Source: a virus
Virus record (IMG/VR): IMGVR_UViG_3300031553_000008
Span: 1-42,687 of that record
Direction: 5' to 3' (one strand)
Length of the DNA stretch: 42,687 nucleotides
The translations under genes and the position numbers were made by a program. The notes under the pieces are model-generated. The model saw only the letters and a list, made by a program, of their open reading frames with translations. It was not told the origin of the DNA and ran no database searches. Positions 1 through 42,687 of the stretch are shown here, in pieces (within the stretch, counting starts at the first letter, position 1; every line of letters starts with the position of its first letter).

Positions 1-537
1 AGTCTGGGAATCTTTACCTGAGCCAGTGACAGTTATATAGTTACCATACTGACTGAAGCTAACATTAGTCTGAGGTATATTCCCAGCTGGATACTCAACT
101 CTAGACACCCTTATTAAGTCAGTGGCTATACTTGATATATCGCAACCTAGCTTTAACTTGGTATAGCTGATATAATATTCAGTAGCATCAGACATACTTC
201 CAGTGGACAGTATCTTAATCTTGCCACTGGCATAGTCCATAGTGTAGTCAGTATCCCTAGTATATGTAGTTGCTTTATCAGTGGTAGTCACTGTCTCAGA
301 GCCAACGTCTGACAGATTATTAGCTAGATTAACCCAAGTGCCGAAGCTAGAGGTAAAGCTCTCATCAGCCACTTCAAAGACTAAGGTAGCATCGTATATT
401 TGTTCTCTAGGGAAGAACCTAGATAAGTCTGACACCGCTCTATCTACAGCTCTGTCTATCATGTCAGGAGTTAGTATATCCTTGTCTGGGTTGGCTAAGT
501 CCGTTCTAATCTTTGCTCTTATCTCTGTTAGATTCAT
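1..537 (-). CDS. Virion adaptor-like protein, N-terminal part (continues at the right end of the window)
   Basis: The ATG at 537 follows a GGAGG site, and the frame stays open through all 179 codons to base 1. The last codon ends exactly on base 1, and the frame at 42687-42091 continues in phase. I read the two as one gene broken by linearising a circular genome. The N-terminus (MNLTEIRAKIRTDL) and the helical then beta-rich body resemble small head-to-tail adaptor or connector proteins of phages, but I do not recognise the family with certainty. It lies at the distal end of the late operon and overlaps the coiled-coil gene upstream by 32 bases. The adaptor role is inferred from general appearance and position only. 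Confidence 0.75.
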   Translation of the reverse strand, partial: MNLTEIRAKIRTDLANPDKDILTPDMIDRAVDRAVSDLSRFFPREQIYDATLVFEVADESFTSSFGTWVNLANNLSDVGSETVTTTDKATTYTRDTDYTMDYASGKIKILSTGSMSDATEYYISYTKLKLGCDISSIATDLIRVSRVEYPAGNIPQTNVSFSQYGNYITVTGSGKDSQT

Positions 538-700
538 CTTTACTTTCCTCCTGTATCATTCTTTGCAGCAGTCTCAATTCTCCATCAATCCTCAGCGCTT
601 CCTGAAGTAGTGCCTGCTCCTGCTGCTTTATAGCGTTAATCTGAGCCACCACTTCCTGCTGTCTTTTCTTTGCGTCTGCTAATTGTTCTTTAATCTCCAT
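506..700 (-). CDS. Small coiled-coil phage protein
   Basis: This 64-aa protein is almost entirely a charged, glutamine-rich helix. It contains AKKRQQEVVAQINAIKQQEQ and a Lys/Asp/Glu tail, as expected of a coiled coil. No signal peptide or membrane segment is visible. It sits between the small membrane protein gene and the adaptor-like gene in the late operon and overlaps the latter. Short coiled-coil proteins of this kind are common beside holin-like or tail genes in phages. No specific function can be assigned. Confidence 0.6.
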   Translation of the reverse strand: MEIKEQLADAKKRQQEVVAQINAIKQQEQALLQEALRIDGELRLLQRMIQEESKDESNRDKSKD

Positions 701-708
701 TAGTGCCT

Positions 709-912
709 CTAGTTTTTTAATAATCTAATGAACCTTTCTATAGCTAATCCCATAAGACTGATAGATATTATCAGTTCCCCAACAACTGTTGCTTTGCTAG
801 GGTCATACCATATAAATTCTCCATAGAGCAGGATATTCCAGAATGTCCAAGTTGATATACCTGCCATTGCCAGAAGAGCCATGTAGCATATTATGTCTTT
901 AATAGAGTTCAT
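709..912 (-). CDS. Small two-span membrane protein, holin candidate
   Basis: The start chosen is the ATG at 912, which follows GGAGGGAGAGGGTTA and overlaps the upstream stop as TAATG. A longer frame exists but has no better start. The 67-aa product has two hydrophobic stretches, at about residues 7-28 and 45-60, and a basic C-terminal tail ending RLLKN. Size, topology and late-operon position fit a class II holin or a related lysis protein. No endolysin gene is recognisable nearby, so this is an inference. Alternatives are a small virion membrane protein or the membrane protein at 7515-7889 being the true holin. Confidence 0.6.
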   Translation of the reverse strand: MNSIKDIICYMALLAMAGISTWTFWNILLYGEFIWYDPSKATVVGELIISISLMGLAIERFIRLLKN

Positions 913-1328
913 TAACCCTCTCCCTCCAATACCTTCTTGTGACCGTTTTCGTCCATATAGCATAAGTTACCCCCTTCAACCCAAAGATAGCCTGCTGCCC
1001 CCCCGGGTGAAGTTGCTCTAGTATGAAAAGCTCTGTCCTCTCCATAATTCCAATCACCGTCTATCACACTATCAATACGGAAGTGATAATCACTATCAGG
1101 GTCTAAACTCGTAGCTTTATACAGAACATAGCCAGGGGCATTATAGTCCGTAACCTGCACATAATCCCCCCAAGTTCCATAGGAAGTTGTTTTCCCCCAT
1201 TCAAAAATATAATAAACCACACTCCCATTTGCACTACCTTTATCCCATAGATACCCTCTAAGGACGGCTTCAATTGTCTTTATCTCTTCTGCCCTTATGG
1301 TTTGAACTGTTGCTGGTGTTTTTGCCAT
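912..1328 (-). CDS. Fibronectin-III-like virion protein
   Basis: The 138-aa product has a beta-rich middle (residues about 35-105) with alternating aromatic and polar residues, including SLDPDSDYHFRIDSV and NYGEDRAFHTRA. This resembles the last strands of fibronectin type III domains common in phage tail and fibre proteins. The C-terminus is a short Gly-rich strand region. The gene follows the 737-aa tail-like gene and overlaps the next start by one base. A virion surface role is likely; the domain call rests on pattern only. Confidence 0.6.
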   Translation of the reverse strand: MAKTPATVQTIRAEEIKTIEAVLRGYLWDKGSANGSVVYYIFEWGKTTSYGTWGDYVQVTDYNAPGYVLYKATSLDPDSDYHFRIDSVIDGDWNYGEDRAFHTRATSPGGAAGYLWVEGGNLCYMDENGHKKVLEGEG

Positions 1329-1340
1329 CTATCAAATCTC

Positions 1341-3554
1341 CTAATACAAGTCAGTTCCTACAGGGATTTGAAGTTTACCTAAATTAAATATCTTCTGGTT
1401 GCTCATGTCGAGCATAACCTCTACATCCACCTTTGTTGAGGTAATTTGCATAGCAGGAATCCCATTAGCAGTAAACTTAAATGCCACATCAGCGTCTAGT
1501 ATAAGCAGGTTAGCGTAGCCATATATTTTGCCTTCATAAGTTTCAGCAGCAGAATAGAATTTCAGTTTATTGTCCCCATACATCTGTATTCCGCTATCGG
1601 CATCTATTACTACACCACTTTCGTTATACCACTCACCATCAACCTTTGTATAGGAGTTAAGCTCAATGTGTCCACCACTAAGGTCGGTTCTTCTTACCTT
1701 CCCATAGGTGCTTCCTTCACCAATATCGTCTAAATCTCCAGACACCTCACTTAGCACAATTCTTCCAGCACTAATGCAAGTAGATAATACTTTGCCGTAT
1801 GTTCCATCTGGAAGTTTATCAAGTAGTCCTGACAAGTGTATTACATCTGCAGTTATTAAAGGTTCCTTTCCGTAAGAAGGGATAACTGTGGCATAAGTAG
1901 AAGCATCACTTCCTTTCTGCACTAAGCAAAGTAGTCCAGTTTCCAGTGTTACCTTAGATAGATAATCTTTAGTCTTTTGAATAGCAGTATTGCCTACCTC
2001 GAAGTATAAATACCACACATCAGAGTCAGGAATGTTGTATGAGCCAGCGCTAATCTTCTGGCTAGACCCATCATAGAACTTAATAGTTCCAGCTTCCCAA
2101 CTGACAGTATCCTGGTCATCTGCTACAAAGTGAATATCGTGGTGGTAACCTTGAATAGCTTTAGGTATCACCCAACTGTAGTATCCAACTCCAGGAATAA
2201 CTGGTGGGACTATGTTAGGAGCTGGCATATCCTTGCCACCTGGGATTCCTTCACTACCTGTGAGGTTGCCTAGCTCTAATGTTATCCTATAAACTCCAGA
2301 CTCCCATTCTCTAATTATACCTCCAACCCAGCCATAGTAAGTAATATCATTCCTGGAGTCTATAATCTTAATGTAATCAAATAACTCCTGTCCTACATTC
2401 ATCGGAGCTATTATCTGTCCAGCAGCGCTATTCCACTGAGACCGAGATAGCTCAGCAGCAGCCCTATCATTAGCTTCACTATCACTTTCGAGATTCTCAG
2501 CAGAGATAAACTTAGTCACAGCTATATCCCGAAACTGAGCTATAGCAGCTGCATCTTCGGCAGAGCCTTTATGTCCCCCTTCACCATCTACGCAGATGAC
2601 TCTATTAGGAAGTATCAGGCTCAGGTCTCTTATATCTACATAAAAGGCATGAGCGGAGTCGTATGTATAAACTTCATCTCCAGGAGTCTCGTCAACCTCA
2701 AACAGATGCAGGTCCTCATCGTTCTCAATCCTAAAGCCGCACTTAGTCATTCTGAGCAGGTCTTGAGCTAAATTCAGAAAGCTAGTCTGCCCCATAGTTG
2801 TAGATAGTGTAGGCTTGTAAGTGTCCACAATCCCATCAGTCTCATCTATATCTACATCTACGCTGATACTGTTGAATATCTGGTCTAGGATATTCTCTAC
2901 AGTTAGCGTCCTGACGTCCCAGTTATAGGCTGGACCTGAGCTACTACCGACTATTCCCTGGGAATCAATAGTGATGTAGTTACTGACGTTCTTTTCAGCT
3001 TTCTCTCCATCCACGAACTTTCCAGACACATCTCCTACATGGACATAGTCTGCACCAACTAAGATAACAGTTCCAGTTGCTCCTGAGGTCTCTCCAGTTA
3101 GAGTATCACTTATGGATAGACTTCCTGTAATTGTCCCAGCAAGTTTGGTTCCTCCAACTCCAACATTGAGCAGCGATAGTATGTTCCATACATCTATACA
3201 GATTAGCTCTACTTGGTTCTGCCCCTCCGAAGATAATTCTCTGTCTGAGAAAACCCAAAGTGGTGGAGCTGTGCCTGCATCCCCACCTACACCTTCAAAC
3301 CAGTAGTTAATCTCAACTCGCCTACCTCTAAAGTCTATATCCTTGAGGGACTTGTCATAGTTGTTCAGCACAATGGTAGCAGTACCGCCGAAAGGACGCT
3401 CTATATGTTCAACAGAGATAATCTCATCACTGAGGGAACTAAAACTATAATCTGGGTCTCCACTAGGACCTATATCTATCTTGATATAAGGCTCAGTGAA
3501 ATCAGCTTGCTGAGCTTCTAGTAAACTACCTTCACCGCTTCCTAAATCTCTCAT
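1341..3554 (-). CDS. Large tail/fibre-type virion protein
   Basis: This 737-aa protein begins with a beta-rich region (EPYIKIDIGPSGDPDYSF, later EINYWF and VELICIDVWNIL) that looks like phage tail or baseplate structural proteins. Around residue 150 it has a TGETSGATGTV module, and a related module (TGATSGATGYV) occurs in the neighbouring 179-aa protein. The C-terminal third has Gly-rich strands typical of fibres. It overlaps the next gene upstream by four bases and belongs to the late operon. A receptor-binding or tail-appendage role is plausible, but I do not recognise a named family. Confidence 0.65.
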   Translation of the reverse strand: MRDLGSGEGSLLEAQQADFTEPYIKIDIGPSGDPDYSFSSLSDEIISVEHIERPFGGTATIVLNNYDKSLKDIDFRGRRVEINYWFEGVGGDAGTAPPLWVFSDRELSSEGQNQVELICIDVWNILSLLNVGVGGTKLAGTITGSLSISDTLTGETSGATGTVILVGADYVHVGDVSGKFVDGEKAEKNVSNYITIDSQGIVGSSSGPAYNWDVRTLTVENILDQIFNSISVDVDIDETDGIVDTYKPTLSTTMGQTSFLNLAQDLLRMTKCGFRIENDEDLHLFEVDETPGDEVYTYDSAHAFYVDIRDLSLILPNRVICVDGEGGHKGSAEDAAAIAQFRDIAVTKFISAENLESDSEANDRAAAELSRSQWNSAAGQIIAPMNVGQELFDYIKIIDSRNDITYYGWVGGIIREWESGVYRITLELGNLTGSEGIPGGKDMPAPNIVPPVIPGVGYYSWVIPKAIQGYHHDIHFVADDQDTVSWEAGTIKFYDGSSQKISAGSYNIPDSDVWYLYFEVGNTAIQKTKDYLSKVTLETGLLCLVQKGSDASTYATVIPSYGKEPLITADVIHLSGLLDKLPDGTYGKVLSTCISAGRIVLSEVSGDLDDIGEGSTYGKVRRTDLSGGHIELNSYTKVDGEWYNESGVVIDADSGIQMYGDNKLKFYSAAETYEGKIYGYANLLILDADVAFKFTANGIPAMQITSTKVDVEVMLDMSNQKIFNLGKLQIPVGTDLY

Positions 3555-4090
3555 AATCCTTTTTCTACCTCAAAACCAAAAGATGCTATACTTGTTTTTA
3601 TCCCAGCTTCAACGCCATCTAAGACTGTTACTTCACAAGGATACCATCCCTCAACTGGAACGGCATCAGTGTCATAGAAGTAATCATAAATTCCTGTCTC
3701 ACTCTCATGCTTTGACATAGCTGCATCTTCAAGGACAGATGTTGTTGTAGATGTTCCTGTGCCAGTATCTTCTATCGTTTCGCCAGATTGCCACACACCA
3801 GTCACACGCTGGAGCTCAAGAGTCACTCCACCATCAGGTGTAGATTTGACGTATCCTGTAGCTCCTGAAGTTGCTCCTGTTACAACCAAACCAGCAGTAA
3901 AACTTGCGCTGCTGCTAACACCAATATAACCTGCTTTCTTCAATTTGTTAGGGTCAGTAATATTAACTTCAATCGGATGGTCTGTATTGGTAGGGTCAGT
4001 GAGTTCATCTGTCTCAGGGTCATAAACCTTAGCTTGAATCCAAACTGTAGACCTGCTAATAAACTTAGTCGTAATCTCTATATTAGCCAT
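3551..4090 (-). CDS. Beta-rich virion protein with TSGATG module
   Basis: The 179-aa product opens with Ig-like strands (TVWIQAKVYDPETDELTDP). It carries one TSGATG-containing repeat at about residues 70-110 with the pattern VxGATSGATGxV followed by a GETI strand, and it ends with strands containing WYPCEVTVLDG. The module is shared with the adjacent 737-aa protein, so the two probably act in the same appendage or were built from a common module. The start has a GGAGG site. Exact function unknown. Confidence 0.6.
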   Translation of the reverse strand: MANIEITTKFISRSTVWIQAKVYDPETDELTDPTNTDHPIEVNITDPNKLKKAGYIGVSSSASFTAGLVVTGATSGATGYVKSTPDGGVTLELQRVTGVWQSGETIEDTGTGTSTTTSVLEDAAMSKHESETGIYDYFYDTDAVPVEGWYPCEVTVLDGVEAGIKTSIASFGFEVEKGL

Positions 4091-4095
4091 GCTGC

Positions 4096-6201
4096 TTACC
4101 TCCTAAAAGTAAATACCTTTATCTTTTTGTATAGCGCAGTTACCATTCTGACTAGCCTATAAGGTGAGGTAGTAATAGATATCTTTCTATAAGGCGAAGT
4201 AGTAATAGCCACATACAGAAATCTTCCTATGCGTGGTATTAGCCAGCTTGCCGTCACAGCAAGCCCTATCGCTGTAGTGCCTACTCTGAAAAGTTCCTTT
4301 ACTTTTGAAGCGGTAACTGACATCCCTATAAAGACAACAGCCACAATTTCCCGACCAGCTTTAATAATAGCGGTGGCAATCTCCCCAATAGCTACTGTGG
4401 CAGTTCTGAAAATCTCCACCGTCCTTGATGCAGTTACCGATAACCCTACTTGAACCACTGGGCTTCTTATTATCTCTACCGCTCTCGAAGCACTCACGGA
4501 CATTCCGATAGCTACTGAACCAATAAATTCTTTGAACTTGCAATAGCTGGCAGTTGCCGCTAATCCAACTGCTACTGAGCTAGTTCTAGCAACTTCAACC
4601 AATCGAGAACTACTAACACTCATCCCTATCTGGACATCAGCTACAATAGATACTACACCAGTTATACTAGCAGTAACTGCCTCACCGATAGTAACTGCGC
4701 TAGTTCTGGTAATCTCTACCAACCTGGATGCGGTAGTTGACAATCCAACAGCCACATCAGCAACACGCTCAGTTAATTTAGACCTTAATGCACTAACTCC
4801 TAACCCTATGGTGACTGTCCCGCTCCTGATAAGCTCTTTGACCTTTGAGGCAGTAATGGCTTGACCAATAGCAACCACTCCAGTCATTAAGATTTCTACT
4901 GTTCTTTTTGCGGTAGTTGCCAGTCCAAGATTAACTGTTCCTATCCTGAAACACTCTACTAACCGTGAGCATAAAACATCGGCAGAAGCACCCTCACCAT
5001 AAAGACTGTATTTCCATCCTGTCCAAAAAGTAAATGTGCCCTCAGCGTCCACAACACAATAATCCCCCGACTTTTCCCAAGTGCCATCATAGCTATCATA
5101 GGATGCCTCAATCCTTCCCGTAGAAGCAGATGCTCCGATATAGTCGCCAGCTTCAACAGCCAAAGATAAACCTGAAAAAGTCCGCTCACCACCAGCAGTT
5201 ACACTCCCTATCGTAGCAGCAGAACGACATTTGAATTTATTAGTGCCAGTTAAGTAAAATATCCCAACTTTGCAACCAGTCATATTTATATATGCCCATA
5301 TCTTAACTGTTGTTATTACTCCAGCAGCATTAGCTGGATTTCCCTTGTTAATCCAGGTGTCTCCAGGGTCTCCAAATCCATTTCCATTGATTGCCCCATC
5401 ACCTATATCAACTGCCCACCCTACACCCATTCTCAGCCCAATCTTAACTAGGGCAATAACCTCCCTGAACTTCTCCGCCATAACCATCAAGCCAAGAGCA
5501 ACTGCTCCAGTCCTTACTATATCTGTTAGGCGTGACGCAGTAGCTGATAATCCTATTTGAGTTGTGCCTGTTCTGAAGAGTTCTACCAACCTTGAACTGG
5601 ATGCACCTGTCCTACCATAAAGACTTAAAATATTGTCAGCTGAAGAATATCCTGCTTCATTACCTACAATACAATGGTCACTCATACATGACCAGCACCC
5701 ATCAGTTATCTGGGTAGTTGCTAAATACCCACCAATAAAATAAATTCCAATGTAATCACCTGTTTGCACAGATAAGGACACATCAAATGTCTGTTTTGAA
5801 CCAGCAGCGACATCCCCTATAGTTGTAGCTGAACGACACTTGAGTGAAGTAGTATCAGTCTTATAGAATACACCAATTTTGCACCCTTCTAAGGGATATC
5901 CTGCATAAGCATAAATCTCCACAGAGGTAATAACACCATCCACATTAGCTGGATTATCCTTGCTCACCCAAGTCAAACCCCCAACACATGCGTTAGGTCT
6001 CTCTATAGCTGCTGAGCCAATATCTATCAGTACCCCTGCCTCCATATTTAGCCCAATCTTAACCAGGGCAGTCTTTACTATCTCGCTTAATCTGGAAGCT
6101 GTTGCTGCCAGTTCTATAGCAACATTAGCGGTATAGGAGTATTCTGCCCCGCCTGCTACTTGAAAGGCATCATTCTGGAAAGTATCAGCCTGAAAAGCCA
6201 T
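4096..6201 (-). CDS. Repeat-rich fibre-like virion protein
   Basis: The 701-aa product has two related globular domains of about 140 residues each (both contain NPAN, CKIGVFY or CKVGIFY, and KCRSA-TIG). They are embedded in a chain of 20-residue repeats with the pattern IGLxVTASRxVEIxRTxxVA. About fourteen units are recognisable, eleven of them in an uninterrupted run near the C-terminus. The tail end repeats TTSPYR twice. Regular repeats plus inserted globular domains suggest an elongated fibre or surface protein. No catalytic motif is visible. Confidence 0.6.
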   Translation of the reverse strand: MAFQADTFQNDAFQVAGGAEYSYTANVAIELAATASRLSEIVKTALVKIGLNMEAGVLIDIGSAAIERPNACVGGLTWVSKDNPANVDGVITSVEIYAYAGYPLEGCKIGVFYKTDTTSLKCRSATTIGDVAAGSKQTFDVSLSVQTGDYIGIYFIGGYLATTQITDGCWSCMSDHCIVGNEAGYSSADNILSLYGRTGASSSRLVELFRTGTTQIGLSATASRLTDIVRTGAVALGLMVMAEKFREVIALVKIGLRMGVGWAVDIGDGAINGNGFGDPGDTWINKGNPANAAGVITTVKIWAYINMTGCKVGIFYLTGTNKFKCRSAATIGSVTAGGERTFSGLSLAVEAGDYIGASASTGRIEASYDSYDGTWEKSGDYCVVDAEGTFTFWTGWKYSLYGEGASADVLCSRLVECFRIGTVNLGLATTAKRTVEILMTGVVAIGQAITASKVKELIRSGTVTIGLGVSALRSKLTERVADVAVGLSTTASRLVEITRTSAVTIGEAVTASITGVVSIVADVQIGMSVSSSRLVEVARTSSVAVGLAATASYCKFKEFIGSVAIGMSVSASRAVEIIRSPVVQVGLSVTASRTVEIFRTATVAIGEIATAIIKAGREIVAVVFIGMSVTASKVKELFRVGTTAIGLAVTASWLIPRIGRFLYVAITTSPYRKISITTSPYRLVRMVTALYKKIKVFTFRR
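4235..4935 (-). repeat. Tandem 60-bp coding repeats (20-aa units)
   Basis: About eleven consecutive 20-residue units lie inside the fibre-like gene, each starting IG or VG, followed by TAS at positions 6-8 and an E near position 12. Protein periodicity is strict while the nucleotide sequence has drifted, so the array is old or under selection for structure rather than freshly amplified. Confidence 0.7.
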
Positions 6202-6216
6202 TTAATACCTCGTTAC

Positions 6217-6789
6217 TCATGCTATTTTGACAACTGCTAACCAGTTATGTCCTGTATATTGGGATAAGTTCCTGGCTGTTCCAGAGTTCTGGTAAACTTT
6301 ACTCTGAACGTAGTTATTCGCCCCTAAAAGATGAAGTGTAACTGCTTGAACATTTGCGTTCACACCTGCGTAGTTACACCCATAGTTATTGGCCACAACT
6401 TCCGAACCGTTAACATAGATACCCGTTGCCAAGATACAAGCATCTGGCATGTTATAAATGCTGTTCCTTGTGGCTAGGATATACGTACCAGCCCTCTTAA
6501 CGGTAATTCTATTATTGGTGGTGTCAGCTTCATCTCCCTGACGATCATATATGACAGTATTGAAGTTAACTATTGTCCATGCCCCAGTAGGAATAGTTTG
6601 CTGCAGAGTTGATTCCATTTTAGCGGCTGATTGCTTTGCTAGAGTGAGAATACCATCATCGTCAACTTTGAAGGCTTCGTTTCCCTCGCTATCTCTTCCT
6701 ATATGGTCTGCGTTCCAATTACTAGGACGGACAAGAGTTGCATCCACACCATCTTCTTTTTCACTTACAAAAGTATGTTTAAGTGGCAT
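6217..6789 (-). CDS. Fibre tip protein with C1q/TNF-like C-terminal domain
   Basis: In this 190-aa protein the N-terminal 50 residues (ATLVRPSNWNADH) match the start of many phage fibre proteins. From about residue 60 the pattern QTIPTGAWTIVNFNTVIYD, ITVKRAGTYILA, IYVNGSEV and a final HNWLAVVKIA is the strand order of C1q/TNF-like jelly-roll domains, which form trimeric fibre tips. This family normally binds receptors or caps fibres. It is transcribed just before the repeat-rich fibre gene. Confidence 0.7.
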   Translation of the reverse strand: MPLKHTFVSEKEDGVDATLVRPSNWNADHIGRDSEGNEAFKVDDDGILTLAKQSAAKMESTLQQTIPTGAWTIVNFNTVIYDRQGDEADTTNNRITVKRAGTYILATRNSIYNMPDACILATGIYVNGSEVVANNYGCNYAGVNANVQAVTLHLLGANNYVQSKVYQNSGTARNLSQYTGHNWLAVVKIA

Positions 6790-6805
6790 ATCTCCTCCTC
6801 AACTA

Positions 6806-6836
6806 GAGGGCAGCCAGTCATTTACTAACTGCCCTC
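6806..6836 (-). promoter_or_regulatory. Intergenic hairpin without U-tract
   Basis: GAGGGCAG at 6806-6813 pairs perfectly with CTGCCCTC at 6829-6836, giving an 8-bp stem with a 15-base loop between the 137-aa virion gene and the fibre-tip gene. Read on the minus strand no T-run follows, so it is not a standard intrinsic terminator. It may be a 3' stability element or an attenuator. Confidence 0.5.
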
Positions 6837-6849
6837 ATTTCCTTTACTA

Positions 6850-7263
6850 TCAGTCTTTCTTTATCTGGCACTTGCCAGTGCAGGTCAACTTGTCGTCAAT
6901 CTCCAGTGACTGAACTGCTGCAAATTTGCAACTCATCAGTGCGTCTCCCAGGTCTTTGGTAGCACTATTGAATACTGCAAAACCATAGACATCTTGAGAA
7001 GCAGTGTCACATGTAAACTGGTGTGTTGCCTGAATAGTATCGCCAGCTATCGTTGTCTGCTCTGCTGTCATAGTGGCAGAAGCCCTATCAAGACCATTAG
7101 CATCTATCTCATGGTCGCCAGAACTGAAGTTCTCAAAGTCCTCATCACAAGTGAATGTGGCATCTGTGCAGGCGATGTGACTCCAAGCATCAGCAGCAGT
7201 ACCTATAGCTAGCTTTACCAGCTCTACATATCCTTTCTTAGTTGGGCTTTGTTCTTGAGCCAT
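6850..7263 (-). CDS. Virion structural protein (tail- or decoration-like)
   Basis: The 137-aa product has strands rich in Thr, Asp and Ala (TMTAEQTTIAGDTIQATHQF, GFAVFNSATKDLGDALMSCKF). This is the style of small phage tail-tube or decoration proteins. It has GGAGGG five bases before the ATG at 7263 and is followed by a stable intergenic hairpin, as is the decoration-like gene at 8446-8847. That suggests strong expression. The exact structural role is not known. Confidence 0.55.
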   Translation of the reverse strand: MAQEQSPTKKGYVELVKLAIGTAADAWSHIACTDATFTCDEDFENFSSGDHEIDANGLDRASATMTAEQTTIAGDTIQATHQFTCDTASQDVYGFAVFNSATKDLGDALMSCKFAAVQSLEIDDKLTCTGKCQIKKD

Positions 7264-7513
7264 TTCTTCCCTCCTGAATTCTTAATTTCACACTTACGAG
7301 CAATGTGAATGGGTTTATCTTTCCTTCTCTAAAACTCAACGGTAATTTCTGGTTACGGTGTTTCTCACAGTAAGCTATCCGCCAAGCATCATATTTAGTA
7401 AGCAAACTAAACCTACGGTCTTTTGCAATACTGATAAGCCTACCATCTCCAGTTTCATGCTTTGACTCATAAGTTACCTTCTGTCCACTGCCTGTCCTAC
7501 CGACTCTAAACAT
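7238..7513 (-). CDS. Hypothetical late protein
   Basis: This 91-aa basic protein contains RRFSLLTKYDAWRIAYCEKH and no recognisable domain or membrane segment. Its 3' end overlaps the next gene by 26 bases and covers that gene's ribosome site, which suggests translational coupling. It fills an otherwise empty stretch in the late operon. The start has only a weak GGAG-like site. It may be a small neck or head-completion protein, but nothing in the sequence proves that. Confidence 0.5.
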   Translation of the reverse strand: MFRVGRTGSGQKVTYESKHETGDGRLISIAKDRRFSLLTKYDAWRIAYCEKHRNQKLPLSFREGKINPFTLLVSVKLRIQEGRNGSRTKPN

Positions 7514-7514
7514 C

Positions 7515-7889
7515 TCACTCCTTAGGTCTTACCTTCTGTCCAATCTTGTAGCCACTAAAGCCAGAGATGAGAGCTACTATAGCAGCTATCCCAGAAGATA
7601 GAAGCACTCCATCCAATCCCTTCAGAAGCGCTACAACTATTATTCCAGTGACACAAGCAACACCTACTATTATTAGGTGGATTACTGTGATTTCCCCCTG
7701 CTGGTCAGTTCTGATAGAGCGGTTCTTAACACGCTTACCCGATACATCAGCCAATCTATCTTCTGGCTTTGAGCGGTGGCTATTTGCTCCATCTGTAATA
7801 GTCTCTGGTATCGCTGTTGTGATAGCACTATTAAAGGTAGATTCTGGAGTATAACTCTGGTTAACTTTCGTACTATTGTGTGGGTTCAT
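7515..7889 (-). CDS. Two-span membrane protein, alternative holin candidate
   Basis: The N-terminal 65 residues of this 124-aa protein are polar and charged. Two hydrophobic helices follow at about 67-89 and 93-115, separated by KGLDG, then a short basic tail (QKVRPKE). A good AGGAGG site precedes the ATG at 7889. The topology fits a holin or a virion-associated membrane protein. Its location among head and neck genes rather than next to a lysin leaves the role open. Confidence 0.55.
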   Translation of the reverse strand: MNPHNSTKVNQSYTPESTFNSAITTAIPETITDGANSHRSKPEDRLADVSGKRVKNRSIRTDQQGEITVIHLIIVGVACVTGIIVVALLKGLDGVLLSSGIAAIVALISGFSGYKIGQKVRPKE

Positions 7890-7891
7890 GG

Positions 7892-8077
7892 CTAAGCCTC
7901 CTTCTTCAATTCTCTGCCAGTTTTCTCTCTAGCATAGTTGTAAGCTATAGCAGCGCACTGGTCTTGAGGCTTGCCTTCCTCCATGCACTTCTTTATGCTT
8001 GAGGCTATAGCATCTCGGATAGATTGAGTGGAGCTAGCAGGTGTTAAACTCTCAACAGCTAATGGCATCTTACTCAC
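7892..8077 (-). CDS. Small helical phage protein
   Basis: This 61-aa protein contains KKCMEEGKPQDQCAAIAYNY followed by AREKTG. This helix pattern (short amphipathic helix, GKPxxQ turn, then a second helix) recurs in tiny virion-region proteins of many phages, where its role is not established. It overlaps the upstream structural gene by eight bases. Function unknown. Confidence 0.6.
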   Translation of the reverse strand: MSKMPLAVESLTPASSTQSIRDAIASSIKKCMEEGKPQDQCAAIAYNYAREKTGRELKKEA

Positions 8078-8390
8078 CTCCTCTTATCAAGATTGCTCTA
8101 TCTGAGCCCTGGTTAGTAGCACAAGCAATCTTAAGGAACTGTGCTCCACAGAGCTGCACTATTGATGCCTTTGACTTAGGTAGCTCCAAATCAGCTGGAG
8201 TAGCTAGATAAAGCCCATAGAGTTCTTCAAAAGTTCCACCAGGCTTGTCTGATACTTGAACATTGACACCCGAGTCAGTAGTCAAGTCAGTTACAATAAC
8301 GATAGCGTAGGAGAATAGTCCCCCTAAATCTACTTCATTAGATAGCTTAGCGCCACTGGCAATGGTTGCTGTCTTCCAACTACTATACAT
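8070..8390 (-). CDS. Virion protein, likely head or neck
   Basis: The 106-aa product has alternating strands (FSYAIVIVTDLTTDSGVNVQ, AQFLKIACATNQGSDRAILI), a layout found in small phage structural proteins that bind head or neck surfaces. A GGAGG site precedes the ATG at 8390. It is separated from the decoration paralogues by a stable hairpin, so its expression may be tuned relative to theirs. No named family is recognised. Confidence 0.55.
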   Translation of the reverse strand: MYSSWKTATIASGAKLSNEVDLGGLFSYAIVIVTDLTTDSGVNVQVSDKPGGTFEELYGLYLATPADLELPKSKASIVQLCGAQFLKIACATNQGSDRAILIRGGE

Positions 8391-8404
8391 AATCCCTCCT
8401 TTTA

Positions 8405-8437
8405 GAGGAAGGAGCCTATGTTAGAGACTCCTTCCTC
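8405..8437 (-). promoter_or_regulatory. Intergenic hairpin after decoration genes
   Basis: GAGGAAGGAG at 8405-8414 is perfectly complementary to CTCCTTCCTC at 8428-8437, giving a 10-bp stem with a 13-base loop. On the minus strand it follows the stop of the 133-aa gene and precedes the ribosome site of the next gene. There is no T-run, so full termination is unlikely. mRNA protection or partial attenuation is more plausible. Confidence 0.55.
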
Positions 8438-8445
8438 AAGATTTC

Positions 8446-8847
8446 TTAAGCAGTCCTCTGGCAGACAGCATAAAGTTCAGCAGTTGCCAAGGCAGTATTG
8501 GTAGCTCCAGGTGCAGCTGAGAGAGAACCATCCTTGGCAATCTCATACTTAGCATCATCTAGGGTTGCCACAATATCTACCTTCTTGTCAGCACCACCAA
8601 CTGCTATACCATCAGTGATGTCACTACTCCCATCAGTGAGCTTCCAGGTGTTGGTCGTCTTGTTGATAGTCGCTATCGCCCAAGCAAACAACACCTTGAA
8701 CTTAAAAGGAGCATTGGCATCATAGATTTTAGTAGTGACATTAACACTACATTCTGCCTGCACCAAAAACAGTCCCCCGATAGGACAGTCTAGGATAAGT
8801 AGGGCATCCCTTGCTAAATCGCCTGCCTCTCTATACTTCGTAGTCAT
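8446..8847 (-). CDS. Capsid decoration-like protein, paralogue B
   Basis: This 133-aa protein is clearly a tandem paralogue of the 121-aa product immediately upstream. Both begin KYREAGDLAR, both have DCPxGGxFLV near residues 20-28, both have YDANAPFKFK and FAWA in the middle, and both end YAVCQRTA or YALCQRTA. Location just after the major capsid gene and duplication suggest capsid decoration or stabilising proteins of small beta fold. The duplication is old: identity is patchy outside the shared blocks. Confidence 0.65.
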   Translation of the reverse strand: MTTKYREAGDLARDALLILDCPIGGLFLVQAECSVNVTTKIYDANAPFKFKVLFAWAIATINKTTNTWKLTDGSSDITDGIAVGGADKKVDIVATLDDAKYEIAKDGSLSAAPGATNTALATAELYAVCQRTA

Positions 8848-9213
8848 CTAAGCCGTCCTTTGACACAGGGCATATACTCTGGCATGAGCATCGCATACCG
8901 CTTGAAGAGTACCACCTTCAGCTATCTCATACTTAGCATCGTCGATAGTAGCACAAATGTCTACTGCCTTATCTCCAGCACTACAGTCCATACCATCAGT
9001 TATGTCGGTTGTGCCGTCACTCCACTTTGCATCAGCATCACCAGTAGCATCTATCGATAGAGCCCAAGCAAAGAGTAACTTGAATTTGAAAGGTGCGTTA
9101 GCGTCGTAGACCTTCTCATTAGTCCCCGATACAAGGAATATGCCTCCTACAGGGCAGTCCTGGATAACAAGAGCTTCTCTAGCAAGGTCCCCAGCTTCTC
9201 TATATTTAGTCAT
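8848..9213 (-). CDS. Capsid decoration-like protein, paralogue A
   Basis: This 121-aa protein is the first of two tandem paralogues downstream of the major capsid gene. Shared blocks are KYREAGDLAR, a DCPVGG turn, YDANAPFKFK, a DITDGM or DITDGI segment and the YALCQRTA end. A GGAGGG site precedes the ATG. Small proteins in this position usually decorate or cement HK97-type capsids; this is inference from context. Confidence 0.65.
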   Translation of the reverse strand: MTKYREAGDLAREALVIQDCPVGGIFLVSGTNEKVYDANAPFKFKLLFAWALSIDATGDADAKWSDGTTDITDGMDCSAGDKAVDICATIDDAKYEIAEGGTLQAVCDAHARVYALCQRTA

Positions 9214-9237
9214 TTGCCATCCCTCCTTGCTTTAGCC

Positions 9238-10269
9238 TTATGCCGCTGTTACCGCAGCAGTACTCTCGACATCGAAGATACGACCAAGGCAGAGTTTACT
9301 GCCCAGCAGTGGGGAAGTATAGGTAACTAGCCTAATTCCCTTGGCATCGTAGTTCTCCAGCTTGTCGAAGTATTCGACCTTATACAGCTTGTTCACCATC
9401 TCAGGATTGCCGTAAGCCATGCAGAGTCCAGGCTCCTGATTGAAGATGTCGCCAAACTTTATACCGAAGATGGAGTAGTTGGTCTCAGCAGCGTTAACAG
9501 TTCTGAGGTCAGAACCATCACCTACATTAGGGTCTTCAGGTCTCAGGTAGTCACTCCTGATGATAGGAACTCCGTCGAAGTAAGCGATTCTTCCACCTTC
9601 GCTATTCACTCCATAGGTGATAGCGCTCAGCATCCGAGTGTTAGCTGTATAGACTATTCCACCTTCACGGTAAGCAGCATCAATTTTGCGAGCAATGGCA
9701 GTTGGCATGAAGATGGCATCACAGCCATACTTCATAGCATCAATCATTGTTCTCAGGTCAATAAGCTTCAGTCCAGCCTCGCCTCCATCTATATCCAGGT
9801 CAGTTCCAGTCTGAAGAGCCGCCAAGGCGTGGAGACCATCGTACTGCTTAGCTCCGCCATAAGTTATGTCGTTATAGATTAGTTTATGTCCTAACCTACG
9901 AAACATACCTTTCTTTATCTCCCACAGTACCTGGGCTTCATAGTTATTGATAGTCCCATATACATCAGGGATAAAGTTGTCCAAAAGGCGCTGAATGGCA
10001 CTGCGCTTTAGTTCAGTTTCCTGAGGGTCGTATTCCATACTGGAAGTCCAGACCATCTTCTCCCCGATGTCAACATCAAGAACATCAGCATCCATAACTA
10101 CTTTCTCCCGATTCCACTTAATGCTTTTACCCTTGGCAAGCACAGAAGGCATACGGTCAATCATAGGTCCGATGTAGATGTCTTCCTCGACAACACCAGG
10201 AATCAGCTGTGACTCAGTTAGCCTCTGAGCCTCAGTCAGGTCTTTCCAGTGTCCAATCACTTCTCCCAT
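9238..10269 (-). CDS. Major capsid protein
   Basis: This 343-aa protein directly follows the scaffold gene and precedes the decoration genes. Segments such as SAIQRLLDNFIPDVYGTINN, DGLHALAAL and FMPTAIARKI followed by a C-terminal GVPIIRSDYL region match the helix and strand order of HK97-fold major capsid proteins, in which a conserved DGVPI turn lies in the axial or P domain. The length is normal for the family. Expression is probably driven by the consensus promoter at 10918-10946. A TAAGGAGG site supports the ATG at 10269. Confidence 0.85.
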   Translation of the reverse strand: MGEVIGHWKDLTEAQRLTESQLIPGVVEEDIYIGPMIDRMPSVLAKGKSIKWNREKVVMDADVLDVDIGEKMVWTSSMEYDPQETELKRSAIQRLLDNFIPDVYGTINNYEAQVLWEIKKGMFRRLGHKLIYNDITYGGAKQYDGLHALAALQTGTDLDIDGGEAGLKLIDLRTMIDAMKYGCDAIFMPTAIARKIDAAYREGGIVYTANTRMLSAITYGVNSEGGRIAYFDGVPIIRSDYLRPEDPNVGDGSDLRTVNAAETNYSIFGIKFGDIFNQEPGLCMAYGNPEMVNKLYKVEYFDKLENYDAKGIRLVTYTSPLLGSKLCLGRIFDVESTAAVTAA

Positions 10270-10287
10270 TAGTTGATTCCTCCTTAT

Positions 10288-10896
10288 TTATTCTTTAGGT
10301 TGGGCACTTGCTTTTGCTTCAGCCACTTCTTCTTTACAGATATCCATGACAGAAACAGGAGCAGCGCCAGCTCCTACACCACCAGGTCCAGTGTCAATAG
10401 TGTTATGAACCTTCCCTTTTGCACCAACTAATTTGAGAGCAGTTTCCAGTGTGTTAAGCTCAGCTTGCGTCTTGTCTTCAAGGGTAGTGATGTTAACATT
10501 GAACTGGGCAGCTAACTTGGCTTTGGTTACCTCCAGAAGCGCTTTGTTAGCGTTATCACGCTCAGTAGTAAGAGACGCAACAGACGCAATGAGCTCCTCT
10601 GTCTTCGCTTTATCGACAGAACTCTCTTTCAGCTGTTCCTCCAACCGAACTATTTCGGCTTGCTTGTTGATAGCCGCCTGATGCTCAGCATCAATTCTAG
10701 CAGCGAGCTGAGCAACCTCAGCAGCGCTAGCAGCCTTAGCATCTTTGACAGCCTTCTCTAAGCCACTCTTAACCGCTAGTAAATCACTCTCAGGAACCAT
10801 CTTAGGAGCATCGGTTTTGCCTTTGTCCTTCTCTGGGTCTTGAGTCGCATCTTTACTAGGGTCTTGAGTCTGGTTGTCTTGTGCTGGTTCTCCCAT
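10288..10896 (-). CDS. Capsid scaffolding protein
   Basis: The 202-aa product opens with a very polar Asp/Gln/Lys-rich segment. A long helix at about residues 35-140, rich in Ala, Glu and Lys (AASAAEVAQLAARIDAEHQA), is predicted to form a coiled coil, and a Gly-rich hinge and short tail follow. This layout, plus position just upstream of the major capsid gene, is typical of phage scaffolds (often listed as DUF4355-like or GPO-like). It is the first gene after the internal late promoter and has AAGGAGG eight bases before the ATG. Confidence 0.75.
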   Translation of the reverse strand: MGEPAQDNQTQDPSKDATQDPEKDKGKTDAPKMVPESDLLAVKSGLEKAVKDAKAASAAEVAQLAARIDAEHQAAINKQAEIVRLEEQLKESSVDKAKTEELIASVASLTTERDNANKALLEVTKAKLAAQFNVNITTLEDKTQAELNTLETALKLVGAKGKVHNTIDTGPGGVGAGAAPVSVMDICKEEVAEAKASAQPKE

Positions 10897-10917
10897 TAGT
10901 TCAACCTCCTTAGTTTA

Positions 10918-10946
10918 ATTATAACAGATTACAGCTCCCATGTCAA
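10918..10946 (-). promoter_or_regulatory. Consensus sigma70 promoter for capsid genes
   Basis: On the minus strand TTGACA (10946-10941) is followed after exactly 17 bases by TATAAT (10923-10918), and the scaffold ATG is 22 bases further. A TAATTATTTATAT stretch upstream matches one upstream of the terminase promoter and could be an UP element. This promoter would boost scaffold, capsid and decoration proteins over terminase and portal. Confidence 0.85.
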
Positions 10947-10982
10947 GCCACCATCAAATAAATATAAATAATTATCCACCTC

Positions 10983-13900
10983 CTATTTAATATATTTACT
11001 TCGCAAGTCAGCAAATATCACTTCGGCTTGCGGAGATAGCGGTTTTAAGTCTTTCCAGAAGCACACCCACGCATCGAGTTCAGGGTCAATTAAGCGAAGG
11101 TTCTTTCGAGCAGTGGTTAGTCGGCTTTGAAACTCACTAATCAGTTTATTCCCAGTCACAGCATGGATTTCTTCCTGCAGAGCCTGCTTCTCACCAGTAG
11201 GAGCAACATACCACCTTTCGATGATAGCCTGCTCCTCTGGTGAAAAGTCGGTAAGGACTAACTGCCTCACATTTCTGTAAGGTCTTAGATACTCCCTACT
11301 CACCCACCAATAGAGCTTTTGAGTAGGAGTCCAGTTATACTGAATAGTAGCTAGAAACTCTTCCTGCTGGTCTTCTGGTAGAGCTTCTACCATGTGGTCT
11401 ATGTGAGCGTAGTAAGAATCAAAATCACGCTGGTAGGTTCCAGCATCCTCATCATAAGCCATCTCAGGTTGAAGTTGATAGTACATCCAGAGCAGCTCCT
11501 TAGCAGGATGATAAACTGGAACAGAGCCATAGAGCTTTTCGAAATAAGCTATGCGCTCTTCAACAGTCTTAGGCACATCAGCGTAGAGAGCACTACCAGA
11601 TAGGTCCTCTATAGAATCAGCAACCCGAGACAGTATGCCTCCACTCATACTAAGCCACTCAGAAGGAGATATCTCCCCATTTACAAACTGAGTATTTAGT
11701 GTTGCCAGCGATGGTAGAGTCTCTTTACCTTCAACTCCAAAGAAGCCTTTCTCATAAGCAGCATCATGGATTCCGCCTACATCGTCCCAGTAGGAAGATA
11801 TCTTGTTAGCCATGTCCTGCTGAGCGGAGGGAAGTAGTGGAGTTATCCTACCTGCCCAGCGGTCATAGCCTTCTAGCTCGTAGAGTATCTTCTGTTCTAG
11901 CGGACTTAGCGGGTAGATGTCTTGCAGTCTGTCCCCAGTTACAGCTTGGTGTTCTCTTATAGTCTCCTGAACATCTACAGGGATGCCAGTCATCTTCTCT
12001 ATTAAGCTAGCAGAGTCCTCATACCACTGATTTAAGTCCTCAGGGCGAAATCGGAGGAATCCAGTCTGTTGAGCGGCTATACCAAAGATAGCTATATGCT
12101 TGCTAGCACTATACCAGATTTGTTCCTCTTCATCAGTGAGAGCTACATTGTCTTGTAACTTCCTCCATATAGCATAACCATCACCGCCTCTGTTGCTCAC
12201 TTCCATCATTATCTGGTAGTCTCTGAATCTGTCAGGAAAGATAGTCTGCATCATACGCTCAACTTCCTCAGGAGCTATTGACCTGACAGCGTCTAGTCCA
12301 GTATTTAGCCAAGCAGGGAATATCTCACCAAACTCAGCTCTATGCTTAGGTGATGCAGCTCCAGTTAGAACTATAGCACCCATTAAAGGAGCACCAGGAT
12401 AGAAACCTAGCCTCTGACCAAAGTCTATTATCTCCATGCCTGGGAAGAGGTCGTAGTACTCAGGATAATCCCGAAGCCTTAGTCTCCTAAATCCGCCCAT
12501 AAAGACAGTGCCTCGGAGTAGGTTAAACTGAATATCAGTCCCAGGAATGTTGACATAGCCTTGGTCTGAGTAGTCAGTATACTTACCCATAGCTGTTGCT
12601 AGCCCAGGGCGTCTGAGGAATTCTCTAGGAACCCACATCCAGCGTTGTGACTCATATGTATTCCCTGTTGGAAGTATCGAGCCATTGCAGTTCATAAACC
12701 AGGTTCCAGAAGGAGTCACTGGACACCATACTTTACCCTTATAGTGCTTAGTAAACATTCTTCTTGCCTCTTTAGATTGATAAGGCTTACCATTTTGAGT
12801 CATGTAAACTGTATTGCTGCCTGAAGTAATAGCCTTACCTAGAAGGACAGACAACATCTCAAATGCTTGCTTAACAGGTCCAGGATTCTGCTTAAATCTC
12901 ATCCAGCCATTATCGCTGTTGCCTTCCGCCTTAAACATAGCATCCCACATGGATTCAGCAGCATCCATACTCAGTTTGGACACTACCTCTGGTAAGTAAT
13001 TCCAATTAGGGCAGATGCTAAGTATCTTATCAGAATCAACCTGAGACACTCTTATCACCATATTGTTAGGGTCAGTTGTGCGACTCCTAGGATAAGCTTT
13101 AGTTCCAGTTGCTTCTAATATATCAGACACGAACTTTGTTACACTTTGATATATAAATAACTCAGATTTTCTGTTATTATTATGCCTGATATAGCCATCA
13201 GTGCAAGCCCAGCCGAGTATTGCGGCTTCTCGCTCTGTTAGTATGCTCTCCTCTGGAAAGTTGTGAGGCAATGCTCTAGGTATCATATCATAACCGTCAG
13301 TAAGCTGGTATCCTTTCTTAATAGATGGAATACAACCATTCCGCTTATTGATAGTTAACCATCTATGGTTAGGAGTAAACTCTATGCCTTTACCCTTAGC
13401 AGGTATCACCACAAGCTCATCATCATAGTCAAATACTGCTAACTTCTCAAGAGGTTCCCAGCTAGTAGTTAGAGTGTCAGGATTCACTGTAAGAACATCT
13501 TCACCTATCTGTAACTCGGAGTAATGCTTCCAACCCATCTTAGTAAGAATAGTCGCATATTCAGGAACACACCAGAATGGATAGATTACTTTCATAAGAG
13601 CATCGAAGGCGTTTTGGTTAGTGTAGTCAGTGAAGGATAGGCTATACTCCACCTGAGCTTTGTCTATAGCAGCTTGCTTCTTTCCCCACCAGTCGTTATA
13701 AGAATCAGTTCCAGCCTTATGTATGTCCATGCCTCCTAAGTCGTCTGCGTACTTAGTTAATGATTCCTGCCAGAGCTTATAATCTGCCTCAGGCATAGCT
13801 TTAGAGGCATAAACAGCATGGAGTTCTTTGTTTATGCTTTCTACAGGCTTCAGTATAGGAGTCAGCGGCTCTAATGCAGCTGGGTCTAGTCCTACTCCTC

Positions 13901-16900
13901 TTACCATCTGGTCGTAGCACTTGCCGATTGCTTCATCAGTAAAGCCCATCTGTTCAAGAGTCTTGCCATGCTTATCTCCGACAGCGGTAGCTTGAGTCCT
14001 AACCATATCTGTAAACTCAGCCCTACTCCTCATGGTCATGCTTTCTAGCTTTACCAGCCCTGCCTTGCTCATGTCGTCTCCAGTAACTTGGAAGATGTGA
14101 GCTATGTGAGCAGGAGTTAACTCTCCAGTAAACTCCATAGGATGAGGAAGAGCTAGTGGAGGAGCAGTTCCAGTCTGAGATAATCTTCCTAAGAGCTTAG
14201 CTTCCTGATTCTTAACCTGAATCATATTACGCCTTGCTTCATCCCAAGGTAAGTTCCGCTGGAATGAGAAGTCTTCCCAGAATGCGTTTTTCTCCAGTTT
14301 GCTAGCACCTTTGCCAGGCTCGTTAGCTAGCAGCCTTTCAGTTATATCCCACTCATCCATTCTAGCTTTAGTCCAGATTTTGGTTTGAGTGACATAATTG
14401 TCTAGCAAATCCATAGCAAATTGCTGTTGTTCAGGGGCTAGTGTTAGTCGAGGATATTTTATAGGTAAGTGCTCATCAAAGAAATTGGAGTGTTTAGCAA
14501 GCATCTTTTTGCCAGTAGCATATTCCTCAAAAGCGTTAGTCATAGACTCACTCGGTCTAGCACCGTGCGCTTCCCACTTACCAATTTCCTCTCCAAAATA
14601 GTGAGCATAATCAGTAGAACTATCCGCCATACGCTGAATAAACTTGGACTCTTCACTCCCCTTGCCATACACAGTATCAGCCCAGTCAAGTAGAAACTTA
14701 TAATCGCCTGTAGCTATCTTTTCAGCTTGTATACTGTGCATCATTTCATGGTAGAATAGACGTTCCTGCTGACCCTCTCGTATGACTATTGTCCCAGGCT
14801 TATATATTACACCTCTAGAACCCTCAGTTTTACTAGTGATAAACACTGCTCCCCATCCTCGCTTGTTTAATAAAGCACTATCAATAGCAACTGCTTCTAA
14901 CTTTCCCTTAATCTCTAAAGGCAGATTGTCTATCCACATCTTAACATCAGCTTGCTGAGAAGCAGTCATACCTTTGAACTCTACCTTACTCCAGTCCATC
15001 AAGTAGTCTCCGCCCTTCATTATGTTGTTCAACTCTCTCTGCATATAGTCTATGTTAGTCTCAACACCTTCCATGAACTTAGCAATCTGCTTATAATTAG
15101 CCCTATGAAATGCTCTCCTTCCAGCAGGTGTCAGTCGCCTAGCGTTTATCTGAGCAGTCATTCTGGCATCAGTAACCATGCTCTCAGTAGACCTGATAAA
15201 GTCACCTATGTCTCCTAGCCGACTTATCAAATGGTCTCCGTCTTTGATAGGAGTAGTAACCATAGCTTTAGAAAGCTCATCAAGCCGCAAGGTGGCTGAC
15301 TCTAGCTTCTGGAGGTAGAACTCCCTTATAGTGTTACTAAGGTTGTTAGTAAATCCATCTATATCCTTCCACACAGCTCCAGTGGAGATACCTTCTCGGA
15401 TAGTCTCCTTAAACATAGGGTCTAGGTCGGGATAAGTGTCTAGAATCTTATCAGTAGTAGCTAGAGCCTTGTTGTTCTCCATTTCCTTCAGTGGGAGGTC
15501 AGCTAAGTCTCGGATAACATCAGGATTTATAGTCCCAGAGCGCTCTAAGAGCTGTTCCATGTCTTTTAGCTCATTTCTACCAAAGTACTTGCTAAATCCC
15601 ATGTTAGATAGTTTAGGAGATAGTCTATGTAGTTCAGCCATAATATCAGGATTAGCTTCTCCAAGGAACTGGAGATATTTCTCCTGAAAGTAATAAGCTC
15701 TCATTTGGGTCTGGACATCAGCAATGTATCTGTTGAAGTCTTGTAGAGAGTTGATAGGATACTCCTTTCCAGCTAGTTTGAATGATGTGCCTAACCTCTT
15801 GCCGTTGACTACTAGCGGCTTAGTAATTCCAGGAAGCTTACCTGGAGCATACATAGTGGAAGTAGTTCCCTCTAGCAGTACTGCCATTTCCATTCTGCCT
15901 GAAGCTTCATAGAACTCATAAGGAATTGATAAACCCTTGGTCAGTCTAATTAGTGTCTCAGATGGCTTAGCGCTCCTAGGATAGATTGTTCTGCCCCCAC
16001 CTAAGAAGCCTCTAAAGATAGTCTCCAGCACATTGAAAGGTCCATAGTTCATGAACATCAAGTACTGTTTAGCCATAGGAATAGTGACCTGCCTATCAAT
16101 CCACCTGATAGCAGAAAATTTAGAGCTTCTCTCTATCTTATGGACAAAGGACGTAATCTTACCAAACTTCTGAGCCTCGAGATAAGCAGGATTCCCAAAG
16201 CCAACTGTAGCTATATGTTCTACCTCATTAAAGACATTCTTCTGCAGTTCTGGCATTGAGTTAGCAGATTCGATTACTGACCTAGCCCGAGCAAATCTAG
16301 CTTTCTTAAAATCGTCCAACAAGTTTTGCATCTTAGGTAAATGCTTCCATACCTGGATAGTATCATCCACACCAAGAGCATGGAAGAGAATCTCCTGAGC
16401 TATTTCCCTGTTGCTTATAGGTATTCCTTGGAGCTGTTTCTCAATGATATAGTGAATATCCATAAGTGATTGGTCAGTAACCTCCACACCTTCTAGCCCT
16501 AACCGTTCAAGCCAGTGCTCTATTGTTGCTCTTTCAATAGGTTGACGTTCCAGTAAGTGTCGAGCAGTTTGACAGTCACCAGTAAGTATAGCCCCCATAG
16601 AATCTCGCTCAAAGATTCCCAACTGTTTGAGCAACACTTCCTTAGCGGAAGCCAAACTCATTCCAGCACCAGTCCGTCTACCTACAGCTCTGCCTAAGTC
16701 AGCGTGCATCTGTATAACTGCAGCTCTAGCACTTCTACCAGCCATCTGGGCTGTTGTCATAGGAACCTTCTTTATCAGAGCTACAGGAAGTAAGAAAAAC
16801 CCATTCCACATATCTAACCAACCCTTTTCAACTGCACCCATGAAGACTGAAAGTCTAGGGAATGGCTTTAGAGCCTTTGTCAGTATCCCAAACCCTATAT

Positions 16901-18122
16901 ATGTAGTAGGGTCAAATAGGATTTCCAATAGTAGCTTCAGTCCCCAGTTGGCATCAGACTCTACAAAAGCTCTCTGATAAGCTGTCCAGCTACCTTCACC
17001 TTGTAGCTTGAAGTCTTCAACCATTTCTGTCATATCTCTAGACCATCTAGTTTCTCTAATACCAGGAGCATTTGTGAGCACAGCAGCAGCTAGCGGTCTA
17101 GGGACTGCGTTAAAGTAAATATCAAGAGCTTCTCCAATAGACACTATAGGCTGAAGAATCAACAGCTTAGCTCGCTGACCGTGAGTGAGCGCAGGAGCTG
17201 TAGCCTCAGTTATGCCAGTTCTAAAAGCCTCATGTAAGGCAGTCACTTCAGCCCAGTCAGAGCTAAGCTTTTCTACACTGTCGGCAGTAAACTCATCTAT
17301 TTCAATATCAGATAGTCCTGCACTCCTCAGCCCAGCCCTAATTTCTTCCAATGTGAGACCACTAGGCACAATAGGCATGACTTCTATGTCCATAGACTTT
17401 AGAATCTCATCAACAGTCAACTGATGCAATCCCACTGGCACAGCCTTCCCAGATTGCTCTAAGAACTTAAGCTGTTCCTCAGTGGCTTTTTCCTCTGGAG
17501 TGATAATCTTAAATGGAGTGATGCCACTGATACTAGGAGTAGCTACCTTATTGAATATCTCCTCAACAAACGCCAAGTCTGCATCTGATACTCCACCTGG
17601 AGGAGGAGCTATATCAAGAACTTGGTCAAATGTCTGGACATCACCCTTTAGCACTAGTTCAGGTATTCGAGCCATTACGACTAGCTTCCACTCATCAGCC
17701 TCCACTTGAGTATCAAGGATAGATATATCTGCCTCAAGAAATCCAAGATAATCTTCTGCAGGTAGCGGCAAGTTACCAGGTCCATAGCCATACCGCTGAT
17801 ACATACTCATCAGCTCTTGCTGCCCACCTGCTAAACTAGCTTTCGTTAAAGCAGTTGTAGGTTCAGCAGCCCAGAGAGCTGCAAACTCATACATACCTAA
17901 AAGCTCTTCCTGCTCACGACCTATGTTAGTTAAGTGTGTTTGGATTTTAGTTGACTCTTCACCAAACCCAGGAAATAGCTCTGCAGCTTTTTCTTCAAGG
18001 TCAGTGTCCTTCTCACTAGCTAACCTTGCAGCTCGTTCCTTCTCCTTACGCAGAAGCCAGTATATTCCTGGAGAGCCAAACTTAAGTGCTTTCTCAAGCC
18101 AAGTTAATTCAGGTTCAGCCAT
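10983..18122 (-). CDS. Giant virion protein with zinc-peptidase motif, split by an intein
   Basis: This 2,379-aa protein lies between portal and scaffold genes and overlaps the portal stop (TAATG) behind a strong AAGGAGG site. A segment LLLEILFDPTTYIGFG near residue 400 resembles giant internal or polyvalent phage proteins. Residues 1125-1129 are HEMMH (HExxH), with NAFEEYATGKK downstream that could supply the third zinc ligand. A metallopeptidase domain is therefore likely. Residues 1518-1821 are an intein; after splicing the mature protein is about 2,075 aa, joining ..VIYPFW to TYESQRW... The remainder is mainly helical. It may be packaged and injected with DNA, or may act as a head or ejection protein; this is inference. 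Confidence 0.75.
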   Translation of the reverse strand: MAEPELTWLEKALKFGSPGIYWLLRKEKERAARLASEKDTDLEEKAAELFPGFGEESTKIQTHLTNIGREQEELLGMYEFAALWAAEPTTALTKASLAGGQQELMSMYQRYGYGPGNLPLPAEDYLGFLEADISILDTQVEADEWKLVVMARIPELVLKGDVQTFDQVLDIAPPPGGVSDADLAFVEEIFNKVATPSISGITPFKIITPEEKATEEQLKFLEQSGKAVPVGLHQLTVDEILKSMDIEVMPIVPSGLTLEEIRAGLRSAGLSDIEIDEFTADSVEKLSSDWAEVTALHEAFRTGITEATAPALTHGQRAKLLILQPIVSIGEALDIYFNAVPRPLAAAVLTNAPGIRETRWSRDMTEMVEDFKLQGEGSWTAYQRAFVESDANWGLKLLLEILFDPTTYIGFGILTKALKPFPRLSVFMGAVEKGWLDMWNGFFLLPVALIKKVPMTTAQMAGRSARAAVIQMHADLGRAVGRRTGAGMSLASAKEVLLKQLGIFERDSMGAILTGDCQTARHLLERQPIERATIEHWLERLGLEGVEVTDQSLMDIHYIIEKQLQGIPISNREIAQEILFHALGVDDTIQVWKHLPKMQNLLDDFKKARFARARSVIESANSMPELQKNVFNEVEHIATVGFGNPAYLEAQKFGKITSFVHKIERSSKFSAIRWIDRQVTIPMAKQYLMFMNYGPFNVLETIFRGFLGGGRTIYPRSAKPSETLIRLTKGLSIPYEFYEASGRMEMAVLLEGTTSTMYAPGKLPGITKPLVVNGKRLGTSFKLAGKEYPINSLQDFNRYIADVQTQMRAYYFQEKYLQFLGEANPDIMAELHRLSPKLSNMGFSKYFGRNELKDMEQLLERSGTINPDVIRDLADLPLKEMENNKALATTDKILDTYPDLDPMFKETIREGISTGAVWKDIDGFTNNLSNTIREFYLQKLESATLRLDELSKAMVTTPIKDGDHLISRLGDIGDFIRSTESMVTDARMTAQINARRLTPAGRRAFHRANYKQIAKFMEGVETNIDYMQRELNNIMKGGDYLMDWSKVEFKGMTASQQADVKMWIDNLPLEIKGKLEAVAIDSALLNKRGWGAVFITSKTEGSRGVIYKPGTIVIREGQQERLFYHEMMHSIQAEKIATGDYKFLLDWADTVYGKGSEESKFIQRMADSSTDYAHYFGEEIGKWEAHGARPSESMTNAFEEYATGKKMLAKHSNFFDEHLPIKYPRLTLAPEQQQFAMDLLDNYVTQTKIWTKARMDEWDITERLLANEPGKGASKLEKNAFWEDFSFQRNLPWDEARRNMIQVKNQEAKLLGRLSQTGTAPPLALPHPMEFTGELTPAHIAHIFQVTGDDMSKAGLVKLESMTMRSRAEFTDMVRTQATAVGDKHGKTLEQMGFTDEAIGKCYDQMVRGVGLDPAALEPLTPILKPVESINKELHAVYASKAMPEADYKLWQESLTKYADDLGGMDIHKAGTDSYNDWWGKKQAAIDKAQVEYSLSFTDYTNQNAFDALMKVIYPFWCVPEYATILTKMGWKHYSELQIGEDVLTVNPDTLTTSWEPLEKLAVFDYDDELVVIPAKGKGIEFTPNHRWLTINKRNGCIPSIKKGYQLTDGYDMIPRALPHNFPEESILTEREAAILGWACTDGYIRHNNNRKSELFIYQSVTKFVSDILEATGTKAYPRSRTTDPNNMVIRVSQVDSDKILSICPNWNYLPEVVSKLSMDAAESMWDAMFKAEGNSDNGWMRFKQNPGPVKQAFEMLSVLLGKAITSGSNTVYMTQNGKPYQSKEARRMFTKHYKGKVWCPVTPSGTWFMNCNGSILPTGNTYESQRWMWVPREFLRRPGLATAMGKYTDYSDQGYVNIPGTDIQFNLLRGTVFMGGFRRLRLRDYPEYYDLFPGMEIIDFGQRLGFYPGAPLMGAIVLTGAASPKHRAEFGEIFPAWLNTGLDAVRSIAPEEVERMMQTIFPDRFRDYQIMMEVSNRGGDGYAIWRKLQDNVALTDEEEQIWYSASKHIAIFGIAAQQTGFLRFRPEDLNQWYEDSASLIEKMTGIPVDVQETIREHQAVTGDRLQDIYPLSPLEQKILYELEGYDRWAGRITPLLPSAQQDMANKISSYWDDVGGIHDAAYEKGFFGVEGKETLPSLATLNTQFVNGEISPSEWLSMSGGILSRVADSIEDLSGSALYADVPKTVEERIAYFEKLYGSVPVYHPAKELLWMYYQLQPEMAYDEDAGTYQRDFDSYYAHIDHMVEALPEDQQEEFLATIQYNWTPTQKLYWWVSREYLRPYRNVRQLVLTDFSPEEQAIIERWYVAPTGEKQALQEEIHAVTGNKLISEFQSRLTTARKNLRLIDPELDAWVCFWKDLKPLSPQAEVIFADLRSKYIK
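12660..13571 (-). mobile_element. Intein with LAGLIDADG homing endonuclease (304 aa)
   Basis: The element starts at Cys1 (CVPEYATILTKMGW, block A) and has block B FTPNHRW with T66 and H69. LAGLIDADG-type helices occur at about residues 118-127 (LGWACTDGY) and 209-218 (WDAMFKAEGN), followed by a VWCPV...TWFMNCNGS block F. It ends in Gly-Asn, and the first C-extein residue is Thr. The penultimate residue is Gly instead of the usual His, a variant known in some phage inteins. It interrupts the giant virion protein in the conserved-looking stretch YPFW/TYESQRW. Both splicing and homing functions appear intact. Confidence 0.9.
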
Positions 18123-19795
18123 TATTCGCCCCTCCTTCCTGCTTCGGAAGCCCCACCAGCTTCTTCAGGTACTCCAGTAGTCATTTCTCTAGGAACAGAC
18201 TCACGGACTCTGCCACCAGGAGCAGTCTCTCGTTCCTCCTCAATCATTGATTCTACTTTTGCAGCAGCCTTCTCATAAAGTGCAGCTCCGTCTGGGTCTT
18301 TGAGGTCCTTCAGTGTCCGTGCTTCGATTCTGAGTGCTCGAACTAAGTCAACAGCTACCGCTACAGGATGGCGAAGAGCATCATCCTTTTTAGTCTTAGC
18401 TAATTCCCTACGAGGATTCTTAATCTCAGGAAAGAGCATATCCATAGTAGTTTCAGTGGATATTCTAAAATCAGGGTCAACCATTCGAGCTACAGTAGCC
18501 CTCTGAGCAAAGTCACCAGGTATCCTAATTTCAGATGACACCTCAATCTGGTAAGGAATAGATACCTTCGGCAGATTAAAGTCATAAGGACTATAGTTAT
18601 GCTCTTCCATAGGCTTTATCCAGGCATCATTGTCTATATCTTCAATCAGTCCTTTAGCAGCATCGTGATAAGGCTGAAGTATTGTCTTAGCAGCTGATGC
18701 TATTTGACTCATCACATAAGCACTCATAGTTCCTTGTATATTGCCCCAAAGAGCCCAGGGCAAACTTCCTCGCTGAAGCATCTGCTGCATATCGAATTTA
18801 TCAGTTCTCATCTCGACAGGGATAGGAGGAACTGGCAGAGGTGTTATGTTATCTTGAGGTCCACCTCTAAAGATTGCCCCACGCTTGAATAGGTCTTCTG
18901 GTCTGAGGATATCTCCACTTGAAGATTGCTCAAACCAGCGAGCCTGAGCAGTATCTCGAAGTAGCTGCAATCCAAAAGTCCAGTGCTTATTATAGGTCTT
19001 ATACATCGCTTCGTTAGTTGCAAGTGCTCCCTCTCCCATATGAGCTATAGCATCCTTCTTACTACCGATAGCTCCCTCAACATCTGGTAGTCCAGCAACA
19101 GGTGATGTCAGTACTGGTATTGCCTTCATGTTAAGTTCTTGTGATGGAGGCTTCACAAGCTCATTGCCCACTGCAATAGCGTTAGTAACAACGCCATTCT
19201 CATCTAAATACCACAAGTCATTCAGTACTTGCTCACCACTTAGTCCAGCTCTAGGCGCTTTCCATCCCATCCTTGCAGCCTTCATTCTATAGGCAGCTAC
19301 CGACAATGGATAGATGTGAGCAACTTGGACTACACCATCGTCACTAAACTCGGGATATACCTGAGCAGGATTCCAACATTCAGCTATGAGTTCGTCTTGA
19401 GTTGCTAGAGCTAACACTGCAAACCAGCCAAAGGCTAGTATGAAGCGAAGTAGAGTGAAGTAGAATGATTGCTTGCCTCTACGCCTATATGTCCTGTTGA
19501 TAGTAGCCCAGCGAGTTTCAAGAAGGTCTTCAATCTGGGTAGTAGCCATTATATCTGGAGGAGATAAGCCTTCACTAGATATCCTATGGTGCATAGGTTC
19601 GTTTAGTAAGTGGAGACCCAGGTTAAAGAAAGTCCTAGGCTCATTGGTAGCCATGCTTTCCATATCTTCTTCCTTGAGTTCATCCTCTTGAAGCAACAGC
19701 TTATACCAGTCCTTGAACTTATCATTTCTATCCTTCCAGTTAGAAGCAAGCTCGTTACACCTTACTACGAGTTTAGTTGCAGTTAGTTCACCCAT
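18122..19795 (-). CDS. Portal protein
   Basis: This 557-aa protein is encoded directly after the large terminase, with AAGGAGGAAAC before the ATG. Size, order (TerS-TerL-portal) and segments such as FILAFGWFAVLAL, CWNPAQVYPEF (clip or wing-like), GTMSAYVMSQIASAAKTILQ (long central helix) and a polar Glu/Arg-rich C-tail agree with portal proteins, which form the dodecameric DNA channel at the head vertex. No diagnostic short motif exists for the family, so the call rests mainly on synteny and secondary structure. Confidence 0.75.
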   Translation of the reverse strand: MGELTATKLVVRCNELASNWKDRNDKFKDWYKLLLQEDELKEEDMESMATNEPRTFFNLGLHLLNEPMHHRISSEGLSPPDIMATTQIEDLLETRWATINRTYRRRGKQSFYFTLLRFILAFGWFAVLALATQDELIAECWNPAQVYPEFSDDGVVQVAHIYPLSVAAYRMKAARMGWKAPRAGLSGEQVLNDLWYLDENGVVTNAIAVGNELVKPPSQELNMKAIPVLTSPVAGLPDVEGAIGSKKDAIAHMGEGALATNEAMYKTYNKHWTFGLQLLRDTAQARWFEQSSSGDILRPEDLFKRGAIFRGGPQDNITPLPVPPIPVEMRTDKFDMQQMLQRGSLPWALWGNIQGTMSAYVMSQIASAAKTILQPYHDAAKGLIEDIDNDAWIKPMEEHNYSPYDFNLPKVSIPYQIEVSSEIRIPGDFAQRATVARMVDPDFRISTETTMDMLFPEIKNPRRELAKTKKDDALRHPVAVAVDLVRALRIEARTLKDLKDPDGAALYEKAAAKVESMIEEERETAPGGRVRESVPREMTTGVPEEAGGASEAGRRGE

Positions 19796-19804
19796 GTTTC
19801 CTCC

Positions 19805-21391
19805 TTACCAAGTCTTCCATCCGCTAGTGCCCACAAAGCCTATCTTACCTCTATAATCATCTCTACAGACTATAGCTAAGGCAGCAGCATCGTGATAGTC
19901 GTCAGCTCCAACTGAGATAGGTCTTTCATTATACCACCTGATGTTGCCCATTTGAGTTAGTAAGTTCCTATCATGAGTAGTGATATAAGGCAATAGTCTA
20001 GCAAATTCCTTAATCATATAAGGTTTAGTTCTAGGAGTAGTCAGCCACCCTACCATGCTTTGAGTTCTGCCAGAGACAATATCCTTTCTATAGTACTTGT
20101 TAGCGTAGCCCTTGAGTAGGGCTATTAGCTCCAGTCCTTGAGAGTTAGCTTCAGGGCAGATTTTAGCATTGTTGTAGTACTTAGCCAGCTCAACCACTGC
20201 ATCCCTAAGTTGCTCGTCAGTGAGATACCCACCTAGAGTCGCACAGTGGAGTCCGTGAGTCTTACCATCCTCTTCCCAGAAGTGCCATACTTCAGCTACT
20301 GACTGAGATTCTTTACCTACGCCAGGGTCTACTCCCACGAAATACTTCTTGCCTTCCTCTGAAGGATACCAGATATCAGCTCCAACAATTCTATTCACAG
20401 GAGGCTTTACCTCCTTCATCATGCTCTTAACCAGAATCCCATCATATACCATGTCTCCTGCAGTGAGGAAGCAGCTCTCATCATCTTCAGGATATTCCTG
20501 AGCAAAGAGTTTTCTAGTCTCACCAGTGAGAAGCAGCTGTTCCATCTCAACCTTTTTGTATCTCCTCCACCTCACCTGGTCCTCAGTTATGTTTAGACTG
20601 TGAACAAGTGCTTCCTCCTCTGCTGTATAGGATAAGTCTAACTTATCATTAGCAAGTGCAGCTGGATGATTCCTTGGTAGTCTATACTCAGGGTGCATAG
20701 TCCAAGGATAGAAGTGAGCTGTGAATGTAGCACCACCAGAAGATTTCATGTCTCTAGCTACTTTGTATAAGTAGCAGTGAGCATTCTCAGCTCCGTTAGC
20801 TGTAGAGCCAATCTTAACATTGCCGTAAGGTATAGCTGGAACTCGCTGAAGGATAGGGACAGTTATCCTTTCTATAGAACCAGCATCCCAGAAGGCATAC
20901 TCATCCATGAGCAGGTTGTGGATAGCCTCACCTCTACCAAAAGTATATGCTCGAGCTGAGCCGATGTAGAAGCTACTGTTAATATCAGGAAAGGTCTTCT
21001 CATAGGCAGAAGCGTGGTGCATCTGAGGTATGGAAGGAATTGCCTCATTGAGACGGTCATAGAAGAACTGAGCCTTTCGAAGTAGCCGTTGAGTTATAAA
21101 CTCCTCATAGCTGATAATCACTGACACAGTTCCAGGATTGAAGATAGTGTCGAGTAGATAATCTCCTATTACAGCTGAAGTAAATCCGACCTGAGCAGGC
21201 TTTACATAGATGTCCATACCTGTCTCAGTCGTGATAACGTCATTCTGGATAGGATTGAGTCTGACTGGGACTAGCTGTCTCCGCTTATCCTCAATCCACA
21301 GGAACTGCTCTATCCTACGCTTCTTGTTGTGGAGCAGCTCATCAAGAGGTATGTCGGTTGGGAGATACAAGCCTGTGTCAGTCTGAACCAA
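19805..21391 (-). CDS. terL: Terminase large subunit
   Basis: This 528-aa packaging ATPase and nuclease starts at a TTG behind AAGGA. The ATPase centre has a variant Walker A, VKPAQVGFTS at residues 63-72 (K64, Q67, G69; the KxRQxGxS type), and Walker B LLMDE at 160-164. The RNase H-like nuclease has VGVDPG with D355, PEAN with E414 and ADDYHDA with D497, D498 and D501. The full set of catalytic acids is present, so it should be active. It docks on the portal, pumps DNA into the head and cuts the concatemer. If the genome is a permuted circle, cutting is likely headful. Confidence 0.93.
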   Translation of the reverse strand: MVQTDTGLYLPTDIPLDELLHNKKRRIEQFLWIEDKRRQLVPVRLNPIQNDVITTETGMDIYVKPAQVGFTSAVIGDYLLDTIFNPGTVSVIISYEEFITQRLLRKAQFFYDRLNEAIPSIPQMHHASAYEKTFPDINSSFYIGSARAYTFGRGEAIHNLLMDEYAFWDAGSIERITVPILQRVPAIPYGNVKIGSTANGAENAHCYLYKVARDMKSSGGATFTAHFYPWTMHPEYRLPRNHPAALANDKLDLSYTAEEEALVHSLNITEDQVRWRRYKKVEMEQLLLTGETRKLFAQEYPEDDESCFLTAGDMVYDGILVKSMMKEVKPPVNRIVGADIWYPSEEGKKYFVGVDPGVGKESQSVAEVWHFWEEDGKTHGLHCATLGGYLTDEQLRDAVVELAKYYNNAKICPEANSQGLELIALLKGYANKYYRKDIVSGRTQSMVGWLTTPRTKPYMIKEFARLLPYITTHDRNLLTQMGNIRWYNERPISVGADDYHDAAALAIVCRDDYRGKIGFVGTSGWKTW

Positions 21392-21406
21392 AGTTATATC
21401 CTTAGA

Positions 21407-21613
21407 TTATTTCTTTATAATCTTGAGCAAACTACGCTGTGTTGCATATCTATGTGCAATCTTTCTCCCAGTCCTTGCAGTTCCAGGAGACAAGGTTGTG
21501 AGAACCTTTCTTACTCCCATCTTAGCATAAGCTCTACGACCTCTTGAAGTTAGCTTCTTTGCTACCCTTATTGGGCGAGTTGTTCTTACTGCCCACCTTC
21601 TAAATCCAGCCAT
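21407..21613 (-). CDS. Very basic 68-aa protein between terminase genes
   Basis: About a third of the residues are Lys or Arg (RRWAVRTTRPIRVAKK, KIIKK at the end), with almost no acidic residues. A GGAGG site precedes the ATG at 21613. It lies between terminase small and large subunit genes, a position that often holds small packaging or HNH genes, but no HNH or zinc motif is present. Binding DNA, or neutralising its charge during packaging, is plausible. The function is not known. Confidence 0.6.
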   Translation of the reverse strand: MAGFRRWAVRTTRPIRVAKKLTSRGRRAYAKMGVRKVLTTLSPGTARTGRKIAHRYATQRSLLKIIKK

Positions 21614-21675
21614 TACTTTATCCTCCTTCTCTGCCCACGAGTAGTAGCAGCCTGCTTTATGCCAACTCTACTCAC
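21613..21675 (-). CDS. Possible 20-aa basic peptide
   Basis: GTG at 21675 opens a 20-codon frame encoding MSRVGIKQAATTRGQRRRIK, and its stop overlaps the next ATG as TAATG. The product is basic like its neighbour. No Shine-Dalgarno site precedes it, and it lies in the junction between TerS and the basic protein, so it may be chance. Confidence 0.25.
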   Translation of the reverse strand: MSRVGIKQAATTRGQRRRIK

Positions 21676-22234
21676 TTGGGCTTTGTTGATATTCCGCAGA
21701 CTCGATGTCGTCTTCCTTCTGCTCCTTGCTTGCCTCAAGCTTCACCTCCTCTCGGGTGCGACTTATTGATATGATAAACTTAGTGAAATCTAGTGGCTGC
21801 CCAGTCCCATCACCTATCATGCCTTTGAGGGATTCTAACTGTTGTGGAGTATAATGACCTCTAGCTTTGAGTAGATACTGGTGCTCCTGAACTGGCAGAG
21901 GTCCTTTCATGCTATTCATTATGATATTATAGTCCTTCTCCAGAATGAGTCTGTAGTTACGAAGGAACTCCATACTGGCATATTCTAGACCCAGCCGCTT
22001 TCTAAGCTCGGGGAGTTGCTGCTCCATGCTAGCAAATGTAGGGTCTCCTTCACGCCAGCGGACTATTGTTCTCTGGTTAACTCCTATAAGACTAGCTGCC
22101 TCTCTGATGGTAAAGCCACTAGCTCTATAGCCAATGTATTTAGACTTCTTGCTGTCCCAGTTCTGCTCAACTATAGACTTAACGATATCTTCAGGACTGT
22201 CAGGCTGTATGGCAGGTTTATTATCCACGCCCAT
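21668..22234 (-). CDS. terS: Terminase small subunit
   Basis: The 188-aa product has an N-terminal helix-turn-helix at about residues 41-62 (FTIREAASLIGVNQRTIVRW), a helical oligomerisation middle and a charged C-terminus. This is the usual plan of small terminases of the phBC6A51 type that recognise phage DNA and load TerL. It is first in the late operon. The ATG begins six bases after the -10 box, so the mRNA probably starts on the start codon itself; no Shine-Dalgarno site is possible. Confidence 0.82.
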   Translation of the reverse strand: MGVDNKPAIQPDSPEDIVKSIVEQNWDSKKSKYIGYRASGFTIREAASLIGVNQRTIVRWREGDPTFASMEQQLPELRKRLGLEYASMEFLRNYRLILEKDYNIIMNSMKGPLPVQEHQYLLKARGHYTPQQLESLKGMIGDGTGQPLDFTKFIISISRTREEVKLEASKEQKEDDIESAEYQQSPSE

Positions 22235-22240
22235 AGTTAC

Positions 22241-22269
22241 ATTGTATCACGTTCCAGAGCTGATGTCAA
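22241..22269 (-). promoter_or_regulatory. Late promoter, leaderless type
   Basis: TTGACA (22269-22264), 17-base spacer and TACAAT (22246-22241) are read on the minus strand. Only six bases separate the -10 box from the ATG of the small terminase, which places the expected transcription start on or next to that A. It is divergent from the early promoter 50 bases away, so one regulator could control both. Confidence 0.85.
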
Positions 22270-22289
22270 TATATATAAATAATTAAACC

Positions 22290-22305
22290 ATAATATATAT
22301 ATTAT
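22290..22305. promoter_or_regulatory. 16-bp AT palindrome between divergent promoters
   Basis: ATAATATATATATTAT is self-complementary and lies between the -35 boxes of the late and early promoters. Its 14-bp core TAATATATATATTA recurs exactly at 31941-31954, upstream of another promoter. It could be an operator or a melting site. AT-rich simple sequence makes chance recurrence possible. Confidence 0.35.
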
Positions 22306-22321
22306 CATTTATATCTTTATA

Positions 22322-22350
22322 TTGACATTATATTACTTATATGTTATACT
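22322..22350 (+). promoter_or_regulatory. Early promoter
   Basis: TTGACA at 22322-22327, a 17-base spacer and TATACT at 22345-22350. Transcription should start near 22357, leaving a leader of about 23 bases with an AAGAGGTG ribosome site before the YopX-like gene. It drives the long plus-strand early operon. Confidence 0.85.
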
Positions 22351-22379
22351 AGGGTATAGGGTGAAAAAAAGAGGTGATT

Positions 22380-22763
22380 ATGGAGATAAAGATTAGAGGC
22401 TGGAATAAGAAGGTTAAGAGGATGTTCTACTTTGACGAGCTGTGGATATGCAGTGAATATGACTCTCTAGCACTTGGTTACAGTGGAGGACAGAATGAGT
22501 ACAGGCTACACGCTGGTAGAAGTGGCTTGCCCAGTGATGATTTAAGCACATGGGAGTTTATGCTATTCTCAACAGAAAAAGACTGCAAGGGGAAGGATAT
22601 TTATGGTGAAGATATAGTCAAGCATCATCGTGGAGTTGACGTAGTGCATTGGGAAACAGATGGGTGGAGAGTAGGTAATTGGGAACCTAGTTACTTAGGT
22701 GACTTCGACTGTGAAGTCGTAGGCAATATCTGCGGACTTCCAGCAAAACTTAAGCTGATATAA
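22380..22763 (+). CDS. YopX-like protein
   Basis: The 127-aa product is a clear member of the YopX family of phage proteins. It starts MEIKIRGWNKKVKRMFYFDE, then has CKGKDIYGEDIVKH (the family's GK.IYEGDIV), VVHWETDGWRV and a C-terminal CEVVGNICG. The family forms a beta-barrel-like fold of unknown function and is common in phage early regions. I chose the ATG at 22380 over a GTG at 22374, because GAGGTG is part of the ribosome site. It is the first gene of the early operon. Confidence 0.88.
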   Translation: MEIKIRGWNKKVKRMFYFDELWICSEYDSLALGYSGGQNEYRLHAGRSGLPSDDLSTWEFMLFSTEKDCKGKDIYGEDIVKHHRGVDVVHWETDGWRVGNWEPSYLGDFDCEVVGNICGLPAKLKLI

Positions 22764-23203
22764 TGAATGTTAGTATAGTTCACTGCAGACGTAAGTGTAA
22801 ATGTGCTTATTGCCCTGAGGAGATTACTGTTGGTCAGCCTATGGTAGTAGGAATAATCACCTATGGATTGAGCAAGAACTATAAGACCAAATGGAAGAAG
22901 GTCCTTCACTGGCATCCTAAGTGCTGGTTAGAGCAAGGACTAGCTAGGCTAGAAAGAGAGCCGTATATTAGCAATAAGCCTGGGAGACCGAAGCGAGACC
23001 TAGACCCAGTAACCAAACAACTGAGGTTATCTGCTTTGATGAGAAGAGCTTCCATAATTCAGAGGATAAGAAAGCTCACAGAGTCAGGCAACATGGACCT
23101 AAAGACCATTGATAAGATAGTTCACTTAGGAGAAATGCTAGACAAGATTAAGGAAGAGATGGTCAATCTTGGAGGAGTACCAAGCAAATGGCTAAAAGAT
23201 TAG
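22763..23203 (+). CDS. Zinc-binding protein (PARP-finger-like)
   Basis: The 146-aa product has an N-terminal metal site formed by C12, C14 and C17, followed after about 30 residues by H49, H51 and C54 (LHWHPKCW). This spacing resembles PARP-type or treble-clef fingers that grip DNA ends. The rest is a basic linker (NKPGRPKRDL, AT-hook-like GRP core) and a helical tail. Its start overlaps the previous stop by one base. DNA binding is likely; a specific role is unknown. Confidence 0.6.
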   Translation: MNVSIVHCRRKCKCAYCPEEITVGQPMVVGIITYGLSKNYKTKWKKVLHWHPKCWLEQGLARLEREPYISNKPGRPKRDLDPVTKQLRLSALMRRASIIQRIRKLTESGNMDLKTIDKIVHLGEMLDKIKEEMVNLGGVPSKWLKD

Positions 23204-23568
23204 AGCACTGGCAGTGTAGAAAGTCTCCTACTGGAGCTCACCACTGGATACATAAGGTAGGAGATGAGCTGTGGAAGTGTAAGTATTGTAGAAAGTCTAG
23301 ATGGTTTCCTTTATCATATCCCGATGCTATAGCTGCTGGCAAGCTGAGGGAGAAGTATGGCAGAGAGATAATGCAGATGATTATGAGTATGGCTGAAGGG
23401 AGAAAGGCTGCCACTAGAATAGTGTTGGGTAAGACAGAAAGTGGCAGTCTGCCCACAATCAACGAGGATGAGCTTAGGTCTTTTGTAAAGCAAGCTGCTG
23501 TAATAACTGAAAAGGAGGTGGCTAAACTGTTAGGAAGAGGAAGAGGGAGACAGAGAGAGAATAATTGA
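23188..23568 (+). CDS. Zinc-ribbon early protein
   Basis: In this 126-aa protein, C10, H18 or H19 and the CKYC pair (C31, C34) form a probable single zinc ribbon, with the sequence HHWIHKVGDELWKCKYC. The C-terminal half is helical and basic, ending GRGRGRQRENN. It overlaps the upstream gene by 16 bases. Such minimal ribbons followed by a helix are frequent in early phage genes and are thought to bind nucleic acid or host proteins. No specific function can be assigned. Confidence 0.55.
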   Translation: MAKRLEHWQCRKSPTGAHHWIHKVGDELWKCKYCRKSRWFPLSYPDAIAAGKLREKYGREIMQMIMSMAEGRKAATRIVLGKTESGSLPTINEDELRSFVKQAAVITEKEVAKLLGRGRGRQRENN

Positions 23569-23605
23569 TATATACTACATGATTCAAATAGGAAGGAGGT
23601 GACTA

Positions 23606-23699
23606 ATGCACTATTGGTGGGGGATACTGGATAGGATGGGAAGCAGCAATAACTGCTGGATTCTTGATTGGTTGGCTATTCGCTAGGCGGAAGAAGTAA
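23606..23699 (+). pseudogene. Frame-disrupted small membrane protein
   Basis: A perfect GGAGG sits six bases before ATG 23606. The ATG frame stops after 26 codons, whereas the neighbouring frame encodes a textbook hydrophobic span (AAITAGFLIGWLFA) ending in RRKK at a stop just before the next gene. Removing one G from the GGGGG run near 23618-23622 fuses the start to that span, giving a 30-aa membrane protein. Either a homopolymer error, a real frameshift mutation or +1 frameshifting is involved. Confidence 0.5.
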
Positions 23700-23701
23700 T
23701 C

Positions 23702-23959
23702 ATGGAGATTATAGACGCTAGGTGGACTCCAGTTGTGAATATGCTCCTACTCGAGTGCATCTGCGGAAGGAGGTTTGAGCACCCTGCAAACAGGACATGG
23801 GCTAGGTGTACTTGCGGGAGAAGCTGGAACATTCTAAAACTCAAGCAGTTTTCCAAAATGAAGAATTTGCGACAGAGAGGGACTAATGGATTTAGAGAGC
23901 TTTATCTTCGGAATGATAGGAGGAATGGTGCTTGTCATTATTATCATCCTGGCTACTAA
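23702..23959 (+). CDS. Zinc-ribbon protein
   Basis: The N-terminal 55 residues of this 85-aa frame contain two Cys pairs, C19/C21 (ECICGRRF) and C36/C38 (RCTCGRSW), which make a compact zinc ribbon. The last 27 residues overlap the next gene in another frame and look less protein-like, so the functional part is probably the N-terminus. Ribosome site weak (GGAAG). Probably binds nucleic acid; otherwise unknown. Confidence 0.5.
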   Translation: MEIIDARWTPVVNMLLLECICGRRFEHPANRTWARCTCGRSWNILKLKQFSKMKNLRQRGTNGFRELYLRNDRRNGACHYYHPGY

Positions 23960-24007
23960 GCCTGGTAGTGATAAGTAGCAGTTCTGTTAAACAAGAATTT
24001 GCGACAG
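23861..24007 (+). repeat. Direct repeat of a translation-initiation-like segment
   Basis: AAGAATTTGCGACAG occurs at 23861-23875 and again at 23993-24007. Both copies are followed by GGGA and ACTAA. They flank the 30-aa membrane protein gene, so this small gene may have arrived, or been copied, together with one repeat. Confidence 0.5.
23886..23978 (+). CDS. 30-aa single-span membrane protein
   Basis: The frame begins at ATG 23886 behind AGAGGG and encodes MDLESFIFGMIGGMVLVIII and a short tail ending TKPGSDK. Residues 7-23 form one hydrophobic helix, with a negative N-terminus and a positive C-terminal side. It overlaps the end of the zinc-ribbon frame. Tiny membrane proteins recur through this early operon. 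Possible roles are host membrane modification or exclusion of other phages; none can be shown. Confidence 0.6.
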   Translation: MDLESFIFGMIGGMVLVIIIILATKPGSDK

Positions 24008-24154
24008 GGAGACTAAAAAGATGGCGTGGGTATTAAGCAGAAGATACCGTAGCCCCAAGGACGGTTAGTTCCTATGCGATGTGCTGGTGCGAAGTTCACA
24101 CTCTACCATTACCGCCACCGATGGGAAAGTTAGTCCCAGCTAACACATTGTGGG

Positions 24155-24187
24155 CAAAAGAAAACGGGGATGGGCAACTCATCCCCG
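24155..24187 (-). terminator. Intrinsic terminator of the cargo gene
   Basis: On the minus strand an 8-bp perfect stem CGGGGATG/CATCCCCG (24187-24180 with 24172-24165) with a 7-base loop is followed by TTTTCTTTT. This is a strong Rho-independent terminator for the gene at 24216-24779 and would protect the opposing early operon from antisense transcription. Confidence 0.85.
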
Positions 24188-24215
24188 ATATTCTTATGCG
24201 ACTGACGCTCAGGAT

Positions 24216-24779
24216 TTACACAAGCCCCGCTCGTTTGCGGAGTCCCTTGAGAACTGCATATCGGAAGTTCTTGTCGGTATTGCCGTCATAGGCACTCTGC
24301 CATGTGTCGTCTGCGAACTTCCCACCAAGATATTCGCTTCCGACCTTCTCATCCCCAAATTGTGTTAGAAGTTCCTTTACGCCTGCCAATCCAGTTCGCA
24401 CATACGAACCACCACCGCCACCACCTGACTTGACCGCCTTCATGGAGATCTTACATTGTGTGAGTTTATCGCATGGGATATGCTTAAACGCCACTCCTGC
24501 ATTCTCAAAGCCGACCAGTTCTGTGATTTCCTTCATGTAGCCGTCTGCGACCTGTGTCAAGGCTTCCATCACCTGACTGTTCAGTGCGACAATCTTGTCC
24601 TTGTTAGCCTCGGCTAACTCTCGCTCCTTCGCCCGCTCGGAGTCAGCAATTTGCTTAGCCAGTTGGATGACTGCCCGCATATCGCCTGCGACCATCGCAC
24701 TCTGCAGTCGGTCAGTCAACGACCCTTTAGGTTTGTCGTCTGCGACTGTCCCTTCCGCCACCTGTTTTTCTTTACCCAT
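24216..24779 (-). CDS. Moron-like cargo gene, unknown function
   Basis: This 187-aa protein is encoded against the direction of the surrounding early operon, with its own consensus promoter, leader, GGAGGG ribosome site and terminator. Residues 1-90 are polar and helical (AKQIADSERAKERELAEANK), probably a coiled coil. Residues 103-118 contain two Cys (IPCDKLTQCK), residues 119-124 are six Gly, and the C-terminal domain has many aromatic and Gly residues (SEYLGGKFADDTWQSAYDG). Its GC content is visibly higher than that of its neighbours, which suggests transfer. I do not recognise the family. Host modification or superinfection exclusion are typical moron roles. Confidence 0.75.
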   Translation of the reverse strand: MGKEKQVAEGTVADDKPKGSLTDRLQSAMVAGDMRAVIQLAKQIADSERAKERELAEANKDKIVALNSQVMEALTQVADGYMKEITELVGFENAGVAFKHIPCDKLTQCKISMKAVKSGGGGGGSYVRTGLAGVKELLTQFGDEKVGSEYLGGKFADDTWQSAYDGNTDKNFRYAVLKGLRKRAGLV

Positions 24780-24796
24780 AGTTAGTCCCTCCTAAC

Positions 24797-24843
24797 TGAA
24801 TGTGTTTGATTTGCTCGGAGTTGCCATCCAAAGCCCACATTCA
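24797..24843 (-). promoter_or_regulatory. Leader hairpin of cargo gene
   Basis: TGAATGTG (24797-24804) and CACATTCA (24836-24843) are perfect inverted repeats enclosing 31 bases, within the roughly 70-base leader of the minus-strand gene and upstream of its ribosome site. It could shape translation or mRNA stability. Confidence 0.4.
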
Positions 24844-24856
24844 ATTTCATGTATAC

Positions 24857-24885
24857 ATTCTAACAGAAGCCATAAAATTTGTCAA
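24857..24885 (-). promoter_or_regulatory. Promoter of cargo gene
   Basis: TTGACA (24885-24880), 17-base spacer and TAGAAT (24862-24857) on the minus strand, with a T-rich stretch upstream. Predicted start near 24850. It is independent of the phage early and late programme and uses the host polymerase. Confidence 0.85.
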
Positions 24886-24978
24886 GCCCCTGAGGTCATT
24901 TTATGGTGATTTTATGCGCTTTTTCGGACATTTTAGGTTATGTCAAGTTGCCCTATATGTTGGTGGTGAGCATATCGG

Positions 24979-25152
24979 ATGCGGTGGCTTGATGCTATCA
25001 ACCTGCCCGAAGTTACAGCCACTTCATCCCAGCTGAAAGATACACGATGGTTCAGGCAAACTCCAGCAGCTATAGCACTCGGGTTGTGGGAGTGGAGTAA
25101 TGGAGGATACCACACCACTGATGGCTCGCTTGTTACTCGGATGTTGACATAA
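24979..25152 (+). CDS. Possible 57-aa protein in the 434-bp gap
   Basis: The stretch 24780-25213 holds the cargo promoter, its leader and the next early promoter. In its middle, ATG 24979 opens a 57-codon frame encoding MRWLDAINLPEVTATSSQLK, then TRWFRQTPAAIALGLWEWSN, and ending RMLT. It has natural-looking, Trp-rich composition, but only a weak GGTGAG ribosome site and no recognisable promoter. Its end overlaps the -35 box at 25144. Treat as tentative. Confidence 0.35.
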   Translation: MRWLDAINLPEVTATSSQLKDTRWFRQTPAAIALGLWEWSNGGYHTTDGSLVTRMLT

Positions 25153-25172
25153 TCAACCTTTTGTGGTAGAAT
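25144..25172 (+). promoter_or_regulatory. Second early promoter
   Basis: TTGACA (25144-25149), 17-base spacer and TAGAAT (25167-25172). It restarts plus-strand transcription downstream of the cargo unit and so restores the early operon interrupted by it. The -10 hexamer TAGAAT is identical to that of the cargo promoter. Confidence 0.85.
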
Positions 25173-25213
25173 TATATCATAGGGTGAAAAATAAACGATG
25201 GAGGTGAGCAAGA

Positions 25214-25489
25214 GTGAAATGGGGAGAGCAAGTGAGAAAGATACATGATGCTCAGCAGAAGACATCAGTCCACACTGAGATGGACGACAAGGGAAACATC
25301 AGGATTGTTGCTCATGGGAAGGCAGGGGAGTGGGTAACCTACGAAGGTATCGCCACACTGAAGACAGACACAGAACTTCTTATAGCAGTAACAGATTACT
25401 TCAGTGGCGACCTTGAGGGTGAGGTTGTGTATAGAGTAGTCCCAGCAGGATTTACCACTGAAGAGTTAAGGAGGCTATATAGTGGCTGA
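25214..25489 (+). CDS. Hypothetical early protein
   Basis: This 91-aa protein starts at GTG 25214, seven bases after GGAGGTG; the nearby ATG is out of frame. It is a mixed alpha-beta protein with the stretches GNIRIVAHGKAGEWVTYEG and YFSGDLEGEVVYRVVPAGFT and a short helical end. First gene behind the second early promoter. No family recognised. Confidence 0.6.
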   Translation: MKWGEQVRKIHDAQQKTSVHTEMDDKGNIRIVAHGKAGEWVTYEGIATLKTDTELLIAVTDYFSGDLEGEVVYRVVPAGFTTEELRRLYSG

Positions 25490-25700
25490 AGTAAAAGAGC
25501 AGACCGTAAAAGAGTGGTTAGAAGGTCTAGCCAACACTAACACCAGTAATGACAGCGACTCAACGAGGATGCAGAACCTGCTCAAGAGAGTAGGCTTCCC
25601 TAATGCTGCGGTAGTAGTTGGTGTTGTCTATCCTGAAGGAGCAGGACCACCAGTTGATATTCACACTATGGCAAGAATGATACTGAAGCAAGGAGGCTAG
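25482..25700 (+). CDS. Hypothetical early protein
   Basis: This 72-aa product starts at GTG 25482 behind AAGGAGG and overlaps the previous gene by eight bases. It has an N-terminal helix (KEQTVKEWLEGLAN) and a C-terminal helix (DIHTMARMILKQGG) around a hydrophobic VVVGVVYPEGAGPP strand. Soluble, no metal site. Unknown role. Confidence 0.6.
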   Translation: MAEVKEQTVKEWLEGLANTNTSNDSDSTRMQNLLKRVGFPNAAVVVGVVYPEGAGPPVDIHTMARMILKQGG

Positions 25701-25744
25701 CAGTGAAACAACTTAAGGATATTATGTAAAAGGAGGTGAATAGC

Positions 25745-25918
25745 ATGATGGACATTAAAGTTGATGGTGACAAACTGATTCTCACTGTTCCTTTGAGCAG
25801 TGGAGTCCTGTCCAAGTCAGGCAAGACCCTTATAGTCGCTTCCACAAGTGGCTTCGTTCCTGTGCCTGATACCGATATGCAACTTTCCCTTAATGTTATC
25901 AAGCCAAGGAAGAGATGA
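25745..25918 (+). CDS. Conserved 57-aa beta protein of phages
   Basis: The start is placed at ATG 25745, six bases after GGAGGTG. The pattern DGDKLILTVPLSS, SKSGKTLIVASTSGFVPVP, LSLNVIKPRKR (two hairpins, SKSGKT turn, basic end) matches a small protein family that recurs in phage early operons and whose function is unknown. Its stop overlaps the next start (ATGA). Confidence 0.7.
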   Translation: MMDIKVDGDKLILTVPLSSGVLSKSGKTLIVASTSGFVPVPDTDMQLSLNVIKPRKR

Positions 25919-26202
25919 GCATTTACTTAGACGAGTGGGGCACTCCCCGAAGTGATACCAAGTTCTATCCCGAGAACCACCCAGTTGGCTTTACTTATCC
26001 TTGTCCTCAGTGCGGAAGTTATAGAACATATGCTAGTGCAGGTGAGGACTGCTGGGCGTGCATGGACTGTGGCTTAGTGTTTGGGCTGAGTGAAGCGATA
26101 GCCAGCTGGAGCATGACTCATGGACTATCTGCATACGAGCAGTCACTAGACGAATATATCGGAGAGGTGGATGAGTATACTGTAACAAGGAGGTTAGAAT
26201 GA
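25915..26202 (+). CDS. Double zinc-ribbon protein
   Basis: This 95-aa protein has a clear rubredoxin-like ribbon at C30/C33 (CPQC) and C46/C49/C52 (CWACMDC) with aromatic residues between, then an acidic helical tail. Coupled to both neighbours through ATGA overlaps. Ribbons of this type bind nucleic acids or act in protein contacts. No enzymatic motif. Confidence 0.65.
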   Translation: MSIYLDEWGTPRSDTKFYPENHPVGFTYPCPQCGSYRTYASAGEDCWACMDCGLVFGLSEAIASWSMTHGLSAYEQSLDEYIGEVDEYTVTRRLE

Positions 26203-26378
26203 CAACGAACACTGATGAGCGACTAAGAATCCTGCAGATTAGAGCACTACTCAACGCTATTGAGTCAACTGATGTGAAGTTACGTCAGCACCTGTACTTC
26301 AAGGAGATTGAGGCACTGGCAAGGAAAGCCAAGAATGACTTGAAGAAGGCAATAGTAGAGGAGGATGATAGTGGATAA
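26199..26378 (+). CDS. Small helical early protein
   Basis: This 59-aa product is almost entirely helical and charged (TNTDERLRILQIRALLNAIE, FKEIEALARKAKNDLKKA). AGGAGG lies before the ATG, which overlaps the upstream stop as ATGA. Probably a coiled-coil oligomer. No known family. Confidence 0.6.
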   Translation: MTTNTDERLRILQIRALLNAIESTDVKLRQHLYFKEIEALARKAKNDLKKAIVEEDDSG

Positions 26379-26481
26379 ACTCATCAGAGCAGTAGCCCGA
26401 CGCAACGAAGCAGCCACAGAATTGGAGAAACAACTAGCCTTTATCCGTTGGTTCTACTGGTTCTGGGAAAGGAGGAACTAA
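26371..26481 (+). CDS. 36-aa basic amphipathic peptide
   Basis: GTG 26371 follows GAGGAGG. The 36-aa product has a charged helix (RAVARRNEAATELEKQ) and an aromatic patch (FIRWFYWFWERRN) that could lie in a membrane surface. It overlaps the previous gene by eight bases and the next start by one base. Confidence 0.55.
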   Translation: MDKLIRAVARRNEAATELEKQLAFIRWFYWFWERRN

Positions 26482-26564
26482 TGTTCTGGACAGTTGTAGC
26501 AGTAGTAATCTTCATCCTTGCTTGGGCAGGCGTAATGGCTGGACTAGACTGGAGGAATAGATAA
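26481..26564 (+). CDS. 27-aa single-span membrane protein
   Basis: ATG 26481 follows AAGGAGGAACTA. Residues 3-21 (WTVVAVVIFILAWAGVMAG) are one hydrophobic span and the tail is LDWRNR, a classic positive-inside end. Translation is coupled on both sides through TAATG overlaps, which supports it as a real gene despite its size. Confidence 0.65.
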   Translation: MFWTVVAVVIFILAWAGVMAGLDWRNR

Positions 26565-26707
26565 TGGCATCAACAAGATTTAAGTGGATATTTGTTTATG
26601 AGGATGGTAGAGTTGCAGTCTATCATGGAGTACTAACAGAGATTCTTCAGTATGAGAACTGGGACGATGATGGACTTGTGTGCATCGAGAGAGGAGTGAT
26701 GCTGTAA
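26564..26707 (+). CDS. Hypothetical 47-aa protein
   Basis: GGAGG lies eight bases before ATG 26564. The product has strands FKWIFVYEDGRVAVYHGVLT and an acidic turn NWDDDGLVCIERG, suggesting a tiny beta protein. Coupled to its neighbours by one-base overlaps. Function unknown. Confidence 0.55.
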   Translation: MASTRFKWIFVYEDGRVAVYHGVLTEILQYENWDDDGLVCIERGVML

Positions 26708-26856
26708 TGGAAGACAGGGAAGTATATCTCGAGGTGTGGTATGATGATAAGGAAAAGCCCAACGACGAGGAGTTGGAGAAGATTAAAGACAAGATTAGAA
26801 AGATAGAGGGTGTGTCTTATGTAGCCACCCACTATTGTGAGGATTATGGAACATGA
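26707..26856 (+). CDS. Hypothetical 49-aa ferredoxin-fold-like protein
   Basis: The strand-helix-strand order (REVYLEVWYDD, EELEKIKDKIRKIEG, VSYVATHYCED) looks like half of a ferredoxin-like fold. It overlaps the upstream stop by one base and the downstream start by ATGA. No cofactor motif. Unknown role. Confidence 0.55.
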   Translation: MEDREVYLEVWYDDKEKPNDEELEKIKDKIRKIEGVSYVATHYCEDYGT

Positions 26857-27038
26857 CTAAGCACAAACTAGCCAAACAGAAAAAGAGACGCAACAAATTA
26901 GTCAGAATTCAACACGAGCAGAGGCAGGTCAATAGGATGGTGCCTGGAAGAGTTAGATTTTATAAATCAGACCAAGTGGAGGAGGAAATCAATGAGAAAG
27001 AGCTGAGAGAACAGGAAGAAGAGATGGCTAAGATATAA
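26853..27038 (+). CDS. Basic-acidic bipartite small protein
   Basis: The first 45 residues of this 61-aa protein are very basic (KHKLAKQKKRRNKLVRIQHE) and the last 20 strongly acidic (EEEINEKELREQEEEM). Such bipartite peptides can bind DNA or RNA and partners at once. Start by ATGA overlap. Unknown family. Confidence 0.5.
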   Translation: MTKHKLAKQKKRRNKLVRIQHEQRQVNRMVPGRVRFYKSDQVEEEINEKELREQEEEMAKI

Positions 27039-27051
27039 AGGAGGTGAACTA

Positions 27052-27483
27052 ATGTGTCTGACTAGGAGGGAGCAATTTAGACCAGTCAAGGTAGGCTACA
27101 AGATAGTCTACAAATCTCTGCCCTACAGTAATGGCAGGCAATATGTCAGTGAGTTTCAGACCTCAAAGCATATGCCACCTGACAAGTGGTTGAATGAGAA
27201 GGATTATCGCCCTGGCTACTTACCAAAAGATAGCAGAGGAATACCACTTCTCCATCCCCAAGATAAATATCCCTTTGGCTTCCATGTTATACACACTCTC
27301 CGTGCAGCAAAACAATGGCGTGGAAGTCGGCAGTATAATCTTACTATAGTCAAGGTTGAGGTTAAGAATCCTGTTGCTACAGGAACTCAAGATATATTTA
27401 TATGTGCGAGCAACCCGCACAAAGGTATGCCTGTTAGAATAACTGTAGCAAGGGAGATTAAAATCTTAGATGAGGTGAATTGA
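27052..27483 (+). CDS. Conserved early phage protein, tandem paralogue 1
   Basis: GGAGGTG precedes the ATG of this 143-aa protein. It shares with the following gene an MCL start, a GYKIVYK strand, an EF-glutamine or EY-arginine segment and the signature YPFGFHVIHTLRAAKQWR. The two form a tandem family seen in phage early regions without known function. This copy has an insertion and a longer C-terminal beta domain. Confidence 0.65.
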   Translation: MCLTRREQFRPVKVGYKIVYKSLPYSNGRQYVSEFQTSKHMPPDKWLNEKDYRPGYLPKDSRGIPLLHPQDKYPFGFHVIHTLRAAKQWRGSRQYNLTIVKVEVKNPVATGTQDIFICASNPHKGMPVRITVAREIKILDEVN

Positions 27484-27758
27484 TGTGTCTATATAAAGTT
27501 AAGAAGCTTAAGCCCTGCACGACAGGATACAAGGTGATGGTCAAGACTGCACGAGGCTATGTAGGTGAGTATAGGCGAATGTTACAGTCTCCACATAAAC
27601 TTGGTGAGTGGTCATACGAGGAAAAACACCGCATGGTCTCGACATACAATTCTACAATCTGCATGGAAGATGGCGGGGAGTATCCTTATGGCTTCCACGT
27701 CTTTCATCACTTGACTGCAGCTAGGAGGTGGAGGAGTTACGATGTTGAAGAAGTTTAG
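27480..27758 (+). CDS. Conserved early phage protein, tandem paralogue 2
   Basis: This 92-aa protein is a shortened paralogue of the preceding product: MCLYKVKKLKPCTTGYKVMV at the start and YPYGFHVFHHLTAARRWR near the end. GAGGTG precedes the ATG, which overlaps the upstream stop. The conserved GFHVxH core with nearby His and Cys could be a metal or ligand site; untested. Confidence 0.65.
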   Translation: MMCLYKVKKLKPCTTGYKVMVKTARGYVGEYRRMLQSPHKLGEWSYEEKHRMVSTYNSTICMEDGGEYPYGFHVFHHLTAARRWRSYDVEEV

Positions 27759-28023
27759 AGGAGAACTTGAGGTCAAGGACCTGTCTCATGTGTTTGAGAA
27801 ACTGGATAATATCGCCAAGACCATTAAGGATGAAGGTGCAGTCTCCACCGAGCTGAACATAGCAATATCTGCTCTATCTAGCGACATAATCAATAGCAGC
27901 CTGAAATTTCTCTATGATAAGCTTACAATAGTGGAGATTGCTCGTGTAGCTGAAGCCTGCCACAGCCACATTAGACTAGGTAAGCTGATGCAGAAGTATA
28001 TTGACAAAGAAGGAGGTGAATAA
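27742..28023 (+). CDS. Helical early protein
   Basis: This 93-aa all-helical protein includes HVFEKLDNIAKTIKDEGAV and KLTIVEIARVAEACHSHIRL. It overlaps the upstream gene by 17 bases and has GGAGG in that gene's end. Probably oligomeric; no recognised domain. Confidence 0.55.
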   Translation: MLKKFRGELEVKDLSHVFEKLDNIAKTIKDEGAVSTELNIAISALSSDIINSSLKFLYDKLTIVEIARVAEACHSHIRLGKLMQKYIDKEGGE

Positions 28024-28121
28024 TAAGTAAACTAAAGGATACACTCGGGGACATAGGGATACTCATAGTCATAGTGCTGCTCATCCTAGCCCTAGGCTTC
28101 TGTGTCTGGATGGGCTGCTAA
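28023..28121 (+). CDS. 32-aa membrane protein with AUA start
   Basis: GGAGG is followed after six bases by ATA at 28023, where ATG would be expected. If that codon starts, the product is (M)SKLKDTLGDIGILIVIVLLI continued by LALGFCVWMGC, a single hydrophobic span. The codon overlaps the upstream stop in the TAATx pattern used by neighbouring genes. No AUG, GUG or UUG is available in frame before the span. Confidence 0.55.
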   Translation: MSKLKDTLGDIGILIVIVLLILALGFCVWMGC

Positions 28122-28133
28122 GAAAGGAGGAAT

Positions 28134-28349
28134 ATTAGAAGTAAAGGAGTATACAAAAGCAACAGACAAAGGTTCTGGATGGTTCTAGTAGACGGTTCTG
28201 AAAGCACATCACATAGGCACTATAACGAGATGGATGCGAGGCGTGAAGCTGAGAGACTGGCTATCAACACTGGTGAAGATGTCTTTGTGTTAGAAGCACA
28301 AGTGTTTGTCAGACCTGTCACAACTGAGTGGAAAGAAACTAGTATATAA
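28134..28349 (+). CDS. Small early protein, possibly with AUU start
   Basis: AAAGGAGGAAT is followed by ATT at 28134. The same bases precede the ATG of the gene at 31011, so ATT stands where ATG is expected. The full product is 71 aa. A second choice is ATG 28179 (56 aa) behind AAAGG. The core WMVLVDGSESTSHRHYNEMD and ARREAERLAINTGEDVFVLE is a strand-helix-strand pattern common in phage early genes. Function unknown. Confidence 0.6.
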   Translation: MRSKGVYKSNRQRFWMVLVDGSESTSHRHYNEMDARREAERLAINTGEDVFVLEAQVFVRPVTTEWKETSI

Positions 28350-28359
28350 GGAGGAAGAA

Positions 28360-28611
28360 ATGGAGATAGTATATAATCCCCCAGTACAGGAAAAGGTAAG
28401 CATACCACAACTTAATCTCGGTGACTTGTTCAAGATTCATGGCTCTCATGCTGTGTATATGAAGATAGAGCAGCGGTATTCTGGCTCATATGGAGTCACA
28501 CCTTTCGGTGACTCTGTCGCTATAGGCTTGAAGGACGGTTGCTTCTACAGCTTCAGTGCCCAAAATAAAGTGATTAAACTAGACGGTAAGCTCACTGTCT
28601 GGGAGGTATGA
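28360..28611 (+). CDS. Small beta-barrel-like early protein
   Basis: The start is set at ATG 28360, behind AAGGAGG; a longer frame lacks a ribosome site. The 83-aa product has IPQLNLGDLFKIHGSHAVYM and SVAIGLKDGCFYSFSAQNKV, an SH3-like barrel pattern seen in many phage early proteins. Overlaps the next gene by four bases. Role unknown. Confidence 0.6.
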   Translation: MEIVYNPPVQEKVSIPQLNLGDLFKIHGSHAVYMKIEQRYSGSYGVTPFGDSVAIGLKDGCFYSFSAQNKVIKLDGKLTVWEV

Positions 28612-29000
28612 TGGAAGATATAAGCAAGCGAAAAGACCTCAATTCATATGCAAGTGCAGACTTTCTCCAGCGAATGAGCAAGCTGCCCATCAAGTTCGGT
28701 GTCGGGACTTCCATATCAGCCTCTGCTGGATTCATTGACGCAGTGAGTGACCTAGGCAAGTATCAATCCCTACACATACTGGACTTCATATCCAAGATTA
28801 AAAGCGGCATAGCCAATGGAGAGTTCAGATACTCCCAGTTCATCAGAATATCAGATAGTATGAGACCAGTAGAGCCGACCTCCATCTTGGTAGTACTCAG
28901 CCCGTTTGGCTATGCTGTAAAGATGGGATACCCACATGGAACTGACAAGCAGGAGGAGGCTAATCGTGCCAAAGAAGACAATAAAGTCAAGAATCCTTAA
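28608..29000 (+). CDS. Hypothetical early protein
   Basis: This 130-aa mixed protein starts at ATG 28608 or 28611 behind GGGAGG. It has helices (LHILDFISKIKSGIANGEF), a hydrophobic TSILVVLSPFGYAVKMGY strand and a charged, disordered tail. Overlaps the next gene by 35 bases. No domain recognised. Confidence 0.55.
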   Translation: MMEDISKRKDLNSYASADFLQRMSKLPIKFGVGTSISASAGFIDAVSDLGKYQSLHILDFISKIKSGIANGEFRYSQFIRISDSMRPVEPTSILVVLSPFGYAVKMGYPHGTDKQEEANRAKEDNKVKNP

Positions 29001-29262
29001 GTCCAGAGGTGAAGTTTCCGCTGGATATGGGAAGGTAGCTACTCCTGACAAACTGTCAGCTGCCTTCCACAAGACACACCTGATGAAGTACATTGAGCTG
29101 CAGTTCCATGAGCCACTGGATAAGCTAATAGCCAACGGAACTATCTATGAGGTAGCCAAGCGGCTGGGAGTTGACTACAGCACTGTATCCAAGTGGAGGA
29201 AGATTGTAAGGGAATCTGAGAGAGTTGTAGAGGAAGTGGATAGGATACTAAATGAGCTATAA
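28966..29262 (+). CDS. Helix-turn-helix DNA-binding protein
   Basis: The start is set at GTG 28966, following AGGAGGAGG; the 98-aa product begins MPKKTIKSRI. Residues about 59-80 (TIYEVAKRLGVDYSTVSKWR) form a clear helix-turn-helix like those of resolvases, sigma-like factors and small terminases. It could regulate transcription or recognise a replication site. It is the only plain HTH protein on the early side and thus the best candidate for a phage regulator. Confidence 0.7.
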   Translation: MPKKTIKSRILKSRGEVSAGYGKVATPDKLSAAFHKTHLMKYIELQFHEPLDKLIANGTIYEVAKRLGVDYSTVSKWRKIVRESERVVEEVDRILNEL

Positions 29263-29270
29263 GGAGGAGC

Positions 29271-29537
29271 ATGAAGCGTAACTCACTCAGATTCAAAATT
29301 CGTAAGAGACTGTGCTGGCTACTCGGGCACAGATACAGAGCAATCTGGTTTAACCCTGTGGTTAGAGGTGGTAAGGTCATAGGTCAGGCTGGAGTAGCTG
29401 ACACTGAGTACGGCTGTGTCTACTGTAGTCACAAGGAGCCTAATACTCACATGATGGCTGTAGAGGACATAGACTGGAGTGCTACTCCACACCGAACTTA
29501 TCCACCAGTAAATAATGTTTATAGGAGGGAGCGATGA
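29271..29537 (+). CDS. DUF1660-like zinc protein
   Basis: This 88-aa protein starts with a basic segment and CWLLGHRYRAIWF (C15, H20), followed by CVYC (C49, C52). The C-x4-H ... C-x2-C pattern is that of DUF1660-type phage zinc proteins. The C-terminal part is extended. GGAGG precedes the ATG. Unknown function. Confidence 0.6.
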   Translation: MKRNSLRFKIRKRLCWLLGHRYRAIWFNPVVRGGKVIGQAGVADTEYGCVYCSHKEPNTHMMAVEDIDWSATPHRTYPPVNNVYRRER

Positions 29538-29938
29538 GAGATATAAACTTTGACAGCAAAGGCATGACCAATGATTGTCCACTAGTGGCAGACAGAAGCA
29601 TCGGTGAGTGTAATAACTGCCATCACCTTATAATCTTCAATAACAATATGTGGAAGGCTATATGTAACTTCCCAGGAGCCCGAGGGAAACCTAGGACATG
29701 GTTCTACAAAGTAAACCAGTGGGTTGATGAAGATAGTGTGACTTACAAGGTGCTAGAGATGCATCTCTTGATGAATAAGGTTACTATTCTAGGAAAGGAT
29801 GTTACAGCCTTCCACGCTAGGTATGTGGAAGATGCTATTGCCAAAGCTAGAGACATAGCTAAGCATAAGCACTGCAACTTCCTTGACATAGACTGTCCTA
29901 AGGGCTCAGGTGGTAGAAAGGTTATAGTTCTTAGATAA
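29534..29938 (+). CDS. Cys-rich early protein
   Basis: Residues C15, C26, C29 and C44 of this 134-aa protein could bind one zinc or an iron-sulfur centre. The C-terminal 60 residues are helical and basic (YVEDAIAKARDIAKHKH) and carry a second CxxC-like site near the end. Coupled by ATGA to the previous gene. Family not recognised. Confidence 0.55.
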   Translation: MRDINFDSKGMTNDCPLVADRSIGECNNCHHLIIFNNNMWKAICNFPGARGKPRTWFYKVNQWVDEDSVTYKVLEMHLLMNKVTILGKDVTAFHARYVEDAIAKARDIAKHKHCNFLDIDCPKGSGGRKVIVLR

Positions 29939-29949
29939 AGGAGGTAATA

Positions 29950-30150
29950 ATGCCACTACCTAATCTAATGCTTAAGCAAGCCAGTCTAAAAGACCGTGTG
30001 TGGCAAGGTGAGAGATTCAAACTTGTGGGCAAACTACTCTGCCTCTTCGGATTTCACTGCTGGCAGTATAACTGTAACGGCTTAGTATTGAATGAGTGGG
30101 AGGAGTGCTATCGAGATAACTGTAACGCAGTAAGGGATATAAAATACTAG
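29950..30150 (+). CDS. Small zinc-binding protein (DUF1660-like)
   Basis: The KLLCLFGFHCW motif (C31, H36, C37) plus a C53/C58 pair in this 66-aa protein resemble the DUF1660-type arrangement in the gene two places upstream. GGAGG precedes the ATG. Probably one zinc ribbon; no defined role. Confidence 0.55.
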   Translation: MPLPNLMLKQASLKDRVWQGERFKLVGKLLCLFGFHCWQYNCNGLVLNEWEECYRDNCNAVRDIKY

Positions 30151-30152
30151 CT

Positions 30153-30956
30153 ATGGAATCTCTTACTATCCAGCAACTCATTGACTGGAAGCCTCCTGAC
30201 GTTCAGTGGATAATAGATAAGGTGCTACCAGCTCAAAGCAAGGCAGAAATCTTTGGACCTCCGAAGTCTTGGAAGTCTATGCTAGCTATCCACACAGCAT
30301 TTGCTGTTGCAACAGGCACCCCTTGGCTAGGCTACAAGACTACTCAAGTCCCGACCGACCTAATACAGTTTGAGATAAGCAAGACTCGTTTCAGGTCTAG
30401 GATAATCAAGTATAGCAAGGGCTTCGGTTCTAGACCTCCTAACATACATACCACTACTGAGCACTATGTTAAGTTCGATGTTACTTATGGTTATCAGCAA
30501 CTGCTCAAGATAGTGGAGCGTAACCGACCTGGACTAATCCTCATAGACCCTCTCTACCGAGTGTTCTCTGGAGGTATCTCAGACCCTTCAGATATGTCCA
30601 GGTTCTTAGACAACATGGATTTGCTTATAGCTAAGTACAACACTTCAGTCATAATAATCCATCATAGGAGGAAGCCAGTAGTAACCTCAGAGGGTGTAGT
30701 TGATAGAGGAGCTGAAGAATCTATGGGTAGTAGTTATCTCGGTAACTGGGTCGATGCTGCCATAAGCACAAAGCTCACCTATCAATCAGACCCTTATGAC
30801 GAAGTTACAGTCCGATTTGACTTAGTCCGTCATGCTGAGGAGATACTCAAGCCTATGAAAGTTAGATGGCACAGAGGTAACATTCAGCCTGAGGTGATAG
30901 AGACTATAGCAGAACCAACAATACATCTGGAAGAGCAAAAGGAGGAGCAAGATTAA
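30153..30956 (+). CDS. RepA-like / AAA_25 helicase-type ATPase
   Basis: This 267-aa RecA-fold ATPase has Walker A GPPKSWKS at residues 35-42 (K41, S42), Walker B LILIDP with D132 and a HHRRKP motif at 170-175 typical of the RepA/DnaB-like hexameric helicase family (AAA_25). N-terminal residues (LIDWKPPDVQWIIDKVLPAQ) are the usual lead-in. It likely unwinds DNA or loads the replisome ahead of the family A polymerase. No separate primase was found. Start ATG has only a weak ribosome site. Confidence 0.8.
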   Translation: MESLTIQQLIDWKPPDVQWIIDKVLPAQSKAEIFGPPKSWKSMLAIHTAFAVATGTPWLGYKTTQVPTDLIQFEISKTRFRSRIIKYSKGFGSRPPNIHTTTEHYVKFDVTYGYQQLLKIVERNRPGLILIDPLYRVFSGGISDPSDMSRFLDNMDLLIAKYNTSVIIIHHRRKPVVTSEGVVDRGAEESMGSSYLGNWVDAAISTKLTYQSDPYDEVTVRFDLVRHAEEILKPMKVRWHRGNIQPEVIETIAEPTIHLEEQKEEQD

Positions 30957-30966
30957 GGAGGGCAAT

Positions 30967-31035
30967 ATGGATGATATACTGAAAGGCAATTATACTAGAA
31001 AAGGAGGAATATGGAAGCAAAAGACACGATTATAG
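30967..31035 (+). CDS. Possible 22-aa leader peptide
   Basis: ATG 30967 behind AAGGAGGG encodes MDDILKGNYTRKGGIWKQKT and two more residues. The frame contains the ribosome site of the next gene. It may be a translational leader or chance. Confidence 0.3.
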   Translation: MDDILKGNYTRKGGIWKQKTRL

Positions 31036-31307
31036 ATATAAACCAATGGCTTGATAGAAATGGAATTGATAGAGCGTTCAAGAAGGATATGAAGAAAACC
31101 TATGATGCCATCAAGGGGGATTTGGAAGCCCAAGCTGAAATCTCATTCAAGGCAGGGATAAAGGAAGTGGTGGATGATATGGAGAAGGTGATGTCTCATA
31201 TATCAAGCGGGCAAAGAATAGCAACCTTTGAAAAGGTCCTAGAGAAGTGGCAAGCCAAGCTCAAAGAATGGGAACTATGGCGTGGCAAGCCTTCCTCAAA
31301 GAGATAG
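31011..31307 (+). CDS. Helical early protein
   Basis: This 98-aa protein is helical throughout, with DINQWLDRNGIDRAFKKDM and KVLEKWQAKLKEWELWRG. GGAGGAAT immediately precedes the ATG. It follows the helicase-type gene, so a replication accessory role is possible but unsupported by motifs. Confidence 0.55.
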   Translation: MEAKDTIIDINQWLDRNGIDRAFKKDMKKTYDAIKGDLEAQAEISFKAGIKEVVDDMEKVMSHISSGQRIATFEKVLEKWQAKLKEWELWRGKPSSKR

Positions 31308-31322
31308 ATAAGGAGGAGAAGA

Positions 31323-31688
31323 ATGGAAAGGTTATTGACAGATGAGGAGATACAGGAGTTCAAGTTAAAGGCTAGGAGACTGGCTAATGACTTGGCTAAT
31401 ACCACCGAAGGGCATTTTAAGCAAGAGGATATTGAAGGTATTTACCTAGAGGCAGACAAGGCTATGGTCAAAGAACAAGACACTCGAGCCCTCAAGGCAG
31501 TAGGGGGCTGGCTGAGGAAAAGGAAAATAATATATTCCACTTATGCACATATAAGGCTTGGGATAAATGTGAAGGAAGTAGAAATTGCAGCTTTTGAGAA
31601 CGGCGAGATGCCAGAGGAGGGCAAAGGATTCACTGAGGAAGAATCAAAAGACCTACGCCACAATGCGTCGGATGATACTATTGGTTAA
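31323..31688 (+). CDS. Helical early protein
   Basis: This 121-aa, highly charged protein has two helical halves (EEIQEFKLKARRLANDLANT; DTRALKAVGGWLRKRKIIYS). AAGGAGG precedes the ATG. No family recognised; possibly partner of its neighbours. Confidence 0.55.
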   Translation: MERLLTDEEIQEFKLKARRLANDLANTTEGHFKQEDIEGIYLEADKAMVKEQDTRALKAVGGWLRKRKIIYSTYAHIRLGINVKEVEIAAFENGEMPEEGKGFTEEESKDLRHNASDDTIG

Positions 31689-31702
31689 GGAGGAGGAGTG
31701 AT

Positions 31703-31915
31703 ATGACAACAAAGTCACTCTATAGATTTCGCTATGTAGCCACTGACCCTACCAAAGCTGAGCAGGCAGCTGACAAGGCTAAGGACATTGCTATCTACAG
31801 ATATGCTTCCAGCGATAAGCAGGCTATCATCATAGCAAAGAAACACATTCCCGCTGGATACACTCTCTTCAGCATCCAGCCAGCTCCTAATCTTCCAACT
31901 ATAGATAACAACTGA
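31703..31915 (+). CDS. Hypothetical early protein
   Basis: This 70-aa product has LYRFRYVATDPTKAEQAADK and a strand-helix-strand core ending in a Pro-rich tail. AAGGAGG before the ATG. Last gene before the AT-rich segment and the third early promoter. Function unknown. Confidence 0.55.
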   Translation: MTTKSLYRFRYVATDPTKAEQAADKAKDIAIYRYASSDKQAIIIAKKHIPAGYTLFSIQPAPNLPTIDNN

Positions 31916-31940
31916 TAAGTGAATATGATTATATATGATA

Positions 31941-31954
31941 TAATATATATATTA
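31941..31954. promoter_or_regulatory. AT palindrome, second copy
   Basis: TAATATATATATTA is identical to the core palindrome at 22291-22304. It lies in a 67-base AT-rich stretch upstream of the promoter at 31983. A shared operator or DNA-unwinding element is possible. Confidence 0.35.
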
Positions 31955-31982
31955 ACGTTTAATAAATTATATTAACTCGATG

Positions 31983-32012
31983 TTGACAATATGATTACTT
32001 TCGTGTTATAAT
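31983..32012 (+). promoter_or_regulatory. Third early promoter
   Basis: TTGACA (31983-31988), 18-base spacer and TATAAT (32007-32012). It starts the segment carrying recombination and polymerase genes, so these can be expressed separately from the cluster of tiny early genes. Confidence 0.83.
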
Positions 32013-32055
32013 TATAATGTGGCTGGTGGTAATAGGACTAACAGGAGGTCTCGCT

Positions 32056-32277
32056 GTGGTAGAACCACAATGTATCTTCGTCTCAAAACCTGAAGAGTGT
32101 GGTGAGTGTCTAAATTCCAAGAAGCTACAGTGTCTCATCAATCATCCACACCTTGTAGTCTCAGAGCATGGTCAGATAGAACTACTATTCATACTATATG
32201 ATAACTGCCACAGCCCTAACCGAACTAAGATGGTGTCTGGGCATCATAGTGAGATTCATGGAGGGTGCGACTGCTGA
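32056..32277 (+). CDS. Cys-rich small protein
   Basis: The start chosen is GTG 32056, seven bases after AGGAGG, rather than an ATG at 32017 that lies on the promoter's start point without a ribosome site. The 73-aa product has C6, C15, C18, C26 and two His near 30-32, a likely zinc site, and ends HGGCDC. Function unknown. Confidence 0.55.
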   Translation: MVEPQCIFVSKPEECGECLNSKKLQCLINHPHLVVSEHGQIELLFILYDNCHSPNRTKMVSGHHSEIHGGCDC

Positions 32278-32480
32278 TGGGTAAGGCATATGAGAAGTGT
32301 AAATTCCCTGGCTGTGATGGAAGTAATACAGGCTCTAGATTCGGTCTCTGCCGTAAGCACGATGAGATGATGAGGTTCTTCCTGTGGGCTATTAAGGTGA
32401 TGGAGTCTGCTGAGGAAGGTAAAACTCCCAGTGGATTGTATCTGCCTAAGTACGGTAATTCAAAGAAAGGAGGTGAATAA
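32277..32480 (+). CDS. Treble-clef-like zinc protein
   Basis: The start is ATG 32277 by TGATG overlap; the upstream GGAGGG is rather far. The 67-aa product has C8, C13, then GLCRKH with C25 and H28, a compact zinc finger found in many small phage proteins. A helix and a Lys/Gly tail follow. Nucleic acid binding is likely. Confidence 0.6.
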   Translation: MGKAYEKCKFPGCDGSNTGSRFGLCRKHDEMMRFFLWAIKVMESAEEGKTPSGLYLPKYGNSKKGGE

Positions 32481-32644
32481 TGTGGGAACCTAATCCTGAC
32501 CAGCGGTGGGTGAAAGAGGTATGTCTCAGAGATGCTATTGAAGTTTCTGGTGGTGCTTTGCCAGACGATATTGTTGAGATAGCTAAGAAGTTTGAAGCAT
32601 TCTTCTACACCGACCCAGAAAAATCAGCAAAAAAGGAGGTATAG
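32480..32644 (+). CDS. Hypothetical 54-aa protein
   Basis: AAAGGAGGTG precedes the ATG, which overlaps the upstream stop (TAATG). Product MWEPNPDQRWVKEVCLRDAI followed by helices and a Lys-rich end. The pattern is typical of small soluble phage proteins; no domain known. Confidence 0.6.
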   Translation: MWEPNPDQRWVKEVCLRDAIEVSGGALPDDIVEIAKKFEAFFYTDPEKSAKKEV

Positions 32645-32645
32645 C

Positions 32646-32729
32646 ATTGATTGGACACACCTAATAACTATCATAGCGTTTGGGATACTAATCTGGGTAC
32701 TAATAATCAACAGACATAAAGGAGGATAA
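32646..32729 (+). CDS. 27-aa membrane protein with AUU start
   Basis: AAAAGGAGG is followed after six bases by ATT at 32646, then a frame for DWTHLITIIAFGILIWVLII and NRHKGG: one membrane span with a positive end. TTG one base later is out of this frame and stops after five codons. The gene therefore has an ideal ribosome site but AUU as its start. Confidence 0.55.
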   Translation: MDWTHLITIIAFGILIWVLIINRHKGG

Positions 32730-32736
32730 AAGAACA

Positions 32737-33381
32737 ATGAACGGAGAAGAAGGAACAGACATTTTAGAACCCTCTATCAGAGGATTATCAGACTGGGGAC
32801 TGCCAGTAACGGCTTTCGATGGGAAGCTGGACTCTTACGCCACAGAGAAGAGCAAGTGGGATGCCATGATGTGCAACTTGAACTTCGTCGATATTGACAA
32901 CGTAGAGTCCACCGAGCCTTACCCATACCCGATAGTTCAGATACCAATTAAACTTAGCCAAAAGAAGAACAGCGCCTGGGGAATATTTGCTACCAGCCTA
33001 GACAAACTCATCCCAGAAGGTGAGGACCTTAAAGACCAGGTAGGTAAGCGACTCAAGATGGCTTCTCGAGTGCACACTTACGGGAAGAACGATGCAGGTG
33101 AGGACATGGCAGGTGTAGTCTGGGAAGTTCAGGAGATAGTCGGAACTGGCAAAGTCAAAGGCAACGCCATCCAGCAAGCACTGAAGCTTCTCAACGGCAA
33201 GACTGCAGCCGAGTTTGGTCAGAAAGTATTCACTGACCCTATAGTGAAATCCGACCCTAAGGTTCTGCAGACTATCATCAACAAGACATTTATTACTGCT
33301 ATGGAGGAGAGTGGTAAGGTAACCAAGGACAAAGAAGGAGTGTATCACATAGTCGAGGCTGAGACTCCAGCGGCTGAGTAG
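32737..33381 (+). CDS. Possible single-stranded DNA-binding protein
   Basis: In this 214-aa protein, residues about 45-130 form a run of strands (FVDIDNVESTEPYPYPIVQI, WEVQEIVG) like an OB fold, followed by a helical tail ending in acidic residues and TPAAE. Its position just upstream of the Cas4-like nuclease and the RecA-type ATPase fits an SSB in a recombination module. The family is not firmly recognised. Confidence 0.5.
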   Translation: MNGEEGTDILEPSIRGLSDWGLPVTAFDGKLDSYATEKSKWDAMMCNLNFVDIDNVESTEPYPYPIVQIPIKLSQKKNSAWGIFATSLDKLIPEGEDLKDQVGKRLKMASRVHTYGKNDAGEDMAGVVWEVQEIVGTGKVKGNAIQQALKLLNGKTAAEFGQKVFTDPIVKSDPKVLQTIINKTFITAMEESGKVTKDKEGVYHIVEAETPAAE

Positions 33382-33388
33382 GTGATAG

Positions 33389-34069
33389 ATGCAGATTGTA
33401 GAAGACCATCTATCTGTTAAGGCTGCATACGAGCATCTAGACAAGCTCTACCACATAAGTCAGCCACGAGAAGGAATCCACCTATCTACGGTTATATACT
33501 GCCTCACCAGGTCCTACTATGACCTAACCCTGGATGATGTAGCTCCCACTCCGCAAGAGGTTCTGCTGTTCGCTCTAGGCTACGGACTACAGGACATACT
33601 AACTCCTGAGAAAGCAGTGCTTGAGGTAGTAGAGAAGGATGGTATATTCTACAGTCCAGACTATAAGCTTAAGTTAGGGGATACTCATGACTTATACGAG
33701 CTCAAGACTACCAGAATGTCAGCTAAGAAGGGAGATGAGCATGAGTTCCCCGAAACTTGGATAGAGTATATGAAGGGCGGCTGCTTCATCCAGAATGTAA
33801 ATGAATATAGGCTAGTAGTTCTCTACATGATGGGTGATTGGAAGCCTCCCTTTCCATCTATCAAAGGCTATAACTTTACATTTACAGATGAGGAGCTGAT
33901 AGATAACTGGGGCTACATCATGGAGCGGAAAGTTATGTTAGAAGCTTCATTGCTTAGCAAGAGTCCCCCAACTCCCCGAGCGTGGTGTAAAGACTGGGAG
34001 TGTTCTCATTGTCGCTACAAGGTACTGTGTGATGCACTTAAAGTAATAGGAGATATACGAGATGAATAA
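33389..34069 (+). CDS. Cas4-like PD-(D/E)XK exonuclease
   Basis: This 226-aa RecB-family nuclease has D91 in the GIFYSPDYKL strand and E104-x-K106 in YELKTT, forming the catalytic core. One Cys (C38) near the N-terminus plus C200, C205, C208 and C214 at the C-terminus suggest an iron-sulfur cluster as in Cas4 and AddB. It would resect DNA ends during recombination or replication. The next gene but two is a Sak4-like ATPase, a usual partner. No CRISPR array is present, so the role is phage recombination, not adaptation. Confidence 0.8.
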   Translation: MQIVEDHLSVKAAYEHLDKLYHISQPREGIHLSTVIYCLTRSYYDLTLDDVAPTPQEVLLFALGYGLQDILTPEKAVLEVVEKDGIFYSPDYKLKLGDTHDLYELKTTRMSAKKGDEHEFPETWIEYMKGGCFIQNVNEYRLVVLYMMGDWKPPFPSIKGYNFTFTDEELIDNWGYIMERKVMLEASLLSKSPPTPRAWCKDWECSHCRYKVLCDALKVIGDIRDE

Positions 34070-34478
34070 TCCTGAAGCAGTAGCCTGGACTATGGCAGCT
34101 GAAGGAAGCTTTTCTATACAGAAGGTTAGAAACTCATTACAGCCAAAGATTAGTATTAACAACACTAAGCAAGAGTTTCTGGATAAGTTTCATACCATGA
34201 TAGGTTATGGTAGTACTGGAACTCACAGCTGGAATGAACGAAATCCCAATTGGAATCCTATTCATCACTGGTATATTAGCTCTCACTTGGACTGTCTTAG
34301 ATTCTGTGCTGAGGTGTATGAATTTATGCCTATTAAACAGGAGCAAGTCAAGTTAATGATTGAGTTTTGCTCCAGAGGAGTAGCTAGAGGTCATGGCTGC
34401 CAGTCTAAAGCTGAACCAAGAGACTTTGAGATATATGAGAAGATGAAAGAACTAAATAAGAGGGGAAAGGAGGTGTAG
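34062..34478 (+). CDS. LAGLIDADG homing endonuclease 1
   Basis: The N-terminal AVAWTMAAEGSF of this 138-aa protein is a diverged LAGLIDADG motif (E14 is the catalytic acid). A single motif implies a homodimer. It overlaps the end of the Cas4-like gene by eight bases and ends NKRGKEV just before the ribosome site of the next endonuclease. I found no duplicated host sequence for this copy. It likely promotes its own spread by cutting genomes that lack it. Confidence 0.75.
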   Translation: MNNPEAVAWTMAAEGSFSIQKVRNSLQPKISINNTKQEFLDKFHTMIGYGSTGTHSWNERNPNWNPIHHWYISSHLDCLRFCAEVYEFMPIKQEQVKLMIEFCSRGVARGHGCQSKAEPRDFEIYEKMKELNKRGKEV

Positions 34479-34479
34479 A

Positions 34480-34502
34480 TTGGAGAACATTGTTGCAACC
34501 AT
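34480..34502 (+). repeat. Ancestral copy of the ATPase gene start (partner at 34926-34948)
   Basis: The 23 bases at 34480-34502 and 34926-34948 encode the same ENIVAT peptide. They differ in the start codon (TTG or ATG) and at four third codon positions, all synonymous. The first copy has the better ribosome site and is stranded before the endonuclease; the second is joined to the ATPase body. Confidence 0.75.
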
Positions 34503-34926
34503 GAGTGAGACGGAGAAAGCGTATTTAGCTGGAATAGTAGACGGTGAAGGAGCTATAACTATATTGTCTAGACAGTATAGGCATAAGAATGGCAAGGTGT
34601 ATCCAGTTACGTTTCTCAGGTTGATGGTTACTAGCACTAGCCCTAAACTAATCAAGTGGTTAGGTGCTATAGGAGGTTCTACTGCCTTAAAGAATGTAGG
34701 TCCTACTGGACATTTAGGGAAGAAGCCTATATTCTACTGGGCAACAGCATCTAAACTATCTGGAGATATTCTGGAGCAAATACTGCCATACCTGATTATC
34801 AAAAAGGAGCAAGCTGAAGCAGCTATAGCTTTTCAGTCCTTGCGTAGGAAGGGAAAGAAGAGTCAGCTTGAGAAAGACCTTGATATGATGTTCAGGGACA
34901 AAGTAAATGCAAGGAGACAACTGTAA
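34480..34926 (+). CDS. LAGLIDADG homing endonuclease 2, fused to old ATPase start
   Basis: The canonical motif AYLAGIVDGEG (D21, E23) lies near the N-terminus and the protein is about 148 aa from TTG 34480 (GGAGGTG, six bases upstream). The first codons spell LENIVAT, the same as the start of the following ATPase gene, whereas the related endonuclease at 38513 lacks them. The endonuclease proper probably starts at ATG 34501. It seems to have captured the ATPase's ribosome site and first codons. One motif, so a dimer. Confidence 0.85.
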   Translation: MENIVATMSETEKAYLAGIVDGEGAITILSRQYRHKNGKVYPVTFLRLMVTSTSPKLIKWLGAIGGSTALKNVGPTGHLGKKPIFYWATASKLSGDILEQILPYLIIKKEQAEAAIAFQSLRRKGKKSQLEKDLDMMFRDKVNARRQL

Positions 34927-35711
34927 TGGAGAATATAGTGGCGACCATATGGGGAGAGGAAAAGACCAGCAAGACTACTCTCGCCCTCACCTTCCCTAAG
35001 CCTATAATCTTCTATGAGTTTGACATAGGCGGATATAACAGAGCTGCTTGGAGATTCAAAGGTCAAGACATCACTTGTAAATCTTTCATACCTCCACTTC
35101 CAATAACTAAAATGTTAGGAACTGATGGTCCTACTATCAAGTTCCCTAAGAGAGTTGAAGGGATGAAAGAGCTGTGGCGAGAGTTCCTCCAGACATATGC
35201 TGAAGACCTGCAGAACAAGAAAGTAGTTACGATGATAATTGACCCTGGAACTCAGCTGTGGACTATAGACCATCAAGGCTACCTACAGGAGAAGCAGGAG
35301 ATACAGCTGTCTAAAGGGATTAAGGAAGAGGACGACAAGTTCAGAGAGAAGCTACAGCCTCCCGAGTATGGTGAACCTAACACTAGATTCAGGAGCCTTA
35401 TATACGGAGCTAGAGGCTTCCATAAGAACCTAGTCATTGTTCACTACCCGAGAGATATATATGGTGAGAAGCTTTCAGGTGATAAGGTGCTAAGCTACAA
35501 GACTGGCAAGGTAGAGCCTGATGGCTTCAGGGAGAATAGGCGGCTGACTGATTTAGAGATGTGGACATACCTTGATGATGAGCTAGAACCCAAGCTGAAG
35601 GTAACCAAGTCTGGGCTGACTAAAGCAAGTGCTCTCCAGGGCATAGTCCTTGAGCCTAACTATGACGCTATCATGGATGCTGTGAAGATGGCGAGAGGTG
35701 AGAGTGAATGA
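34926..35711 (+). CDS. AAA_24/Sak4-like recombination ATPase
   Basis: This 261-aa RecA-fold protein has Walker A GEEKTSKTT (K16, T17) at residues 10-18 and Walker B VTMIIDP with D106. The short N-terminus and the TLALTFPKPI continuation match the phage nucleotide-binding AAA_24 family, which includes Sak4 single-strand annealing proteins. Together with the Cas4-like nuclease it forms a probable recombination pair. Its first seven codons appear to be a recoded replacement introduced with the endonuclease. Ribosome site AAGGAG, nine bases upstream. Confidence 0.78.
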   Translation: MENIVATIWGEEKTSKTTLALTFPKPIIFYEFDIGGYNRAAWRFKGQDITCKSFIPPLPITKMLGTDGPTIKFPKRVEGMKELWREFLQTYAEDLQNKKVVTMIIDPGTQLWTIDHQGYLQEKQEIQLSKGIKEEDDKFREKLQPPEYGEPNTRFRSLIYGARGFHKNLVIVHYPRDIYGEKLSGDKVLSYKTGKVEPDGFRENRRLTDLEMWTYLDDELEPKLKVTKSGLTKASALQGIVLEPNYDAIMDAVKMARGESE

Positions 35712-35866
35712 GCACAGGGGTAGTCTGCCCCTATTGTGGTAAGCAAATGAGACTAGCACCAGAGTTCGGAACTAACTGGTTTAAGTGCGAGTGTGGAGCT
35801 ACTCATAACATTATCAGAAAACGGAGAAAGATACGATGCCATACAAAGACCATGAAGTCCATCTAG
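35708..35866 (+). CDS. Zinc-ribbon protein
   Basis: In this 52-aa protein, CPYC (C7, C10) and CEC (C27, C29) form a small ribbon, followed by a basic tail IIRKRRKIRC. Starts by ATGA overlap and overlaps the HNH gene by 31 bases. Likely nucleic acid binding. Confidence 0.6.
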   Translation: MSTGVVCPYCGKQMRLAPEFGTNWFKCECGATHNIIRKRRKIRCHTKTMKSI

Positions 35867-36204
35867 CTCACCTAAGGGACAACGCTAGAACCAGAAGGTA
35901 TGGCAACTGGCGGCAGATTTATGTAGACTGTGGTGGTATGTGCACTGGGATACTAGAAGATGGTAGCGTATGCGGAGAGCTTGAGGATTTAGAGTTCCAC
36001 GAGGAGTTTGGGAAGGGTGGCTTTAAGCTCACCAGACTATACTGCCTGCAGTGCCACCAAAAAGTGCATGGTGAAAGTATTACACTCAATCCAAGACACT
36101 ACCGTTCAAGGCTGCAGGAAGATGTCCAGAGGGAGATACAGGAGTGCGGAAGCTATGAAGCTTGGAAATCTAAATACCATCTGATAGATAAAGGAGAATC
36201 ATGA
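35836..36204 (+). CDS. HNH endonuclease
   Basis: The 122-aa product has Cys residues C32, C36, C46, C70 and C73 for a structural zinc. The HNH core has LEFHEEFG (H55) and LYCLQCHQKVHG with H74 and H78. This is the typical beta-beta-alpha metal nuclease of phages, acting as a nicking enzyme, homing nuclease or packaging aid. Located in the recombination cluster and coupled to the ERCC4-like gene by ATGA. Confidence 0.75.
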   Translation: MPYKDHEVHLAHLRDNARTRRYGNWRQIYVDCGGMCTGILEDGSVCGELEDLEFHEEFGKGGFKLTRLYCLQCHQKVHGESITLNPRHYRSRLQEDVQREIQECGSYEAWKSKYHLIDKGES

Positions 36205-37025
36205 TTTGGACTGATGTGTCTGAACCTGATAACATTGAGCTGCTTCTAAACCAGTCTCTAGCAGGTCAGGTGGATAAGGAGCCTCTCAATGCCAAGGACT
36301 TATCAGACTACTACATGGTAAGCTATGATGCTGAGAGCCTGCAGTTCAGTCGTAAACAAGCTGGAGAGTTGCTGGGAGATATAGATGAAGCTGAAAGACA
36401 GATTAGAGATTACTACAACAATGCTGACCACAACTTCCAGATATGCGAGGGGCTCATAACTCCGATGCCACTGTATCTACCTAGGAGGAGTAAGAAGGGC
36501 TTCACTCCGCCACCCATAACCTCAGATGCAAGTATTAGACATCTATCCGCTGGTGGACTATATTCCTATTCGGTCTCAGCAACAGGGTGGATAGGAGATG
36601 AGATGGCTCATAAGATTAGCGGTAAGATGTTTTATGCTTGGATATACCAGCTGGAGCAATGTGGTGTGCCTACTTTCTTTACCATAAACTATATCGAGAC
36701 GGCTAAGTTGCTAGTAGCCATCCACGATAACATACAGAAGGATGAGCACACTACACTCCAGCGGTATATTAAACCTAAGTTGGCTATCAAGAAGAAACCC
36801 AAGTTGCTCTTAGAGCCTTACGACTTACAGGTCATGACTCTAATGGGAGTGCAAGGAGCTAGAATCGGTGAGAAGACTGCTAAGGCTTTAATAGCTAGGT
36901 TTGAAGACACCTTTGGAGTTGCTAATGCCTCAGTTGAAGAGCTGGCAAAGGTCGAGGGTATTGGCAAGAAGTTTGGTCAAACTATATTTGACGCATTTAG
37001 AGTGTATAGTGGACTGGATACATAG
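36201..37025 (+). CDS. ERCC4/XPF-like protein with tandem helix-hairpin-helix
   Basis: The C-terminal 60 residues of this 274-aa protein (VMTLMGVQGARIGEKTAKAL, VEGIGKKFGQTIFDAF) are two helix-hairpin-helix motifs, as in XPF/Mus81 nucleases. The N-terminal half resembles an ERCC4 domain, but where the catalytic ERK triad is expected it has SRK (QFSRKQAGELLGDIDEAERQ). It may bind branched DNA without cutting, or use other acids. Start ATG follows AAAGGAG. Confidence 0.65.
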   Translation: MIWTDVSEPDNIELLLNQSLAGQVDKEPLNAKDLSDYYMVSYDAESLQFSRKQAGELLGDIDEAERQIRDYYNNADHNFQICEGLITPMPLYLPRRSKKGFTPPPITSDASIRHLSAGGLYSYSVSATGWIGDEMAHKISGKMFYAWIYQLEQCGVPTFFTINYIETAKLLVAIHDNIQKDEHTTLQRYIKPKLAIKKKPKLLLEPYDLQVMTLMGVQGARIGEKTAKALIARFEDTFGVANASVEELAKVEGIGKKFGQTIFDAFRVYSGLDT

Positions 37026-37027
37026 TA

Positions 37028-37132
37028 ATGAGAGCTAGCCATATGCTAATAAATATAAGGAGGAAGCTTCGAAGAGATTAGTGGATTCTTGTTTTAAGTA
37101 TATGGCTAGCTCTAGTTACCGTGTATGTCTGA
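37028..37132 (+). pseudogene. Small membrane protein frame interrupted by TAG
   Basis: ATG 37028 opens a frame of 17 codons (MRASHMLINIRRKLRRD), a TAG at 37079, and then 16 codons for a hydrophobic span (WILVLSIWLALVTVYV) and TGA. With read-through it would be a 34-aa membrane protein like others in this operon. No good ribosome site precedes ATG 37028. A 14-bp inverted repeat AGAGCTAGCCATAT (37031-37044) with ATATGGCTAGCTCT (37100-37113) spans it, so an RNA structure may be the selected feature. Confidence 0.35.
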
Positions 37133-37229
37133 GTCTACTGGTGCCTGTAAGTGCTGACCACACACCAGGCAGTGACCTCCATCGTTTAGTCTTAGTACCT
37201 GCTACCACGTCATCTCCCCCAGTAGGCTC
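37131..37229 (+). ncRNA. Candidate structured RNA
   Basis: An 11-bp closing stem (GAGTCTACTGG at 37131-37141 with CCAGTAGGCTC at 37219-37229, one G-U pair) encloses a 6-bp stem TGCCTG/CAGGCA (37142-37147 with 37166-37171) stacked directly on it, and a weaker TGAC/GTCA pairing (37173-37176 with 37209-37212). It is placed in a 225-base gene gap just before the ribosome site of the HAD gene. It does not fold as a tRNA. An overlapping 50-codon frame at 37102-37254 has unnatural composition. Confidence 0.45.
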
Positions 37230-37250
37230 AGGCGCTCTTAAAGGAGGGAT

Positions 37251-37694
37251 ATGAAGATATCATTTGATTTAGACGGAGTTGTAACTGACGGAAGTGGTTG
37301 GTTCTTTAGCCTTTGTGAAGCTGTCGGCAATCATAACGAAAGTGTGAAGGCAGCGAGACTAAGATACTATGACAGCTGTAAACTAAAGCACAACCCTCAG
37401 CTGTTCTTATCAAGGCTAGATGAAGGATTTATAATCACATCTCGAAAGTCAGAGTCTAAGATAATCACAAGAGACTGGCTTCGCAGGCATGGGATACTCA
37501 TACCAGTATTTCACATTGAAGGAGCAGACCACATCGATTGGGCTAACTATCCTCAAGCGTCAATAGAAGCAGCTAAACAAAAGGTTAAGCTTATCAGGCA
37601 TCTAGATATAAATGTGCACTTTGACAACAATCCTTACATAGTGGCAATGCTGCGAAGGTTAACTCAGTCAGCATTTATTATACAAGTATCATAA
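37251..37694 (+). CDS. HAD-superfamily phosphatase
   Basis: This 147-aa protein has motif I FDLDGVV (D6 nucleophile, D8), motif II ITS (S64), a Lys near 111-113 and motif IV HFDNNP with D125. All catalytic residues are present. It resembles small phage HAD enzymes such as 5'-nucleotidases or polynucleotide 3'-phosphatases; the substrate cannot be decided. GGAGGG precedes the ATG. Next to the methyltransferase, so nucleotide or DNA modification is plausible. Confidence 0.75.
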   Translation: MKISFDLDGVVTDGSGWFFSLCEAVGNHNESVKAARLRYYDSCKLKHNPQLFLSRLDEGFIITSRKSESKIITRDWLRRHGILIPVFHIEGADHIDWANYPQASIEAAKQKVKLIRHLDINVHFDNNPYIVAMLRRLTQSAFIIQVS

Positions 37695-37695
37695 C

Positions 37696-38502
37696 ATGAA
37701 GGTATTCGCAGAACACTACCCACAGGATAAGAGAGGTTGGTATCAGTTTCCCACTGATGTAGAGTGGAGGAGTCAGATATTTGCTCCTGAAGTTATGGAG
37801 CATCCAGCTAGAGCTAATCTGTATATGCTTCAAGCACTCATTGATTATGTCTCTGAACCAGGTGAAACTATAATGGACATTATGGCTGGGACTGGAAGTA
37901 TCCTAATTGCTGCTTTACCTGAAATGGACAAGCTAGTCGGAAGAAAAGTTATATGTTTAGATGTAGAGCAGCCATATTGCAACTTAATGCAAAAGACTCT
38001 TGATGTGTTAGACCTAGGAGACAGTAGTATATCTCACAATGTGACTATAATTCATGGAGACTGCAGAAAGATACTCCCACTTCCAGTTGACCACATAATC
38101 TTCAGCCCTCCTTATGCAGCGATTATGAAGACTAAAGGGACTGATAAGCTGACCAAAGAGATGGGAGCTCAGTATGACTTTGCCCAATATAGCACAAGTA
38201 AAGGAAATGTAGGACTGCTCAATGAGTTCTTCTACAATCAAGCTATGGTGAAGATTTATGAGCTGTGCTTTCAGAGTGTAAGGAGCGGTGGGACTCTGAC
38301 TATCATCATCAAAGACCACATAAGGAAAGGTGAGAGAGTATATCTATCACACTGGGCTTTGAGATGCTGTATTAAAGCAGGCTTCGAGCAGGCAGATTGG
38401 TTTAAGTGGAAACCTCAAGGAAGCTACTACCTATCCTTTAAGCGAGCAAGAGGAGAGCCCACAGTCGATGATGAGGACATGATTGTATTAAGAAAACCAT
38501 GA
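37696..38502 (+). CDS. DNA methyltransferase (N4-cytosine/N6-adenine type)
   Basis: In this 268-aa protein the AdoMet-binding motif I is MDIMAGTGS (D61 to G67), the acidic second strand is LDVEQ, and catalytic motif IV is SPPY at 137-140. SPPY rather than DPPY favours N4-cytosine methylation. No restriction enzyme is adjacent, so it is an orphan, probably protecting phage DNA. Its last 12 residues (VDDEDMIVLRKP) recur in diverged form at 38901-38936, beyond homing endonuclease 3. The current end seems to be a replacement. Confidence 0.82.
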   Translation: MKVFAEHYPQDKRGWYQFPTDVEWRSQIFAPEVMEHPARANLYMLQALIDYVSEPGETIMDIMAGTGSILIAALPEMDKLVGRKVICLDVEQPYCNLMQKTLDVLDLGDSSISHNVTIIHGDCRKILPLPVDHIIFSPPYAAIMKTKGTDKLTKEMGAQYDFAQYSTSKGNVGLLNEFFYNQAMVKIYELCFQSVRSGGTLTIIIKDHIRKGERVYLSHWALRCCIKAGFEQADWFKWKPQGSYYLSFKRARGEPTVDDEDMIVLRKP

Positions 38503-38512
38503 AGGAGGCACA

Positions 38513-38908
38513 GTGAGAACAGTTGATAAAGCTTACCTAGCTGGAATAGTAGATGGAGAGGGATACATAGGAATAATAAAATCCAAGGATAACTACTTCC
38601 TAACCTTCGCAGTGGATATGGCAGATACTCAAGCTTTAGAGCTGCTAGCTGAGGTAACTGGAAGACGTATAGAAACTGACATCAGAAAGAACTTAAGCTA
38701 TAAAATTCAACATAGGGTTAGGCTAGGAGGAGTGGATGCTCAGAACTTCTTAAGAGAGATATTACCATATCTTAGGGTGAAGAAGAATCTAGCTGAGCTA
38801 GCTATAGAGTATCCAATAGGCAACAAAGGAGCATTACCTCCAGAGACCAAAAATCTTCAAGCTATTCTATTCGGGTTGTTTAAGACAATGAATAAAAGAG
38901 GTAGATGA
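38513..38908 (+). CDS. LAGLIDADG homing endonuclease 3
   Basis: This 131-aa protein starts at GTG 38513, behind AAGGAGG, with AYLAGIVDGEGYIG at residues 7-20 (D14, E16). It is closely related to endonuclease 2 in motif and layout. It sits exactly at the end of the methyltransferase gene, between two versions of that gene's last codons. Its own end (NKRGR*) overlaps the old methyltransferase end in another frame. Single motif, so a homodimer is expected. Confidence 0.85.
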   Translation: MRTVDKAYLAGIVDGEGYIGIIKSKDNYFLTFAVDMADTQALELLAEVTGRRIETDIRKNLSYKIQHRVRLGGVDAQNFLREILPYLRVKKNLAELAIEYPIGNKGALPPETKNLQAILFGLFKTMNKRGR

Positions 38909-38936
38909 AGATTTGATTATAGTGAGGAAACCATGA
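38901..38936 (+). pseudogene. Stranded ancestral end of the methyltransferase gene
   Basis: Reading frame VDEDLIIVRKP* is equivalent to the present methyltransferase end VDDEDMIVLRKP*, with many codon changes. Its TGA overlaps the next gene's ATG as ATGA, the junction style used throughout this operon, so this looks like the original end before the endonuclease arrived. Confidence 0.75.
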
Positions 38937-39355
38937 GTATAATACCAGTTATTAGAAGCAAAATAAGAGCGAAGATATACAAGTTCCTATTTGATAAAGG
39001 CTGGAAGAGAGAAAGGCTTTGTCTCCAGATGGTGCCTGACTCAGCAGCATTTACAACATATACTAAGGAGGGACTGGCAGATTACTTGAGAGTTATAAAG
39101 GAAGACGCTATATCTAAGTTTATCCGTAAGCTGACTGCTAAAAACTGCATCCATCCTATATTCAGTACCATGCAGTACTTCCCATATCTTGAAAACCATG
39201 ACGCTGCTGGTATTAGAATAATCATTCAAGCTTATACACGCTATGGGTGGAGAAAGCATCTACCACTCTCAGCAACCATCCGAGAAGAACAGTTCTGGGA
39301 ACTACATAAATTTATACCCAAACTCCGTAAGCTTTTAGAGTTCAAGGAGGTGTAA
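38933..39355 (+). CDS. Hypothetical early protein
   Basis: This basic, helical 140-aa protein includes IRAKIYKFLFDKGWKRERL, a possible helix-turn-helix-like middle (TYTKEGLADYLRVIKEDAIS) and a C-terminal ATIREEQFWELHKF. The start overlaps the stranded methyltransferase end. Between methyltransferase and polymerase, so perhaps a replication accessory protein. Family not recognised. Confidence 0.55.
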   Translation: MSIIPVIRSKIRAKIYKFLFDKGWKRERLCLQMVPDSAAFTTYTKEGLADYLRVIKEDAISKFIRKLTAKNCIHPIFSTMQYFPYLENHDAAGIRIIIQAYTRYGWRKHLPLSATIREEQFWELHKFIPKLRKLLEFKEV

Positions 39356-39468
39356 TGAAGAATGAATTATACTGGGTATTATTTACAGTGCTAACCATTA
39401 TATTGATACCATTAGCCTGTATCTATTCAGGAGCTAAGTGGCTTATTACCACGGTCAGGGCAAGTTAG
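39355..39468 (+). CDS. 37-aa single-span membrane protein
   Basis: ATG 39355 overlaps the upstream stop (TAATG) and follows AAGGAGG. Product MKNELYWVLFTVLTIILIPL, then ACIYSGAKWLITTVRAS: one strong membrane span. It overlaps the polymerase start by 31 bases and contains that gene's ribosome site, so translation may be coupled. Function unknown. Confidence 0.65.
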   Translation: MKNELYWVLFTVLTIILIPLACIYSGAKWLITTVRAS

Positions 39469-41042
39469 AGGATGATTACCTCAAGCTGTGCAACTCACCT
39501 CCACAGTTTATTGGAGTAGACACAGAAACCATAGGTAAGGAGGATAGAACTCCAATCGGAGTATCTATTGCTACTGCCCCAGACACATCATTCTACTTCC
39601 CACTATATCCTGACATAGACCCCAAGTTGCCTTGGCATATCTTACAAGACCCTAAGATTACTAAGGTATATCAAAATGCTATATTTGACCTAAATGTCCT
39701 AGGCATCCCTTCTAATGAGCTTGGACCTATAGATAGAGATAATATCACTGACACTTATATAATAGCCCAGCTGATAGGCAGAAGAGATAAATCATTGTTT
39801 GACCTGCAGTGGGAAGTTGGAAGAGAAGACATCACTAAAGCAGCCGATATGCTTAGAGGTGGTAAGTCTATGCTGGACTACCCAACAGAGGTGGTAGCGA
39901 AGAAGTGCTGTATAGATGCAGAGGTAACTCTCCAGTGGTATCTGCACCATGAAGATAAAGTGGATAAGCAGTACCTAGCTCGTGAGCTTAAGATTATCCC
40001 AATACTTATAGATATGTCTAATAGAGGCATACTCATAGACCATTCTGTTAGGTCTAGAGTTGAGGCTAGGCTCACCAAGCAGGTGAATTATCTTAGAGCT
40101 ATAGCAGACGGTGAAGGATTCAACCCAGGCTCTCCGCAGCAAGTAGGATATATACTAGCTACCAGAGGAGTGTTCCTGCCTTGGACTAAGAAGAAGAAGC
40201 AATTTGCGACTGATGCAAGTGTCTTAGAGCTAGTAGACGACCCACTGGCAGGGCTAGTGCTTGATTACCGCCACGATAGCACGCTGCTAAATAGATACAT
40301 TAAACCTATAGCTAATGACGAGAGATTCTATACCGAGTTCAATTTAGATGCAGTCACTGGTAGAATCTCCTCTAGCAAACGTAACATACAGAACTTGCCA
40401 CCAGGAGAAGTAAGGAGTATGCTTCTTCCAGATAGCGGTATATTCACTGATATAGATTACTCACAGATAGAGCTCAGGATATTAGCTTATCTATCTGGAG
40501 ATAGAAAGATGTTGGAGATATTCGCTGACCGAGAAGGCGACATTCACCAGTTTGTAGCTAACTTCATGCGGATAATCAGGAAGACTGCTAAGAATGTCCA
40601 CTTCGGCTTAATCTACGGAGCTACACCTACCTGTCTAAGGGAGACAGCAAAGATTAAAGACTTGAGAAGGTGTGCTCAGCTTATAGATATGTGGTTTGAC
40701 TTATTCAAAGATGCAGGTTATTTCATTAGAGAAACTCAGCGAGAAGGATTAAGAGATGGCTACATAGATACACTCGGTGGCAGAAGAATCCCTATACCTA
40801 TAGGCTACGAGAATGACGAAGCCTGTATGAGGAAGGCTATCAACTACAAAATTCAGGGGAGTGCTGCTGAGATAATGAAGGACACTCTGATTGTATGCCA
40901 GCACTTGCCACAGGCTATTACAGTCCATGATGAAGATGTCTTTGACGGAGATGTGATGAGAGAGGTAGTACAGCTTGACCTAGAGCACATATCTCCGCTG
41001 GAGACTCCAATAACTATCAAGCTGTTAGAAAGATGGGAATAA
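39438..41042 (+). CDS. polA: Family A DNA polymerase
   Basis: This 534-aa replicative polymerase starts at GTG 39438 behind AGGAG. The 3'-5' exonuclease has DTE (D28, E30), FDL (D84), DTY (D105) and D160. The polymerase domain has motif A DIDYSQIELR (D340), motif B RKTAKNVHFGLIYG (381-394) and motif C VHDE (D498). All catalytic residues are present. There is no 5'-nuclease domain, and the protein is shorter than T7 or bacterial Pol I. It closes the early operon and meets the opposing nuclease gene 30 bases further on. Confidence 0.95.
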   Translation: MAYYHGQGKLEDDYLKLCNSPPQFIGVDTETIGKEDRTPIGVSIATAPDTSFYFPLYPDIDPKLPWHILQDPKITKVYQNAIFDLNVLGIPSNELGPIDRDNITDTYIIAQLIGRRDKSLFDLQWEVGREDITKAADMLRGGKSMLDYPTEVVAKKCCIDAEVTLQWYLHHEDKVDKQYLARELKIIPILIDMSNRGILIDHSVRSRVEARLTKQVNYLRAIADGEGFNPGSPQQVGYILATRGVFLPWTKKKKQFATDASVLELVDDPLAGLVLDYRHDSTLLNRYIKPIANDERFYTEFNLDAVTGRISSSKRNIQNLPPGEVRSMLLPDSGIFTDIDYSQIELRILAYLSGDRKMLEIFADREGDIHQFVANFMRIIRKTAKNVHFGLIYGATPTCLRETAKIKDLRRCAQLIDMWFDLFKDAGYFIRETQREGLRDGYIDTLGGRRIPIPIGYENDEACMRKAINYKIQGSAAEIMKDTLIVCQHLPQAITVHDEDVFDGDVMREVVQLDLEHISPLETPITIKLLERWE

Positions 41043-41072
41043 AAGCCATTCATAAAATATCGAGCTGGTGGC

Positions 41073-41501
41073 TTAAGGAGCAAGAGGAGGTCTGTAAACT
41101 ATCTGGTCTGATAACACGATAGCCAGCACATCATAGTTCTTAGGATTGTGTGAGAAAGTATCAGACACTTTACCCGATGTTGAGTAAGCTCCTGTCTTTA
41201 CTTCAACTCTCAATAGCTTATGGTCTTGTAGCACTGCTAAGTCACAAGAACAACTTGGGCTCAATGCTCTGAATACGCTGCACCCTCTAGACAGTAAATC
41301 CACTGCAACTTTTAGTTCTGAGAGAGCTCCTACAGTTGCTGTCGGAAGGTTATATGGATTGTTTCTACTAGAGTACTTCTTGTGTCGACTTATAATCCTA
41401 CAAGCATCACTACAATAATGCTTCCTTCTCCTACGCTGCTCATCTGATAGCTCCTTCCCACACTCAACACAGTTAGAAATCCTTTCGTGTTTATTCATCA
41501 T
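41073..41501 (-). CDS. PD-(D/E)XK nuclease with N-terminal zinc finger
   Basis: In this 142-aa protein, C11, C14, C30 and C34 form a zinc site. The nuclease core has E62 (VGALSELKVA), D87 (SCDLAV) and E100-x-K102 (RVEVKTG), the signature of Hjc-like resolvases and group I-intron-type endonucleases. It may resolve branched DNA before packaging or act as a homing nuclease. It has its own consensus promoter, and the ATG lies six bases after the -10 box, so the mRNA is probably leaderless. It is convergent with the polymerase gene. Confidence 0.8.
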   Translation of the reverse strand: MMNKHERISNCVECGKELSDEQRRRRKHYCSDACRIISRHKKYSSRNNPYNLPTATVGALSELKVAVDLLSRGCSVFRALSPSCSCDLAVLQDHKLLRVEVKTGAYSTSGKVSDTFSHNPKNYDVLAIVLSDQIVYRPPLAP

Positions 41502-41507
41502 ACTACA

Positions 41508-41536
41508 ATTATAACACAGCTATAAATGATTGTCAA
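41508..41536 (-). promoter_or_regulatory. Perfect consensus promoter of the nuclease gene
   Basis: TTGACA (41536-41531), exactly 17 bases, TATAAT (41513-41508) on the minus strand: a full sigma70 consensus. The first ATG follows after six bases, the same spacing as at the terminase promoter. Confidence 0.9.
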
Positions 41537-41677
41537 TACCCCTCTAAATCATTCCACATCCGTCGATTTTGACGCTGAGGTTGTTACCCTACATCTATTG
41601 TATTATCGCCCGATATGAGCCGTTTTTCATTCATAAAATTTCGATATTTGGATGAGTGGAATAAACCGATTGTATAA

Positions 41678-41699
41678 GGGGAGGGGAGGTGGGTGGAGG
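41678..41699 (+). other. G-rich tract
   Basis: A run of GGGG, GGGG, GG, GGG, GG and GG separated by single bases lies in the gap between the late operon's last gene and the nuclease promoter. It might form a two-layer G-quadruplex. No intrinsic terminator was found in this gap (41502-41745). Confidence 0.3.
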
Positions 41700-41745
41700 T
41701 TATCCAGTGATGCAGTAGTGGAGACTACCCAGCAGCACAGTAGCC

Positions 41746-41973
41746 CTACTTAATGATGTATAAGTAGATAAGTATGCCTAGACCCAGCAAGAGCATAGAG
41801 GCGACAAACTTCCCGAAACGGTAGTACCAGAACTTCCTCACTATCAGCGGTTTTACTTCAGCAGGAATCTTCCGCCTAGCCCATAGACAGAACAACTCGC
41901 AAAAGCCTATGACAAACACATGAAGTTCATCATAGTTGTTGATGAACTCTGAAGGATTAGGAAACCAACGCAT
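41746..41973 (-). CDS. Small membrane protein at the end of the late operon
   Basis: This 75-aa protein has a hydrophobic N-terminal patch (VFVIGFCELFCLW) and a strong C-terminal span at about residues 56-73 ending YLYIIK. A basic middle (RRKIPAEVKPLIVRKFWYYR) lies between them. GGAGGA precedes the ATG, which overlaps the upstream stop. It could be a holin or spanin-like lysis protein, since it closes the late transcript; no lysin is visible. Confidence 0.6.
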   Translation of the reverse strand: MRWFPNPSEFINNYDELHVFVIGFCELFCLWARRKIPAEVKPLIVRKFWYYRFGKFVASMLLLGLGILIYLYIIK

Positions 41974-42080
41974 TACTTCCTCCTAAACGGCTTTCCTATA
42001 GGACCTTTGCCTTTGCCTCTACCTAATCCTCTACCTGCACCACCACTTCTGATTTTACTTCCTGGGCATGGTCTTGACAT
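41973..42080 (-). CDS. 35-aa Gly/Lys/Arg-rich basic protein
   Basis: GGAGG lies six bases before ATG 42080. The product MSRPCPGSKIRSGGAGRGLG continues with RGKGKGPIGKPFRRK and is strongly basic and without order, like a protamine. Its stop overlaps the next start (TAATG). It could bind packaged DNA or RNA. Too small for homology claims. Confidence 0.6.
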   Translation of the reverse strand: MSRPCPGSKIRSGGAGRGLGRGKGKGPIGKPFRRK

Positions 42081-42090
42081 TCTAACCTCC

Positions 42091-42687
42091 TTACGCTTTA
42101 CCTTGCTTTACAGGAACTGAACTAATGTTCCTCTTCCACTCAAGCCTATCTCTCAGCACAGCTACAAATCCAGCGTACTCCCTATCTGACCGTTCTCGAT
42201 ATTTCATAGCCAGGTCAGCATAATAGCTTGATGCTGACTCATACTTAGCTATCTGTGCCTGCACTCCGTTAGCGTGACTTATTCTGCCCTCCGCCTCACT
42301 TATGTAAGCAATGGCTTGATTCAGCTCACCTTCAGCATAGGCAGCGTAGTTCTCAGCTGCATTTGCTCCTTTAGGAACAGTATTTATTAGTGCAGTCCCA
42401 GCTGTAAGATTGATGTCAGCATCTGCGACTAGTGCAGCCACCTTGTCAAGTGCCGTATCTGCTAAGTTTAGTATAGTCGTTATACCAGCGATAAGTGCTG
42501 CACCAGCATCCATTTGAACTGCAGAGTCTTCCATATACTTGTAGCTTAGCGATAGAGCGGAGTAAGCAATAGCTCCTAAGATAACCACATCATCAAGGTG
42601 ATTAGGATATGAGCCTTCCGCATCTGGAGCTGGTGAAGTATGCTTAGATAAGTAGTGAATCCACATATGCTTATTTGCACTAAGCTG
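42091..42687 (-). CDS. Virion adaptor-like protein, C-terminal part
   Basis: The frame has no stop between base 42687 and the TAA at 42091 and continues in phase from the gene running off base 1. The visible ATG at 42666 is therefore probably internal, reading QLSANKHMWIHYLSKH across it. The 198 codons encode long Ala-rich helices (LNLADTALDKVAALVADADI, YAAYAEGELNQAIAYISEAE) and a basic tail, as in helical connector or tail-adaptor proteins. The joined protein would be 377 aa. Confidence 0.75.
   Translation of the reverse strand, partial: QLSANKHMWIHYLSKHTSPAPDAEGSYPNHLDDVVILGAIAYSALSLSYKYMEDSAVQMDAGAALIAGITTILNLADTALDKVAALVADADINLTAGTALINTVPKGANAAENYAAYAEGELNQAIAYISEAEGRISHANGVQAQIAKYESASSYYADLAMKYRERSDREYAGFVAVLRDRLEWKRNISSVPVKQGKA

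Follow-up and report, generated by a model that had tools for sequence, protein, structure and literature searches.

We found that a Sak4-like ATPase gene and the homing endonuclease gene next to it (HEG2) begin with the same seven-codon head in two different spellings. The two genes lie in a virus record of 42,687 bases, the whole of which is called the window here. We consider it likely, with a probability of about 0.7, that HEG2 supplies the nuclease for a homing cassette that carries a replacement head for its target gene; the cleavage, immunity and mobility of the cassette, and the direction of replacement in the window, are inferred. This interpretation is supported for a class of such arrangements and is likely for this window. 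Table 1 lists the features on which it rests.

Table 1. Features of the window around the ATPase head and the methyltransferase tail
Feature	Position	Strand	Basis
Upstream gene	33389..34069	+	Synteny: its end and the ATPase start overlap in many uninvaded relatives
HEG1, second LAGLIDADG-like gene, directly upstream of HEG2	34062..34478	+	phrog_5046, 5e-13; alignment
Inferred old ATPase translation start region, now HEG2's (ribosome site GGAGGTG, 34469-34475)	34462..34479	+	Sequence; similar AAAAGGAGGTG before the L028 ATPase start
Copy 1, putative remnant ATPase head (TTG-ENIVAT plus AT)	34480..34502	+	18/23 identity to copy 2
HEG2 frame, in which the ATPase head continues in frame into an I-CreI/I-MsoI-type LAGLIDADG endonuclease	34480..34926	+	PHROG 5046, profile, model
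New ATPase ribosome site AAGGAG, within the end of HEG2	34911..34916	+	Sequence; 9 nt before ATG
Copy 2, head of the working ATPase gene with silent re-spelling	34926..34948	+	Comparison with copy 1
Sak4-like AAA_24 ATPase gene, putative insertion target	34926..35711	+	AAA_24, phrog_124, relatives L001-L022 and L027-L068
CCATATGG, an 8-bp perfect palindrome with its centre at the inferred insertion point (34502/34949, empty site)	34945..34952	+	Sequence
Working methyltransferase tail, DEDMIVLRKP-stop	38470..38502	+	26/33 nt identical to 38904-38936
HEG3, mirror of the HEG2 case, located at a gene end	38513..38908	+	Sequence, PHROG search, alignment
Distal methyltransferase tail remnant, DEDLIIVRKP-stop	38904..38936	+	Score of 44 in the anchored tail test (null maximum 22)

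The two heads, TTGGAGAACATTGTTGCAACCAT (copy 1) and ATGGAGAATATAGTGGCGACCAT (copy 2), form the very beginnings of two neighbouring genes and are read in frame in both, HEG2 starting with TTG-ENIVAT and the downstream ATPase gene with ATG-ENIVAT. The five differences between them fall on the first base of the start codon and on the third bases of the codons for N, I, V and A, and all four third-position differences are silent. A repeat finder reported the pair as a 22-nt direct repeat (34481-34502/34927-34948). Each copy is preceded by its own ribosome site, the GGAGG core of the first (34469-34473) lying 6 nt upstream of the TTG.

With only seven codons involved, the two gene starts might resemble each other by chance, and a cruder wide-window test indeed gave the pair a score of only 31 (p ~0.03). 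However, the probability of ENIVAT by composition is ~5e-8, and when the 1.4-kb region was shuffled 2000 times under a Markov model, the best match to copy 2 was 17/23, reached in 5 shuffles, with 18 in none. In a test anchored at the gene starts of 58 HEG loci, the window pair scored 33, whereas the 99% null was 21. The recurrence of such duplications at other host genes, described below, also speaks against chance, which we regard as a very improbable explanation. The duplicated head with its silent differences, first described in an earlier note on this DNA, is real.

The earlier note had also assigned the ENIVAT peptide to the ATPase, with the related HEG3 as an endonuclease that has no such extension, and this assignment was borne out. 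Judged from the alignments, ENIVAT is ATPase sequence and lies outside the endonuclease core shared by the HEG relatives, because relatives without HEG2 share the first strand of the ATPase and related HEGs have no extension. The ATPases of uninvaded relatives begin with MIAATWG (L027), MIVAIWG (L028) and MITALWG (L029), which represent the same first strand (IVAIxG), and the wider family begins with M..DDYLGIVAICGDEGT or M..DD-YLG-IVAICGDEGT. An unrelated start peptide, one of the observations that the earlier note had named as refuting its reading, was not found in these relatives. HEG3 and the HEGs of L028 and L068 start directly at the nuclease core, which in HEG2 begins at about 34501.

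The assignment of the gene itself to the Sak4-like AAA_24 ATPases has only modest sequence support. It matched AAA_24 at 1.4e-5 (25.5 bits, just under the Pfam cut-off of 27) and the Sak4-like phrog_124 at 2.6e-4. About 40 relatives, 33-51% identical, were found in viral contigs and only one (L068) in genome_contigs, while a tblastn search of annotated phage records (1e-5) returned no relative of either the ATPase or HEG2.

By sequence and predicted fold, HEG2 is an I-CreI/I-MsoI-type LAGLIDADG enzyme, and its cleavage activity is inferred. A profile of 60 HEG2 relatives matched I-MsoI (1.4e-28) and I-CreI (4e-13) in the PDB. The AlphaFold model had a mean pLDDT of 90.6, and its top Foldseek matches were I-CreI, I-CvuI and I-MsoI (E ~1e-6, TM ~0.6). 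HEG2 shares with these three enzymes the fold, the length and a single LAGLIDADG motif, AYLAGIVDGEG, in which D21 and G24 are invariant and E23 is nearly invariant among the 60 relatives. However, I-CreI, I-MsoI and I-CvuI are enzymes of organellar group I introns, whereas HEG2 lies outside any intron.

Enzymes of the I-CreI type are dimers that act on near-palindromic sites of roughly 22 bp. The palindrome CCATATGG at the junction is a suggestive candidate for the centre of the HEG2 target; it would occur there by chance in 1 of 256 cases, there are no cleavage data, and the octamer persists in copy 2. Since copy 2 retains CCATATGG together with 13 of the 17 bases left of the junction, its immunity to HEG2 cleavage is inferred and remains unproven. 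The empty site proposed in the earlier note needed one correction. Its start at 34462-34502 stood, but a join of 34502 to 34947 would repeat AT, and the correct join is 34502/34949 or 34500/34947.

In the mechanism that we propose, HEG2 and a replacement, re-spelled first segment of the ATPase gene would form one homing cassette. An I-CreI-type homodimer may cut the uninterrupted ATPase gene around ..GTTGCAACCAT/ATGGGG.., and repair against an occupied phage genome would then copy in HEG2 and the new head that lie between; both steps are inferred. The cassette would have entered right after codon 7, leaving upstream the old start and its strong ribosome site, which now drive HEG2. This anatomy is observed, whereas its direction is inferred. 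The body of the ATPase gene would be completed by the re-spelled head at the right end of the cassette, with its own ribosome site. Re-spelling would keep the protein intact, break up the target and leave no long identical repeat by which the HEG could be recombined away. The replacement head would most likely be a divergent allele from another phage; foreign-phage origin and selected silent change are both possible sources of the spelling difference, and the question is open. In the version at gene ends, at HEG3 and in the capsid genes described below, the cut would fall near the end of the gene, the cassette would be inserted there, the native end would become the far-side remnant, and the replacement would complete the gene.

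The opposite direction has to be considered, in which the HEG brought a foreign ATPase start as a leader (copy 1) and settled upstream of an untouched native ATPase gene (copy 2). This reading is not ruled out by the window on its own. The HEG frame runs on directly from copy 1, and the L028 ATPase has the Ile codon ATA as in copy 2, together with the codons GTT GCA and a AAAGGAGGTG-like ribosome site as in copy 1. Copy 2 uses the rare Ala codon GCG (26/564), and codon typicality leaned to copy 1 as the native head by only 0.5-1.4 log units, which is weak. The age order of the two window copies is undecidable because the nearest ATPases are only 45-51% identical, and at that distance the other refuting observation of the earlier note, uninvaded relatives with the exact bases of copy 2, gave no verdict.

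Analogous loci nevertheless argue against a foreign leader. In L085, GC3 was 0.86 in the remnant on the HEG side and 0.39 in the working head, compared with 0.75-0.93 in most of the gene body, 0.83 in the terminase gene and 0.87 in the portal gene; the HEG-side copy is thus native in composition and the working copy is not. The duplicated capsid tails of L201 and L197 were compared with 42 close relatives, nearly all without a detected second tail; these relatives are not independent, and one of them, L026, has a HEG after its own capsid gene. The remnant tail was nearer than the working tail to 41 of the 42 relatives in L201. In L197 the remnant was nearer to 28 of 42 and the working tail to 13 of 42, and those nearer to the remnant included L335, L272 and L268-L271, whose body sequences rank among the closest. 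These signs, which are drawn from sequence comparison, suggest that the copy joined to the working gene is the foreign or recoded one, clearly in L085 (GC3), also in L201 and less clearly in L197 (uninvaded relatives), and the direction was the same in all three genes. The earlier proposal that the gene body carries the recoded end therefore fared well in L085 and L201 and less clearly in L197, while the window itself gave only the weak codon-typicality lean. We regard a foreign leader as unlikely and favor a replacement head.

These loci belong to a survey in which HEG relatives were gathered from two scans (94 HEGs in the first pass) and the flanking DNA of 149 distinct HEGs was compared, with mismatched pairs as the control. 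Most of the 149 HEGs had no duplicated ends, so that the arrangement is a minority form, and no convincing duplicated ends were found at the HEGs of named phages (Sushi23, Samisti12, Faust, Gilson, CcrRogue, HVTV-1, Gordonia phages and others). In L085, the head of a PAPS-reductase-like gene (phrog_424) is present twice over a length of 28 codons; the two heads share 27 residues, and beyond the start codon they differ silently at 22 codons and non-silently at none. The major capsid protein genes of L197 and L201 each have a 21-residue tail twice. Weaker cases were the heads in L109, L116 and L024 and the tails in L075 and L090. Candidate repeats in L103, L126 and L133 failed at the codon level.

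Duplicated ends could also arise without any import or recoding, by local tandem duplication of a gene end at an imprecise HEG insertion, followed by drift. Short repeats are common around inserts, and the L109 heads and the methyltransferase tail of the window also carry amino-acid changes. Drift in a non-functional copy, however, would not be only silent: the probability that ENIVAT stays unchanged after four random substitutions is 0.001, and beyond the start codon the L085 heads differ at 22 silently changed codons against none that are non-silent. A further argument against local duplication is that the step in composition in L085 stops close to the head that is doubled. We consider this explanation quite improbable and retain the replacement head as the preferred reading.

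The earlier note had described the duplicated head as the mirror of a methyltransferase case at HEG3, and that case proved sound: the methyltransferase tail is doubled around HEG3, with the identity and the anchored score given in Table 1. In L006, a truncated HEG remnant (9801-9910) directly follows the methyltransferase stop, the place that HEG3 holds in the window. In L184 (Mycobacterium phage DotProduct), the methyltransferase frame is open across a stretch (1610-3601) with a LAGLIDADG HEG in another frame, and annotations of Gordonia relatives give the methyltransferase either in joined form or as a gene of its own.

Gene splits in L003, L013, L018 and L019 were rejected as HEG duplications; their frames are open through the insert, and they were taken as inteins. 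The apparent inteins have LAGLIDADG-like domains (L003 9192-9928, L013 4023-4687, L018 5061-5803 and L019 1830-2599). Intein host genes in relatives are the upstream gene, the methyltransferase and an HHH gene, so genes of the same neighbourhood are also intein targets.

The upstream gene had no Pfam or PHROG match. Its end is overlapped by HEG1, and two HEGs in tandem precede the ATPase gene. HEG1 has a divergent motif, TMAAEG, and no terminal duplication was seen in it. In the wider phage family, the last codons of the upstream gene overlap the ATPase start (..TTATGGxxTAG), and other inserted genes are common at this overlap, among them a MazG-like gene in L061 and small unknown ORFs. Genes inserted at this junction use the old overlapping start and the ATPase has a new one, which makes the junction a hot spot beyond HEGs (L061 2124-2480, L006 4626-4820, L003 4714, and L004, L010, L014, L032, L045 and L068).

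Orthologous HEGs at the junction of the upstream gene and the ATPase in L002 (1819-2280) and L063 (2008-2487) begin with MGLDNIS, like the ATPase starts MGLDN.. or MGLDD.. of relatives. From this likeness they may represent a second invasion of the same ATPase start, but they give only weak support because the overlap of the upstream gene also fixes the first codons. HEGs also lie close to members of this ATPase family in L029 (just downstream, 3277-3723) and in L126 (just upstream, 3019-3513), and neither has a clearly duplicated end.

The survival of important phage genes after invasion by free-standing HEGs, and the immunity of the carriers to their own enzyme, are usually explained by distant cutting and co-conversion. 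Free-standing enzymes of the T4 type cleave at a distance of hundreds or thousands of bases from their own gene and depend on co-conversion (PMC2988022). HEG2 resembles them as an intron-free HEG between phage genes, whereas its remnant head suggests, without a cleavage map, an insertion inside the target gene itself.

Mobile endonuclease ORFs in the mitochondria of Glomus bring a foreign C-terminal part to atp6, atp9, cox2 and nad3, and the displaced native part persists as a remnant beyond the ORF; for atp6, identity between the two ends is 63.5% at the DNA level and 91% at the protein level (PMC3630166). The same kind of hybrid in Allomyces atp6 is cited there. The fungal and phage forms share an endonuclease ORF flanked by two ends of the target gene. 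However, the fungal hybrids are mitochondrial and replace 3' ends, whereas the phage cases include both 5' heads and 3' tails. HEG3 with the methyltransferase meets the 3' criterion; the ATPase case is at a 5' end and, unlike the fungal hybrids, has the remnant start fused to the HEG. A literature search limited to open-licence papers found no description of a phage precedent or of the 5' form.

The duplicated, silently re-spelled gene ends show where the insertion lies and supply one candidate target per enzyme, so that invasion and immunity could be tested with purified protein. If the proposed reading is true, the mitochondrial arrangement would extend to phages and to gene starts. We suggest only tentatively, at somewhat less than even odds, that phages have a home-and-rescue class in which I-CreI-type endonucleases move together with a short recoded segment from the 5' or 3' end of an important phage gene, the silent re-spelling being selected for carrier immunity with the protein unchanged. 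The proposed reading, if true, would also provide natural counterparts of engineered recoded-rescue drives and would indicate how much re-spelling nature uses. In engineered Cleave-and-Rescue, a nuclease is paired with an essential-gene copy that has been recoded and resists cleavage (PMC7951863), and home-and-rescue drives likewise link a nuclease to a recoded version of the target gene (PMC7968924, PMC7951863). The rescue drives are engineered, use Cas9 and operate in insects, whereas the phage form is natural and short, with its cleavage resistance inferred. By this analogy, the HEG2 arrangement resembles a natural home-and-rescue gene drive.
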